Assembly (NCBI GenBank): GCA_903835255.1
Contig: CAILMI010000025.1
Coordinates: 1 to 52,900, forward strand
DNA: 52,900 bases
Origin: an uncultured Verrucomicrobia subdivision 3 bacterium
Lineage (GTDB): Bacteria > Verrucomicrobiota > Verrucomicrobiia > Limisphaerales > UBA11358
Direction of reading: 5' to 3'
Shown in pieces: positions 1 through 52,900 of this stretch. Each line of letters begins with the position of its first letter. Position 1 is the stretch's first letter. The position numbers and the translations under genes were made by a program. The notes beneath the pieces are model-generated. The model ran no database searches, was not told the origin of the DNA, and saw nothing but the letters and a program-made list of their open reading frames with translations.

Positions 1-1
1 C

Positions 2-133
2 GCGGTGCGGCTGGAGGTGCGGGACTCCGGTCAGCCTTCGCTACGCTCCGGCCTCCCTGCGTCCCGCACCTCCAGCCGGGGAAACCGAACAACGAACAAT
101 AACCAACGAAGGGGACATTCTCTCGTGAGTTAA
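2..133 (+). pseudogene. Transposase C-terminus (partial, entering from the left edge)
   Basis: This is the last 43 codons of the same transposase frame as at 23003-24421, beginning AVRLEVRDSG. The two copies differ only at the extreme C-terminus: this one reads ...RRGHSLVS and the other ...RRGHF, because of the extra 26-bp end repeat here. The 5' part is missing only because the window begins here, so the gene may be intact in the genome. Confidence 0.85.
11..75. repeat. Palindromic element inside the IS, 15-bp perfect arms
   Basis: CTGGAGGTGCGGGAC at 11-25 is the perfect reverse complement of GTCCCGCACCTCCAG at 61-75, with a 35-base loop containing CCTTCGCTACGCTCCGGC. The identical structure is at 24308-24372. 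It lies inside the transposase reading frame, so it is translated as part of the C-terminal tail. Confidence 0.9.
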
Positions 134-392
134 CAAGGGGACATTTCTAAAGAGTTTTGACAGACTGGGGAAACAGCTAACCGCAAACCATGATCATAAT
201 ATAATATGCGAATGCTCCGAGAGACTAACGGAACACCGATAACATGGAGCGCTACCGCTACTGGTGATACCAAGGCACCAACGGTTGGGGGTTGGCCAAC
301 CGCCCGCCGGTTGGCTTTCAAGCCCGTCAAAGGCCAGCTCAAATTCTTTAAACCAAAATTATAGTCAACCTATCCCAGTCGGAAACGATTGG

Positions 393-2024
393 TTATTTAC
401 CTTTCACATCCGTTGCTGCCAGTTCCTGCATGGCTCGGATGGCTTTCAGTTCGCAGTTGAACCACATCGGGCCGGGGTTTTGCATGACCCAGGTTTGATA
501 GCGGCCCGGCGCTTTCTTGTTCGACTGCGTGTGCGTGAGCGTGCCGGCGAGGGCTCTGGCTTTTTCCAGATGCAGCCGGTCGCCGGTGGCGCGATACGCG
601 GCGAGATACATACGGATCAGTTTGGCGGAACTGGCATTGACGGGCGCGTAGCAGCGGTATTGCTCCAGCACGCAGGGCAGTAGCCAGGTCTTGGATTTCG
701 CGCCGGCCTCGCCATCGGGATTCTGCTCCTTGGGATTGGCAGTCGGCGGCTGTGCCCACATCACGAACTGGTCTTCGGCGAAACGAATCAGGTCGATGGC
801 GAGCGCGCGTTTCGCTGGATCGTTGGGGGCGGTTTGCAGCAGGTGGATGGCAAATGTTCCACCATCGTGTTTGGTAAGGTTTTCATGCGGCGGCAGCGGC
901 TTCACGTCCTCGAACTGCCCCTGCCAGTTCCAGGTGCGCACGGGATTTTGCATGATCCAGGCGATGGCTTTTTCGCGCATGGCGTCAAAGCGGGGATCGC
1001 CGGTCGCCGCACCGAGCTTGTCCAGAAACTCGATGACGAGCGTGGGGATGAGGATATTGTCGGCAATCGGCTCGCCGTCCTTGGGCGAGACGAACATCAG
1101 CCAGCTTCCGTCCGGCGATTGGAGTTTCGCGTAAGTCTCGGCGATGCGCACGGCGGCGTTGAGATATTTCGCGTCTTTCGTCGCGGCAAAAATTTCGAGG
1201 TAATACATTCCCGATTCCGCGCCGCCGAAGGTCATGTAACGGCTCGCGCCCATGTGACCGCCGAGCTTGTCACGGAACATCGTGGGGTGATACAGCGGCG
1301 GATGAAAGGCCCACACGTCTTTTTCCGTAAAGCTGATGCTCAAGAGATAGTCCGCCGCGCGGCGTGACGCTTTCAAAGCCTCTGCCGCATCGGCGGGCGG
1401 CGGCGTCTGTGTAGCGTAAGTGGCCAGCGCTGCGGCCGCGCCGCCGATGATTTTCGACGGGTAACGGTAGAGCGGAAATTTTTCATCCGGCACGCCGGTG
1501 GTAAACCAGCATTTCAAATCCGGCGAATGCACCAGCGCCTCAAGCGCGGTGCGCGCGCTGTCGCGCCAGGACATCGCGGCGGGCGGATATTCCTTGGCGA
1601 TCACGGCGGCGCGATGAAAAACCCGCGTCATGGGCTGGCCGACTGCAACGCCCTTGTCGTCCAAGCCCTGGACGGTGAGCTTCGCCTTGCCGGTGATGAG
1701 TTTCTCCCACACGGGCGAGAGCGGCGACCACGGCGTGGCGGCGGTGAACGAAAGCGGTTTGCCTTTCGCTGGCATGACGGTGAAACGATATGACTTCGCG
1801 CCGGTTACTTCCTTGAAGTCGAACGCGGGCGCATATTGGAATTGCACGGCCCAGGCGTTCCAGAACGGCTGCTGGCCGGGGACGCCGGGACGCACGGGGA
1901 TCGCCGTCTCCTGTAGTGCCTGCGCGCGGAGCTTGGGATCAATGGCCACCATCGGGCCGGATTTCGGAACTTCAGCGGCAAAGGCCGTGCCGCAGATGGC
2001 AGCGAGGAAAAGTAATTTTTTCAT
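393..2024 (-). CDS. Secreted alpha-helical barrel protein, glycosidase/lyase-like
   Basis: A protein of about 543 residues starting MKKLLFLAAICGTAFA, a clear Sec signal peptide, so export is expected; this start is chosen over an upstream in-frame extension that lacks signal-peptide character. Residues about 30-140 look like a beta-rich N-terminal domain (FRFTVMPAKGKPLSF region). From about 150 on there are repeated Trp/Tyr/Gly-rich helical stretches (MTFGGAESGMYYLEIFAATK, DGSWLMFVSP, KHDGGTFAIHLL), the pattern of alpha/alpha barrel polysaccharide lyases and unsaturated glucuronyl hydrolases. I cannot name the family or the catalytic residues. It is the last gene of a minus-strand run of sulfatases and rhamnosidase, which fits a role in trimming a sulfated, rhamnose-containing polysaccharide. 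Fold and role are inference. Confidence 0.7.
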   Translation of the reverse strand: MKKLLFLAAICGTAFAAEVPKSGPMVAIDPKLRAQALQETAIPVRPGVPGQQPFWNAWAVQFQYAPAFDFKEVTGAKSYRFTVMPAKGKPLSFTAATPWSPLSPVWEKLITGKAKLTVQGLDDKGVAVGQPMTRVFHRAAVIAKEYPPAAMSWRDSARTALEALVHSPDLKCWFTTGVPDEKFPLYRYPSKIIGGAAAALATYATQTPPPADAAEALKASRRAADYLLSISFTEKDVWAFHPPLYHPTMFRDKLGGHMGASRYMTFGGAESGMYYLEIFAATKDAKYLNAAVRIAETYAKLQSPDGSWLMFVSPKDGEPIADNILIPTLVIEFLDKLGAATGDPRFDAMREKAIAWIMQNPVRTWNWQGQFEDVKPLPPHENLTKHDGGTFAIHLLQTAPNDPAKRALAIDLIRFAEDQFVMWAQPPTANPKEQNPDGEAGAKSKTWLLPCVLEQYRCYAPVNASSAKLIRMYLAAYRATGDRLHLEKARALAGTLTHTQSNKKAPGRYQTWVMQNPGPMWFNCELKAIRAMQELAATDVKGK

Positions 2025-2204
2025 AAAATGGAATGTCAGATTTGGGGAACCTCCGAAAACCACTTTTCGGGGTTGGGTTGTTGGTAATGGTTCCGTTTTT
2101 GGTGTGGCTGGTTCTATGGGGACTCCTTTTGCCGGTGTTTATTTGACGATTATTCGTTCGTGGTTGATTGGTTTTCGGTTGTTTCTGGTTTTAATCTTCG
2201 TTTT

Positions 2205-2522
2205 TCAGGCGGCGATCCGGGGCAGCAGCTTCAACCGCACGATTTGTTCGTAACGGGCCAGGTTGTAAATCAGGTTGATCAGGCCAATCGCCGCCGCGTT
2301 GCGCCGCCGCCCAATGTAGCGCAGGTAAAATCCTTTCATGGACTGGCTCATGAAACCGAAGACGTGTTCGATCCGCGCCCGAATCTTTGACTTCTTCCGG
2401 TTGCTTTCTTTCTGCGCGTCGCTCAACGGGCGGTTGCGATACGCCCGCTCATGGATGTCCGTCGTGATGGGGGCGGCGGAAAGGGTGAAAGCGCCGAGCA
2501 GAATGGCGAATAATTGTTTCAT
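2205..2522 (-). pseudogene. Chimeric frame: signal peptide joined to an IS5-family transposase C-terminus
   Basis: Residues 1-21 (MKQLFAILLGAFTLSAAP...) are a typical Sec signal peptide. From about residue 22 (position 2459) the frame becomes the C-terminal end of an IS5-type DDE transposase: IHERAYRNRPLSDAQK, the RARIEHVFGF motif holding the catalytic Glu region, then IGLINLIYNLARYEQIVRL. The N-terminal two thirds of the transposase are absent. The simplest reading is that an IS5-type insertion and later deletion removed a secreted-protein gene (first gene after the 2586-4175 sulfatase) and left its first codons fused in frame to the transposase end. It is probably not functional, though the fused frame is open. 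Confidence 0.8.
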
Positions 2523-2585
2523 GGCTCTGTTTGTGAAGTGTTGTTGGGAGAATGATTTTGTTGAGGGTGTTTACTTATTTTCATT

Positions 2586-4175
2586 TTAGTGCCCATTGGG
2601 ATCCGGTAGTAATTTGACCCCGTCTGGCGGCTGCAATCCCAGATACTGCTCATACCATGGGGCTTCCTGCACATTGAGGGCGCGATCCGGCAGGCCCGGC
2701 GGCTTCATTTGTTTCGACCACGCTGCCAACTCCGCCCGCAATCGCTTCGCTATGTCCGGATGGGCATCAATCAGGTTGCGCTTTTCGTGTTCATCCGTGG
2801 AAAGGTCGAAAAGAAACTGTCCGAAGTTGCCAGCCTGTAGATATTTCCACTGGCCCGAACGCACCGCCGCTTGGTTCCAAAACCGCCAGAACAGCGATCC
2901 GTGCGGCGCGGCGGTTTTCTTGCCCGCCAGAAACGGGATGAGATCAACGCCGTCCAGTTTGCCATCGGGCGGCCATCCGGCCACCGCAACGGCTGTTGCG
3001 GCAATGTCGAGCAAGCTGACTGGTTGCGCGTAAACCCTTCCCGCCGGCAGCACGCCTGGCCAATGCACCACAAACGGCACGCGAATGCCACCCTCGGTGA
3101 GCATGCCCTTTTCACCAATCCACGGGTCATTGAGGGAGCCGTCCCACCCGCGCATGTCGGTGTTGTTCACCCGCGCGTCGCGTTTGTGCTGCAGCGGCGC
3201 GCCGTTGTCGCTGGTGTAGAAAATCAGCGTATTGGTTTCCAGCCCGTATTCGCGGAGACGTGCCATGACCTTGCCCACGCCATCGTCGATCGCGGACTGC
3301 ATCGCCAGCGCGTAGCGGCGGCGTTCGGGCATCGGCCCCGGAAAACGGTCGAGATATTTTGCGGGCGCATCGAGTGGTGTGTGCGGTGCCATGTAGGCGA
3401 GGTAGAGAAAGAACGGACGCGATTTGTTCCGTTCAAGAAAGGCCAAAGCCGCATCGGTTTTCACGTCAATCCGATATTGCCCTTTTGTGTCTACCCACTC
3501 ACCGGATGCTTTGAGCGGTTGGCCGTCCAACCCGAAATTTGCCCAGTAATGCTGCAGTTCGCCCTGAAAATATTCCTGAAATCCCCGCTTCCCCGCCGAG
3601 TAGGTAATCAGAGCTGATAGCGGAATGCGGATTTCGTTCAGCGGCTTGCCGGCCATGTCCGGCAGATTTTTCGCGATCCACTTGGCGGAAAGCGGATTGG
3701 GATCGAGATGCCATTTGCCGACCATGCCGCACTGGTAACCGGCTTCCTGTAGGCGGTTGGCGAGGGTGGTTTCCGCCAGCGGCAATGGACAATCAGGAAT
3801 CGTATCGAAACCAAAACGTTGCTGGTAGCGACCAGTAAGCAAGCCAGCCCGCGAAGGACTGCATTGGGGCGCGGTGTCATATCCCGCCGTGCAACGCACT
3901 CCGCCCGCCGCCAGCGCGTCCAGGTTCGGTGTTCGGATGTCTTTCACCTGTCCTTGCACACCGAGGTCGGCATAACCCTGATCGTCGGCTAGGATGACAA
4001 TGATGTTAGGTTTTGCGGCAGTGGCAAAGTTGTTTACCTGCACTGAGCGAACCTGATTGCAAAAGGTCAGTAACCCACGCCTCGGACACGCCAGGGTCGC
4101 AGTGATTGCAGGCTTGTCTTCGGCATATGCGAGCATCGCCATGAATACGAAGAGAACCAGTTTGCCTTTCATCAT
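2586..4175 (-). CDS. Secreted sulfatase (S1 family, CSPSR type)
   Basis: A sulfatase of 529 residues. A signal peptide (MMKGKLVLFVFMAMLAYA) precedes the alkaline-phosphatase-fold start PNIIVILADDQGYADLG with the metal-binding Asp pair. The formylglycine motif is CSPSRAGLLTGRY with Cys105 as the residue to be converted. GKWHLDPN, APHTPL and YTSDNGAP carry the further usual active-site and metal ligands. Length is normal. It should hydrolyse sulfate esters outside the cytoplasm. Its start codon overlaps the stop of the upstream sulfatase by 4 bases (ATGA), so the two are translationally coupled. Residues 19-53 form an unusual spacer between signal peptide and catalytic domain. The sugar substrate cannot be told from sequence; the neighbouring rhamnosidase suggests a sulfated rhamnan- or ulvan-like polymer. 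Confidence 0.93.
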   Translation of the reverse strand: MMKGKLVLFVFMAMLAYAEDKPAITATLACPRRGLLTFCNQVRSVQVNNFATAAKPNIIVILADDQGYADLGVQGQVKDIRTPNLDALAAGGVRCTAGYDTAPQCSPSRAGLLTGRYQQRFGFDTIPDCPLPLAETTLANRLQEAGYQCGMVGKWHLDPNPLSAKWIAKNLPDMAGKPLNEIRIPLSALITYSAGKRGFQEYFQGELQHYWANFGLDGQPLKASGEWVDTKGQYRIDVKTDAALAFLERNKSRPFFLYLAYMAPHTPLDAPAKYLDRFPGPMPERRRYALAMQSAIDDGVGKVMARLREYGLETNTLIFYTSDNGAPLQHKRDARVNNTDMRGWDGSLNDPWIGEKGMLTEGGIRVPFVVHWPGVLPAGRVYAQPVSLLDIAATAVAVAGWPPDGKLDGVDLIPFLAGKKTAAPHGSLFWRFWNQAAVRSGQWKYLQAGNFGQFLFDLSTDEHEKRNLIDAHPDIAKRLRAELAAWSKQMKPPGLPDRALNVQEAPWYEQYLGLQPPDGVKLLPDPNGH

Positions 4176-5581
4176 TGTAACTCTTCCCGGTGTTTCTCCC
4201 AGCGTGCCCGAAGTTGTGCGAGCGTGTTCGCGTGTTCAGGATCAGCGACTAGATTGTGCCCCTCAAGCGAATCCGTCTTGAGATCGTAAAGTTCCTCGAT
4301 CAGAGGTTTCTCGTCCACCCAGCGAATATAAGACCAGCGTTCGGTTCGCACGCCCTCGCTCGGTGGAATGATGTCTGGCGCAAAATGGTGTTCGTAGAAA
4401 AACTCCGTGCGCCAGTCTGCAGGATGCTGGTTCTCAACGAATGGAATTAGACTTCGCCCCTGCATCCCGTCCGTCGGCGGCAAGCCGGCTAGGGCCAGCA
4501 GCGTCGGCGCAAAATCAATGTTCAGCGTCATCGCGGTTTCGCGCCGGCCACGGATGGCCGCCGGTTCACGCGGATCGAAAATGATCAGCGGGTCGCGCAC
4601 GCCTTCTTCATACATGAAAAACTTGTCCGACAGCTCGCGGTCGCCGAGGAAATAGCCGTTGTCGGAGGTGTAGATGACCACGGTGTTGCTCGCCAGTCCG
4701 CGCTGCACCAGTTCCGCCATGATGCGACCCACTTCGCGGTCAATGCCGGAGACGAGGCGATAATAATTTTTTACGCTGATCTCGTAATGTTCCGGTGTGT
4801 CGAAGCGCCACAGCCAGCGGCGATGCCCCTCGGAATTTTGGACGGACTTGGGCAGCTTGGCAAAAAAATTGGCGTTGTCCGTCGCCGGTTCAGGAATCAG
4901 GGTCTCGGAATAAAGCGACAGGTCGCGGTCGTCGGGCTGGTATTGTTCGAGGTGCGGCATCGTGTCGCGCGCGTGTGGCGCGGTGAAACTGATCGAGAGG
5001 CAGAACGGCTGGTTGGTGGGGGTGCTGCCGATAAATTCCAGCGCGTCCTCGCCAAACTTTTTCGTCTCGTGCGTCCGGTTCGGGTCTTTCGGATCGATGA
5101 AATATTTTCCGCCCTGGCCGGGAACGCCGCGCCAGTAATCGAACTTGTCGGCCATCGCTTTCACCGCCGGGTCATTGCCCACGCCGAACTTGCCGATGAA
5201 GCCGGTGCGATAACCATTTCGCCGCAGCAGCGCCGGATACGTCTCCGCCCATTGTTCACTGGTGAATGGCTTGGTGAAATTTTCGATCCCGTGCCGCCGC
5301 ATGTATTGGCCTGAAAAAATGGACGCGCGACTGCAACAGCAAATTGACGTGGTGACGAAATGGTTTTGGAACAACACGCCCGCCCGCGCGAGCCGGTCAA
5401 TGTTCGGCGTCACGATGTTGGTGTCGTCCATACAGCCCAGCGTGTTCCACTTCTGGTCGTCAGTGAGGATGAACAGGATGTTTGGTTTGCCGGAGGCGAA
5501 GGATTTTTGGGTCTCTGCCGAACAAATCTGGCTGGAAAAAACCAGCAGGGTGGCGAGCCCCAGAAAGGATTCCTTGTTCAT
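4172..5581 (-). CDS. Secreted sulfatase with CCCSR active-site variant
   Basis: About 469 residues from MNKESFLGLATLLVFSSQICSA, a signal peptide; an in-frame start 24 bases upstream (5605) is possible and neither has a clear Shine-Dalgarno. The sulfatase core is plain: PNILFILTDDQKWNTLG, GKFGVGNDP, TAPHARDTMP and YTSDNGYFLGD. The formylglycine motif reads SICCCSRASIFSGQ, so the usual Pro of C-x-P-S-R is a Cys (Cys81 the likely formylglycine, Cys83 at the Pro position). The protein resembles the iduronate-2-sulfatase/choline-sulfatase side of the family. It overlaps the next sulfatase by 4 bases. A short IS5 fragment and a dead rhaA lie just upstream, so its original promoter context is disturbed. 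Confidence 0.92.
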   Translation of the reverse strand: MNKESFLGLATLLVFSSQICSAETQKSFASGKPNILFILTDDQKWNTLGCMDDTNIVTPNIDRLARAGVLFQNHFVTTSICCCSRASIFSGQYMRRHGIENFTKPFTSEQWAETYPALLRRNGYRTGFIGKFGVGNDPAVKAMADKFDYWRGVPGQGGKYFIDPKDPNRTHETKKFGEDALEFIGSTPTNQPFCLSISFTAPHARDTMPHLEQYQPDDRDLSLYSETLIPEPATDNANFFAKLPKSVQNSEGHRRWLWRFDTPEHYEISVKNYYRLVSGIDREVGRIMAELVQRGLASNTVVIYTSDNGYFLGDRELSDKFFMYEEGVRDPLIIFDPREPAAIRGRRETAMTLNIDFAPTLLALAGLPPTDGMQGRSLIPFVENQHPADWRTEFFYEHHFAPDIIPPSEGVRTERWSYIRWVDEKPLIEELYDLKTDSLEGHNLVADPEHANTLAQLRARWEKHREELQ

Positions 5582-5638
5582 GGCGTGCATGTCATTACGA
5601 GACAATTCAATCGACCCATCCGTCGGATTTGGGCGAGA

Positions 5639-5693
5639 TTGTAAATCAGGTTGATCAGGCCAATCGCCGCCGCGTTGCGCCGCCGCCCAATGT
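5639..5693 (-). repeat. 55-bp fragment of the IS5-type transposase gene
   Basis: This stretch repeats 2264-2318 almost exactly (TTGTAAATCAGGTTGATCAG onward) and encodes the same peptide, IGRRRNAAAIGLINLIYN, on the minus strand. It is only a fragment: homology begins and ends abruptly, with no transposon ends. It sits exactly between the upstream end of a sulfatase gene and the broken end of rhaA, so it marks a deletion junction. Confidence 0.85.
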
Positions 5694-5846
5694 GCGTGCC
5701 TTGCCTAGATAATTGCCGGTAACGGCGAGGCCGTTCCCCAGCGCGCCGCCGGCATTTTCAAAGCCGCCCACGTCCACGCCAAGAGCAGCATAGCGTTCTT
5801 GGGCTGCTTGGTAGTTTTTTTGAATGGTAAGGTTTGGTCTTGTCAT
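5691..5846 (-). pseudogene. rhaA: L-rhamnose isomerase remnant with internal deletion
   Basis: The frame starting at 5846 reads MTRPNLTIQKNYQAAQERYA, then ALGVDV and GGFENAGGALGNGLAVTG, then NYLGKAR. It matches the beginning of RhaA as I remember it (E. coli: ...KQRFAAVGIDV, about 22 residues, then SGFENPEGSLTGGIQATG). The 22-residue piece with the CWQGDD motif is missing, removed in frame between two copies of GACGTG (GVDV and DDV). After KAR the gene is cut off by the 55-bp IS5 fragment. Only about 50 of some 420 residues remain, so it is dead. It begins 5 bases after the rhamnosidase stop, showing that rhamnosidase and rhamnose isomerase once formed an operon. Confidence 0.75.
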
Positions 5847-5851
5847 ATTAT

Positions 5852-8788
5852 TTATGGTTTATGTGGCATGGTGGAGGAAAAATGGTATTCGCCTGATTCA
5901 ACAGCCAACACAGTGCAACAGCCCTCCATTCGGAGCAGCCGGACATTTTTTACTTTCGCCAATGGTTTGCCGTCCTCCAAAATTACATTCGGATCAGATG
6001 TCGGCAGATAAATAGTCGCCGTCGTGTTCGCGGGAATCTTCGTCTCCAGTTCGAAGCGACCATTTTTCAAGCGCCAGTTGCTTGTGATGCGCCCGTGGAT
6101 GGAATCGTAGTGCGCCTTCACCCAGTTAATCGGCGTGTGATCAGGATTGCTGCCGGGTGTCGGTGGATGCGGATTGATAATAATTTTTCCGTAGCCCGGC
6201 CCGTCGGATTGAATACCCGCAAGCTGGCCGAGCATCCATTCGCACACTGCGCCGAAGGAATAGTGCGCAAAGGAATTCATCCCCGCATTCTGCTTGCCGT
6301 CCATGCCGCCGAAGCCGTGCGCCTTGGTATAGCTGTCCCAGTGTTCCCAGATCGTCGTCGCGCCCTGGTCCACTTCGTAGCCCCACGACGGAAATTTGCG
6401 GCTCTGAAAATGTTTCACCGCCAGATCATTCTCGCCCACGCTCGTCAACACCGGCAGCAGCGGCCGCGTGCCGAGGAAGCCGGTCGTCATGCCGGAATTC
6501 TCGGCGTTCTCGCCGGAGCGCAACTTATCCGCCAGAATTTCCCCCGACTTCACCCGGAGATCGGCGGGAATCAAATCCATGAACAACGACAGGGCGTAGG
6601 CTGTCTGCGTATCCACCGCGAGTGAGCCGTCGGGTCGCACATATTTCTGATTGAACGCCATCTTGATGTTGGCAAACAATTCGCGATATTCGGCGGCTTC
6701 CTTTTCTTTGCCGATGGCCTGCGCCATGTCCGCCATAAGCTTCGTGGAATAGGCAAAATAGACCGTATCCACAAAGTCCAGCGGCGTTTTGCCGCCGAAC
6801 GACAGCCAGTCGCCCCAGTCGTTGCCGTGAACGATGCCGAGAAAATTCGTGCTCGTGCTTTTGCGCCAGTCCATGAACTTCACCATGAACGGCCAGCAAC
6901 GCTCCACGATCCGCGTGTCGCCGTAGGCCTGCCAGATCGTCCACGGGCAGATGATGCCCGCGTCGCACCACGCCGTGCCAAAATCTAGGCTGTGCTGGAA
7001 CGGATACGGTGCGTAGCCGGGGAACGTGCCGCTGGGCCGTTGCGCTTCCATGACTTCACGCAGCCACTTCGTATAAAACGCCGCCACATCCGCATTGAGC
7101 GTGGCGCAGTGGACATAAATCTGCGCGTCGCCCAGCCAGCCAAATCGCTCGTCGCGTTGCGGGCAATCCGTCGGCAAATCCAGAAAATTTGCACGCTGTG
7201 TCCACACGATGTTTTTGAACAGCCGGTTCGCCATCGGATCGCTGCACTCAAAACCGCTCGTCAACGGCGTGTCGCTGTGCAACACAATTCCGGTGATGGC
7301 GTCCTTGTCCGGCTGGCCGGGGAAGCCGGTGACTTCGACGTATTGAAATCCATGAAACGTGAAGCGCGGAGTCCATTCCTCGCCGTGTTTGTCCCCGCGC
7401 AAGATGTAAAAGTCCGTCGCGCGCGCCCTGCGCAGATTCTCCGTCATCAAGCTTCCGTCGGGATGCAGCATCTCGCCGTAGCGCAGCTGGACCGCCGTGC
7501 CCGCCGGTCCTTTAACTTTCAATCGCACCACCCCGGCGAAATTCTGGCCGAGGTTAAAAATGTAAGTGCCGTTCGTCGGTGACGTGATCGCAACTGGTTT
7601 GATTTCCTCAATCGGGCGCACCGGCAATCCGGGAAACGCTTCTAGTTTGGGCGGACGCTGGAATCCGAGATCCACCGGATGACCTGAAATTATGGGCGCG
7701 GTGTCAGCATTGGTTGGATTCTGACTTTCGTAAAACATCGCCGGCACGCGGCCATTTTCGGAAGCGAGAATGGCCGGGTTCCATTTTGCCTCGTCAAATC
7801 CAAACTTGCTCCAATCAGGCGTTTCCTTGCGTGCGTCGTAATATTCGCCCATGAGAAAATCACCTTCGCGGACGGGCCCGTCGCCGGTTTCCTTCCAGGA
7901 TTTATCCGTCGGAATGATTTCATGTGAGCCGTCGGTGTATTCGATTTCGAGTTGCGCCATCAGCGCGGGCGTTTTGCCGTAGATGTAGCGGCCGATTTTT
8001 TCCGTGCCGGAGCCAACGCACAACCCGAAACCGACGTAGCCGGAATACCAACCGTCGGCAACCCACGCGCCGAGGGTGTTGTCGCCGTGCTTCACAAGCG
8101 GTGTTACGTCGTAGGTGTTGTAGTAGGCGCGCTGGTGATAATCCGTCCAGCCTGGCGTGAAGAAAGCGTCGCCGACGCGCACGCCATTGAGATAAAGTTC
8201 GTAAATGCCCAGCGCAGTGGCATAAATCATCGCGCGCCTCACCGTTTTTGGCGCGGCGAAATCCCTACGATACTGCCGCGCGGACGGCAGAAACAAATTG
8301 GCCGCATCCTTCCAAACCGGCGTCCTGTCTTGGAATGAAATATAATCCGTCTGCCAATCCTCCGGCGTGAGCAAACCCATCGCCCACGAAGCCGGCTTGC
8401 TCCAGCGCGTTTTGCCATCGTTGTCCCAGATGCAGACTTTCCAGTAACATTGCTGCCTCGACGCCAGCGTTTTGCCGGCATAGGCGATATTAACCGATTC
8501 GCCGCTGGCGACTTTACCACTGTCCCAGAGGTCGCCGCGATCTTTCGCCAGAAATATCGGCGATGAGGCGACGAGGATTTGATAGGCCGTTTGTTTTTGC
8601 CCGCGCTCGCCGGACTCGGCGCGCCACGTCAGGCGCGGCTGCGCCTCGTCAATGCCCAGCGGATTGACGCGATATTCGCAACGCGGCGAAACCGGCAGTA
8701 AACTCGCGCCACACATCTGCGGTGCGTATAGAAGCACCACCTGCATCGCAACGGTAATAATCAGTTTATTCATAATCAGTTTATTCAT
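5852..8788 (-). CDS. Secreted alpha-L-rhamnosidase (GH78)
   Basis: About 978 residues from MNKLIMNKLIITVAMQVVLL, a signal peptide. Order as in GH78 enzymes: N-terminal beta domains (CEYRVNPLGIDEAQPRLTW; YELYLNGVRVGDAFFTPGWT), then the catalytic (alpha/alpha)6 barrel with LPTDCPQRDERFGWLGDAQI (acidic residues of the active site), WCDAGIICPWTIW and GYEVDQGATTIWEHWDS (the WEHW glutamate), then a C-terminal beta domain. It cleaves terminal alpha-L-rhamnose from polysaccharides or glycosides outside the cytoplasm. The first codons are duplicated (15-bp tandem repeat), giving two equivalent ATGs at 8788 and 8773. Liberated rhamnose would normally go to RhaA, whose gene just downstream is a remnant, so a second rhamnose pathway elsewhere would be needed. 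Confidence 0.93.
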   Translation of the reverse strand: MNKLIMNKLIITVAMQVVLLYAPQMCGASLLPVSPRCEYRVNPLGIDEAQPRLTWRAESGERGQKQTAYQILVASSPIFLAKDRGDLWDSGKVASGESVNIAYAGKTLASRQQCYWKVCIWDNDGKTRWSKPASWAMGLLTPEDWQTDYISFQDRTPVWKDAANLFLPSARQYRRDFAAPKTVRRAMIYATALGIYELYLNGVRVGDAFFTPGWTDYHQRAYYNTYDVTPLVKHGDNTLGAWVADGWYSGYVGFGLCVGSGTEKIGRYIYGKTPALMAQLEIEYTDGSHEIIPTDKSWKETGDGPVREGDFLMGEYYDARKETPDWSKFGFDEAKWNPAILASENGRVPAMFYESQNPTNADTAPIISGHPVDLGFQRPPKLEAFPGLPVRPIEEIKPVAITSPTNGTYIFNLGQNFAGVVRLKVKGPAGTAVQLRYGEMLHPDGSLMTENLRRARATDFYILRGDKHGEEWTPRFTFHGFQYVEVTGFPGQPDKDAITGIVLHSDTPLTSGFECSDPMANRLFKNIVWTQRANFLDLPTDCPQRDERFGWLGDAQIYVHCATLNADVAAFYTKWLREVMEAQRPSGTFPGYAPYPFQHSLDFGTAWCDAGIICPWTIWQAYGDTRIVERCWPFMVKFMDWRKSTSTNFLGIVHGNDWGDWLSFGGKTPLDFVDTVYFAYSTKLMADMAQAIGKEKEAAEYRELFANIKMAFNQKYVRPDGSLAVDTQTAYALSLFMDLIPADLRVKSGEILADKLRSGENAENSGMTTGFLGTRPLLPVLTSVGENDLAVKHFQSRKFPSWGYEVDQGATTIWEHWDSYTKAHGFGGMDGKQNAGMNSFAHYSFGAVCEWMLGQLAGIQSDGPGYGKIIINPHPPTPGSNPDHTPINWVKAHYDSIHGRITSNWRLKNGRFELETKIPANTTATIYLPTSDPNVILEDGKPLAKVKNVRLLRMEGCCTVLAVESGEYHFSSTMPHKP
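8758..8787. repeat. 15-bp tandem duplication at the rhamnosidase start codon
   Basis: TAATCAGTTTATTCA occurs twice head to tail (8758-8772 and 8773-8787). On the minus strand this duplicates ATG AAT AAA CTG ATT, so the signal peptide begins MNKLIMNKLI. The repeat keeps the frame and provides two start codons. Confidence 0.95.
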
Positions 8789-9026
8789 AATATAGTTTGA
8801 ACCGGTTTGTTGATCGAAAGTGAACCAAGTCGAATTCCTCGCGCCGCCAGATGAAACGCGCCAAGCGGCGAGTGTCTGAGTAGAGTCGATAGCCACCCGT
8901 TTCACCATTGGGTTTGGCGGTGATTTGAAAGTGCGAATGGTGTTGTTGTTTTATGGCGGTTCCTCCCGTGGGTGTTTGCCGGACAGAAGTTTCGTGGGGA
9001 TTCATAATGGCAAGAATGTCTGGCAT
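8781..9026 (-). pseudogene. Orphan 81-codon frame, possible gene remnant
   Basis: The 296-base gap between the rhamnosidase and the next gene holds one open frame on the same strand. It contains MNPHETSVRQTPTGGTAIKQ and FQITAKPNGETGGYRLY, and its stop lies inside the rhamnosidase start region. No complete family is recognisable. The string FQITAKPNG resembles the N-terminus of anaerobic sulfatase-maturating enzymes (F-x-x-x-AKP-x-G), after which the CxxxCxxC cluster should follow but does not. It could be the stump of a deleted maturase gene, or chance. Confidence 0.3.
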
Positions 9027-9084
9027 TTTTTTGAGAATGGGGAGGTTGTTTTCATGGCTTGGGTGGAGCGCATTTAGTTTTCGG

Positions 9085-11097
9085 TCATCGCGGAGCAGCT
9101 TGTTTCCATTGAATCACAAGCCGGCTCAAGGCGCGACTCTGCTCCAAATCGTAGTATAAGCGCAATTCCTGCGCTGCGCCGCTAGTAAAAGCCGCCGCCC
9201 CATGAACCTCCGCGCCACCCGCATCATACGCGCGCAGGTGAATCGTTGCTTTGTCCGACCAACGCACCTCGGCTGGCGCGGGAAAAACAAACGTCAACAG
9301 ACGGCGGCCATCGGCTGGAAGCGGCTGGCGTTCGGAGAACCACGTTCGATTTGGGCCGCCGTCAATAGCCAAGGCTACCGTCATGCCTTTGACTCCGCGA
9401 CCGGAAACGGTTTCCACTGGAACGATGATTTGTGTGAAAGCCTGCAGACCGCCGGGTGGCGTGAAGGTGATGGAGTCCGGCACCGTCCGCTTGGCGCGAA
9501 CCGGCGGGAGTGTGACGGACGGCAGCGCCGACAAAAAATCGCGCGCGTAGTTGAAGTAGGCGTCTTTCTTGATTAGATGCCAGTTATAGGTGTTGAACAA
9601 CTCGCCGCCCATGGCATAGTCCGTGCGCAAATCCCAGAGGTGTGTCTCAAGGGGACTGCCATCGGTCTCCTCGCGGTTCAGATTGCACCACGGACCCCAT
9701 TCGCGAACGCGATCATAGTTCGAGGGCTGGCTCCAGATGCCTTCGATCCCGGTGCGCGCCCCAATCGCCCTGGCCCAATCCGCCGACGTATGGTTCATTT
9801 TTACCCCGGGAAACAAGGTCAAGGGTTCAATGGAGTGATGCAGGGAGTGAGTATAGATCGGAAACCGGTCAAGCAGTCCCCGGGACGTCAACGCCGCGCG
9901 GAACATGTTGACCGTCTCTTGAAAATAGTGTCCGGCGTTTTTTTGCAGCCAGGTCAATTCTTCCAGCGACATGCCATCGGCAGGATTCAACGTCACGCCA
10001 TCGCGCGCGGCGGCGGCCACGACACACGGATTGAAATCAGCCCAGCGTTCGCCACGCCATTGGGGCGTTCCTTTGGTGGATTGCGAATCCCAGTAGCGGG
10101 GTTCGTTCTCCAGAAAAATGCCGGCGATCCACGAAGGGTCGCCCGGGCTAACTTCATTCAGCAAATCAACCGCCTCGCGCATCCGTCGGGCGCGATAGGT
10201 GTTCAGTTCCGGACTGTTCATGGTCAGCCACGGCGTGTTGTTCCAGATGTTTGGCGTCGAAAGGCAGTAGTGGGGGTTGTATCGCTCGCCGAGCAGCTTC
10301 CGGAGTTTTGCATCCTCCGGGTGAATGCTGTCCGGAGTATAGCATACCTGCTGATACCGGAGGTCGCCAAACTTGCCACCCAGTCCGTCCGGCACATTGT
10401 GCGGGGTGCCATTCCACCATGAAACCATGCCGAGCAATACCGGCAGCTTATATTGTAGTGACCACTGTCGGGCAGCCTCCAACTGGCGGCGCACGCCGTT
10501 GGTGTCTCGGTTGGCATAATAAATTTCGCAGGAGAACGAGCGCGCGATGTTCCGCTTCGGGTCGGCGACAAGCCTCTCAGCAATCTGCCTGACCTGTTCG
10601 TCCTCGCTCATGACATTCCGGGGATTAATCGCCATGCCCAGGAGCGTGAACTTGTCATCGCGTTTGACACGGGCCAGCTCATCGCGAGTCACCGCGCGCA
10701 CGCCAAGAATCTGCGGCGTGCCCCCGCCGCCGAGATTGGTCAGCGTTACCGAGCCGGCCGGTTGTCGGGCGACGCGCAAGAAATAGGTCACCGGCCCAAA
10801 ACCGCGGGCGGCGTAACGCCGCTCAAACGGAGCGAGGCCGGGAGCAGTAACGAGATAGTGATATGAAACCGCTTTGGGATTATCGGGATAAACCTCGGTG
10901 ATGGCGACGAACTCCGCCGTCACTTCCGCAACCGGGAACACTTCTGCCGAGGGCACAGAGCGCACGTCGAACGCAAGCTGATGCGCCCCGACCCAACCGG
11001 AGATTTTTTCACAACGCGCCGGCAGGCCGACGAACAAGAGCAGCAACCAACCGAGATGCACCAGCATCGTCGAAAATATTTTTGTTCGTTTGCGCAT
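9085..11097 (-). CDS. Large secreted protein, glycoside-hydrolase-like, family not recognised
   Basis: About 670 residues from MRKRTKIFSTMLVHLGWLLL, a long signal peptide; the further-upstream in-frame start has no signal character. Residues about 30-160 look like a beta-rich domain. The middle (about 170-530) reads like a TIM barrel of a glycosidase: GMVSWWNGTPHNVPDGLGG, WIAGIFLENEPRYWDSQ (an ENEP acidic motif where a retaining enzyme would have its acid/base), HTSADWARAIG and IEGIWSQPSNYDRVREWGPW. A C-terminal beta-sandwich follows. It lies between the rhamnosidase and the nucleoside hydrolase on the same strand. Export and glycosidase-like character are reasonably supported; the substrate is unknown. 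Confidence 0.7.
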   Translation of the reverse strand: MRKRTKIFSTMLVHLGWLLLLFVGLPARCEKISGWVGAHQLAFDVRSVPSAEVFPVAEVTAEFVAITEVYPDNPKAVSYHYLVTAPGLAPFERRYAARGFGPVTYFLRVARQPAGSVTLTNLGGGGTPQILGVRAVTRDELARVKRDDKFTLLGMAINPRNVMSEDEQVRQIAERLVADPKRNIARSFSCEIYYANRDTNGVRRQLEAARQWSLQYKLPVLLGMVSWWNGTPHNVPDGLGGKFGDLRYQQVCYTPDSIHPEDAKLRKLLGERYNPHYCLSTPNIWNNTPWLTMNSPELNTYRARRMREAVDLLNEVSPGDPSWIAGIFLENEPRYWDSQSTKGTPQWRGERWADFNPCVVAAAARDGVTLNPADGMSLEELTWLQKNAGHYFQETVNMFRAALTSRGLLDRFPIYTHSLHHSIEPLTLFPGVKMNHTSADWARAIGARTGIEGIWSQPSNYDRVREWGPWCNLNREETDGSPLETHLWDLRTDYAMGGELFNTYNWHLIKKDAYFNYARDFLSALPSVTLPPVRAKRTVPDSITFTPPGGLQAFTQIIVPVETVSGRGVKGMTVALAIDGGPNRTWFSERQPLPADGRRLLTFVFPAPAEVRWSDKATIHLRAYDAGGAEVHGAAAFTSGAAQELRLYYDLEQSRALSRLVIQWKQAAPR

Positions 11098-11231
11098 GTG
11101 GAGGGGTCGGGGCTGATTAGTGGAGTGTTGCCTTTGCGCTCCACTGGTTAAACGAGATGGATGTATCATCAGTCATCTCTGCCCCCTTTCATTTAGGGAA
11201 CCGCTACCGACAATCTTTGGATTCTGGTTCA

Positions 11232-12245
11232 TCACCTTATTTTCGCGGGTGGAGCTTCGCTGAGCTGCACGATGGCTTCGCGCACGCGGGCGGCTTGCGC
11301 GGCACTCATCACGAGGTAACGATGGAGACCTTTGCCATCATTCGACGGGCGATACCAAGTGGCACCGTTGTTCTCGACCGTGACGGTGCCGGGAGGTGAA
11401 AGGTCAAAATAGCCGCGATCGGGATACACCGCATACAAAAGCGCCGTCGGATCCCAAACCGGCCGGTCGTGCGGTGGTGGTTCGAAGAGGTAGTAGGCTT
11501 CCTTGAGCGGATGATGTTTCACGTAATCTAGGTCGTGCTCGATCACCTCGTGGGGAAACGCCGCCGCCACGCCGATCTCGAAACCGCTCCAGACCAGCGG
11601 CGTGGGCCAGTTTTTCGCCAGTGCCTGCGCGGCGGGGATGTCCTGAACGACGTTGTATTCGAGATGCCGCGTGTCCCAATTCACCGTCTGGAATGCGCCA
11701 GCCATGATGGAGAGCAACTTTACTTTCTTTGCGATCAAGTCGCGGCCATTGAGTGGCGAGTGTTCGTCCGGCTGCGATTCCAGCAAGCGCCGGAAGTTCG
11801 TGAAGAAGCCCACCTGCACGAGCGTGACGCTGTTGTCGGGTTGCGCGGCGAGCAACTTGCGGATAAGGCCGGTGGCTTCGGGCGCGTCGTTGCCGCTCTT
11901 GAGGTCGTGCGGATAACGCGGCGAACCGTCTTCGTTCTTGGCGTCGGCAAGCAAGTTGAACTTGCCGGCTTTCCGCGCCGCTCCGTTTTTTACGACGCCA
12001 ATCGGCACGTTAGGGTAACCGTAGAAAGTGTTCACGGCATCCGCGAACGCCGCCGCCTGCGGATGATCCTTGGTGATGGTCACGGCGAGCAGTTCCACCG
12101 TGCCGCACTTTTGCAGGCTGTGAATCATGCCGAGCGCCATGAGGTCGTCCACGTCGTTGCCCATGTCCGTGTCGAAGATGAGCTTCACCGGCGCGGCCTG
12201 CGCGAGCGAGGCAGCGAGGAGGGTAATCAGGATTTGTTTGATCAT
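11232..12245 (-). CDS. Exported inosine/uridine-type nucleoside hydrolase
   Basis: 337 residues with a signal peptide (MIKQILITLLAASLAQAA) and, at residues 25-34, the family signature DTDMGNDVDD whose aspartates bind calcium and ribose. VQVGFFTNFRRLL and WDPTALLYAVYPDRGYFDLS match later conserved blocks of this superfamily. It cleaves the N-glycosidic bond of ribonucleosides to ribose and base; the signal peptide places this in the periplasm. It is the last gene of a run that includes a ribose ABC transporter and ribokinase, which together would scavenge ribose from extracellular nucleosides. It starts 18 bases after the sulfatase stop. Base specificity cannot be told from sequence. Confidence 0.88.
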   Translation of the reverse strand: MIKQILITLLAASLAQAAPVKLIFDTDMGNDVDDLMALGMIHSLQKCGTVELLAVTITKDHPQAAAFADAVNTFYGYPNVPIGVVKNGAARKAGKFNLLADAKNEDGSPRYPHDLKSGNDAPEATGLIRKLLAAQPDNSVTLVQVGFFTNFRRLLESQPDEHSPLNGRDLIAKKVKLLSIMAGAFQTVNWDTRHLEYNVVQDIPAAQALAKNWPTPLVWSGFEIGVAAAFPHEVIEHDLDYVKHHPLKEAYYLFEPPPHDRPVWDPTALLYAVYPDRGYFDLSPPGTVTVENNGATWYRPSNDGKGLHRYLVMSAAQAARVREAIVQLSEAPPAKIR

Positions 12246-12263
12246 AATAGTGTTGGTTAGGAA

Positions 12264-14057
12264 TTAGCGGCGTTGGATGTAAACGTAGTAAGCTCCGAGC
12301 AACGGCTTGCCCTCGGCGTTCAGGAAAGTGCTTTCCAGTCGCACCGGGCCGGGCTGTAGGTGAAAGTGGAACGTGGCGTGAGTCGAATCCGGCTTGAGAT
12401 CCAGCGACTGTTCCTGCGCGCCGACCTTGAGCCGGGCCTTGGCAATTGGCAGGGCAATGCCGGACGGCAGTTCGCCGTCGGCGAGTGTGAGCGCCGGGGC
12501 GGATGCGGCGAGCGGAAGTCTCGCCTCGCGCGGCCAGCGGCGAAGTTCAATTTCGTAGTCGCCCGCCTTCGCGACATCGAGATGCCAGACGCTGTTTTTC
12601 AGCTCGCCGCGTCGCACCTGGATTTGTTGGTCCATGAAAACATTCCACCATTCGCAGGCTGAAAGCAGCGTTGGGTTTTCAGTATCGCTGCCGATGATGA
12701 TTCGTTGCGGCTCGTTGACGCGGTCTTTGACGCCCTGCCACCACGTCTCCAAGTGAGCCTGCATCTTTTTCACGACTGCGGGATTGCTGGCAGCGATGTT
12801 GTGCTGTTGCAACGGGTCGTTGGCGATGTCGTAGAGCGTTTTGTTGTTCAACAGCCGCCAGTTTTTCCATAACACCGCCGCGCCTTCCTTCTGCGGCTCG
12901 ACTTGCCGCTCTTTGCCGACGAACGGCATCTGGCTGTAGTTGATGACCAGCGTGCGATCTGGCAATTCCTTGTTCGCGCCGCGCAACAGGCGGACGAGGC
13001 TGGTGCCGTCAACCTTCGCCGGAACGGAAACGCCGCACAATTCCAGCAACGTCGGTAGAATGTCCTGAACCTCGGCGAGATTTTTCTCGTCGCGCGGCTT
13101 GGCCAACCGTCCCGCAGGCCAGCGGATGAAAAGCGGCACGCGATGCCCGCCCTCCCATAGCGTCATTTTACCGCCGGTCATGCCGGCATTGAAATATTTC
13201 GGACCCATCGTGCTGCCGTTGTCGGTGAGGAAGACGACGATCGTGTTTGTCTTGAGTTGCTCGGCGTCCAGAAATTTGTCGAGGCGGCCCATGTTTTCAT
13301 CAATGTTCTCGATCATGGCGAGGAAGCGGATGAGGTCCTCCTGATCTGCGGGTGAGAGCTTGGGCAGCTTGGGCAGCGCGGCTTCGAGGCGCGGCTGGAC
13401 AGCATCGCGATAACGCTGGGGAACATACAGCGGCATATGCGGTGCCGCCGTGGGTAGATAGACGAAGAAAGGTTTTCCCGCATCGTGCTGCGTCTTCATC
13501 CACTGCATGGCTTCGCGGAAAAACACGTCGGTGGTGTAGCCCTGATACTTCTCAAGTTTGTTTTTGTGCAGATAGGTGTCATCGAAGTAATCATTGCCCC
13601 ACACGTCAGGAAGAGAGCCAATGTGGGAGGATGGATACCACACGCATTCGTCGAAGCCGCGATCCTGCGGGCGGAAGGGGTAGTTGTCGCCAAGATGCCA
13701 TTTGCCGAACAAAGCCGTGCGGTAGCCCGCCGGCTTCAGCAATTCCGGCAGCGTGGGGAACTCGCGCCGTAAAAGCGTGCGCCCGCTGCTGACGTTCATC
13801 GCGCCGTTGCGCAGACAATCCACGCCGGTTATGAGCTGCCCCCGCGTCGGCGTGCACATCGGCGCGACGTGAAAATCGGTGAAGCGCATACTCTCGTCGT
13901 GTAACCGGTCGAGATTCGGCGTGCGAACGACGGGATTGCCGTGACAGCTCAAGTCGCCATAACCCTGGTCATCGGTGACCACGAGGATGACATTCGGCGG
14001 CGTGGCTGCGTATGTGGAACACACGGCCAGCAGGAGAATTAGCAGTGCGCGTTTCAT
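12264..14057 (-). CDS. Secreted sulfatase with C-terminal extension
   Basis: 597 residues. A signal peptide (MKRALLILLLAVCSTYAA) is followed by PPNVILVVTDDQGYGDLS, the formylglycine motif MCTPTRGQLITG (Cys68; Thr at the usual Ser position), GKWHLGDNYPF, AAPHMPL and FLTDNGSTMG. After the sulfatase core (to about residue 450) comes about 150 residues of beta-rich sequence (WHLDVAKAGDYEIELRRWP), probably a carbohydrate-binding or structural domain. It lies 5 bases after the ribokinase stop and so seems co-transcribed with the ribose genes, an odd partner: either the sulfatase substrate carries ribose-like sugars, or a deletion joined two operons. Confidence 0.92.
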   Translation of the reverse strand: MKRALLILLLAVCSTYAATPPNVILVVTDDQGYGDLSCHGNPVVRTPNLDRLHDESMRFTDFHVAPMCTPTRGQLITGVDCLRNGAMNVSSGRTLLRREFPTLPELLKPAGYRTALFGKWHLGDNYPFRPQDRGFDECVWYPSSHIGSLPDVWGNDYFDDTYLHKNKLEKYQGYTTDVFFREAMQWMKTQHDAGKPFFVYLPTAAPHMPLYVPQRYRDAVQPRLEAALPKLPKLSPADQEDLIRFLAMIENIDENMGRLDKFLDAEQLKTNTIVVFLTDNGSTMGPKYFNAGMTGGKMTLWEGGHRVPLFIRWPAGRLAKPRDEKNLAEVQDILPTLLELCGVSVPAKVDGTSLVRLLRGANKELPDRTLVINYSQMPFVGKERQVEPQKEGAAVLWKNWRLLNNKTLYDIANDPLQQHNIAASNPAVVKKMQAHLETWWQGVKDRVNEPQRIIIGSDTENPTLLSACEWWNVFMDQQIQVRRGELKNSVWHLDVAKAGDYEIELRRWPREARLPLAASAPALTLADGELPSGIALPIAKARLKVGAQEQSLDLKPDSTHATFHFHLQPGPVRLESTFLNAEGKPLLGAYYVYIQRR

Positions 14058-14062
14058 CGATG

Positions 14063-15142
14063 TTACGGCGGTTGCACGGTCAGATGCACGATGGCTTCGA
14101 GGGCGCGGGCAGTTTGGGCTGGGTCCGTTGTGAGAGTCGGGTCACGCTGACCATCTTGTCTGTTCGAAGACGTGAAACGTGTGAAGCCATTGGAGTCCTC
14201 TCTGACTTGATCAAGTTGTGACTGGCTCTGGAGGAACTGGTCAATTTCCTGCCGCGTCGGCGCAGAAGGTTGCGCGCCCAGCCGCGTAACGGAAATGGCA
14301 GCGGCAGCATTGGCGAAACGCACGGCGTCCATTAACGCGCGGCCTTCGCCCAGCGCCACGGCCAGCGTGCCGTTGAAAGTGTCGCCGGCACCGGTGGTGT
14401 CCACGGGGTTCACCTTGAATCCGGGCACCAGTTGGCGGATTTCCGCACTGGCCACAAACGCGCCGCGCGCGCCGAGCGTGAGAATCACGGTGGCGACACC
14501 CCTGGCCAAGAGTTTGTCGGCGGCTTGGACGGCAGTGCGAACGTCGCTGACTTCGATGCCTGTCAGCAGCTCGGCCTCGGTTTCGTTCGGCGTGAGAATG
14601 GAAACGAGCTTGAGCAGCTTGTCCGGCAACGGCCGCGCTGGCGCGGGATTGAGGATGAATTTGATGCCGGCCTTGGCCGCAAGTTCAGCGGTGGCTTGAA
14701 CAGTTTCGAGCGGCGTTTCCAACTGCATGAGCACGGCGGTGGCGCTGGCAAAAGCCAATTCAGCCATCTTCACGTCGGCAGGCGAAAGCCGTCCGTTTGC
14801 GCCGCCGGCAACGGCGATGCTGTTCTCGCCGTCCTTGGCCACAAAAATCAGGGCAACTCCCGAGGGTGCAGCCGCGTCGCGGACAATATGGTTCAGATTG
14901 ATTCCGGCGCGGCGGAAACCGGCGATGGATTCCTCGCCAAACATGTCGCGGCCGACGCGGGCGATGAGGGTGACCTTGCCGCCGGCGCGGGCGGCGGACA
15001 CGGCCTGATTCGCGCCCTTGCCGCCGGCGGCGGTGACGAATTCGCCGCCGAGGATGGTTTCGCCCGGACGCGGGATACGGTCGAGCTTGATGGTCATGTC
15101 GGTGTTGGAACTGCCGACGACGATGATGCTGATCTTTTTCAT
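14063..15142 (-). CDS. rbsK: Ribokinase with a fused nucleoside-hydrolase-like tail
   Basis: Residues 1 to about 305 are a complete PfkB-family ribokinase: SSNTDMTIKLDRIPRPGET, GGKGANQAVSAARAGG, NPAPARPLP, LTPNETEAELLTG and the catalytic NPVDTTGAGDTFNG. It would phosphorylate ribose to ribose-5-phosphate. Family members end near here, but this frame continues about 50 residues (QVREDSNGFTRFTSSN...) and closes with AQTARALEAIVHLTVQPP. That closely resembles the end of the nucleoside hydrolase two genes on (AQAARVREAIVQLSEAPP). I infer an in-frame deletion that fused the ribokinase to the last part of a second nucleoside hydrolase gene. The kinase core looks whole. The start overlaps the rbsC end by 4 bases. 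Confidence 0.88.
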   Translation of the reverse strand: MKKISIIVVGSSNTDMTIKLDRIPRPGETILGGEFVTAAGGKGANQAVSAARAGGKVTLIARVGRDMFGEESIAGFRRAGINLNHIVRDAAAPSGVALIFVAKDGENSIAVAGGANGRLSPADVKMAELAFASATAVLMQLETPLETVQATAELAAKAGIKFILNPAPARPLPDKLLKLVSILTPNETEAELLTGIEVSDVRTAVQAADKLLARGVATVILTLGARGAFVASAEIRQLVPGFKVNPVDTTGAGDTFNGTLAVALGEGRALMDAVRFANAAAAISVTRLGAQPSAPTRQEIDQFLQSQSQLDQVREDSNGFTRFTSSNRQDGQRDPTLTTDPAQTARALEAIVHLTVQPP

Positions 15143-16083
15143 GATTGGGATTTCTTGCGCAAGCCATCCGCCACCACGGCGAGCACGATGACCGCGCCGG
15201 TGACGAGGCGTTTCACGGGTTCGGATGCGCCGATCTGCGCCAGCCCCGCCTCCAGCGTCGCGATGATGAGCACGCCGATGAAGGTGCAGACCACCGAACC
15301 TTTGCCGCCGCTCAAGCTCGTGCCGCCGATGACGGCGGCGGCAATCGCGGAAAGTTCCAGCCCCACGCCACCGTTCGGATCACTCGCGCCGAGCCGGGCG
15401 GACTGGCAAATCGCGCCCAAACCGGCCAGTGCTCCGGCGGTGGCGAAGACGAAAACTTTCACCGGCGCGGTGGCGATGCCGGCGAGCCGCGTGGCGGCTT
15501 CGTTCGTGCCGATGGCGATCATCTTGCGTCCGATCACTGCCCGCGAGAGCATGAATTGCGCGGCGACGACCACCAGCACCGCGAGCAACGTCGCCGGCGT
15601 TATCGGCAGCCCAGCGATGGGTTGGGCGAGCGCGTCCACCTTGCCGGCGAGATATTTCGTCTGCGAATTGGTCGTCAGATAGGCGAGTCCGCGCGCCATT
15701 TCCAGCGTGCCCAAGGTGACGATGAAGGAAGGCACGCGCAATTTCACGCAGACGAAGCCGTTGAAAAATCCGGCGGCGACGCCCACCGCGACAGCGGCGA
15801 GTGCGCTCAGCAGCAGCGGCCAATGCCAGTCCACCAGCAGCACGCCGAGCACAGCGGCGGCGAGCGCCAGCACCGAGCCGACGCTCAAATCAATGCCGCC
15901 GATGATCAACACGAGCGTCATGCCGGTGGCGACCAGCGTGAGCGTGGGAATGCGGTTGGCGACGGAATTGAAGGTGGCGGCGGTGAGGAAATGGTTGCTC
16001 AAGCTGCCGAACAACGCGACCAGCGCGACAAGAATGAGCACGAGCGCGGCGTAGTCGCGGAAACGATGGAGGAATTTCTTCAT
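15139..16083 (-). CDS. rbsC: Ribose-type ABC transporter, permease
   Basis: About 314 residues from MKKFLHRFRDYAALVLILVA, chosen because it lies 8 bases after the rbsA stop. The longer in-frame start lies inside rbsA and adds hydrophilic sequence. The protein is almost wholly hydrophobic with about eight to ten membrane segments and carries the BPD_transp_2 landmarks GIDLSVGSVLALAAAVLG, GFVCVKLRVPSFIVTLGTLE and AAVIGGTSLSGGKGSVVCTF. It forms the inner-membrane channel with RbsA and RbsB. The 4-base overlap with rbsK and tight spacing to rbsA show one operon. Confidence 0.93.
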   Translation of the reverse strand: MKKFLHRFRDYAALVLILVALVALFGSLSNHFLTAATFNSVANRIPTLTLVATGMTLVLIIGGIDLSVGSVLALAAAVLGVLLVDWHWPLLLSALAAVAVGVAAGFFNGFVCVKLRVPSFIVTLGTLEMARGLAYLTTNSQTKYLAGKVDALAQPIAGLPITPATLLAVLVVVAAQFMLSRAVIGRKMIAIGTNEAATRLAGIATAPVKVFVFATAGALAGLGAICQSARLGASDPNGGVGLELSAIAAAVIGGTSLSGGKGSVVCTFIGVLIIATLEAGLAQIGASEPVKRLVTGAVIVLAVVADGLRKKSQS

Positions 16084-16091
16084 GGCGGAAT

Positions 16092-17585
16092 TCACGCGGT
16101 GAGATGACCGCGAAACGCGGCTTCGGTTAGTTTCTCCGGCGTCCATTCGTGCGGCAGAAATTCCCGCACGATGCGCCCGGCGGACATGACGGCGATGCGG
16201 TCGCAGAGCGCCATCAGCTCCGGCAGTTCGCTGGAGACGATGACGATGGCCTTGCCGTCATCCGCGAGTTCGCGCAGCAGTTTGTAGATGGCTTCCTTGG
16301 CCGGCACATCCACGCCGCGCGTGGGTTCGTCGAGCAGCAGCACCTTGCTGTCCGGCAACAGCCAGCGGCCGATGACAATCTTCTGCTGATTGCCGCCGCT
16401 CAACGTGCTGACCGCTTGCTCGGCGGAATTGCACTTCACGGCGAGCCGTTCCACGAGCCGCGCGGTGGCTGACGTTTCATCATCGCGCCGGATAAAAATA
16501 TTTTTCAAAGCCGCGAGCGTCCCATTCACTCGGATGCTCTGCGGCAACAACAGCCCGTGTTGCTTGCGGTCTTCGGGCACGAGCGCCAGGCCCGCCGCCA
16601 CGGCATCGGAGGGCTGACGGATGTTCGTCGCGCGTCCCTGAATGGTGATGCTGCCGCCATCGCAACGATCCGCGCCGAAGATGGCGCGCAAGGTTTCCGT
16701 GCGTCCCGCGCCCACGAGGCCGCTGATCCCAAGGATTTCACCGCCGCGCACTTCAAAGCTCACGTCCTGCACGGCTGCTCCGGCGCAAAGCTGTTGCACG
16801 CTCAAGGCGACCGCGCCGGGCTGGCGCTGTCGGGGCGCGGGGTGCGTGGGCATCTCGCGACCGGCCATGAGTTTCACCAATTCCGGCGTGCTCGCCTCGG
16901 CCATCGGCAATGTCGCCACGCGCTGGCCGTCGCGCAGCACGCTCACGCGGTCGCAGATGCGGCGCAGTTCGTCCATGCGATGGCTGATGTAAATGACACT
17001 CACGCCCTGCTGCTGGAGCTGCTGGATGTTTTTAAACAACGTCTCAGTCTCGCGGGCGGTGAGTGCGGCGGTGGGTTCGTCGAGAATGAGCAGCCGGCAT
17101 TTCTCCGCGAGCGCCGCCGCGAGTTCCACGAGCTGTTGCTGGCCCACGCCGAGCGCGGCGGCGGGCGTGTCGGGATCGAGATGACCGAGGCCCACGCGGG
17201 CGAGCGCCGCGCGCGCCTTCGCCCGCAGCGCCTGCCGGTCCACCAGACCAAAACGCGAGGGCAGCGCGTGCAGGAATAAATTTTCCGCGATGCTCAATGT
17301 GGGCAGCACATTCAATTCCTGCAACATCAATGTCACGCCCGCCGCCTGCGCCTGTCGGCGGAAGCGGGGTTCGTGCGGCTGACCCAGCAGCGTGATTTCG
17401 CCCGCATCGCGCGACAGCAATCCGGCGAGGATGCGCGCCAGCGTGGATTTCCCCGCGCCATTTGCCCCGACCAACGCATGCACTTCGGCCACGCGCACGG
17501 TGAGGTCGAAGTCACGCAGCACGGGCGCGGCGAAACTTTTGTTAAGACCGCGAACGTGTAAGAACGTGTCAGGAGCGGATGACAT
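16092..17585 (-). CDS. rbsA: Ribose-type ABC transporter, double ATPase
   Basis: 497 residues with two fused ABC domains, as in sugar importers of the RbsA/XylG/MglA type. The first has Walker A GANGAGKSTLARIL near residue 40 and Walker B RLLILDEPTAAL. The second has a degenerate Walker A (SGLVGAGRTE) with intact LSGGNQQKIVIGRWL and KVLLLDEPTRGVDVPAK, a common asymmetry in this family. It drives import through RbsC. The rbsB stop is 8 bases upstream. Confidence 0.95.
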   Translation of the reverse strand: MSSAPDTFLHVRGLNKSFAAPVLRDFDLTVRVAEVHALVGANGAGKSTLARILAGLLSRDAGEITLLGQPHEPRFRRQAQAAGVTLMLQELNVLPTLSIAENLFLHALPSRFGLVDRQALRAKARAALARVGLGHLDPDTPAAALGVGQQQLVELAAALAEKCRLLILDEPTAALTARETETLFKNIQQLQQQGVSVIYISHRMDELRRICDRVSVLRDGQRVATLPMAEASTPELVKLMAGREMPTHPAPRQRQPGAVALSVQQLCAGAAVQDVSFEVRGGEILGISGLVGAGRTETLRAIFGADRCDGGSITIQGRATNIRQPSDAVAAGLALVPEDRKQHGLLLPQSIRVNGTLAALKNIFIRRDDETSATARLVERLAVKCNSAEQAVSTLSGGNQQKIVIGRWLLPDSKVLLLDEPTRGVDVPAKEAIYKLLRELADDGKAIVIVSSELPELMALCDRIAVMSAGRIVREFLPHEWTPEKLTEAAFRGHLTA

Positions 17586-17593
17586 GGGCAGGT

Positions 17594-18535
17594 TCAGGGT
17601 TTTGCGATTAGATCCACCGGCGTCTTCTTGTCTTCCAACTGCGCCGCGCCTTTGAGGATCGCCAGAGCTTTCTCGATGCCGAAGACGGCGAGCTGGTCGC
17701 CATGCTGGTCGGCGGTCGCGAGCACGCGGCCATCGGCAATCATCGGCTGGATGGCGCTGATGTTGTCGAAGCCGACGATGAGAATCTGCCCGGTCTTGCC
17801 CGCCGCGCGAACGGCGGCAACCGCACCGAGGGCCATGTTGTCATTGGCGCAGAGGATGGCCTTGAGGTTGGCGTGCTCGGTGACCAGCGAGCTGGCAACG
17901 GTGTTGGCCTTGTCCATTTCCCATTGGCCGCTCTGCACGCTCACGACTTTCATGCCGCCCTGCTTCATCGCGTCCTCGAAACCGGCGCGGCGTTGCTGAC
18001 TGTTGAAGGCGGTGGGAACGCCTTCGAGAATCGCCACCTGATCGCCGGTCTTCAATTTCGCCGCCAACGCCGCGCCGACTTTGGCCGCGCCTTCGCGGTT
18101 GTCCGGCCCGACGAACGACACCGGCAGATTCGCCTGCTTCAACGTGTCGGCGTCGAGCTTGTTGTCGATGTTCACGACCAGCACGCCGGCGTCCTTGGCC
18201 CGTTTCAGCGCGGGCACGAGCGCCTTGGAATCCGCCGGGGCGATCACGATGGCTTGAACGCCTTGCGCCACCATCTGTTCCACCAGACCGACCTGCTCGG
18301 TGAGGTCGGTTTCGTTTTTGATGCCGTTCACGATCAGCTCGTAATCGGTGGCGTGCGCCGCCTCATGTTTCTTTGCGCCCTCGGCCATGTTTTGAAAGAA
18401 CTCGTTAGCGAGCGATTTCATGACAAGCGCGACGCGCGGCTTGGCGGCGGCGTCCGCAGGCACGGCGGGTTTGCAGGCGGAAAGTGCGGCAAGCCCGATG
18501 AGGGCGGCTAGGAGGTAGAGGTGTTGTTTTTTCAT
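17594..18535 (-). CDS. rbsB: Ribose-type substrate-binding lipoprotein
   Basis: 313 residues. A lipoprotein signal ends in LSAC (Cys21), followed by a periplasmic-binding-protein type I fold: RVALVMKSLANEFFQNMAEG, AIVIAPADSKALVPALKRA, VSFVGPDNREGAAKVGAAL, ILCANDNMALGAVAAVRAAG and IVGFDNISAIQPMIADGRVL. It captures ribose or a similar sugar for RbsAC and is the first gene of the rbsB-A-C-K run. The preceding frame is a broken sugar permease, so the operon may once have started further upstream. The exact ligand cannot be told from the sequence. Confidence 0.93.
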   Translation of the reverse strand: MKKQHLYLLAALIGLAALSACKPAVPADAAAKPRVALVMKSLANEFFQNMAEGAKKHEAAHATDYELIVNGIKNETDLTEQVGLVEQMVAQGVQAIVIAPADSKALVPALKRAKDAGVLVVNIDNKLDADTLKQANLPVSFVGPDNREGAAKVGAALAAKLKTGDQVAILEGVPTAFNSQQRRAGFEDAMKQGGMKVVSVQSGQWEMDKANTVASSLVTEHANLKAILCANDNMALGAVAAVRAAGKTGQILIVGFDNISAIQPMIADGRVLATADQHGDQLAVFGIEKALAILKGAAQLEDKKTPVDLIAKP

Positions 18536-18586
18536 GGTCGCTTGAGTGTGGTGTTATTTGTGAAATGTGATTATGGCCAATCGTTG

Positions 18587-18832
18587 TTACGGCGTTCCGG
18601 GATTCGCCTCGGTGATCGAATAAATCCGATATTCCCACAAGCTGCCGGTGTTGCCCAGCGTGAACGCGAGCAGCAGCGCGGGCAGGAAGACGCCGATGGC
18701 GTAATCCCAGTATAGCAGTTGGAACCGCCACTCCTTGCTGGCGAGCTTTTGGGTGTTGGACCACGAGCCCCAGCACAACATGGTGACGACGCACAGGGCG
18801 ACGGCGACGGAGTAGGATTCGATGATGGACAT
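18587..18832 (-). pseudogene. Truncated GRP-family sugar permease stump
   Basis: The first about 62 residues (MSIIESYSVAVALCVVTMLC, then WGSWSNTQKL and YWDYAIGVFLPALLLAFTLG) match the N-terminus of GRP-family (glucose/ribose porter-like, DMT superfamily) permeases: two membrane segments with the MCWGSW-NTQKL signature. A permease of this family is about 300 residues. Here the frame switches after LGNTG to a foreign-looking tail, SLWEYRIYSITEANPGTP, and stops. I read this as a deletion fusing the permease start to the end of another gene. It stands directly before rbsB on the same strand. Confidence 0.65.
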
Positions 18833-19154
18833 AAGGGGGGTTCAGTTTAGTTAGGTATTGCGCACACACTTTTGCCTACCATATTTTATTCTAATTTAAT
18901 TTCGAATTATCAAATCGCTCTCGATGGCGCAGAGGCGGACGGCGGCCGTTAGCTGCGGGATTATCCGATTCATTAGCTCGTTCGCGGGACATAGCGGGTG
19001 CGCCAGAAACTGTTGCTGCTGGTCGGCGGGTTTGTGAACAGCAGTTGCCCGTTGGCAGGAGCCATATTGATCGCAATCGGCACTCCCCTCGTTGTGAGAA
19101 GGCCGGGCCATTGCCCGGCCTTCCAGTGACAAGCTGCCAAAACCAAACCGCGAC
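18833..19154. other. Intergenic: hairpin and possible tail of a lost secreted protein
   Basis: This 322-base gap has no convincing gene. On the minus strand, the stretch 18973-19080 reads PIAINMAPANGQLLFTNPPT, then SSNSFWRTRYVPRTS and a stop. It looks like the C-terminus of a secreted protein of the type at 19155-20792 whose beginning is missing. The hairpin at 19098-19123 lies between it and the 19155 stop. Confidence 0.4.
19098..19123 (-). terminator. Strong hairpin after the secreted repeat-protein gene
   Basis: GAAGGCCGGGC at 19098-19108 pairs perfectly with GCCCGGCCTTC at 19113-19123 around a 4-base loop, about 30 bases beyond the minus-strand stop at 19155. No T-run follows on either strand, so if it terminates transcription it is not a classical intrinsic terminator; it may protect the mRNA 3' end instead. 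Confidence 0.6.
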
Positions 19155-20792
19155 TTACGGCACGTGCAGACGATAGAATCGTTGCGCCGTGCCCGCCGTG
19201 ACATTGGTCACGGTCAGCGTTCCGCCCGTCCCGATAATGTTGTAAAGCGCCGTCCATGCCGGATCGGTCAGGTTGTTTTTATATTCCAAAGTGTAAGCTG
19301 CGTTGGCAGCCGAGCTAAACTGGGAGCTGAAAGTGCCAGCGGTGCTGGTCGTGTTCAACAGACTCGGCGCGGGCAATCCGGCATACGTCCCCAGTGCGTC
19401 GAACTCAAAGTTAGTGAAGGTCGCTGAGACACCGGCCGAGCCCACCCCGGCATTGGACATCAACGAAACGTAGTTCATGGCTTGGGTGGATGACAGCGCG
19501 TAGCCGAGATGCACTGGCGCGCCGTTGATCTTCACATAGGCCATATTGGTGATAACTTCTATGTCCACCAGATAGGTGGCCGCCGGCGTGATAAAGCCGG
19601 TGAATTTCACGTTGCCGCCATCCGTTATTCCCCAACTGCCATTCGGGCGGACGAAGACGCCAAAGCCATCACCGCTCAGAATCCATTGGGTGGGATCGGA
19701 TTGACGCACCTTGACGGCTCCCCAACTGTCTCCGGCCCCGACCACCGGTGAAACCGCCACGCTCACATGAAAGCAGCCAAACCGTTCGTAGGGCCGCAGG
19801 TCAAGATTCGGGAATGCGGTGCCGAAACTCGCGTTAGTGCTGGTGTCACCGGTATTGGTGATGCTGAGCGAGTCGCTGCTAATGGCAAAGTCCGCCCCAT
19901 TAGTCTGTGCGCTGACCCAGGTCTGGGTCGCGGCCGTGCCACTCTGCCGGGTTGGCAAGTTGTCATTGAGACTGGCGGAGTTGGTCGTGGTGAAATTGTC
20001 GGCCAACACCACGGAGGCGGGCAGGTCAAGGCCCGGAATCTGTGGGACTGAAACGACGAGGTTGTTGAACGTGGCGATCGCGGGGAGTGAGATCACGTTG
20101 GAGTTGGCGAAACTACAAAAACTGACATAGTTGCCGTAGATAGCGTTGGTGATGACGTAACTGTAAGTGCCGTTTGCGAAGAGCCTCGGAATGCCGTCGA
20201 TGGTGACGCTGGCAACATTGGTCTGGACGTCAATGATGATATTGTACAAGTTTCCCACATTGGTCGCAAGAGGGAAGTTGGCAACATTAACGTTCCCGTC
20301 TAAAATCGTATAGCGGCCGCGTGACCGCACAAACACGGAGAAACAATTTTCCCTCACCGCAAACATGGTAGGGGACACGCCACGAACTGTTAGGGCCGCC
20401 CACGTGTCACTGGCGTTGGTGGCGGTTGTGGACACATCGCACTCCACATGGAAGCTTTGGTTCACCTCATAGGCGAAAAAGTTCACATCCGGCGACACAG
20501 CCGAAATATACTGGCCACCATTGTCCAGGCGGGTCAGTGTCAGGATGTTGTTTGTGATTTGTATGACGTCATTCAGGCCTTGCTGCCTGCTAATGTAACC
20601 GGGGACGGGCGCCAGAACGCCGCTCTCCCGTGTTGCCAGGTTGTCATTCAAATTGAACGTGTCGGGGGTGTCAAAGGTGTCGGTTAGCAGAATCTGGTTT
20701 TGCGCCGGAGCGGACCCGACCCCGACCAGGGCCAGGAGGCCAGCGAAGGCCAGCGATCGGAGTTTTTTCATGGTCTGTGTTTTTGTCTTCAT
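19155..20792 (-). CDS. Secreted two-repeat surface protein (lamin-G/concanavalin-like)
   Basis: About 545 residues starting MKTKTQTMKKLRSLAFAGLL with a signal peptide ending near APAQ. There are two internal repeats of about 230 residues. Each starts with a FNLNDNLATRESG / ASLNDNLPTRQSG motif and continues through a DTWAAL / DSWGAV beta strand, an FSVFVR / FGVFVR strand and a YVSF / YVSL strand. They look like concanavalin/lamin-G beta-sandwiches. A C-terminal module (AAYTLEYKNNLTDPAWTAL ... FYRLHVP) is common at the ends of verrucomicrobial exported proteins. The job is unknown; binding to polysaccharide is plausible. It lies 59 bases after the prepilin-type gene and probably shares its LacI-type operator. 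Confidence 0.7.
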   Translation of the reverse strand: MKTKTQTMKKLRSLAFAGLLALVGVGSAPAQNQILLTDTFDTPDTFNLNDNLATRESGVLAPVPGYISRQQGLNDVIQITNNILTLTRLDNGGQYISAVSPDVNFFAYEVNQSFHVECDVSTTATNASDTWAALTVRGVSPTMFAVRENCFSVFVRSRGRYTILDGNVNVANFPLATNVGNLYNIIIDVQTNVASVTIDGIPRLFANGTYSYVITNAIYGNYVSFCSFANSNVISLPAIATFNNLVVSVPQIPGLDLPASVVLADNFTTTNSASLNDNLPTRQSGTAATQTWVSAQTNGADFAISSDSLSITNTGDTSTNASFGTAFPNLDLRPYERFGCFHVSVAVSPVVGAGDSWGAVKVRQSDPTQWILSGDGFGVFVRPNGSWGITDGGNVKFTGFITPAATYLVDIEVITNMAYVKINGAPVHLGYALSSTQAMNYVSLMSNAGVGSAGVSATFTNFEFDALGTYAGLPAPSLLNTTSTAGTFSSQFSSAANAAYTLEYKNNLTDPAWTALYNIIGTGGTLTVTNVTAGTAQRFYRLHVP

Positions 20793-20851
20793 ACTATTAT
20801 TATGTGCATTGTTTTTTGGTTGGGGATCAGGAAAATCTATTTTGGGGCGGG

Positions 20852-21622
<771 letters not shown>

Positions 21623-21629
21623 GTTATTT

Positions 21630-21643
21630 TGTAATCGATTACA
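21630..21643. promoter_or_regulatory. LacI-family operator (perfect palindrome)
   Basis: TGTAATCGATTACA is a perfect 14-bp palindrome with the central CG typical of LacI/GalR-family operators. It lies just upstream of the prepilin-type gene. A near copy overlaps the promoter of the LacI-type regulator gene itself, so the regulator very likely controls both. No other copy was noticed in the window. Confidence 0.85.
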
Positions 21644-21699
21644 TTAATAGCCGGTTAAAGTTCTTTCTTGCCGGCATTTTACTGAAAATATCTCTTTGG

Positions 21700-22869
21700 T
21701 TATAAATTTTTTATGCAAAAACCATTTGAGGTCGTGCCGGCTTCAACCTCCAACCCGGAGCTGGTTTGCATTGCCGATCTACCCGTCTTAGGCAGACGCG
21801 GCGGGGCTGGCAGCTCAACCTGAGCCGCAGTCAAAGCCCCACACGAAGCTCGCACGATCAGACGTGTTGCCAAAACCACTTGCCGGACCGGTCGCTTGGG
21901 GTCTTTGATCCGCTCCAACAGGAGCTGAGCTCCAGTCCGGCCCAATTCCTGAACCGGCTGCGCCACGGAGGTAAGCGGCGGACGAAGCGACGTTGCCCAA
22001 GGCATATCATCGAAGCACACCACGGCCATGTCCTCCGGAATCCGAATGCCCCGCTCATTGATCGCCTGCAGCGCCCCGAGCGTCATCAAGTTGTTAGCGA
22101 CCACCACGGCCCTGGGCAACTTGGCCAGGTCCAACAATCGCCTCATGGCCTCATAGCCACCCTGTTGCCGGAAGTCACTGTGGATAATGAACGGTTCCAC
22201 CAAAGGTATCCCGGCACTGCGCAGTGCATCCTGATATCCACCCAAACGCTCATACGCGACGTTGATTCCTTCAGGGCCATTGATAATAGCAATTTCCCTG
22301 TGTCCAAGTGACAGCAGGTGGCTCACCGCGTGCCGCACACCTTCCCGGTTGTTCGCGCAAACCAAATCCACCGCCAGCCCCCCCGGCGAGCGGTCAATCG
22401 CCACCGTCGGAATTCCAAAAGGTCGAAGAGATTCATAGTTGGCGGTCGGTTTGTTTCCCGCGATCAAAATGAGGCCTGCGACACCTTCACTTCGCAGGAG
22501 TTTGAATTGATTTTGTTCCCGCTCGGCCAATCCGTCGGAATGACCCACTTGCAAAGTATAACCTGCACGGTAAAGTTCCGCCTCAACGCCGTGGACTACC
22601 CCAGTGAAAAATGGATTCAGCAAATCGGGTATGATCACACCAATGACTTTCCGGTGGCCGAGTCGCAAGCCGCGTGCAAGGGTGTTTGGGTGGTAATTGA
22701 GTCTGGCCACGGTTTGAGAGACGCGATCCCGCATTGAGTCCTTGACCCCATCAAGGCCCGCCAGCACGCGGGAAACTGTCGCGACCGATACCTCGGCCTC
22801 CGCAGCCACCTTCTTCATGGTGATCGCACCATTCGGATTCGCCAGCTTGTTTCGCGCTCGATTTTTCAT
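21700..22869 (-). CDS. LacI-family transcriptional regulator
   Basis: About 389 residues from MKNRARNKLANPNGAITMKK; upstream in-frame codons run into the insertion sequence and are not native. The HTH is ITMKKVAAEAEVSVATVSRV, followed by the hinge helix region YHPNTLARGLRLGHRKVIGV, then a type I periplasmic-binding-like sensor domain (VVCFDDMPWATSLRPPLTSV). The C-terminal tail after VRASCGAL is about 45 residues longer than usual and proline-rich. The neighbouring genes suggest a sugar ligand. The operator copy at 22883-22896 sits 14 bases upstream of the start codon, implying autoregulation. The IS lies only 20 bases beyond that, so the native promoter may have been altered. Confidence 0.93.
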   Translation of the reverse strand: MKNRARNKLANPNGAITMKKVAAEAEVSVATVSRVLAGLDGVKDSMRDRVSQTVARLNYHPNTLARGLRLGHRKVIGVIIPDLLNPFFTGVVHGVEAELYRAGYTLQVGHSDGLAEREQNQFKLLRSEGVAGLILIAGNKPTANYESLRPFGIPTVAIDRSPGGLAVDLVCANNREGVRHAVSHLLSLGHREIAIINGPEGINVAYERLGGYQDALRSAGIPLVEPFIIHSDFRQQGGYEAMRRLLDLAKLPRAVVVANNLMTLGALQAINERGIRIPEDMAVVCFDDMPWATSLRPPLTSVAQPVQELGRTGAQLLLERIKDPKRPVRQVVLATRLIVRASCGALTAAQVELPAPPRLPKTGRSAMQTSSGLEVEAGTTSNGFCIKNL

Positions 22870-22882
22870 GGACAATTTGAAA

Positions 22883-22896
22883 TGTAATCGTTTACT
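22883..22896. promoter_or_regulatory. Second LacI-family operator, at the regulator's own promoter
   Basis: TGTAATCGTTTACT differs from the palindrome at 21630-21643 at two positions and keeps the GTAA-TCG-TTAC core. It lies 14 bases upstream of the regulator start codon, placed to block transcription initiation or elongation. Confidence 0.75.
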
Positions 22897-23002
22897 GGCA
22901 ATCGTGCAAGAATAATCTGTTGGAACTCCATGAGAATGTCCCCATCGTAACTCCATGAGAATGTCCCCATCGGCCGGATTGCGGTAGCAACTCGGTTACA
23001 AC

Positions 23003-24421
23003 ATGGAGACATTAACAATGAGTCGGAAAGAACGGGAACGATTGACGATCATGACGGGCGTAAAGCGGGAGGAACTGACGCTGGTGCAGGCGAGCGAACT
23101 GATGGCGGTGTGCTATCGCCAGAGCAAGCGCATTTGGCGGCGGTATCAGGACGATGGCGACGCCGGGTTGGTGCATCGGTTGCGGGGGAAGCCCAGTGCG
23201 CGCCGCAAGCCGCCCGCACTGCGGGCACGGGCGCTAGCCCTTTATGCGGAGGAACGCTACTCCGACTTCGGACCGACGCTGATGGCCGAGCAGCTGGCGA
23301 AGGAAAAGCTGGTGGTGGATCATGAGACGTTGCGGCGCTGGCGGCTGGCCGAGGGGAAGCATACGGTGCGGCGGCGGCGGCAGCAGCACCGGCAATGGCG
23401 GGAACGCAAGCCGTGCTTTGGGGCGATGGTGCAACTGGACGGGTCGCACCACGACTGGTTCGAGGGGCGCGGCCCCCGATGCGTGCTGATGGTGATGGTG
23501 GACGATGCCACCAACGAGTTGCACGCCCGCTTCTTTGAGGAGGAGACCACGCGGGCCAGTTATGATGTGCTGGAAGGCTGGGTACGGCGGCATGGCCTAC
23601 CCGCCAGCCTATATGTGGATCGGGACAGCATCTACCGGTGCGAAGGCGCGGGGAGCATCGCCGAACAACTGGCCGGGAAAGCGCCGCAGACGCAGTTTGG
23701 GCGGGCGATGGAGCAATTGGGGGTGGGACTGATCCTGGCCAACAGCCCGCAGGCCAAGGGCCGTGTGGAACGGATGAACGGCGTGCTGCAAGACCGGCTG
23801 GTCAAGGAGATGCGGCTGGCCGGGATTAACGGCCTGGAAAGCGCGAACCGGTTTCTGGAGGAGCAATATTTGAAGGCGTTCAACCGGCGGTTTGCGCGGG
23901 AGGCGGCCAGTCCGGTGGACGTGCATCGGGCCGTGCCACGGAACTTGAACGCGGTGCTGAGCTGGGAAGAAGAACGCGTGGTGGCCGGGGACTGGACGGT
24001 GGCGTGCACGGGGAAGCGGTATCAGTTGGACCGGGAACACGAGGCGATGAGCCTGGTGCGGCGGCAGGTGGTGGTGCGGACGCTGCGCGACGGGCGGATA
24101 CAACTGGTGTATCGCGGCAAGCTGCTGAAGTGGCGGGAGCTGCTGGCTGGCAGCGCGAGACCGCCGCTGCGAGCCAGGCCGATGCTGGCAGAGAAAACAA
24201 AACCGGCGGCCCCGTCGCCGGCGATGAGCCATCCGTGGCGGCGGGACGGGGTGGGAATGGGGCGAAAGTATTGGAGCGGAATCAAGGCACGCGGGCGCGC
24301 GGTGCGGCTGGAGGTGCGGGACTCCGGTCAGCCTTCGCTACGCTCCGGCCTCCCTGCGTCCCGCACCTCCAGCCGGGGAAACCGAACAACGAACAATAAC
24401 CAACGAAGGGGACATTTCTAA
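23003..24421 (+). CDS. DDE transposase of the insertion sequence
   Basis: 472 residues. N-terminal HTH region MSRKERERLTIMTGVKREEL with VYRQSKRIWRRYQ-type helices, then an rve-type DDE core: MVQLDGSHHDWFEGRG (first Asp), LYVDRDSIYR (second Asp), and ANSPQAKGRVERMNGVLQDR (Glu in the ERMNG block). This is the layout of ISNCY-family transposases. The C-terminal 45 residues are encoded by a palindromic element and the IS end itself, so their sequence is probably incidental. The frame is intact and the enzyme may be active. ATG at 23003 or 23018. Confidence 0.92.
   Translation: METLTMSRKERERLTIMTGVKREELTLVQASELMAVCYRQSKRIWRRYQDDGDAGLVHRLRGKPSARRKPPALRARALALYAEERYSDFGPTLMAEQLAKEKLVVDHETLRRWRLAEGKHTVRRRRQQHRQWRERKPCFGAMVQLDGSHHDWFEGRGPRCVLMVMVDDATNELHARFFEEETTRASYDVLEGWVRRHGLPASLYVDRDSIYRCEGAGSIAEQLAGKAPQTQFGRAMEQLGVGLILANSPQAKGRVERMNGVLQDRLVKEMRLAGINGLESANRFLEEQYLKAFNRRFAREAASPVDVHRAVPRNLNAVLSWEEERVVAGDWTVACTGKRYQLDREHEAMSLVRRQVVVRTLRDGRIQLVYRGKLLKWRELLAGSARPPLRARPMLAEKTKPAAPSPAMSHPWRRDGVGMGRKYWSGIKARGRAVRLEVRDSGQPSLRSGLPASRTSSRGNRTTNNNQRRGHF
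24308..24372. repeat. Palindromic element, second copy
   Basis: Same sequence as 11-75: 15-bp perfect arms at 24308-24322 and 24358-24372 within the transposase 3' end. Confidence 0.9.
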
Positions 24422-24442
24422 AGAGTTTTGACAGCCGGAGAT

Positions 24443-24499
24443 TTAAAACGTCCCCCCTTGGCTGTGGGCGATTGTCACGGTAAAATATTTCAGTTTCAA
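24443..24499 (-). pseudogene. Start of a small gene cut off by the IS
   Basis: TTG at 24499 opens the frame LKLKYFTVTIAHSQGGTF, which stops 9 bases before the IS end. The 70 or so bases around this start align with the start region of the small protein gene at 33409-33648 (MKLKNLIPLR...), including the ribosome binding site and the upstream palindrome. It therefore looks like a second, truncated member of the same regulated gene family. Only 18 codons remain. Confidence 0.5.
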
Positions 24500-24522
24500 A
24501 CTCCGCAAGTTTACAGTTTCGG

Positions 24523-24543
24523 GTTGGACATCGGCAGTCCAAC
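24523..24543. promoter_or_regulatory. Palindromic operator-like site, copy A
   Basis: GTTGGAC-N7-GTCCAAC, perfect 7-base arms. It lies 24 bases upstream of the truncated TTG start on the minus strand and 9 bases after the helicase stop. Read on the minus strand, its TTGGAC could serve as a -35 element with a TAAACT-like -10 about 20 bases on, the usual place for a repressor site. Copy B at 33672-33692 has the same spacing to its gene. Confidence 0.6.
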
Positions 24544-24551
24544 TGAAAAAT

Positions 24552-26981
24552 TCAAAGTTTTTCAAGCCAGCCGCCATCACGGACGAAATGTTGTGAAATA
24601 CACTGCAATCTTTGCGGAAACTGGCGCTCAACCGTGACTCCGAGGAAACTCCGCGCACGGCTTAAACCGACATAAACAAATTTGTCGATCAAATCCTTGT
24701 GGATTTCGGCCATACGGTCGAGACCGACGTAAAAAACGGCTTCAAATTCCAAGCCCTTGATGAATTCAACGGGGAAAATGCGCACACGGGCCGCGTCTCC
24801 GAGTGCTTGCCCGCCGTTCGAGCCCTCCAATTCCATTCCGTTTGCCTGCAACAGTGGCTTTAATTTCTGACGCAACGGTTCGACATCATCCTGATGTGCG
24901 ACGAGGATTGCCGTCGTGGGCAAATGTTTGCCGCACAACACGTAAATTTCACAAATTCGATCGGTCAGCCACATTTCCGCCGGATTTTCGGTGGTGCATT
25001 TGTGCAGCAGAGGCGGTGGGTCTTCTACACGTTTGGCGAACGCGGACGAAAAATCCGGTTCAATGCCTCGGGAATGCCGATAAAGATCCTTGGCAATGGC
25101 GAATAGGCGCTCAGTCTGGCGATAACTGATGCGCAATTCCTTGCCGTCGTATCCCTGGGAAAAGTCGGTGAGGTCACTCCACTCTTTCAAACCCTGTTCT
25201 GTAACTCGTTGCATAAGATCTCCGCAGATGGTGACACCGCCGGAACCCATTCTGGCGAAACGCTCGATGCAAGCGATTTCCAGCGGCGAAAAATCGGCCG
25301 CCTCATCAACGCAAACGAGAATCTTTATGCGCGCTTGTATGGCGCGCACTTCCCCAGGAATTCCGGACAGATTGACAGGCAGGTCGTCCAGTAAATCTCT
25401 CACAAATTGCAACGCGTGGAAGAGGAGCACGTCTTGTTCTGGTTCGGTTAACATCCGGTTCTTGATGGATGACTCGGCATCTTCAACAAAGAACCGTTTC
25501 TGTTCGTCTGGCAGTTCGCGAAACTCCTGATAGGCGCGCGGAATTAACTGAAAGAGGCGACTGAGGGTTGTGGTGTCCATCAAATTCCTGACATCACTGC
25601 GTAAATTGTCAATGAGCGGCGGAATATCTGGAAACAGGGCGACCTCCATGCCGGCCGTGGTCAGAGATGTCAGAATGTCCGGCAGCATCTTGATTTGGCG
25701 GTAAATGCGGTCTAACGGCAGGTCGCTGTTTTCATCGTATAGCGCGGCTACCGACCGAACGGACTTGAGCAGTTTGTTCAAATCTTCATTCAAATTGCGG
25801 TATCCTGCAGCCCGCTGCTGGGCCTGTCGAAGCGCGATCACATCGTCGAGCGGTTTGGACATGATATCCAAAGCCATGCCGAGAACTTTCTGGGCGGCGT
25901 CCGATAATTTGCCCAAGGGGACGCGGGTGTCGTTGTTGAATTTTTGTAACGCCTCGCGAAAAGACGAGGAATAGCGAGCCGCCAAAGTCTTGCCGAACGC
26001 CTTAGCGAGGGAGATCTGTTCGCCGCCGGTACCGCGCTTCATCAATTGCAATTCCTCGGGTGCGGTTTTGAAATAACCATGCTGGCCCACGCGAATGAAA
26101 CCTATGTCACGGACTAGTTCGAGGCGAAAGGTGCGATAAACCTTCACGTGGTCATCGCTGGCTGGAAGATGCTCCTTGGCCATCGCCTCCTTGAGATAAC
26201 CCTTCAAAAGGTCACTGGGAGTAAACAGCATCCAGTTGCGACCTTCCTGCCAATCCGCATCACGTATGGGCTTGGATTCATCCTCCGTGAGAAATTCTCG
26301 TTTGGTTTTTTGCGAAAGCCGCTTGAGTAAGACAGTGGTCTTGCCCGTGCCCGGCGCGCCGGAAATACGAATACGCGCCTGTAGTGGCAGACGAAAAATC
26401 TCATCCTGAGCAGGATCCAGAATTGCCTGGTCGGGCAATTGAACGGAATAGCTCAACTGCCGTGATTCCTGGGCGCCTGCCCCAATGCCGATCTCAAGAC
26501 CAGCTACCAAAAGTTTCCGGAGTGAGCGTGCAAGCAGACGTTGATCAATCCACGAAATCTGGTTATTGATCGCATCCCAGATTCCTTCCTCAAGGTGAAG
26601 TGTAAACTCGTCCTTTTCGATCAGGCGAAAAAGGTGGTCTTCCAGCACCAACCCGCCGCGTGTTTTAATCTGGAATGAATATTCTGATCCCGGTTTTTTG
26701 GCGACAATCCGGCCAAGCGGGGAAAGATAGCTGGTAAAATCAACTGCCGTTCCGCGAGGGCTAAAATTCAGGGGGATATAATGCCGGCAAATCAATAGTT
26801 TCAATTCGACATTGTTCCTGTCCGAAACACGAGCATAGCCGATAAATGGCTCGTGTGTAAGCTGCGTCTGAGTGTGATGCGTCAGCCCGCCGCCTTGGGG
26901 TCGGAAGTTTTGCTTAAAATGATCCAGCTCTCCGAGAATAAATTCGGCGATATTCCGTGAGGGATTTTGAGTTTCAGGCAT
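24552..26981 (-). CDS. UvrD-like superfamily 1 helicase with an N-terminal extra domain
   Basis: 809 residues. About 190 N-terminal residues have no recognisable domain. The helicase core carries motif I SGAPGTGKTTVLLKRL near residue 210, a Walker B variant VCVDEAADFSPLEIACIERF near 556 (DEAA where DEAQ is usual), TICGDLMQRVT, the arginine motif LRISYRQTERLFAIAKDL, an EFIKGLEFEAVFYVGLD block and motif VI VYVGLSRARSFLGVTV. About 300 residues separate motifs I and II, as in HelD-like or viral-type SF1 helicases rather than UvrD itself. It should use ATP to move on nucleic acid or remodel a nucleoprotein. It is preceded on the same strand by two genes facing an ECF sigma pair; a 244-base gap separates it from them, so it may have its own promoter. 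Confidence 0.85.
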   Translation of the reverse strand: MPETQNPSRNIAEFILGELDHFKQNFRPQGGGLTHHTQTQLTHEPFIGYARVSDRNNVELKLLICRHYIPLNFSPRGTAVDFTSYLSPLGRIVAKKPGSEYSFQIKTRGGLVLEDHLFRLIEKDEFTLHLEEGIWDAINNQISWIDQRLLARSLRKLLVAGLEIGIGAGAQESRQLSYSVQLPDQAILDPAQDEIFRLPLQARIRISGAPGTGKTTVLLKRLSQKTKREFLTEDESKPIRDADWQEGRNWMLFTPSDLLKGYLKEAMAKEHLPASDDHVKVYRTFRLELVRDIGFIRVGQHGYFKTAPEELQLMKRGTGGEQISLAKAFGKTLAARYSSSFREALQKFNNDTRVPLGKLSDAAQKVLGMALDIMSKPLDDVIALRQAQQRAAGYRNLNEDLNKLLKSVRSVAALYDENSDLPLDRIYRQIKMLPDILTSLTTAGMEVALFPDIPPLIDNLRSDVRNLMDTTTLSRLFQLIPRAYQEFRELPDEQKRFFVEDAESSIKNRMLTEPEQDVLLFHALQFVRDLLDDLPVNLSGIPGEVRAIQARIKILVCVDEAADFSPLEIACIERFARMGSGGVTICGDLMQRVTEQGLKEWSDLTDFSQGYDGKELRISYRQTERLFAIAKDLYRHSRGIEPDFSSAFAKRVEDPPPLLHKCTTENPAEMWLTDRICEIYVLCGKHLPTTAILVAHQDDVEPLRQKLKPLLQANGMELEGSNGGQALGDAARVRIFPVEFIKGLEFEAVFYVGLDRMAEIHKDLIDKFVYVGLSRARSFLGVTVERQFPQRLQCISQHFVRDGGWLEKL

Positions 26982-27225
26982 AATTAATTATTGGCGGTGG
27001 TTATTGATAATCAGAGGCATATCCCTAACGAAAGTCTTATGTGATGGCCTGCAAATCGCAAGTGGGAAAACGCGCCGGATCGGCACTGAAAATAAGTGGC
27101 AGGGCGGTTGCGTAACAGCCTGATGTAGCACCGCGACTGGGCGGAGTGGATTTGAGTTTTCATGGGGATAGCATCGCTGGATGGGTATGACAAAAGCTGA
27201 CGTAGGGATGAAGATTGTATTAATT

Positions 27226-27903
27226 TCATTTGCACGCCTCGATTTCTTCAACGCTCAACGGCAGATGTTCCAGCAGGCCGTCGGCGATTTCCCAATGGCC
27301 TTTGTCTCTGGCGGTGATGCTGCCGATGGCCTTGAAGGGGACTTCCGCCTCGATGAGGCGCTCCCGTAGCCAGGTATGAATTGCGCAGGGCGTGCACCAA
27401 GCTGCTGGTTCGCCATGCTCAGGCAGAGTTGCCGGAAGATTCTTGGAAAATACCGCGCCTCCGATGGTGAAGTTGACGCGAAGTTTCAAACCTTTCGCCA
27501 CTGACGATTGGTCTGGCGGCGGCACAACAGCATTGCCAGCGGTCGTCGCAGTAACGGCGATGCTCGTTGCCGTGCAGGACTGTCGCGGCGCACGCGGTTT
27601 TTCAAACGCGAGAACACGACTGCGGGCGCTGCGGCGCTGGGCAGCGGTGACGCCGAGGTGATGCTTAACGAAATCCAGGGGCATGACGGTGAGGATGCCG
27701 CCGTCGTCGGCATCCTGCACTACGATAAGCCACGCATGATCGGGACTGGAATAAAGAAGTCGCTTGGCGTGGCGACCGCCTTTCTGGAGAGCGACGGGAA
27801 TGGTGACGCCGTTATCCAGAAGGCGCGTCAGGTTTTCGGGTGAGAGTTTACTGCGCTCACTCAAACGAATTGCAGCGTGCTGTGTCAGAATTGCGTTTCT
27901 CAT
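27226..27903 (-). CDS. Unknown protein with a DUF4258-like N-terminus
   Basis: 225 residues. The first 80 (ILTQHAAIRLSERSKLSPEN ... LLYSSPDHAWLIVVQDADDG) have the His/Arg pattern (H-x-x-x-R-x-x-ER) and short beta hairpins of DUF4258/BrnT-like small RNase-fold proteins. A low-complexity linker (residues about 100-125) follows, then a C-terminal part with AWCTPCAIHTWLRERL containing a C-x-x-C pair. It is 23 bases after the ARPP-1-like gene and probably co-transcribed. The function is not known; the RNase-like comparison is weak. Confidence 0.6.
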   Translation of the reverse strand: MRNAILTQHAAIRLSERSKLSPENLTRLLDNGVTIPVALQKGGRHAKRLLYSSPDHAWLIVVQDADDGGILTVMPLDFVKHHLGVTAAQRRSARSRVLAFEKPRAPRQSCTATSIAVTATTAGNAVVPPPDQSSVAKGLKLRVNFTIGGAVFSKNLPATLPEHGEPAAWCTPCAIHTWLRERLIEAEVPFKAIGSITARDKGHWEIADGLLEHLPLSVEEIEACK

Positions 27904-27926
27904 AGTTTTTGAGGTTTTTATTCGTG

Positions 27927-28910
27927 TTAGTAACGGCGGCGATTCCTGAGCGAAGCCATTTTAGTGGCGTGTGATGGCCACGACGTTTCAAGTTGAAAAA
28001 AGGCGGAATGAATCACTTCGTCGGCATGGACTAGGGCCGCACCGGCGAGCGCTTCACCACGGTAACGGTAGTCGAACCCGCAGCCGACGGATGGAAAACG
28101 GTTTTCGTTTGCAGCAACCACTTGATCCTGGAAAGTTTTTGCCAGGGCAACGAAATCACCCTGTAAACGCTCTTGGCCTGGTGCTTCCAGCAGACTTTCC
28201 AGCGCGTAGCTCCGGATGAGTTTTGGATGAATTGCCGCGTAGGCCGAACTCAGAGAAATCAGATCGAAGCCGGCGGGGCGGTTATTCGTGAAGGCCAGCA
28301 AGCCGATTTGGCCGGGAATGCACTGGAAGATTTCCGCGCAGCAGCGGAGGTCCACTTCACGGGCCTTGAACACATCGTTCATGGCGGACGTGGGCGAATA
28401 ACAGCATGCCTTGGCAGACAATTCCGAGATCTCGTTCCAGACCTCGCCCTGGTTGGAAAGGAAGGAAGCAGACGTTTCGAGCGACTGAGAAACGGAACGG
28501 GATTTCATAGCTCGGGCTTTTTGCGCCATAACGTTGCCGGATTCGTTAAATGAGGGTGAGGCGTAAGACCAGCGGCCCTGTTCAGTGCAGCTGACGGGAA
28601 TTCGGGTCTCGGAAAGTTCCTTGAGCAGGATGGAGGTATTGAGCACGCGATTCTGCTTGGCGCCGGCGAGCTCCTCGCCGTCAATGAGCAGCACGGCGGT
28701 TTTCCCCCGGTTGATGACCAGCAATTCCGGCACGGCACCGGCGGCGGAAACCTCGGTGATGAGGATATCTGTGGTGGCGAGGGCTTCGCCAAGTGTGCGA
28801 TATTGAAATGCACCATCACGAGCCAGCAGCGGCACGATGGCGATATTTTTGTAACGCTGGACTTCTCCGAACTGAATCGACTGCAAACGACTGGCAACAA
28901 CATTATCCAT
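27927..28910 (-). CDS. ARPP-1 (DUF6569) family protein
   Basis: 327 residues with the signature LLIDGEELAGAKQNRVLNTS near residue 75, preceded by the beta-strand-rich VQRYKNIAIVPLLARDG and followed by VSCTEQGRWSY. This is the hallmark block of the ARPP-1/DUF6569 family (ARG and rhodanese-phosphatase-superfamily associated), whose members are proposed parts of biological conflict or stress systems. The biochemical activity is, to my knowledge, not established. AAGGA lies 5 bases before the ATG. It is the first gene of a minus-strand set and is divergent from the ECF sigma gene across a 155-base shared promoter region. Confidence 0.8.
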   Translation of the reverse strand: MDNVVASRLQSIQFGEVQRYKNIAIVPLLARDGAFQYRTLGEALATTDILITEVSAAGAVPELLVINRGKTAVLLIDGEELAGAKQNRVLNTSILLKELSETRIPVSCTEQGRWSYASPSFNESGNVMAQKARAMKSRSVSQSLETSASFLSNQGEVWNEISELSAKACCYSPTSAMNDVFKAREVDLRCCAEIFQCIPGQIGLLAFTNNRPAGFDLISLSSAYAAIHPKLIRSYALESLLEAPGQERLQGDFVALAKTFQDQVVAANENRFPSVGCGFDYRYRGEALAGAALVHADEVIHSAFFQLETSWPSHATKMASLRNRRRY

Positions 28911-29065
28911 ATTATTCCTTCCATGCGGCGGAGGGTTTTATTCCGCCTGACACCAATGAAATCGCAACGAGTAAAATTTTTCTTACAATAATTTTCCAAT
29001 CGATGTTTTGTTGACGGCGCATACGATGCTTGCGAGCACGCGGAGTGCTTTGCACACTGTCGGAA

Positions 29066-29662
29066 ATGCTGAAGCCGGACATACGCAGCCTGCAAGCGGG
29101 TGACTGCTTTGGTTGGGACTGTGCGTATCACTGGCTCTGGCCGGTGGCGTATTCGGCGGCATTTCGCCGGCTGGAAAGAATCGCCCCACATGATGTTGAA
29201 GATGTGGCGATTAACGCCATCCGCAAGGCTGCCGAAGAAGTGGAAGCCGGCAAAGTGGAGAGCTTTGAAGACCTCAAAGGACTGGTGGTAGTCATCGCCA
29301 CGCGAGGGGCGCTTGATTTAATCCGACGCAAGCAGGCAGAGTGCCGGTCAACGGAGGTAACTGAATCCATTGAAGGGCATAAAGAATTGCTACCAGCCGA
29401 TGCGCCCGGCCCCCTTGAACTGGCGAACGCAAATGACGTTTCCCAACTGCTATCCAGCCTGATGGTCAAATTATCGCGGGAAGAACGCGAATTATTGAGG
29501 GCTTATTATTTTAGAGGATGGAAACAGGAAGAGATTGCCGATGACTTCGGTAAGCCTCTGGGCACAGTCGGGGTGCAATTATCAAGAGCCCTGAAAAAAC
29601 TGCGCGAAGAAATCGGAAAAAACCCCGAGTTAATGAAAGAATTACAGGAGGCACTGCGATGA
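29066..29662 (+). CDS. ECF-type RNA polymerase sigma factor
   Basis: About 198 residues from MLKPDIRSLQAGDCFGWDCA; a GTG-type start upstream is less convincing. Sigma region 2: APHDVEDVAINAIRKAAEEV ... IATRGALDLIRRKQAE. Region 4: LSREERELLRAYYFRGWKQE with the HTH EEIADDFGKPLGTVGVQLSR. It directs RNA polymerase to a small set of promoters. The next gene overlaps by 4 bases (ATGA) and looks like its anti-sigma factor. The divergent ARPP-1 gene is the obvious candidate target; no promoter motif was verified. Confidence 0.9.
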   Translation: MLKPDIRSLQAGDCFGWDCAYHWLWPVAYSAAFRRLERIAPHDVEDVAINAIRKAAEEVEAGKVESFEDLKGLVVVIATRGALDLIRRKQAECRSTEVTESIEGHKELLPADAPGPLELANANDVSQLLSSLMVKLSREERELLRAYYFRGWKQEEIADDFGKPLGTVGVQLSRALKKLREEIGKNPELMKELQEALR

Positions 29663-30354
29663 ATATAAGTGACAACGATCGCTTTCACGAACTCGCGCAT
29701 AAAGCGCTGACCAAACAAGCCACACCGGTGGAACAGCGGGAACTGGGGGCGATGATCGCGGAAAATCCGAAATTGAAAGTAGAGATGGAACAGTTGGGCG
29801 GCGAAGCCGCAGTCGTGCGGGAAATTCTTCCGCTGCTGGAAGCTTTGCAGCATCCCGTTCCAAACATCCCCGCACCACCGATGGACCGTCTCCGCAGTGA
29901 GGTTGGCTCGGTGTTTGAATCCAGGGGGAAATCAAAGGCCGAACTTGGTGATTTGTTGTCACGCCTGGAAAAATGGGCGAGGCAGCAGGCAGGTGCCAGC
30001 CGGGAAGAAGTGACGGCGATGGTCAACGTTTTGCGCAGTTCCTTGTTGGGGGGAGGCACTGAAGAATTGATGGCCGATGTCAGGATGTTGAGTGCCTCCA
30101 AATTAGCTCCTGCGGCTCCCAGACTACTGGAAGAAGCAGAAAGCTACGCGCTGGCAGATGAAAGCAAGCGCCGGCAGGAAGAGTTGGAGGAACGCCTGCG
30201 GTCAATCGACAAGCGGCTCCGTCAAGCTGAGGAAATTTCCAGCGATTGTCGCAAGGAAATGCATCAGTTGCTTGAGTTTATTGGGCGGGAAAAAGAAAGC
30301 AGCGGAAAAAGACGCGGGCATCATTCGGATCTGATCAACAAGCCCAAAAGCTGA
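29659..30354 (+). CDS. Putative cytoplasmic anti-sigma factor
   Basis: 231 residues. The N-terminal stretch DRFHELAHKALTKQATPVEQ ... LKVEMEQLGGEAAVVREIL follows the pattern of anti-sigma domains (F-x-x-L-x-x-KA-x-x-x-x-LTP-x-EQ-x-EL...). The rest is strongly helical, ending in a charged coiled coil (KRRQEELEERLRSIDKRLRQ). No transmembrane segment is visible, so unlike most partners it would be soluble and sense an intracellular signal. The 4-base overlap with the sigma gene is the main support for the role. Confidence 0.65.
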   Translation: MNISDNDRFHELAHKALTKQATPVEQRELGAMIAENPKLKVEMEQLGGEAAVVREILPLLEALQHPVPNIPAPPMDRLRSEVGSVFESRGKSKAELGDLLSRLEKWARQQAGASREEVTAMVNVLRSSLLGGGTEELMADVRMLSASKLAPAAPRLLEEAESYALADESKRRQEELEERLRSIDKRLRQAEEISSDCRKEMHQLLEFIGREKESSGKRRGHHSDLINKPKS

Positions 30355-30459
30355 GGCCCTTGACGGGGTTACAAAGCAGGCAAATTCATCAAACGGCTCA
30401 AAAATCACGTCGGCCCAGTCTGAAGCTTCACATTCTTCCAACCTCGAACACCACCCCTC

Positions 30460-30573
30460 TCATCCACCCAAATCATTTCTCAAACGCACACCAAACTGTT
30501 CCTGGATCAACGGCACCACCAACCCCTTAAAATCGCTTCGCTTAATCACGTCCACTTTTCTTTGCATCACCAT
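30460..30573 (-). CDS. Possible 37-residue protein at the end of the DNA-damage cassette
   Basis: The frame reads MVMQRKVDVIKRSDFKGLVV then PLIQEQFGVRLRNDLGG, starting 38 bases after the SRAP stop on the same strand. Its composition looks protein-like, but no clear ribosome binding site or homologue is recognised. It could equally be the stump of a longer lost gene. Nothing else is seen in the gap 30355-30610. Confidence 0.3.
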   Translation of the reverse strand: MVMQRKVDVIKRSDFKGLVVPLIQEQFGVRLRNDLGG

Positions 30574-30610
30574 TTTAGTGAACTTAAACCAAAGTGAAAA
30601 TTAATCGTGA

Positions 30611-31315
30611 TCACCCAGCAGCAACACACTCCGGCCCATCGTTCCTGGCATTGTTGACCATCGCAGAAACCTTTGAACACTGCATCTTTTCAGCGTCATA
30701 AGGCCTAAGCAACGTCTTCAAAAACTCGAGCTCAAACTTCGGTTCCAGCCACCAGGAATAATGCTCAGGCCAAAGAATAACCGGCATCCTTGAGTGAACC
30801 TGAGCCGCCATCAAATTCGGTTCACAAGTGATGATGGTGAACGTCTCAACGACCTGGTTTATTGAGGGGCCGGTGTCGTCCAGTCCAAGCTCGCCTTCTT
30901 GATGAGGTCGAATCCAGCGTTCCCACAATCCAGCCATGCAAAAGAACTGGTTGTCAGCCATCGTGAATCTGAACGGGATTTTGCCGGTTCCTGATCTCTG
31001 CCATTCGTAGTAGCCATCAGCAGGAATCAAACATCGCTGCTTTTGGAACAGCCTTTTGAAGCTCGGTTTTTCGGTCAGTGTTTCGGCCCTAGCGTTCGTC
31101 AATTTGTCGCCGATCTTTTCATCTTTTGACCAGCTAGGAATCAGACCCCAGCGCATAGATTTAAGCACGGTTTGATTGTTTTCCAAGACTAGCACCGGAA
31201 CATTTGAACGAGGGGCAATGTTGTAGCGCGGTTTGAAGTCCGAGATTTTGCAGATGAACTTGACCAGTTTTTCAAGTTCGCTGAGGTCTTGCGTAATGGA
31301 ATAACGGCCGCACAT
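30611..31315 (-). CDS. SRAP-family protein (YedK/HMCES type)
   Basis: 234 residues. It begins MCGRYS with the catalytic Cys2 that links covalently to abasic sites in single-stranded DNA. Conserved blocks follow: PRYNIAPRSNVPVL, MRWGLIPSWSKD, TNARAETLTEKPSFK, CLIPADGYYEWQ (active-site Glu) and QVHSRMPVILWPEHYSWWLE (active-site His). The family shields abasic sites during replication. It starts 1 base after the UDG-like stop, so it is the last confident gene of a polymerase/UDG-like/SRAP operon, a sensible grouping: base removal creates the abasic site that SRAP caps and the Y-family polymerase bypasses. Confidence 0.93.
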   Translation of the reverse strand: MCGRYSITQDLSELEKLVKFICKISDFKPRYNIAPRSNVPVLVLENNQTVLKSMRWGLIPSWSKDEKIGDKLTNARAETLTEKPSFKRLFQKQRCLIPADGYYEWQRSGTGKIPFRFTMADNQFFCMAGLWERWIRPHQEGELGLDDTGPSINQVVETFTIITCEPNLMAAQVHSRMPVILWPEHYSWWLEPKFELEFLKTLLRPYDAEKMQCSKVSAMVNNARNDGPECVAAG

Positions 31316-31316
31316 T

Positions 31317-32024
31317 TTATTTTTCTAGCTGGGCGGTCGCTGCATTTATTGCATCATTTACGTAATCCGCTCTTTTTTTTCGTGATGATGGATGGCTGAC
31401 CCAGACCAACCTTTGCTCAGTCGAAATTTGAACACAAGCTGCAGATCCGAACCACGTCCATTGTGTGAATGGAATCCCCCAATCCTCCCGAATTAAATTT
31501 GCCTGAGGGTCACATGCAAAAATTATGTTTGGCGCGTATGTTTTGATCTGGTCTAGAATTATTCCGCGATGTCTTTGGTATGCTTCAACAATCCTGTTCC
31601 ATGGCGTGTATTTGAGCCCAGGGAGTTTGCTGATATTTATGAAAGCGATCTTTTTTAAGCCACTCCGTATTTCATCGGAATTTCTCAACCACGGCATTTC
31701 GTCCCAGTCATGAACACCTGACCAAATCCCATAATTGACATAACAAATTGGCTGAAAAGCTCGACCGCGTGAAGTCTCGTCAGTTTTTTTGTTCATGCAG
31801 TCGTCTGTCAACGACCAGCCACCATCCCTCGAATCACCATAGCTTTCTCCGTTATCGTATGGCTCTTTCAAGACCCAAAGAATTCGCGGTGCTGATGCTA
31901 CATACAATTCGGGATTCACGACTCCATCATATATCGGTTCTGAACCGCCGGATGTGTCCTGGTATTCTTGGGCCACAGCCTCTTTCAAGCGCTTTTCTTC
32001 CTCCATTATGAAGTTCAGATTCAT
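31317..32024 (-). CDS. Possible uracil-DNA-glycosylase-fold protein
   Basis: 235 residues. PRILWVLKEPYDNGESYG looks like the first strand and active-site loop of the UDG fold (ILFVG-x-x-P position). KKIAFINISKLPG matches the strand before the substrate loop, IIFACDPQANLI the third strand, and VWVSHPSSRKKR the H-P-S motif of the DNA-intercalating loop. No classical catalytic Asp motif (GQDPYH) is present, so the assignment is by pattern only. It lies between the Y-family polymerase gene (26-base gap) and the SRAP gene (1-base gap), which supports a DNA-repair role. Confidence 0.5.
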   Translation of the reverse strand: MNLNFIMEEEKRLKEAVAQEYQDTSGGSEPIYDGVVNPELYVASAPRILWVLKEPYDNGESYGDSRDGGWSLTDDCMNKKTDETSRGRAFQPICYVNYGIWSGVHDWDEMPWLRNSDEIRSGLKKIAFINISKLPGLKYTPWNRIVEAYQRHRGIILDQIKTYAPNIIFACDPQANLIREDWGIPFTQWTWFGSAACVQISTEQRLVWVSHPSSRKKRADYVNDAINAATAQLEK

Positions 32025-32050
32025 CGTAAAATTCTACGGTTGGTGAGCCA

Positions 32051-33412
32051 TCAAAACAACACTCCTTGCTCTGATTTCACCGGCCCTTCACTTCCCCACA
32101 ATTTCGTTATCATTTCTCGCTGTGGTGTGAACGGACATTTGGCTTTCGGCTGCTTCTGTGATTCGTCGATGTGCTGCAAAGCTAACTGAGCGCCCGTAAT
32201 CAAAGCCGTTTTTCCCAGCTTCTGATTCAATTCGTGCGTAGCGTCATCCAAAGCACCCCACCTCTCCTCATTCGTCCTGCCCCATAAAGTTGGGTGCGTG
32301 TCCAGCCTCTCCAAATTATACATCGCGATTCTGATTTGCCGAACTGGTCTTTCTCTCCCACCCATAATTTCTCGAAACATCTGCTCCAAAACTGTATTGA
32401 TGACCGAATTCAAAAACTGTGGATGTTTGAATCTGAAACTCGTCCCAACCTCTGTAAAATCGTTGAACCTGACCGCGATGCTAAATTCTCTGGCCTGCAT
32501 CTGTTCTCTGCGCAATTGACCGGTGAGCCTAGTCGCTTCGCTCAACATAAATGTCAGGGCCGCTTCGTAATCATGTTCGTCTAATGGAAGTGTGGTGGAG
32601 CTCGAAATCGTGGTCCTGTCCTTGATTTCCAACACAAGCGGTTCATTCCACTGCCCATTCGAAAACAACCACAACTGCTGCCCCCAAATCCCGAACTTCT
32701 GGCGCATCAACATCGAGGGCAGTTTCGCTACATGCCCAAATGTCAGAGCGCCTAAAGCAGCCAAACTTCGCTGCCTATTTTTCCCAATCCCGCTCATTTC
32801 TTGAACGGGTCTGTCTCGGAGAAATTCCTTTTCTCGACCAGCCTCAACTTCCATGAACCCAACGCCTTTTGCAGCATCAGTAGCGAGCTTAGCCATTTTT
32901 GCCGAGTTCCCAAGCCCAGCAGTAACAGGCAATCGAACCTCTTTTTTAATGCGTGACCTAATGTTCTGGACGTAATCAGTCGGCGTTGTGTTCCTCCAAA
33001 TACATTCGTCAAAACTGGTCAAATCCAGAAAGCCCTCGTCAATGCTGTAGGGAACAAGTGTAGGGGCGTATTGTTCGAGAATCAGAAACATCTGCCTACT
33101 CAATTCCCTGTAAGCGTCGTAATGAGGCCGGCAAAGCACACCAGAAGGACACAACCTCTTCGCCTCAAAACAAGCAGTGCCAGTCTTGATGCCGTATTTT
33201 TTAGCTATTCGGTTCGCAGCGATCACAATGCCGTCACCTCTTCTCCCACCACCGACCCAAACTGGCCTGCCTTCCAAGCTCGAATCCAAAGCAATCTCAC
33301 AGCTGGCGAAAAAGCTATCGCCATCTACGTGCAGGATTCGGTTGTTGCGGCGGCTCATCGGCAGCAGACACGTTACGTCTTCCGCTGCCTCCGTCCATGC
33401 CAAGTTGTTCAC
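32051..33412 (-). CDS. Y-family DNA polymerase (DinB/UmuC type)
   Basis: 453 residues. RILHVDGDSFFASCEIA carries the first metal-binding Asp with FF steric gate, PYSIDEGFLDLT the catalytic Asp-Glu pair, TAGLGNSAKMAKLATDAAKG the palm/finger motif and MSGIGKNRQRSLAALGALTF the helix-hairpin-helix thumb. A little-finger domain follows. It copies past lesions. The GTG start at 33412 overlaps the stop of the small upstream gene (GTGA); a second start, MSRRNNRILHV at 33358, is equally good by sequence. It is the core of the damage-tolerance cassette. Confidence 0.93.
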   Translation of the reverse strand: MNNLAWTEAAEDVTCLLPMSRRNNRILHVDGDSFFASCEIALDSSLEGRPVWVGGGRRGDGIVIAANRIAKKYGIKTGTACFEAKRLCPSGVLCRPHYDAYRELSRQMFLILEQYAPTLVPYSIDEGFLDLTSFDECIWRNTTPTDYVQNIRSRIKKEVRLPVTAGLGNSAKMAKLATDAAKGVGFMEVEAGREKEFLRDRPVQEMSGIGKNRQRSLAALGALTFGHVAKLPSMLMRQKFGIWGQQLWLFSNGQWNEPLVLEIKDRTTISSSTTLPLDEHDYEAALTFMLSEATRLTGQLRREQMQAREFSIAVRFNDFTEVGTSFRFKHPQFLNSVINTVLEQMFREIMGGRERPVRQIRIAMYNLERLDTHPTLWGRTNEERWGALDDATHELNQKLGKTALITGAQLALQHIDESQKQPKAKCPFTPQREMITKLWGSEGPVKSEQGVLF

Positions 33413-33648
33413 ACAGGTTGAAGCCTTGGAAAACGAAGGATTTGGGGTTCCGGTTCTTGGCGCTGGAAATGTGTGAAAACAATTTCACGCGCAAACAGCG
33501 AGGCCCATTCAAAGGCTGCGGTCCGGTCTTGGTCAGTTCCGCCAATCAATTCGTGCTGCCCATTCGGAAGTTTGACGAGTCTGGCGTGACCGAATTGCCG
33601 GATCAGTTTTGTGCGATAGCGTAAAGGAATCAGATTTTTAAGTTTCAT
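33409..33648 (-). CDS. Small conserved-looking protein leading the DNA-damage cassette
   Basis: 79 residues, MKLKNLIPLRYRTKLIRQFG ... KLPNGQHELIGGTDQDRTAA ... FEWASLFAREIVF. The ATG at 33648 has GAGG about 5 bases upstream. Upstream in-frame codons run through the operator and are excluded. It looks like a small beta-rich protein; I do not recognise a named family. It overlaps the polymerase start by 3 bases, so it belongs to the operon. A partner role for the polymerase, in the way UmuD serves UmuC, is only a guess; it shows no Ser-Lys protease pattern. Confidence 0.65.
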   Translation of the reverse strand: MKLKNLIPLRYRTKLIRQFGHARLVKLPNGQHELIGGTDQDRTAAFEWASLFAREIVFTHFQRQEPEPQILRFPRLQPV

Positions 33649-33671
33649 ACGCCTCAACTTTACGGGAGAGG

Positions 33672-33692
33672 GTTGGACATCCGCTGTCCATG
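33672..33692. promoter_or_regulatory. Palindromic operator-like site, copy B
   Basis: GTTGGAC-N7-GTCCATG, arms matching at the inner GGAC/GTCC, centred about 34 bases upstream of the small-protein start on the minus strand. Together with copy A at 24523-24543 it defines a motif TTGGACATC-S-GC-W-GTCCA (S = C/G, W = A/T). It lies in the 174-base region shared with the divergent viperin operon, so one repressor could govern both. The verrucomicrobial LexA site, as I recall it (TGTTC-N4-GAACA), is different. Confidence 0.6.
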
Positions 33693-33822
33693 TTGAATCT
33701 CTCGTTAAAACCGACATTTTAACAATTGCAAATACCTGCATTCATGATTGTTACAAACAAATTAAAACGTTCCGAATCTAGCCCTTTTGAGAACAAGTTG
33801 TGATTCGCCGAAGCTGGTGGCG

Positions 33823-34728
33823 ATGAAAACAACAATTATTCCACCAACTGTAAACCTCCACAGCTTGATTGCCTGCAACTATAAGTGCGGTTTCTGTTAT
33901 GCAGGCTTTGCCTCTGCAAAGCGAACGCACATTCCGCAGGCCGAGCTGAACGAGATTATCCGGCAAATTAAATCAGCGCCACTGCCAGCTAAAACGCGAG
34001 CACGAAAAATAACCTTCGCAGGAGGTGAACCCCTGCTTTCGCCTACCGCGCTGAATGACATCGCCTTCGCTCACGCGCAAGGCCTGTTCACCTCGTTGGT
34101 CACGAATGGTTCCTTGCTGACGGAGGAAAAATTATACCAGCTCGCACCGATCCTGGATTGGTTGACCATCAGCATTGATTCGCTCGATGACAAAACCAAT
34201 CGCCGTATTGGCCGTGCAATGCGGGGAGTAACCATAAGCGCCGCCGATTACCTGAACAAAATTCATTTGGCTCAAGCACTCGGCATCAGGGTGAAGATCA
34301 ATACCGTGGTCAATCAGGCCAATGCGGCGGAAGATTTCAAAACATTCATTCGAGCTGCCCGTCCTCTACGCTGGAAACTTTTTCAAGCCACACATATCGC
34401 GGAAGAAAATGGCCGGGAATTTGACCGCTGGGGAATCAACGAGGCGACGTTCCGTGCTTTTGTCGCGCGGCACGAAGAATTAGCACGCGAAGACGTCGTG
34501 CTCGTTCCCGAGCGTCAGGTAGATATTTACGGCACCTATGCGATGGTTGGCCCCAACGGATGTTTCTTCGACAACTCAAATGGCAGCTATCGCTATAGCC
34601 GCCCCATCGCCAGCGTGGGCATTGAAGCCGCGTGGTCTGAAATCACATTCTCGGAGGAGCGCTTCCGCATACGCAATGGGGACTACGACTTCGTCACGGG
34701 TCTGAATCGCAAGGAGGTGGCCCAATGA
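33823..34728 (+). CDS. Prokaryotic viperin homologue (radical SAM, ddhNTP synthase)
   Basis: 301 residues from MKTTIIPPTVNLHSLIACNY, ATG preceded by GGTGG. The radical-SAM cluster is C18-x-x-x-C22-x-x-C25 in the viperin context CNYKCGFC. Further viperin landmarks in order: KITFAGGEP (62-70), LVTNGSLL (92-99), ILDWLTISIDSLDD ... IGR (110-131), VKINTVVNQAN (157-167), LRWKLFQ (182-188) whose Lys contacts the nucleotide triphosphate in viperins, VLVPE, and SVGIEAAWSEITFSEERF near the end. Each aligns in order with human viperin (CNYKCGFC, INFSGGEP, VRWKVFQ, DVGVEEAI). Viperins turn CTP, GTP or UTP into 3'-deoxy-3',4'-didehydro nucleotides that stop polymerases, an antiphage defence in bacteria. 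It is the first gene of a three-gene overlapping operon. Confidence 0.88.
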   Translation: MKTTIIPPTVNLHSLIACNYKCGFCYAGFASAKRTHIPQAELNEIIRQIKSAPLPAKTRARKITFAGGEPLLSPTALNDIAFAHAQGLFTSLVTNGSLLTEEKLYQLAPILDWLTISIDSLDDKTNRRIGRAMRGVTISAADYLNKIHLAQALGIRVKINTVVNQANAAEDFKTFIRAARPLRWKLFQATHIAEENGREFDRWGINEATFRAFVARHEELAREDVVLVPERQVDIYGTYAMVGPNGCFFDNSNGSYRYSRPIASVGIEAAWSEITFSEERFRIRNGDYDFVTGLNRKEVAQ

Positions 34729-34973
34729 AAATCATGGCGTTACCACCCTCGCAGGCAACGCGGTTGGCGCAGATCCGCCACGCACTTGAAATCGATCGTC
34801 GGCCACCCGGGGAATTTCACGGAAAGAGGCTTCAAAGCGCCCGATTTCTCATCTCGATTCCCCTTGGACGTCGCTGGCGCGCGTTGTTTGCTGAAACCGA
34901 AAACGGCTATAAATTCCGTGACTGTTTCACGCATGAGCGTTACAACAAAGTCAACTTTGCCGCATACAGATAA
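34725..34973 (+). CDS. Small protein with RelE/ParE-like C-terminal pattern
   Basis: 82 residues (ATG at 34725 overlapping the viperin stop by 4 bases; a second ATG at 34734 gives MALPPSQATRLAQIRHALEI). The second half, FHGKRLQSARFLISIPLGRR then WRALFAETENGYKFRDCFTH and ERYNKV, follows the strand order of RelE/ParE-type toxins (R-x-x-RAL(F/Y)...v...-f-H-x-x-Y). There is no antitoxin gene beside it. Its stop overlaps the next start (TAATG), so all three genes are translationally coupled. The family assignment is tentative. It might bind ribosomes or RNA, or act as an adaptor for viperin. Confidence 0.6.
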   Translation: MKIMALPPSQATRLAQIRHALEIDRRPPGEFHGKRLQSARFLISIPLGRRWRALFAETENGYKFRDCFTHERYNKVNFAAYR

Positions 34974-37486
34974 TGAAAACCAAACCGACGGATCCCATTT
35001 CCACGGCTTTGCCAACCTGTGGTGAGGTTTTTCATTTTGTCGTCACGTCACTGGATCTTCCCGCTTGGGCAGATGCTTTTCATGACCCCGGAACGAAACG
35101 GCGGACGGAAGCTGACATCAAGAAAGTAAGTGATCAATTGCGGGATTGGGCCACGGAGGCAGAAGGTCGCACGCCTAGTCGTGCCGAGTTTGACGAGTTT
35201 ATCCGGCAGCTGATTCAAGGGCTACCCCGGGCAAAGGAGCTCTCTTTTATTCTCGGCAGTGTTTGGAGCAACCTTCTTGATGACCACGCTGACGAAGTGC
35301 GCCAGAACGCTACTTTTCTGGACCGAAACGGAACCCGCGCTTGGTATGCCTTGTTTCAAGCACCGCGAACGCTCTTTTTCCTGTGGGCCTTGCAAATGTT
35401 TTTACAGCGATTGAATCAATCAAAAGGCCCGATTCTCAATGCTTCTTTGAACAATCTATTCGCCAAGATTTGGTGCGACACCGCAGTCATTGAGAAGCTG
35501 CCCGAACATCCGCTTCACATTTTTTGCTTCAAGCATTACACCGGTGTCGGTCCAGCGGTCAACTCCTTGGTCGATCTCAAAACCATTGCGGCATGGAGGG
35601 CGGGAGAAGACAAACCTTCATTTGATGCTCTCGGTCGGCACTTCGCGCAATTCCCCGATAAACTGGGGCTGGTGCTAAATTTTGCTTTTGCCAGTTTGCT
35701 TGAAAGAGTGGCCAACAGTCTCCGGAATTGGATAACGCCCGAGGCTTGGCCTGAATGCCGCCGGTTGTTGCTCGGTCAGGCACGCTGCATGGAGGTTTTG
35801 GATCAAGTTGTTGCAGATGCGCTGGCTCATTCGCCCGACCTGAGTTTGGTCGATTTTGAAGCGCTGATTTCAGCCTGCATAGGCGATTACATAAAGCACA
35901 CTAGCAATCTGCCACGCACAGGACTGGATGCGCTTGATCTACGGATTGCCCCCTTTCGGGTCTACGAGGAATATCATCAGTTGTTGGCAAGGCAGCCGAT
36001 GCCGGCAAGACTCGGCAAGTTTTGTGGTGACCTGGAGAATCTTTGGAAAGACACATCGCTCAAATCTCCGCAACTAAAACCATCTGAAGTCGCTGGCAAG
36101 TTGGAAATGATGCGGGCGGAGCATCCGGATTGGTGCAAGGCACTTGCCGGTCCTCTTCTAGCCATCGAAGCCCGGTTAGCGTTGCGCCATGAACCGCCAT
36201 CACATGATTCGTTGCAAAATGCCTTCAGCCTTTATCAGCAGGCGTTCGAGAAATCCCGCTATCAAGCTGGGACGTATACCATTCGCGTAGCGAAAGAAGC
36301 ACTGGGGGTGGCAGCGATGTTGCGTCGTCGCGAAATCGGTGGAGGTGCAATCAGGCCCTGGATCAAAAATGTCCTTTCGTGGTGGGATCTGCTCGGATTA
36401 GGAGACGAATACAATCATGAAAATCTTGATCAACGGATTGAACTCGCCGAGTCACGCTTTACCGATGAGCTGAATGTTGCATTACGCAGCCGCTTAAAAT
36501 CGGCACTCCCTCAGCTTGGCTTGACCCATTGGAATATTGGCGGCTTGTTCGGTTTCAGCGATTCAAACCAGGATCAACAACTTCGTGCAACCCCAGTAGA
36601 TCGGCGGCAAAAGAAGCCCATGTCCACGACCATTGTCGGGCGAGATCAGACTGCGCTGATGGAATCCATAGATCGCGGACATCTCGACCGCGCCTGCGAG
36701 TTGGTGCGCGATGGGGCGGATTTGAATTTCATCAATTCCACCGGCGACACCTGCGTGACGAAAGCGTTTGCGCGAAAATATTATGACCTGGTGCTAGAAA
36801 TTCTACGCCGTGATCACAACCCTATCCGTAGCGAGACTTTGCTTCGCGTCACCAATAAAAAGAAAATCAGCGGTCTTGAGCAGGCAATTTCCACAGGGCA
36901 GGTAGAAATTCTGCGCGAACTTGCCCGCCCTAAATCCGGACGGGGAAAGGACATTGATTTTAATACCGAGCGGATTTGGGATCAAACGCCGCTTTACTAC
37001 GCGGTCAGTTGTCTTGTCCACTTTAGGATGAATCCCCAAGAGGCAGCCCGGCAAGCAATACAGATGATGCCCAGTTCAATTGTTCAATCAGTCCGTCCAG
37101 AAACCATCGAGGAGGTGCGAAAGCATCTCGCCAAAGAATTTAACTACAATGGCGTTCTGAAATGCATCGACTGTTTCATCAACGAAATAAAGGTCGACCT
37201 CGATGCGCCAAACAAAAATGACCACACCGCGCTTACCCATGCAGTGGAACGCCGCATGCATGACGTGGCTGCTATGCTACTAGCAGCTGGTGCGAGCGTG
37301 AATCATAGGTTCCTTGGCGGTGGCACCGCGCTTGTGCACGCCATTCTCAATGACGATTACGAAATGGTGAAGCTGCTGCTTGAATACTGTGCCGACTATC
37401 GACTTTTCGTGGACGCGCTCGGACGGCCAATTTTCACGATGGAAATGTCAGAGAAAATGCGTCAGCTCATCCCTAATCGCCTTTAA
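34973..37486 (+). CDS. Large helical protein with C-terminal ankyrin repeats, viperin operon partner
   Basis: 837 residues. Residues 1 to about 530 are helix-rich with no family I recognise (FHFVVTSLDLPAWADAFHDP at the start). Ankyrin-type repeats begin near 555 (QTALMESIDRGHLDRACELV, RDGADLNFINSTGDT) and return near 748 (DHTALTHAVERRMHDVAAML, AAGASVNHRF, GGTALVHAILNDDYEMVKLL), with a less regular middle. Ankyrin repeats bind proteins, so this may be the sensor or scaffold of the system. It has no signal peptide or membrane segment. It starts inside the stop of the small gene (TAATG) and converges with the TIGR02450 gene, leaving 8 bases between stops. Confidence 0.8.
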   Translation: MKTKPTDPISTALPTCGEVFHFVVTSLDLPAWADAFHDPGTKRRTEADIKKVSDQLRDWATEAEGRTPSRAEFDEFIRQLIQGLPRAKELSFILGSVWSNLLDDHADEVRQNATFLDRNGTRAWYALFQAPRTLFFLWALQMFLQRLNQSKGPILNASLNNLFAKIWCDTAVIEKLPEHPLHIFCFKHYTGVGPAVNSLVDLKTIAAWRAGEDKPSFDALGRHFAQFPDKLGLVLNFAFASLLERVANSLRNWITPEAWPECRRLLLGQARCMEVLDQVVADALAHSPDLSLVDFEALISACIGDYIKHTSNLPRTGLDALDLRIAPFRVYEEYHQLLARQPMPARLGKFCGDLENLWKDTSLKSPQLKPSEVAGKLEMMRAEHPDWCKALAGPLLAIEARLALRHEPPSHDSLQNAFSLYQQAFEKSRYQAGTYTIRVAKEALGVAAMLRRREIGGGAIRPWIKNVLSWWDLLGLGDEYNHENLDQRIELAESRFTDELNVALRSRLKSALPQLGLTHWNIGGLFGFSDSNQDQQLRATPVDRRQKKPMSTTIVGRDQTALMESIDRGHLDRACELVRDGADLNFINSTGDTCVTKAFARKYYDLVLEILRRDHNPIRSETLLRVTNKKKISGLEQAISTGQVEILRELARPKSGRGKDIDFNTERIWDQTPLYYAVSCLVHFRMNPQEAARQAIQMMPSSIVQSVRPETIEEVRKHLAKEFNYNGVLKCIDCFINEIKVDLDAPNKNDHTALTHAVERRMHDVAAMLLAAGASVNHRFLGGGTALVHAILNDDYEMVKLLLEYCADYRLFVDALGRPIFTMEMSEKMRQLIPNRL

Positions 37487-37494
37487 CCACCAAA

Positions 37495-37872
37495 TCAAAC
37501 CCACCCCTGCACCCATTTTGTTGAATCAGACAGATCCTCCCACCTCATCGTAAAACTCCGCTTAGTCAACACCGCCTCCATCACGACCAACTCAATCAGG
37601 TGATGGGGCTGTTCCGGATCAATCACCTTCGTTACCAGAAAATGCTTCTCCTTGTTTTGAGGATTCACCGCCGTCCATTTGCTCAACCTCAGCTTTTGGG
37701 GGTTCAGTTGGGTTTTGCCGACGTTCACGACCACAGTTTGATGTGAATCGGCAGAAATGCGGAACAAATAATTGGGATGATCCGAAATATTTGCCTGATT
37801 TTTTGATGCCTGATTCAGATGGGAAAAATTTTTACTCTGTCGATAAACTTTGAGAACGACGACAAAAACCAA
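37495..37872 (-). CDS. TIGR02450-family Trp-rich small protein
   Basis: The C-terminal about 70 residues (LNPQKLRLSKWTAVNPQNKE then KHFLVTKVIDPE ... SKRSFTMRW-like block ... WVQGW) fit the TIGR02450 tryptophan-rich family, usually about 70 residues long: N-P-x-KL-x-x-SKWTA-x-x-P-x-NKEKHF. The function is unknown. The open frame extends to a TTG at 37872, but the family's N-terminus begins near VGKTQLNPQKL, so a GTG start near 37734 is more likely. No good ribosome binding site is visible for either. It is convergent with the ankyrin gene. Confidence 0.75.
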   Translation of the reverse strand: MVFVVVLKVYRQSKNFSHLNQASKNQANISDHPNYLFRISADSHQTVVVNVGKTQLNPQKLRLSKWTAVNPQNKEKHFLVTKVIDPEQPHHLIELVVMEAVLTKRSFTMRWEDLSDSTKWVQGWV

Positions 37873-37982
37873 TCACGAAATCCGATTTGAACAGAATTGA
37901 ACTGAGGTGGGTAAATTTGGATTTGTTGTAACTGGGTGTTGTAACTTTTCCATTTTGAAACTTAAGTCCTTGATAATCAAAA

Positions 37983-38059
37983 TGGAGCGAGCGAAGGGAT
38001 TCGAACCCTCGACACTCACGTTGGCAACGTGATGCTCTACCAGGCTGAGCTACGCTCGC
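37983..38059 (-). tRNA. tRNA-Gly(GCC), CCA encoded
   Basis: On the minus strand, acceptor GCGAGCG (38059-38053) pairs with CGCTCGC, D-arm GCTC...GAGC, anticodon stem TCACG/CGTGA with loop TTGCCAA (anticodon GCC), T-arm GAGGG-TTCGAAT-CCCTT, discriminator T and encoded CCA (37985-37983). Its 3' end faces the defence-like island at lower coordinates, the usual insertion side for tRNA-targeting elements. Confidence 0.95.
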
Positions 38060-38125
38060 TTCCAGAGACGGGGGGCAGGCTAACCGAACGAGGGGGATTT
38101 GCAAGCCTGATTTAAATCCCAGACT

Positions 38126-38536
38126 TTAATAGCCTAGGGTCGACCGGATCATTTTCAAAAGATCGTCATGGTCCAAGGGCTTGTGGAAGAAGGCCACCGC
38201 TCCCCCGGAAATCGCCCGTGCTCGATCTTGAACATCCTCTCCCCCCGTGATGACGATGATCGGCATCTTTTTCTCGCTTCCCATCCGCCGGAACCATTCC
38301 ATGATGCGGAAACCGTCCCATTGCACCCCGCCCACATCGGGCGGAAAACTGATGTCCAGCAGGACGAGGTCCGGAGCCTCCTTTCGTGCCGCCGCCACCG
38401 CCTCCGCCCCGTCCCGCGCGGTGATCACGTCGTAGCCCGCCCCTTGCAGGCGCAGGGAAATGGTTTTGAGGATGACGTCGTTGTCATCCACCACCAGAAT
38501 CTTTTTATTCATTGCCGGTGTCGGTTCAGCGCTCAT
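38126..38536 (-). CDS. Single-domain response regulator
   Basis: 136 residues, a receiver domain only: acidic pair VVDDND (Asp17-Asp18), phospho-acceptor Asp61 in LVLLDISFP, Thr97 (VITGG) and Lys119 (FFHKPL). There is no output domain, so it acts through protein contacts or as a phosphate relay. An insertion after the phospho-Asp (DVGGVQWDGFRIM) is longer than in CheY. No histidine kinase is adjacent. The start may be at 38536 or at the ATG of MNKKILVVDD (38512). Confidence 0.9.
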   Translation of the reverse strand: MSAEPTPAMNKKILVVDDNDVILKTISLRLQGAGYDVITARDGAEAVAAARKEAPDLVLLDISFPPDVGGVQWDGFRIMEWFRRMGSEKKMPIIVITGGEDVQDRARAISGGAVAFFHKPLDHDDLLKMIRSTLGY

Positions 38537-38661
38537 GGGAAATGGTGTTGCTGCCTTTGCTAGTTCGAGCCTTGTTCGACCCTAGCAAAGGGGCCCCGGC
38601 AAAAAAAGGATAATTTCTCCGGCTTTGACTTTTCCTCCCGTCGCCATGCTAGACTGCTGGG

Positions 38662-39405
38662 GTGAGCAACACGTTTTACGATCCCGGCACCCAGCGCGCC
38701 ACCAAGGTCAGCGATCTTTTCGCCGCCATCGCCCGGCGCTATGACCTGATCAATGATCTCCAAAGCTTCGGCCTTCACCGGCTTTGGAAACGCCGCGTGA
38801 TCCGGCTCGCCCGAGTCCGGGACGGCGACCGCGCACTGGATTTGTGCTGCGGCACCGGCGACCTGGCGCTTGCCCTTGCGCGCCGCGGCGCGGAGACAAC
38901 CGGTCTGGATTTCAGCGAACCCATGCTGGCCAAGGCCGCGGTCCGCAGCCGGAATCAAAAACGGGCCCCCGGCCAGCAGGGACCGGCGTTTCTCCAGGGG
39001 GACGCCCAGAAAATTCCGTTTCCTGAAAACTCCTTTGACATCGTGACGGTGGGCTACGGCTTGCGGAATCTGACGCTTTGGGAGCGGGGGCTGGAGGAAA
39101 TGCACCGGGTGGCTCGGCCCGGCGCCCGGATCATCGTGCTGGATTTCGGCAAGCCTGCCAATGCCCTGTGGCGCGCGCTTTATTTCGCCCATCTGAAATG
39201 CTCCGTCCCACTCATCGGCCTGCTCTTCTGCGGCAACGCGGCCGCCTACTCTTACATTTTAGAATCTCTGAAACATTATCCGGCGCAACTGGCCGTGGCG
39301 GAGAAGATGCGCGGGCTGAAGCTGGAGAAGGTGCGGGTGATTCAGCTGCTGGGGGGCGCCATGGCGATCAATTACGGCGAGAAATCTAAGACCGTGCCGA
39401 GCTGA
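38662..39405 (+). CDS. ubiE/menG: Demethylmenaquinone/ubiquinone C-methyltransferase
   Basis: 247 residues. SAM-binding motif LDLCCGTGDLALALARRG, GLDFSEPMLAKA and the UbiE hallmark FDIVTVGYGLRNL, then GGAMAINYG near the end (usual G-G-x-x-AIH/N). It methylates the quinone ring in the last steps of menaquinone (or ubiquinone) synthesis. The GTG start at 38662 is chosen because MSNTFYDPGTQRATKVSDLF matches where the family begins. Divergent from the response regulator. Confidence 0.92.
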   Translation: MSNTFYDPGTQRATKVSDLFAAIARRYDLINDLQSFGLHRLWKRRVIRLARVRDGDRALDLCCGTGDLALALARRGAETTGLDFSEPMLAKAAVRSRNQKRAPGQQGPAFLQGDAQKIPFPENSFDIVTVGYGLRNLTLWERGLEEMHRVARPGARIIVLDFGKPANALWRALYFAHLKCSVPLIGLLFCGNAAAYSYILESLKHYPAQLAVAEKMRGLKLEKVRVIQLLGGAMAINYGEKSKTVPS

Positions 39406-39407
39406 AT

Positions 39408-39433
39408 GCCCCGCCCGGGGCTCAGCGTTTTTT
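39408..39433 (+). terminator. Weak hairpin-plus-T-run after ubiE
   Basis: GCCCC (39408-39412) pairs with GGGGC (39417-39421), followed six bases later by six T residues (39428-39433). It begins 3 bases after the ubiE stop. The T-run lies inside the 3' end of the convergent phosphatase gene. The gap between stem and T-run makes this a weak candidate. Confidence 0.35.
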
Positions 39434-40147
39434 AACCGCCCGGGCGATGTGCATGGGGCGCAGCGGCATCAGCCGGGCGTACCCCGGCGGGACGGCGATG
39501 TTTCGGTGCCCCACCGGCTCCGTGCGTAAGGGTGCGGCCATCTGGTAGCCGCCGTCGGACTGCAGCGGCATGACCCACAATTCACAGTTCCCCGGATTGG
39601 CGATCTGCTCGAACTGTTCCGGGGACCAGCGCATCCAGCGGGTGACCAGCAGCCGGTTGGTGAGGCTGTGGCCGATGAACGCGCAGTTCGGCGGGAACGC
39701 CGCCTGGCTGAAGTCGCGGTAAACCGACTCCAAGAGGCTGGCGCAGCGGTCGTACACATCCGCCCCGCTCTCCCCGTCGTCAAAACGGTAATAAAAAGTT
39801 CCGTACGCCTCGCGTTCCTGCTCGATGATATCGGTGGCTTCTGTGCTCCGCAGATGACCCCATTCCTGCTCGCGCAGGCGGGGATCCTCGGTGGCCGTCC
39901 ACTGTTTCCGGTCTAGCTCGCTGACGATGCCCAGGAGAGTTTCGCGGGTGCGGCGCCAGGGGGAGACGTAGAAATGAATGGGTTCTTTGCCGATGAGCTT
40001 CCGGATTTCACGCCCCAATTGCCGGGACTGCCGGCGCCCGCGGGGCGTCAGCGGCAGGGCATAATCCGGAATCCGCGCGTAGGCGGTTTTATCCACGTTG
40101 CCGATGGATTCGCTGTGCCGCGCCAGAAGAATGCGTTTGGGTTTCAT
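39422..40147 (-). CDS. Histidine phosphatase superfamily protein (phosphoglycerate-mutase-like)
   Basis: 241 residues. ILLARHSESIGNVD holds the catalytic His (RHSES instead of the usual RHGE/RHGQ). YVSPWRRTRETLLGI has the second phosphate-binding Arg, EWGHL the acid region, and CAFIGHSLTNRLLVTRWM the second catalytic His. It hydrolyses an unknown phosphate ester. Convergent with ubiE. Confidence 0.88.
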   Translation of the reverse strand: MKPKRILLARHSESIGNVDKTAYARIPDYALPLTPRGRRQSRQLGREIRKLIGKEPIHFYVSPWRRTRETLLGIVSELDRKQWTATEDPRLREQEWGHLRSTEATDIIEQEREAYGTFYYRFDDGESGADVYDRCASLLESVYRDFSQAAFPPNCAFIGHSLTNRLLVTRWMRWSPEQFEQIANPGNCELWVMPLQSDGGYQMAAPLRTEPVGHRNIAVPPGYARLMPLRPMHIARAVKKR

Positions 40148-40179
40148 GCGTCCCTGCCTGAGTATCCCGATCGTCCGAA

Positions 40180-40533
40180 TTACTTTTTCCGGGCTTCCTG
40201 AGATTTCTGGTAGGATTCCAGGTCGCGATGGTAGCGGTCCATCTGCCGGTCGTAATCCCGCTGCGCGGAATCCAGATTATTTTCGGCAGACTTCAAATCG
40301 GAGTTGGCATTGTTCAACGCCCGTTCAGCGGATTTGCGGTCGCTCTCTGTTTTAGCCTTCAGTGCCGCCGACTCGGCGTCGCGATAGCGCTGGCTGGCCT
40401 GGCGGACGGCGGCTTCCCGGCTCCGCAGGTAGGAGTTATTGGGCATGGAGGGTCGGGTTTGTGCTGAGGCGGCGACCAGCGAGAGCGCCAGGAGCGCAAG
40501 CCCGGTAAAGCGGTGGAGGGAAAAAAATCTCAT
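40180..40533 (-). CDS. Small exported coiled-coil protein
   Basis: 117 residues from MRFFSLHRFTGLALLALSLV, a signal peptide cut near AASAQ. The mature part is one long charged coiled coil (SREAAVRQASQRYRDAESAA, SDLKSAENNLDSAQRDYDRQ), rich in Asp/Arg/Gln. The function is unknown; a periplasmic structural role is plausible. An in-frame start 30 bases upstream lacks signal-peptide character. Confidence 0.75.
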   Translation of the reverse strand: MRFFSLHRFTGLALLALSLVAASAQTRPSMPNNSYLRSREAAVRQASQRYRDAESAALKAKTESDRKSAERALNNANSDLKSAENNLDSAQRDYDRQMDRYHRDLESYQKSQEARKK

Positions 40534-40596
40534 GGGGAAAGACTTGTTGAACCTCCGGGACATGTCAATGCCGGGTTAAAATCAGGGACGCCGCGC

Positions 40597-42201
40597 TCAG
40601 CTATTGAGACGGCGCAACACCGTGTCGCGTTGCGCCCAGGCGGGATTCGCCCCGGGAAAATCCAGATTGTAATTCAGGCCCCGGCTTTCATGGCGCTGAA
40701 GCGCGCACGCCACAATCAGCTCCGCCACCGTCGCGATGTTGCGCAACTCGAGCAGATCCCCCGTCACGATAAAATTCCAGTAGTACTCGTGGATCTCTTC
40801 CTGCAGGTTGGCGATGCGTTTCTGCGCCCGCTGCAGACGCTTGTTGGTCCGCACAATGCCCACATAATCCCACATCAGCCGCCGGATCTCGTCCCAATTG
40901 TGCGAGACCACCACGAGTTCGTCGGCATTGGTCGCCTGGCCGGACTGCCACGCGGGAATGGTCCAGTCCCCCGGCGGCAAGGGATGGGAGAGGAGTTGAT
41001 CCGCTGCCCGGTGGGCGCAGACCAGCGCCTCCAGAAGGGAGTTGCTAGCTAATCGGTTGGCGCCGTGTAGCCCGGTGCAGGCGACTTCGCCCACCGCAAA
41101 CAGCCCGGGAATGTCCGTCTCGCCATCCACGGTGGTCACCACGCCGCCGCATTGGTAGTGCGCCGCCGGCACCACGGGAATCGGCTCCCGGGTGATGTCG
41201 ATGCCGTACCGCAGGCACGTCTCATAGATGTTCGGAAACCGTTCGATGAGGAAGGCAGCCGGCTTGTGCGTGATGTCCAGCAGCACGCAATCGGCGCCGG
41301 TCTTTTTCATCTCGCTGTCGATTGCACGGGCCACGACGTCCCGCGGGGCGAGCGATTTCATCGCGTGCGCGCCATCCATGAATTCGCGGCCGGCCAGCGA
41401 TTTTAAAATGCCACCTTCCCCCCGCACCGCCTCGCTGATGAGAAAAGATTTGGCCTTCGGATGATACAGGCAGGTGGGATGGAACTGGACAAATTCCATG
41501 TTGGCGATGCTCGCGCCTGCGCGATACGCCATGGCCACGCCGTCGCCAGTCGCAATGTCAGGGTTCGTCGTGTAGAGGTAGACCTTGCCACAGCCGCCGG
41601 TCGCCAGAACCGTCGCCGGCGCGGAAAAAATTTCCACGCGGCCGGTTTTTTTTTCGAACACATACGCGCCGAGGCAGCGGTTGGTGCCCACGTAGCCCAG
41701 CTTCTGGCAGGTGATCAAATCGATAGCGAGGTGATCTTCAAAAATCTCGATGTTCGGCTGCGCCGCCACCGCCGCCAGCAGCGCACTCTCGATTTCCCGC
41801 CCCGTGACATCCTTGGCATGGAGAATCCGGCGCTCGGAATGCCCGCCTTCGCGGCCCAGATCGAGCTGCCGGAGCCCATCGGCGCCGGGCGCTTCGCTCT
41901 CGGAAAACTTCATGCCCCGCGCGATCAGCTCCGCGATCCGGGCCGGGCCCTCCTCCACAATCGTGCGGACGACGCTTTCCCGGCACAGGCCGCCGCCCGC
42001 CGCCAGCGTGTCGCGCACATGCGATTCGAACGAATCCGCCTGGCTCGTCACCGAGGCGATGCCGCCCTGGGCGTAGTTGGTGTTGGACTCCGCGCGATCT
42101 TTTTTGGTGACAATCGCCACCCGCCCGCGCGGCGCCACCTTCAGCGCAAAGGTTAGGCCTGCGATGCCGCTGCCCAGCACGAGATAATCAAAGTTTTTCA
42201 T
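40597..42201 (-). CDS. nadB: L-aspartate oxidase
   Basis: About 534 residues from [20 protein letters not shown] (FAD-binding G-x-G-x-x-G). [73 protein letters not shown] and [18 protein letters not shown] follow, all standard for NadB and its relatives. The '[18 protein letters not shown]' form separates it from succinate dehydrogenase subunit A. It oxidises aspartate to iminoaspartate for NAD synthesis. nadA and nadC are not nearby. The start at 42201 fits the family N-terminus. Confidence 0.94.
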
Positions 42202-42269
42202 GGAGCGCTCCGCATCAAATCTCACTCCTGCTGCTCTGCAGGATTTGTGCGCGTGGGGATTTTTTGGTT

Positions 42270-43130
42270 CTACAGGGTTGCATTGTCAATCAGCCGGGTC
42301 TTGCCGAAGAAAACCGCTAGAGCCATCTGGGTGCCGCGCCGCACTGGCGTCACCGGCTGCAGCGTGGCCGGATCAAAGAACGCTATGTAGTCCAGTCGCG
42401 CGAGCGGCGCAGCGGTGATGAATTTTTTCAAATCGGCTTTCAGTCGCGCGGACGGCTGGGGCTTTTTCTTCACCGCCGCCGCCGCCGCCCGCAGGGCATG
42501 GAACAGGATCACCGCCTGCGCCCGCTGTTCGGCATCCAAAAATGTGTTGCGCGAACTCATCGCCAGCCCGTCGCGCTCCCGCCGCGTCGGCGCCACTATC
42601 AGCCGCACCGGAAAATTCAAATCGCGCACCATGCGCGCGAGGACGGCCGCCTGCTGAAAATCCTTCTGGCCGAACACCGCCACGTCCGGCTGAACGATGT
42701 GGAACAGCTTGGCCACGACCGTTGTCACGCCCCGGAAATGCGTGGGGCGCGCCGCGCCCTCCATGACCTGTGACAATTGTTCTTCAACGACGTAGGTGCT
42801 GAAGGCGGCCCCAGCCTTGTCCGGGTACATGGTCTGGTCGTCCGGGGTGAAGACGGCGTCCGCGCCCGCTCCGCGCAGCAGGCTCAGGTCCCGTTTCAAA
42901 TCGCGGGGGTATCGGGATAAATCTTCGGAGGGGGCGAACTGGGTGGGGTTGACATAAATGCTGACCACCACTTTGCCGCGGCTTCCGGCCGCCTGGCGCG
43001 CGCGCTTTACCAAACTTAAATGTCCTTCGTGGAGATACCCCATCGTCGGCACGAATCCGAGGCGACGGCGTTCCTGCCGCCACCGGCCTGCCAGCCGCTG
43101 CATGGTCGCGATGGAGGAAACGATTTGCAT
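42270..43130 (-). CDS. panC: Pantothenate synthetase
   Basis: 286 residues from [20 protein letters not shown], the normal PanC start; the longer frame upstream runs into the tRNA region and is not used. [20 protein letters not shown] contains the HIGH-like [44 protein letters not shown] and [15 protein letters not shown] are the standard ATP- and pantoate-binding blocks. It joins pantoate and beta-alanine with ATP. It is 68 bases upstream of nadB on the same strand, so the two may be co-transcribed. Confidence 0.95.
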
Positions 43131-43283
43131 GGCGGGAAGTCTGCCGTGAACCCCCCTCCATCTCAAACCATTTATCCCGAACTCCCCGGCGGGCGCAGCG
43201 GGAAAGGGGATCAGGGTCCGGGTTGGATTGGATGTCATCCGATTGACAAGGGCGTGGCGGGCGATAATATAGGCGGCACCGTG

Positions 43284-43357
43284 GCGGGTGTAGTTCAATG
43301 GTAGAACGGCAGTTTTCCAAACTGCTCACGAGGGTTCGATTCCCTCCACCCGCTCCA
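43284..43357 (+). tRNA. tRNA-Gly(UCC), CCA encoded; integration site
   Basis: Acceptor GCGGGTG/CACCCGC, D-arm GTTC...GAAC, anticodon stem GCAGT/ACTGC with loop TTTCCAA (anticodon TCC), T-arm GAGGG-TTCGATT-CCCTC, discriminator T, CCA at 43355-43357. The last 30 bases are repeated at 45774-45803, so the gene has served as the attachment site of the element that follows. Confidence 0.96.
43328..43357 (+). repeat. Attachment repeat, left (tRNA 3' end)
   Basis: ACGAGGGTTCGATTCCCTCC then ACCCGCTCCA, the T-arm and acceptor end of tRNA-Gly(UCC). It matches 45774-45803 at 28 of 30 positions. Confidence 0.85.
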
Positions 43358-43400
43358 TTTAATATCAAGCGCTTACGGAGCAGTGCAGTAAAAGTGCATT

Positions 43401-43441
43401 AAATTACCCAACAAAATAATTTGTGTTTTGTTGGGTAATTT
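43401..43441. repeat. Perfect hairpin, 16-bp arms
   Basis: AAATTACCCAACAAAA (43401-43416) and TTTTGTTGGGTAATTT (43426-43441) are exact reverse complements around a 9-base loop, 44 bases beyond the tRNA. It could end tRNA transcription (T-rich arm), or be the recombination or regulatory site of the element. Confidence 0.85.
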
Positions 43442-43504
43442 CCATTTGAAATGCCGTGCGGAATCGGAATCGTCCGCGGAAGTTTTCCGGGAGCCTGAAA
43501 AAAA

Positions 43505-43843
43505 TCAGGCATCGAGCAGAATCCGCGCGGCGCGCGGAGGGAAGGTTGCAGCAGCGGCAACGGTCTCACCGTTGCGTTGCGGAAGGGAGGGATTCTTAAA
43601 TCCATTTTGACCGGCACGCCATTGGACAAAATCCTGCCAGAAGATGACGCCACGAAAGACCGGAAACCTGACAAGGTGAAACCAGTCACGCGCCGTTGAG
43701 TAAGATACGCCGGCACAGACGGCAAATTCTTTGGCGTTTAAGGCTTGATCCAAGCGGCGTTTTTCCAAGACCGCCTCAAGCGTGATCCCTTGCAATTGTT
43801 TGTCCTCGGTATGGCGCGATTTCATAATTTGTCTTTCTGCCAT
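43505..43843 (-). CDS. Excisionase-like helix-turn-helix protein
   Basis: About 112 residues from MAERQIMKSRHTEDKQLQGI. The middle, ALNAKEFAVCAGVSYSTARD then WFHLVRFPVFRGVIFWQDFV, is a winged HTH of the excisionase/MerR-like (HTH_17) type: L-x-x-x-E-x-A-x-x-x-GVS-x-S-TA-x-x-W...P-x-x-x-G-x-I-x-W-x-D-F. Such proteins direct excision or regulate element genes. Its presence inside a tRNA-integrated element fits. The C-terminal tail is alanine- and proline-rich. Confidence 0.7.
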   Translation of the reverse strand: MAERQIMKSRHTEDKQLQGITLEAVLEKRRLDQALNAKEFAVCAGVSYSTARDWFHLVRFPVFRGVIFWQDFVQWRAGQNGFKNPSLPQRNGETVAAAATFPPRAARILLDA

Positions 43844-44493
43844 ACCAGTCTCGCACCACACCCGAAACCGAACTGGCGATTTGCATCATCCCGAATTTTG
43901 CTGCTGGTGTGGTTGTCGTTGGAAATAGCCGCAGAACGCCCCCGCTTTGTTCGCTTGAAGATTTTTACCTCTAGGTGGTGAAGTCCCATGCTCGTTTACC
44001 AATCGCAGCTTAAAACTCTATTACGAACAGTATATCAAAAAACGCGGGTCATGTCTCGTTGATATTGGCTCTGACAGCCATTTTTAGGCTGTTTGTCCGT
44101 TGCCGTCCGCGAACTGAAAGTGAGCAGGGCAGCAAGCGCGACGGCCTTGAGCGAGGCCGGAGCGAAAAAAGCCTGAATGGCGAGGTTATACATTGCTTCG
44201 CAAAGTCACCTCGCTAGGGACTCCAAATCCGTCCCTAGACCCCGCTTTTATCGCCTACGCACCAATGCTCCGGCAGGGGCTTTCTGCCCTGTAACCCCGA
44301 CAGAAGGGCGTGCCGCCCTTGTGGAACCCTGCCCAAAGGTTGTGCCCACCTTGGAACCGGCCTTGAGGGTCGTGCCGCCCCTTAAAACCCCCGCCCTGCG
44401 CTCGTGCCATCCGACCGGCGGCGCAGCGAGCTAGAGGCTCGCCGCCTGCGCCGCCTCATTTTACCTCGTTGCCCCACCGCTAATAAGAAATTC
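43844..44493. other. Non-coding part of the element with an oriT-like hairpin region
   Basis: About 650 bases with no convincing gene. At 44180-44214, GCGAGGT pairs with ACCTCGC. Immediately after, CTAGGGAC (44214-44221) pairs with GTCCCTAG (44231-44238), followed by ACCCCGC. Nested short hairpins followed by a GC-rich run are the layout of a mobilisation origin (oriT), but no relaxase is present and no nic motif was confirmed. The open frame at 44177-44434 has biased Pro/Ala/Arg composition and is not accepted as a gene. Confidence 0.4.
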
Positions 44494-44547
44494 TGCTATT
44501 TTCGTTTTTTGCCATTTACGATAATAGAGAATCGTGCTATTTTCGTT
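44494..44547. promoter_or_regulatory. Repeated operator-like motif before fic
   Basis: TGCTATTTTCGTT occurs at 44494-44506 and again at 44535-44547, and ACGATAATAG at 44518-44527 is an inverted near copy (9 of 10). Three copies of CTATT-W-TCGT lie within the 60 bases before the fic start codon. The Fic protein has a C-terminal winged-HTH-like domain, so autoregulation is a reasonable guess. Confidence 0.55.
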
Positions 44548-44554
44548 ATCTGTA

Positions 44555-45694
44555 ATGGCTAAAGCAACCAACATTCCGGGGAAAAAGGTGCCGCAAGGCA
44601 AGTATTCGGCCTTTGTTCCCGCTCCCTTGCCGCCCACGCTCGATTGGACGCCCCGGCTTATCGGCCTGCTTTCTGATGCAGACAGGCTGATTGGCAAGCT
44701 GGCAGGTGAAGGCGGGCGGTTGCCTAATCCCCATGTCCTGATGCGCCCCTTTACCCGCCGCGAAGCCGTCCTATCCAGCAAGATTGAAGGCACTCAGGCA
44801 ACGCTAGGCGAATTACTAGCCGCCGAAGCCGGTATTGCCGTGGAACGCAGTCCCGATGATATGCGCGAGGTAGGCAATTATGTGGTGGCACTGGAGCACG
44901 GCATGGCACGGCTTAAACAACTGCCCATTTGCGTTCGCCTCATCAAAGAATTACACGAAAAACTTATGACCGACGTGCGGGGACACCACGCCAGCCGAGG
45001 GGAGTTCCGAAAAATTCAGAACTGGATCGGCAAGCCGGGTTCTACCATCGAAACGGCGTCTTTTGTTCCGCCCCCGCCGGATGAAGTGGAACCATGCCTT
45101 GCCGCATGGGAAAAATTCCTAAACGAGTCCGACTTGCCGCCCTTGATTACCATCGCCCTGGCACACTACCAATTTGAAGCCATCCATCCGTTTCTGGATG
45201 GAAACGGGCGGGTTGGACGCCTGCTAATTACGATGTTCCTGATTGAGAGGAAAATTCTGCCAGCCCCGTTGCTTTACCTATCCGCCTTTTTCGAGGCGTC
45301 GCGCCGCGATTATTACGACAGTTTGCGCGGAGTCAGCGAGCGCGGGGAATGGCAAGATTGGATCGAATATTTTTTATTAGGCGTGGCGCGTATGTCGGAA
45401 GATGCGGTAAATCGTGCGGGCAGGATTAACGCGAAGCTGGCGGAATGGCAAAAAACAATCGCGGGCGAATCCACAAAGACCCCCCTGCGGGTGGTCGAAT
45501 TGCTCGCAGCGAATCCATTCATCACCGCCAAGGGCAGTGTTGAGAAGCTTGGCATCGCCTTCACCACGGCACAACGCGCCATTGAACGATTGGAACGGCT
45601 CGGCATCGTGCAGCAGGCAGGAACGGCGAAACGCGACCGCGTTTATTGTGCGAAAGCATTGCTCGACATCTTAGAAGAACCGGCGCAGTTATAG
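44555..45694 (+). CDS. Fic family protein (AMPylase-type) with C-terminal HTH
   Basis: 379 residues from MAKATNIPGKKVPQGKYSAF. N-terminal SSKIEGTQA (near 74-82) is the inhibitory (S/T)xxxE(G/N) helix, making this a self-inhibited class II Fic. The active site is HPFLDGNGRVGRLL (His211), complete and canonical. The C-terminal part LLAANPFITAKGSVEKLGIA then FTTAQRAIERLERLGIV is a winged-HTH-like domain common in this subgroup. Fic enzymes transfer AMP to hydroxyl side chains of target proteins; this subgroup often acts in toxin-like or regulatory roles. It is the only cargo gene of the tRNA-integrated element. A GTG 21 bases upstream is an alternative start. Confidence 0.93.
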   Translation: MAKATNIPGKKVPQGKYSAFVPAPLPPTLDWTPRLIGLLSDADRLIGKLAGEGGRLPNPHVLMRPFTRREAVLSSKIEGTQATLGELLAAEAGIAVERSPDDMREVGNYVVALEHGMARLKQLPICVRLIKELHEKLMTDVRGHHASRGEFRKIQNWIGKPGSTIETASFVPPPPDEVEPCLAAWEKFLNESDLPPLITIALAHYQFEAIHPFLDGNGRVGRLLITMFLIERKILPAPLLYLSAFFEASRRDYYDSLRGVSERGEWQDWIEYFLLGVARMSEDAVNRAGRINAKLAEWQKTIAGESTKTPLRVVELLAANPFITAKGSVEKLGIAFTTAQRAIERLERLGIVQQAGTAKRDRVYCAKALLDILEEPAQL

Positions 45695-45773
45695 AAAATT
45701 GAGCTATGAAATTTGAATTAAACCTACGCAAAAGGAATATTACAAAAGAGGAGCTTATACCACTACACCAGTA

Positions 45774-45803
45774 ACGAGAGTTCGATTCCCTTCACCCGCT
45801 CCA
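45774..45803 (+). repeat. Attachment repeat, right (tRNA 3'-end copy)
   Basis: ACGAGAGTTCGATTCCCTTC then ACCCGCTCCA, 28 of 30 identical to the 3' end of tRNA-Gly(UCC) at 43328-43357. The sequence before it does not fold into a tRNA, so it is not a second tRNA gene but the right boundary of the integrated element. Confidence 0.85.
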
Positions 45804-46139
45804 ACTTCTTTAAAGTTATTATCGGTATGGCATCAGACATTTTTCAGCTTTCTCAATTTGGTCAGTGTTAAAACACCCCTCCATTTTAATGGTGTTCAGG
45901 GTAGCTGCTTACCCATTTCCGTTGGTGATTTGATTCATATCCAGATGCGCACGCACAATCCCACCCCATTCAACCGGTAGCCCGGTGATGCCGGCACGCA
46001 AGACCGGCCTGCGGTTTTAAATCTGAGAAGACTTTTCGCGAGTTGGCCGCCTTGGCCATGCGCCCAGAATGAATGCGTCACCGCAGGTCCGATACGGCGG
46101 GCTGATGATGAAATTTGGAGGACAAGTCCAGCAACGCCA
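45804..46139. other. Intergenic, no gene recognised
   Basis: 336 bases between the element end and the secreted protein gene. Short open frames on both strands lack start signals and protein-like composition. AACACC (45872-45877) and GGTGTT (45891-45896) could form a small hairpin. I see nothing else. Confidence 0.4.
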
Positions 46140-47057
46140 CTACAGAACTTTTGCCTTCCGCTGGTCAATCATGATCAGCTGCCCGGGAATGTAGGTTCCG
46201 TCGTTGGGGTTGCCGTAGATGCCGAATTGGGGATCTGTGGGCCCGTAGCCGGCGTAGATATCGTTTATCCAACCGACCGAAGCCGTCACCTCCGCGTCCG
46301 TTGCCCCCGGCCAGATCTGAATGCCCACGAACTGATCTGGATGTAGCCGCTTCAATAGCTTGGCGGTACTAAGAGCCCGGCCATTCGAAACGCCGAAGCC
46401 CGAACCGGCAATCTGATAGTCCGGGATTCCCAAGCCGTCGAGCTTTGCAAGCGATGGTGCAAATGTGTCTTGCTTCGCCGCGCCGTTAAGCATCACGACG
46501 CCTAACAGGTTAGCGGCGGCGCCGTTGTCGACGGTGTAACCTCCCACCGAGGTGGCGAAGCCACCTCCTTTCCCAATCCCGACAAGCAGGAAATTCTGCG
46601 GCAGCGGGCCCTGATAGCCTGCGGCGGCAGCGCTGCTATTCAGCGCCAAGCGGTCCCCAAGAAATAGTTCAGCAACCGCCTTTGCCAGCGTGTCACCGTC
46701 CACGGAGGGACTCGGTTTATCCAATCGGCGGAATTTTGGCGCCACCACGATGCTCTGGGTCTGCTGCGCGATCTCGGTGGCGAGTCTAGCGAACCACACT
46801 GCGTTCTCAACGCCATCCCGCTGCAACCAGATAACGCCGGCAGGGACATCGTATGACAGGGTCGGGAAATACCAATCCGCGGTGACCAGGGCATCCTGCG
46901 CGAGGACCAACGCCTTCAGCTCAACGTCACCGGCCGTGCTGTAGATGCCGGCGCGGGACGTGTTTGTTGGCAAGATGAACGCTGCCAATAGCGATGCGAT
47001 GAGAAGGGAGGCTGCATGGTTCGTCCATGACGGGGAGAGTTTCAAATAGGTTTTCAT
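46140..47057 (-). CDS. Exported protein, possibly alpha/beta-hydrolase-like
   Basis: 305 residues with an N-terminal signal segment (HAASLLIASLLAAFILPTNT). The mature part has alternating strands and helices: DVPAGVIWLQRDGVENAVWF, SIVVAPKFRRLDKP, FLLVGIGKGGGFATSVGGYT (a G-x-G-x-G turn where a hydrolase would have G-x-S-x-G, here with no Ser), and LLGVVMLNGAAKQD. This resembles an alpha/beta hydrolase fold that lacks the nucleophile, so it may be a binding protein. The family is not recognised. Confidence 0.6.
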   Translation of the reverse strand: MKTYLKLSPSWTNHAASLLIASLLAAFILPTNTSRAGIYSTAGDVELKALVLAQDALVTADWYFPTLSYDVPAGVIWLQRDGVENAVWFARLATEIAQQTQSIVVAPKFRRLDKPSPSVDGDTLAKAVAELFLGDRLALNSSAAAAGYQGPLPQNFLLVGIGKGGGFATSVGGYTVDNGAAANLLGVVMLNGAAKQDTFAPSLAKLDGLGIPDYQIAGSGFGVSNGRALSTAKLLKRLHPDQFVGIQIWPGATDAEVTASVGWINDIYAGYGPTDPQFGIYGNPNDGTYIPGQLIMIDQRKAKVL

Positions 47058-47400
47058 TTTTACGTCCAGTGTGAACTATTTTTTGTGATTTTCTGCCTAC
47101 TCTGCCGACTTACAAGTCTAATTTTCCGTCCATTTCAGGTCTTACTGTTGCGTAGGCCACTCCACCGTGGCCACTCCAAGACGGGCGCGATTCCAACTCT
47201 TGGCTTGATACAAAAAGCTGGTATGCCAGACAATTGGGAAGTTTGTTGGACGTCTCGCCAGGATCAGACGTTCCTTAAGTTCTGTTGGCTATGCTGGTCA
47301 TTAGGGTCGCGCTTTTGAACCTCTTCCCCCGTTTCGATCCGCGCGGTTGCTCCACCCGGCAAAAAATGTCATCTTCTCCCCATTGGCCGCGGCATCTGAA
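47058..47400. other. Intergenic, no gene recognised
   Basis: 343 bases between two divergent genes, so it should hold both promoters. GGCCACTCCA occurs twice (about 47155 and 47170). No clear promoter, hairpin or small gene could be named. Confidence 0.4.
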
Positions 47401-47904
47401 ATGAGCATCCACTGGAAAGGTATTTGGGAGCACGTTACCCGTGAATTTCGGTGCGACCGAGATTCTATTCACGGGCCGTCCCATTGGAGGCGTGTTGAGC
47501 GCAACGGCATGCTGGTCGCCACGCGGAGCGGAGCCGTCCAAGAGGTCGTGCGCTTGTTTGCCGTGTTCCATGATTCCCGCCGAGAGCATGACGGTTGGGA
47601 TGATGCCCACGGGGCGCAGGGGGCGGCCTATGCCGCGAAGCTGCGAGGGGTGCTTTTTGACATCAGCGACGAGCATTTTGAGCTGTTGCACGAGGCTTGC
47701 ACCTGGCACACGCACGGCCGGCTGAGCGCCGAGCCGACCATCGGGACATGCTGGGATGCGGACCGGCTGGACCTCGGGCGGGTGGGCATTCAGCCGGAGG
47801 CGGATTACATGAGCACTGAATTCGGGCGAGAGATTGCAGCCTATGACACCGTCCCCAATTACCTTGAGCGCTCCGGTTTGAAATTGCCCGAGCCCCTTTA
47901 TTGA
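47401..47904 (+). CDS. HD-domain-like phosphohydrolase
   Basis: 167 residues from MSIHWKGIWEHVTREFRCDR. IHGPSHWRRVERNG gives the first His pair (H-G-x-x-H-W-x-x-V), LFAVFHDSRREHDGWDDAHG the His-Asp motif and following His, and HTHGRLSAEPTIGTCWDADR the later His and Asp, together the metal ligands of HD-type phosphohydrolases. The substrate is unknown. An upstream GTG/ATG extension adds no conserved sequence. It stands alone between a secreted protein gene and the polyamine transporter. Confidence 0.75.
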   Translation: MSIHWKGIWEHVTREFRCDRDSIHGPSHWRRVERNGMLVATRSGAVQEVVRLFAVFHDSRREHDGWDDAHGAQGAAYAAKLRGVLFDISDEHFELLHEACTWHTHGRLSAEPTIGTCWDADRLDLGRVGIQPEADYMSTEFGREIAAYDTVPNYLERSGLKLPEPLY

Positions 47905-48039
47905 TTTGAGCGACCCGCTGGAATGCGCGTCTCAAACCCTTGTTGCCCGTCGCATGGCTAGAGCGCAGGGAACGATTCATTTCGTTCGCTTCCTGCTCCA
48001 CGAGGTTTTTTGCCTAGGTATCCAGTCTGGATCAGGTTT

Positions 48040-49098
48040 TCAGCGCGTCTTGATCTGCGTCCAGACTTCATCGTATAGCCGCAGTTTGAATCCGAGGTCG
48101 TTGAGAAACTCCAGACGGTCCGTCACCTCCGGCAAGGGATAAATAGCATGGTTTTCTAAGTCCAATGGCTTGATAAAAGCCCGCGCGGCCTGGTTAGGGG
48201 TGGCGAATTGCGTGTAGGCGGAGAGCTGGGCGCCAATCCGGGCATCCAGGATGAAGTTGAGAAATTTTTCGGCGAGGTCGCGGTGGGGGGCTTTCGCCAG
48301 CACGGCCAGATTATCGACCCAGATGACGCTGCCCTCCTTGGGAATAATGTAGGTGGTGTTCGTATCATCAACCATCGCGCGGACGCCCTCGCCGCTATAA
48401 ACGATGCCGACCTGCGCCGTCTTCGCCAGAATTTTATTCTTCACGCCGACGCTGCCGTCGAATCCAACCGAACGGCTCTTGGCGGCGATGCACAAATCGC
48501 GCGCGGCTTTTAATTCACTTGGAATAATCGAATTGACGCTGTGGCCTTGATATTTCAGCGCCGCGCCCACCTGATCGCGGACGGAGTCAATCAGCATGAA
48601 GGACCCAGCTGATTTGGCAGGATCAAAAATGCAGGCCCACGAATCGGGCAGCGGTTGGCCGGCCGTTTTCCGGGCCAGCAGGCCCACAGTGCCCCATTGA
48701 TACGCGACGGTGAAGCGGTTTTTAGAGTCGTAGGCGGGACTGACAAATTTTTCACCAAGATTTTTCAGGTTCGGAATATTTTCGTGCCGGAGCGGGGCGA
48801 GAAGATTTTGTTTCATCATCACCGGCACCAGGTTGTCGCTTGGCACCACCACGTCATAAAGGCCCGCGCCGCCGCCCTGGATCTTGGCAAGCATGCTGTC
48901 CACGTCTTCGTAAAGATCGATGTTGACCTTGCAGTCGAACTGTTTTTCAAAGGCCGATACAATCTGGGGGTCGATGTATTCCGACCAGATAAAAAGGTTG
49001 AGCGTGCTTTTCTCCGCCTGTGCCGCGCCGGCAAAAAGAAAGGCGCTGAAAACAACCGCGCAAAAGTGCCGATTCAATAGAGGAGTGTTTATTTTCAT
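48040..49098 (-). CDS. potD: Spermidine/putrescine-binding protein
   Basis: 352 residues. Signal peptide ending AGAAQA, then STLNLFIWSEYIDPQIVSAF, YDVVVPSDNLVPVMMKQNLL, FTVAYQWGTVGLLARK and IPKEGSVIWVDNLAVLAKAP, which match PotD/PotF polyamine-binding proteins. It captures polyamines in the periplasm for PotABC. It is the last gene of the four-gene operon, and its start overlaps the potC end by 4 bases. Confidence 0.93.
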   Translation of the reverse strand: MKINTPLLNRHFCAVVFSAFLFAGAAQAEKSTLNLFIWSEYIDPQIVSAFEKQFDCKVNIDLYEDVDSMLAKIQGGGAGLYDVVVPSDNLVPVMMKQNLLAPLRHENIPNLKNLGEKFVSPAYDSKNRFTVAYQWGTVGLLARKTAGQPLPDSWACIFDPAKSAGSFMLIDSVRDQVGAALKYQGHSVNSIIPSELKAARDLCIAAKSRSVGFDGSVGVKNKILAKTAQVGIVYSGEGVRAMVDDTNTTYIIPKEGSVIWVDNLAVLAKAPHRDLAEKFLNFILDARIGAQLSAYTQFATPNQAARAFIKPLDLENHAIYPLPEVTDRLEFLNDLGFKLRLYDEVWTQIKTR

Positions 49099-49901
49099 TT
49101 TTTGGGGTGAGGATCTTGTTTGTTTTTTTGCAGCCAGGTCAGGGAAACCGTGGCCAGCACGGAAATAAGGATGATGAGCGTGGCCAGCGCATTGATGTCC
49201 GGAGTCAACCCGCGCTTGACCGAAGAATAAATTAAAATCGGGAGGGTGGTCGAGCCGGGGCCGCTGGTGAAAAAACTGACGATGAAATCATCCAGGCTCA
49301 GCGTGAATGCCAGCATCGCGCCCGCCAAAACGCCCGGCAGCATCAGCGGCAGAGTCACGTGAAGAAAGGTCTTCCACTCGCCCGCGCCGAGGTCGCGCGC
49401 CGCCTCCTCCAGTGCGGGATCTAACCCCGCCAGCCGCGCGCGCACAACGATGGCTACGAAGGAAATCTGGAAGGTGACATGCCCCAAAATCATCGTGGTC
49501 ATGCCCAGTTCCAGCGCCGGAATGAAGCTCCCCACCAGCGAATAGAAGAGCAACAGCGAGGTCGCGAGGACGATGTCTGGAACAAAAACCGGCACATAGA
49601 GCACGCGGTCAAAAATTTTCCGTCCGGGAAAATCAAAGCGCGTTAACCCGAATGCCAGCAGGGAGCCGAGCAGCGTGGCAATCCCGGTGCTGACCAATGC
49701 CAGCAGCAGTGTGTTTTTAGTTGCGGATAGGGCCGCCGAATCGTGGAGCAGCGCGCCATACCATTTGGTGGTGAAGCCCTCCCAGACCGTGCCGAACCGC
49801 GCCGCGTTGAACGAAAAGACAATGATCACCACGATCGGGGCGTAGAGGAAAATATAAAGCCCCGCTGCGATGGCGGAAAGGAACCAGCCCGGTCGCCTCA
49901 T
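49095..49901 (-). CDS. potC: Polyamine ABC transporter permease
   Basis: 268 residues with six membrane segments (LYIFLYAPIVVIIVFSFNAA at the start) and the EAA loop EEAARDLGAGEWKTFLHVTL-PLMLPG that docks on PotA. FTLSLDDFIVSFFTSGPG is typical of PotC. It overlaps potB and potD by 4 bases each. Confidence 0.94.
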   Translation of the reverse strand: MRRPGWFLSAIAAGLYIFLYAPIVVIIVFSFNAARFGTVWEGFTTKWYGALLHDSAALSATKNTLLLALVSTGIATLLGSLLAFGLTRFDFPGRKIFDRVLYVPVFVPDIVLATSLLLFYSLVGSFIPALELGMTTMILGHVTFQISFVAIVVRARLAGLDPALEEAARDLGAGEWKTFLHVTLPLMLPGVLAGAMLAFTLSLDDFIVSFFTSGPGSTTLPILIYSSVKRGLTPDINALATLIILISVLATVSLTWLQKNKQDPHPKK

Positions 49902-50809
49902 GGCAGCACCTCATGCTTTGATCCTTTGCGCTGAAAAATTGCCAGGCCCACGAGCACGAGCAGCAGTGCCACGGCGGCAATGGCGGAGCCAAACGGCCAA
50001 TCGCGGCTTGATGCAAATTGCTGCTGGATGACATTGCCCAGCATGGCCGTCTTGGCGCCCCCCAGCAGGTCGGGAATCACAAATTGGCCGGTGGCCGGCA
50101 GGAAAACCAGGATGAACCCCGCGCCCAGTCCCGGCCAGATTTGCGGCAGCAACGCGTGACGAAACACGCGCCACCGATCCGCGCCCAAGTCCGCCGCCGC
50201 TTCCGCGAGCGTCCAGTCCATCTTCTCCACGCTGGCATAGAGCGGCAGCACCATGAAGGGCAGAAAGTCGCACACCATGCCGGTCAGCACCGCAAGCGTC
50301 CCTGGATACAAGGCTTCGCCGGCTGTGCCGATACCCAAACTGTGAGCCGCAACCGTCAGCCATCTGTTGGGTGAAAACAAGATCTGCCACGCATAGGTGC
50401 GGATCAGCAAGTTGGTCCAGAACGGAATGACCACGAGCGTTAACGCCGCTCCCTTATATTTTTCCGAAAGGCGGGCGATGAAGAAGGCCAGCGGCAGAGC
50501 CGCTGCCAGACACAGCACGGCCGTCGCCATTCCGAGCGCGAGACTGCGCCCGAGCACCACCGGGTAAAGCGAATCAAATCCGAGTTCTCCAAAACCCGCC
50601 AGCCGCTTGTAACTATCAAAAGTAAACGGCAGTTCCACCCCGCCGTACTCGCCGCGCGTTAGGAAACTGATCGCGAGGATGGCCGCAAGCGGCAGCGCAA
50701 GAAAAATTCCCAGCCACAGCGCGGCAGGCCCGCTTGTAATGCCTGCCCGGCTCCAGCGCCCGGCGCGCGTGAGTTGCTGCCCCAAATGCATCTGGCGCTT
50801 CTCAGGCAT
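49898..50809 (-). CDS. potB: Polyamine ABC transporter permease
   Basis: 303 residues, six membrane segments. VIPFWTNLLIRTYAWQILFS is a PotB signature, and the EAA loop is EAAADLGADRWRVFRHALLP-QIWPG. FLPATGQFVIPDLLGGAKTA matches the family C-terminal half. Overlaps potA by 8 bases and potC by 4. Confidence 0.94.
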   Translation of the reverse strand: MPEKRQMHLGQQLTRAGRWSRAGITSGPAALWLGIFLALPLAAILAISFLTRGEYGGVELPFTFDSYKRLAGFGELGFDSLYPVVLGRSLALGMATAVLCLAAALPLAFFIARLSEKYKGAALTLVVIPFWTNLLIRTYAWQILFSPNRWLTVAAHSLGIGTAGEALYPGTLAVLTGMVCDFLPFMVLPLYASVEKMDWTLAEAAADLGADRWRVFRHALLPQIWPGLGAGFILVFLPATGQFVIPDLLGGAKTAMLGNVIQQQFASSRDWPFGSAIAAVALLLVLVGLAIFQRKGSKHEVLP

Positions 50810-51914
50810 CGAGCAGGATCAGGTGTTCGGCTGGCAGCAGGCATTGCACCGTCTCGCCCGGTTGGAAGACGGCCGACGCCTCCCGATTCATCACCACCAC
50901 ATTCACCGTCTGCTGGCCTGCGAGCAGACGGTATCGCGTTTCTGCTCCGCAATAAGTGAACCCTTCGATGCGGGCGGCAAAACTGTTTTTCATACCGCAG
51001 GTCGCCCCGCCGAGCAGTTGAATTTTTTCCGGTCGGATGGCCATAAAACTGCCCGGCCGGGTGGGGTCCTTCGACACGTTGGAGACTGAAAATTCGCCCA
51101 GCTCTGTCCGGGCCAGGATATCGCCGTTATTCGCCGGCCGCACGTCGGCCTTGAAAAGGTTGCACTGGCCGATGAACTGCGCCACGAAGCGCGTGCGCGG
51201 ACGCTCGTATATTTCCCGCGCCGAACCGAGCTGTTCAATTTTACCGCCGTTCATCACGGCGATGCGGTCGCTCATCACCAAGGCTTCCTCCTGATCGTGA
51301 GTGACCATGATAAAGGTGATGCCGAGCTTGCGCTGCAACTGATGCAGCTCCACCTGCAGTTGCCGGCGCAACTGCAGATCCAGCGCGCCGAGCGGTTCGT
51401 CCAGCAGCAAAACTTCCGGTTCGTTCACCAGCGCCCGCGCCAGGGCGACGCGTTGTTTTTGTCCGCCAGAAAGCTGCGCAGGTTTGCGCGTGGCCAGTTC
51501 CGTGATTTGCATCAGGGCCAGCACCCGCTGCACCCGATCTACAATTTCAGCCGCAGCAATTTTTTTCATGCGCAGGCCAAACGCAATGTTATCGCTCACG
51601 GTCAGATGCGGAAACAGGGCATACGATTGGAACACGGTGTTTACTGGGCGCCGGTGCGCGGGAATTTCTGCCGCGTCACGCCCGCTGATTCTTATCAGGC
51701 CGCCATCCGGTAAATCGAGGCCCGCAATCACGCGCAGCAAAGTAGTCTTGCCACACCCGGAGGGTCCCAGCAGTGAAAAGAACTCTCCTTTACGGATTTC
51801 CAGACTGACACCGGACAGCGCAACCACCGATCCAAACTGTCGAAGCAGCGAAACCACTTCAACGGCCAGCGGAACAGAACATTTTTGAGGTTCTAGATGC
51901 CTCTCACCTTGCAT
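50802..51914 (-). CDS. potA: Polyamine ABC transporter ATPase
   Basis: 370 residues from MQGERHLEPQKCSVPLAVEV; this ATG has AGGA 8 bases upstream, better than the ATG at 51923. Walker A LLGPSGCGKTTLLRVIAGLD, Q-loop NTVFQSYALFPHLTV, signature LSGGQKQRVALARALVNEPE, Walker B VLLLDEPLGALD, His-loop MVTHDQEEALVMSDRIAVMN, then a C-terminal TOBE domain (SFMAIRPEKIQLLG). It powers polyamine uptake and is the first gene of potABCD. Confidence 0.96.
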   Translation of the reverse strand: MQGERHLEPQKCSVPLAVEVVSLLRQFGSVVALSGVSLEIRKGEFFSLLGPSGCGKTTLLRVIAGLDLPDGGLIRISGRDAAEIPAHRRPVNTVFQSYALFPHLTVSDNIAFGLRMKKIAAAEIVDRVQRVLALMQITELATRKPAQLSGGQKQRVALARALVNEPEVLLLDEPLGALDLQLRRQLQVELHQLQRKLGITFIMVTHDQEEALVMSDRIAVMNGGKIEQLGSAREIYERPRTRFVAQFIGQCNLFKADVRPANNGDILARTELGEFSVSNVSKDPTRPGSFMAIRPEKIQLLGGATCGMKNSFAARIEGFTYCGAETRYRLLAGQQTVNVVVMNREASAVFQPGETVQCLLPAEHLILLDA

Positions 51915-52085
51915 AGAAAACATCCTAACTAATCGGTGACGCGGGGAGAAACCAATATTTTTAGTTTATATCACCATTGTGAGGCCCAGCTAGAAAGTGA
52001 CTTTCGATTCCCCCTCGACCCGCACCCGCGGAGTTTTTTTAAGGGGGAGCTTGCCAGCCGGGCGAAGGGGAATAAACTATTCCCC

Positions 52086-52667
52086 ATGCTGAAGATCATA
52101 CTCATTTTCGTCGGTTTGGCGCTGCTGGCGGTGGTCGCGGGGATGGGCTGCCAGTCGACACGCAATGGCTACGACAGCGCGCCCTATAAGGTGGCTCGCC
52201 AGTCGGGTAATTTTGAAGTGCGGGAGTACCCCGCGCTGACCCTTGCGGAAACTCCGATGCCGGCCAACGCCAGTAACGGGAGCTTCCGCCGCCTGTTCAA
52301 TTTCATCAGCGGCCAGAATGCCGCCCGCCAGAAAATCGCCATGACCACTCCGGTGTTCTTCACCGGTTCTTCCACCAATACGGTGATGTCGTTTGTGATG
52401 CCGTCCCCTATGGCGGCCGATCAGGTTCCTGTTCCGGCAGATCCCGCCGTGAAAATCCGGGTGGTTGAACCGGGCCGTTTTGCGGTGCTCCGGTTCAAGG
52501 GGGGGCGCAATTCCAAGAACGAGGCGGCGGCGCTGGCCCGGCTGCGGTTGTGGATGACAGAGAATGCCTTGGTCGCGCAGGCCGAACCCGTCTTCGGCTA
52601 TTTCGATCCCCCGTGGACCCTGCCCGTTTTCCGCCGCAACGAAGTGATGATCCGCCTCGCGCCCTGA
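52086..52667 (+). CDS. SOUL heme-binding family protein, membrane-anchored or lipoprotein
   Basis: 193 residues from MLKIILIFVGLALLAVVAGM, a hydrophobic N-terminal segment ending GMGCQS (weak lipobox). YKVARQSGNFEVREYPALTL is the start of the SOUL fold, followed by FRRLFNFISGQNAARQKIAM-TTPVF, FVMPSPM and VRVVEPGRFAVLRFKG-like blocks. SOUL proteins bind heme or small hydrophobic ligands; the physiological role in bacteria is unclear. The longer upstream frame lacks this signal. Divergent from potABCD. Confidence 0.88.
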   Translation: MLKIILIFVGLALLAVVAGMGCQSTRNGYDSAPYKVARQSGNFEVREYPALTLAETPMPANASNGSFRRLFNFISGQNAARQKIAMTTPVFFTGSSTNTVMSFVMPSPMAADQVPVPADPAVKIRVVEPGRFAVLRFKGGRNSKNEAAALARLRLWMTENALVAQAEPVFGYFDPPWTLPVFRRNEVMIRLAP

Positions 52668-52823
52668 ACGTTTGCGAAGGCTCTGGGACGGTCTCAAGCC
52701 ACTATATCGGCCTGAGCTTTCAACCCGAATTCTGAAGCGGGCCACGCTCTCGCAGCCCTGGTCAAGTCCTGAAATGGATTTGTCAGTGTGTTTGGTATCA
52801 CCACTTGCACTGGATGGGGATGG

Positions 52824-52889
52824 TTGCGCCGCTGCGCGGCGGAGCGCAGGCGAGTCGGCGAGCCGGAGCGAAGCCGCGCAGCGGCGCAA
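52824..52889. repeat. Large palindrome at the window's right end, 17-bp perfect arms
   Basis: TTGCGCCGCTGCGCGGC (52824-52840) and its exact reverse complement (52873-52889) flank a 32-base GC-rich loop containing GCCGGAGCGAAG. It shares the GCCGGAGCG core with the loop of the IS palindromes. The rest of the 233 bases after the SOUL gene show no gene. Confidence 0.85.
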
Positions 52890-52900
52890 TGGCGGCTTGC

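Follow-up and report, generated by a model that had tools for sequence, protein, structure and literature searches.

A prokaryotic viperin gene, a gene for a small RelE-fold protein (P2) and a gene for a large ankyrin-repeat protein (P3) lie one after another at positions 33823–37486 of the window (the whole 52,900-nucleotide stretch analysed), and P3 is a constant, co-inherited partner of viperin at the six known loci. We propose a phage-defence operon organized around viperin, with P3 as sensor or gate and P2 as an accessory translation block, a reading to which we give about even chances. Viperins make RNA chain terminators, which poses the question of how bacteria avoid being harmed by them and how they switch them on. 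In all cases found, P3 is encoded together with viperins of a single clade; it is a direct genetic handle on viperin control, and its faster divergence and persistence without P2 add to its value as such.

All three genes are on the forward strand: viperin (301 amino acids, ATG at 33823 to stop at 34728), P2 (82 amino acids, 34725–34973) and P3 (837 amino acids, 34973–37486). The viperin/P2 junction reads CCAATGAAA, a 4-base overlap, and the P2/P3 junction reads GATAATGAAA, a 1-base overlap, both as given in the earlier note on this DNA, which had described a coupled three-gene operon. A TTG at 33787, 12 codons upstream, could also start viperin, and the ATG is likelier because, counted from it, similarity to the family starts at residue 8. 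Promoter and terminator scans gave chance-level results only. GC content is 46–53% across 31–38 kb, 60–64% in the next 5 kb and 51–57% over the 6 kb leading up to 30 kb. A mobile-element boundary at the tRNA-Gly gene (37983–38059) was considered and rejected, as no exact repeat of the tRNA end of at least 13 bases occurs within the window. Pfam scanning of the neighbours identified a DinB-type polymerase, an SRAP protein and a DUF2389 protein, with two neighbours lacking a Pfam match; neither the three operon proteins nor any neighbour scanned gave a kinase match.

Viperin, of the radical SAM nucleotide dehydratase family, contains CNYKCGFC, KITFAGGEP, RWKLFQ and GIEAAWSEITFSEERF by direct reading. 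CNYKCGFC (residues 18–25, 33874–33897, forward strand) is the radical SAM CX3CX2C motif, and its C18, C22 and C25 are invariant in an alignment of five sequences (A1). The protein scored 276.3 bits against NCBIfam NF038283 (cut-off 180) and 273.3 bits against PADLOC pVip, its best PADLOC model was "viperins not associated with kinases", and its best PDB match was a viperin-like enzyme (3.3e-32). The neighbourhood agrees with that PADLOC model: a kinase is neither fused to viperin nor adjacent among the neighbours scanned, as it would be in the pVip-kinase subtype. In a tree of 97 rows, nine of them a MoaA-like radical SAM outgroup with some long branches, the 88 viperin rows separated from the outgroup with support 97/90, and the window protein fell among the viperins. 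The earlier note had named this protein a viperin with all landmark motifs and had proposed its placement in a tree; motifs, curated cut-off and position inside the viperin clade all agree. As judged from its sequence, the enzyme should make chain-terminating ddh-nucleotides.

P2 matched Pfam ParE_like (PF24732) at 54.5 bits (cut-off 24.4; 1.2e-14). Its AlphaFold model had a mean pLDDT of 90, and RelE-type chains topped the structure-search lists (M. jannaschii RelE, Z 9.0, rmsd 2.3 over 76 residues; YafQ, Z 8.3, rmsd 2.4 over 75). The family match and the predicted RelE (BECR) fold are in keeping with the RelE/ParE-like protein of 82 residues first suggested for this gene. Six divergent sequences have seven invariant positions in common; R52, H70 and Y73 belong to these and could be catalytic. 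P2 may also be inactive, and no antitoxin gene for it was recognized. Viperins have RelE-fold neighbours in three settings: one is the P3 type described here, in the second a large protein unrelated to P3 is encoded upstream (L029 and, weakly, L033), and in the third the RelE-fold gene comes after a fusion of viperin and kinase (L098).

The C-terminal part of P3 (residues 556–837, 36638–37483, forward strand) is an ankyrin-repeat domain matching Pfam Ank_2, Ank_4 and Ank, with 66.4 bits for Ank_2 (cut-off 27.3), and the P3 model aligned with the ankyrin domains of Bcl-3, IkappaBzeta and gankyrin at Z 17–19, so that the large ankyrin protein of the earlier note stands on both family matches and predicted fold. 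The structure-search lists for P3 were filled by ankyrin domains. The helical N-terminal half opens with PTCGEVF (residues 14–20, 35012–35032, forward strand), which is invariant in five full-length P3 sequences (alignment A2) and reads PTFGEVF in the Coraliomargarita protein. Residues 111–400 (35303–36172, forward strand), which include a weak XRE-HTH-like stretch at about 165–223, are the fastest-diverging part, with 19–44% identity to four relatives versus 40–67% in residues 556–690. P3 diverges faster than the viperin enzyme. Seven dN/dS comparisons were run, one giving values (dS 3.3) and six giving none; as the only dS obtained is saturated, no ratio is claimed. The N-terminal half gave no Pfam family above cut-off and no PDB sequence match below E 0.05, which leaves its sensing role putative. 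Pfam HTH families were searched in eight segments of P3 and relatives at E up to 10; six segments were empty and two returned unrelated families below their cut-offs. Two assignments of P3 were rejected: Dot/Icm-type ankyrin effector, for which the best NCBIfam match was 37.7 bits (cut-off 600) and covered the repeats only, and PADLOC PDC-M72A or Ankyrin, whose matches were restricted to the repeat part. No significant similarity links P3 to the large upstream proteins of L029 and L033, themselves homologous (2e-25), or to the large protein that follows viperin in L047.

Viperin is followed by P3, with P2 or nothing between, at all six distinct loci known: the window and L039–L043, the latter from five further genomes of Verrucomicrobiota. 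These five came from a viperin query, and six is a lower bound (at least six loci, with 80 of 394 viperin relatives listed), so that different contexts may exist as well. Since the adjacency is repeated in five other genomes, it is not due to chance. A single clade (support 100/99) contains the viperins of all six P3-bearing loci; it has seven rows, one of them a viperin fragment without P3. One gene is broken in two of the five other loci. In L039, close to the end of a contig, the 23 N-terminal residues of viperin are missing; in Coraliomargarita, P3 is divided between two contigs, which have a 24-bp inverted repeat in common at their ends. Both junctions are 4-base overlaps in L039 and L042, and in L043 the genes are separated by gaps. 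Searches starting from P3 gave the same association: residues 1–565 matched in 3 of 387 genomes of the phylum, as did a profile of the N-terminal half, and P3 was found in 4 of 384 genomes of the class (three full-length, one in two pieces). In the four distinct genomes from these searches, the window's included, viperin adjoins P3 every time (4/4). P3 away from viperin was found in neither the phylum (387) nor the class (384) sample, P3 was not found in plasmid, phage and viral-contig collections, and P2 and P3 profiles had no match in 22 viral-contig loci retrieved by viperin query. Neither outcome that the earlier note had named as refuting occurred, since the first protein lies within the viperin clade and the gene order recurs in other genomes. 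P2 is not an obligate member: it is seen in four of the six loci and is undetectable in L040 and L041. From this distribution, P3 is the constant partner and P2 an accessory, and P3, being kept without P2, cannot be solely the antitoxin of P2.

Large repeat proteins also directly follow viperin in Chloroflexota (L090, L104, L108, L113, L210; 546–877 amino acids). Pfam HTH_3 and TPR were found in both of those scanned, L104 and L090. In 251 genomes there were five copies; three had no viperin nearby, and of those three, one was broken into two reading frames. Against the first four of these partners, P3 gave hhalign P values of 0.18 to 0.028, which are not significant; with the same set, none of 60 column-shuffled decoys scored as high (21.8), a weak control. 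With eight sequences, P3 gave two weak collinear matches, to the N-terminal domain and to the XRE HTH. Their summed score was reached by 0 of 300 block-shuffled decoys; the sum was chosen as statistic after the matches had been seen, and the collinearity is for that reason suggestive only. The best single match was reached by 19 of 300 such decoys, and reversed-profile decoys scored 22.0 and 24.3 versus its 25.3. A weak tie between the N-terminal half of P3 and these HTH-TPR proteins is suggested at the profile level. Like P3, the Chloroflexota partner is a large repeat protein right after viperin, with weak collinear N-terminal similarity; unlike P3, it has TPR in place of ankyrin repeats, has a recognizable HTH and is found also without viperin nearby. 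It is conceivable, though we would not count on it, that both belong to one class of viperin gatekeepers, in which a common N-terminal domain and HTH with exchangeable ankyrin or TPR repeats would hold viperin inactive as long as there is no infection; RelE-fold RNases would be a second arm present in some systems. If so, many bacterial viperins would be effectors under the control of a sensing complex and not stand-alone enzymes.

Starting from the genes, their order, overlaps, co-inheritance and predicted folds, we infer the activities and interactions of the operon as follows. P3 would probably sense infection or gate viperin, its diverging helical N-terminal half perceiving infection or DNA and its ankyrin repeats holding partners. 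Where kept, P2 would probably add mRNA cleavage and thereby a translation block, and would be restrained by P3 or by the complex. Upon infection both arms would be released, with ddhNTPs stopping transcription and P2 stopping translation. The defence neighbourhood, with pglW and GajB near two of the copies, speaks for this reading. The recurrence of related sets in several relatives suggests that some bacterial viperins act as regulated effectors within a larger module against phages. For HigBAC, too, abortive infection set off by a trigger is reported in the available text of PMC11980606.

Four other explanations were weighed. P2 might bind viperin or P3 as an adaptor of RelE fold and have no RNase activity, which we regard as the strongest competitor though still improbable: no antitoxin gene was recognized, viperin-adjoining RelE-fold genes occur in three different settings, and, in the available text of PMC11980606, ParE gyrase inhibitors of the same fold lack the RNase catalytic residues and "PF_ParE-like" toxins, which we read as PF24732, reportedly have no published description. 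The invariant and possibly catalytic R52, H70 and Y73 speak against an adaptor. Somewhat less probable is that P3 acts mainly as a transcription regulator of the operon and not as a protein-level sensor. The two collinear Chloroflexota matches, with no decoy reaching their sum, and HTH_3 in L104 and L090 point that way, but the best single match is unexceptional against both kinds of decoy, and upstream of viperin, where five loci have inverted repeats, these are short or imperfect and show by eye no sequence in common.

An ordinary HigBA-type toxin-antitoxin pair, toxin first and large HTH antitoxin second, could have come by chance to lie behind a viperin that works alone. Such a pair would explain the toxin-first order, as in higBA (available text of PMC11980606), the predicted RelE fold of P2 and the weak XRE-like stretch of P3. 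It is nevertheless unlikely, since P3 is intact beside viperin in L040 and L041, leaving toxin and antitoxin not co-occurring in two of six loci, no P3 lies away from viperin in the genomes searched, and the P3 segments scanned have no Pfam HTH. Least probable by far is that the genes are chance neighbours in a defence island with no joint function. Defence genes cluster in genomes, and pglW (1389 bits) follows the L041 copy while in Coraliomargarita GajB (665 bits) and a ResIII helicase are encoded on the same contig as one P3 piece, the other piece lying on a contig with an integrase; against this, the genes overlap, P3 is carried by one viperin clade, and none was found elsewhere in the genome samples or the plasmid, phage and viral-contig collections.

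Compared with known systems, the defence operon proposed here resembles HigBA/HigBAC in that a RelE/HigB-fold protein is encoded before a larger downstream protein (available text of PMC11980606); unlike the HigBA antitoxin, P3 has 837 amino acids and ankyrin repeats, lacks a Pfam-detectable HTH and persists without P2. The earlier note had taken the combination to be undescribed. In part it is not: the available text of Gerdes (mBio 2024, PMC10865869) reports relE and hicA as neighbours of pVip genes and proposes that RelE and viperin cooperate, and there, as in the window, a RelE-fold gene adjoins viperin. The likeness is at the level of RelE and may or may not extend to the ParE_like subfamily, and "ankyrin" is absent from that paper's main text. 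The ankyrin partner appears new, as none of the matches listed connects viperin with an ankyrin partner in bacteria, though an earlier description, also in supplements, is possible; the word "ankyrin" in PMC13064858 concerns a different matter. The reported pVip-RelE link is widened here to a module of three genes whose lineage is defined. With prokaryotic viperins in general (pVip; NF038283) the window protein shares the radical SAM core, the CX3CX2C motif, a score above the curated cut-off and a place in the viperin clade; it differs in having no adjacent kinase recognized and in its translational coupling to a large ankyrin protein, and loci of this type differ in carrying a RelE-fold gene after viperin in four of six cases.

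The coordinates (33823-37486, forward strand), motif landmarks and gene overlaps that the earlier note had assigned to the operon of viperin, P2 (82 residues, RelE fold) and P3 (837 residues, ankyrin repeats) were correct on re-reading of the sequence. Against NF038283 (cut-off 180) the viperin reached 276.3 bits; its best PADLOC model was 'viperins not associated with kinases'. The top PDB sequence match was a viperin-like enzyme (3.3e-32); the nine top sequences were viperins, viperin-like enzymes, RSAD2 (another name for viperin) and four entries titled simply 'radical SAM core domain-containing protein', with MoaA next at 4.2e-9. Its identity was upheld by the tree, in which 88 viperin rows separated from 9 MoaA-like outgroup rows (support 97/90). 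The window's genome contained a single viperin match and a single P2 match.

GTDB species contigs were scanned for viperin, yielding 394 relatives. Conservation of the gene neighbours in other genomes had been set beforehand as a test: P3 followed viperin in 5 of the loci examined, the best 80 of the 394, and these were the five top relatives (loci L039-L043), giving six distinct viperin-P3 loci with the window. In searches with P3 itself, 3 of 387 phylum genomes were positive, as were, among the matches listed, at least 4 of 384 class genomes, with P3 full-length in three and in two pieces in one; the remaining class matches listed covered the ankyrin part alone. Three of the loci were judged, for example by coordinates, to be the same as those in sampled genomes (L039, G260; L040, G614; L042, G039), and viperin adjoined P3 in all 4 distinct genomes found by P3 searches. 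Viperin exceeded the cut-off in 12 of 387 phylum genomes, 3 of which carried P3. The plasmid, phage and viral-contig collections searched yielded no P3. Since the L039 viperin, near a contig end, lacks residues 1-23 and the Coraliomargarita P3 is divided between two contigs, both genes are intact in four loci. A 24-bp inverted repeat is common to the two Coraliomargarita contig ends (L037 end, L038 start), which would fit an insertion element within the P3 gene. On a contig labelled Pseudolabrys (L044, 1075-2333), a P3-clade viperin fragment lies between two RadC-like pieces (by eye), and is a recombinant or an assembly chimaera.

Residues 556-837 of P3 are ankyrin repeats by sequence and predicted model, and the rest is predicted to be helical (mean pLDDT 77.5 for the full chain; confidence is low at 513-558). 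Outside the ankyrins, no Pfam family scored above cut-off and no PDB sequence fell below E 0.05. Between the window and four relatives, identity was 19-44% over residues 111-400 and 40-67% over residues 556-690. P3 diverges faster than viperin, as the window P3 is 41% and 55% identical to the L039 and L040 copies, compared with 76% and 64% for viperin.

P2 matched Pfam ParE_like (1.2e-14). According to Gerdes 2025 (PMC11980606), little is known of the PF_ParE-like toxins, a name that we read as meaning this family. Its AlphaFold model (mean pLDDT 90) gave RelE, YafQ, YoeB and HigB as top chains (Foldseek, VIA-align 2), with Z 9.0 and rmsd 2.3 over 76 residues against M. jannaschii RelE; Foldseek itself gave no E-value of 0.001 or lower (best 0.02). 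In the six sequences compared, R52, H70 and Y73 are among seven invariant positions. A P2 profile seeded with the window, L039 and L042 was run over the fetched loci (viperin in 91 of 92; 88 distinct after removal of four duplicates and addition of the window). A P2-like gene followed viperin in 7 of 88, seeds counted, one match being weak (L033, E 0.055 and 0.094; Pfam 0.05); four of the seven were P3 loci (window, L039, L042, L043). In L040 the viperin-P3 spacing is 32 bases, and no P2 remnant was found in three frames of the L041 gap. Both loci fall within the P3 clade of the viperin tree, and the history of P2 involves one or two losses, or a loss followed by a regain; P2 is an accessory member. 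That P3 is kept where P2 is undetectable is our chief reason to think that it serves viperin and acts as more than an antitoxin of P2.

Chloroflexota loci L090, L104, L108 and L113 and genome G836 carry viperin followed by a 546-877-residue protein, with an HTH_3 domain and TPRs (Pfam) in L090 and L104. Across 251 Chloroflexota genomes, the partner profile was matched over most of its length by five copies: two adjoin viperin (in G836 and in G674, the genome of L090) and three have no viperin nearby, one of these three being split into two frames; in 21 more genomes the match was confined to the region around the HTH. The P3 N-terminal-half profile gave two collinear matches to the partner profile (PTCGEVF/PTSGQII and an XRE-like stretch). 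Their summed score, a statistic chosen after the fact, was reached by 0 of 300 decoys, and the better single score by 19 of 300. By these profile matches, the N-terminal half of P3 is probably related to the Chloroflexota partners, and the two may form a wider class.

Other viperin neighbourhoods were observed. L029 (614-3790) and L033 (8398-11857, small-protein match weak) hold another trio, ordered large protein, viperin and ParE_like small protein, whose large partners (640 and 727 residues) are mutually homologous, lack a Pfam match and differ from P3. In L047 (9001-11950), a viperin near the P3 clade is followed by an overlapping 699-residue protein that has neither a Pfam match nor significant similarity to P3 and is a third candidate for a large partner. 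In L098 (9001-10842), viperin carries an apparent nucleotide kinase fused at its C terminus (by eye), and the next gene encodes a ParE_like protein bearing an N-terminal zinc-binding DUF7682. In Myxococcota (L050-L054, L057, L060, L065), a touching or overlapping nucleotide-kinase-like P-loop protein (by eye) follows viperin; in Bacteroidota, mostly Flavobacteriaceae (L084, L087, L096, L107, L111), the recurrent order is viperin, then a conserved 97-residue protein, then a HAD-like protein (by eye).

Defence-related neighbours occur at two P3 loci. pglW (1389 bits) follows P3 in L041. Of the two Coraliomargarita contigs, the one holding the larger part of P3 also encodes a ResIII helicase, a PDC-M36A-matching protein and GajB (665 bits); a phage-type integrase is encoded on the other. 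The window's operon sits in a stretch of lower GC (46-53% at 31-38 kb), against 60-64% over the following 5 kb, although the 6 kb ahead of 30 kb reach only 51-57%. A tRNA-Gly lies 0.5 kb from the operon; no att repeat was found. A low-GC block flanking the operon (30611-33741, opposite strand) encodes an SRAP peptidase (30611-31315), a 235-residue protein, a Y-family polymerase of DinB type (32051-33412) and a 110-residue ORF. In another accessory stretch (23003-28910), the ORF at 23003-24421 resembles a transposase (by eye), the product of 24552-26981 shows weak similarity to UvrD, and 27927-28910 encodes a protein with an ARPP-1 domain.

What the data show is confined to which genes the operon holds, how they are ordered, their co-inheritance and their predicted folds. 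In the mechanism that we infer, P3 would detect infection and act as the gate on viperin, with its diverging half turned towards phage or DNA and its ankyrins binding partners; viperin, judged by its family, would produce ddhNTPs, and P2 would cleave translated mRNA. The earlier note regarded the three-gene combination as undescribed. For the ankyrin protein this stands within the literature searched, which covers the key prokaryotic viperin (pVip) papers incompletely and in which no mention of an ankyrin partner was found; for the small protein it gives way to precedent, as cooperation of RelE and HicA RNases with pVips is already proposed in Gerdes 2024 (PMC10865869).
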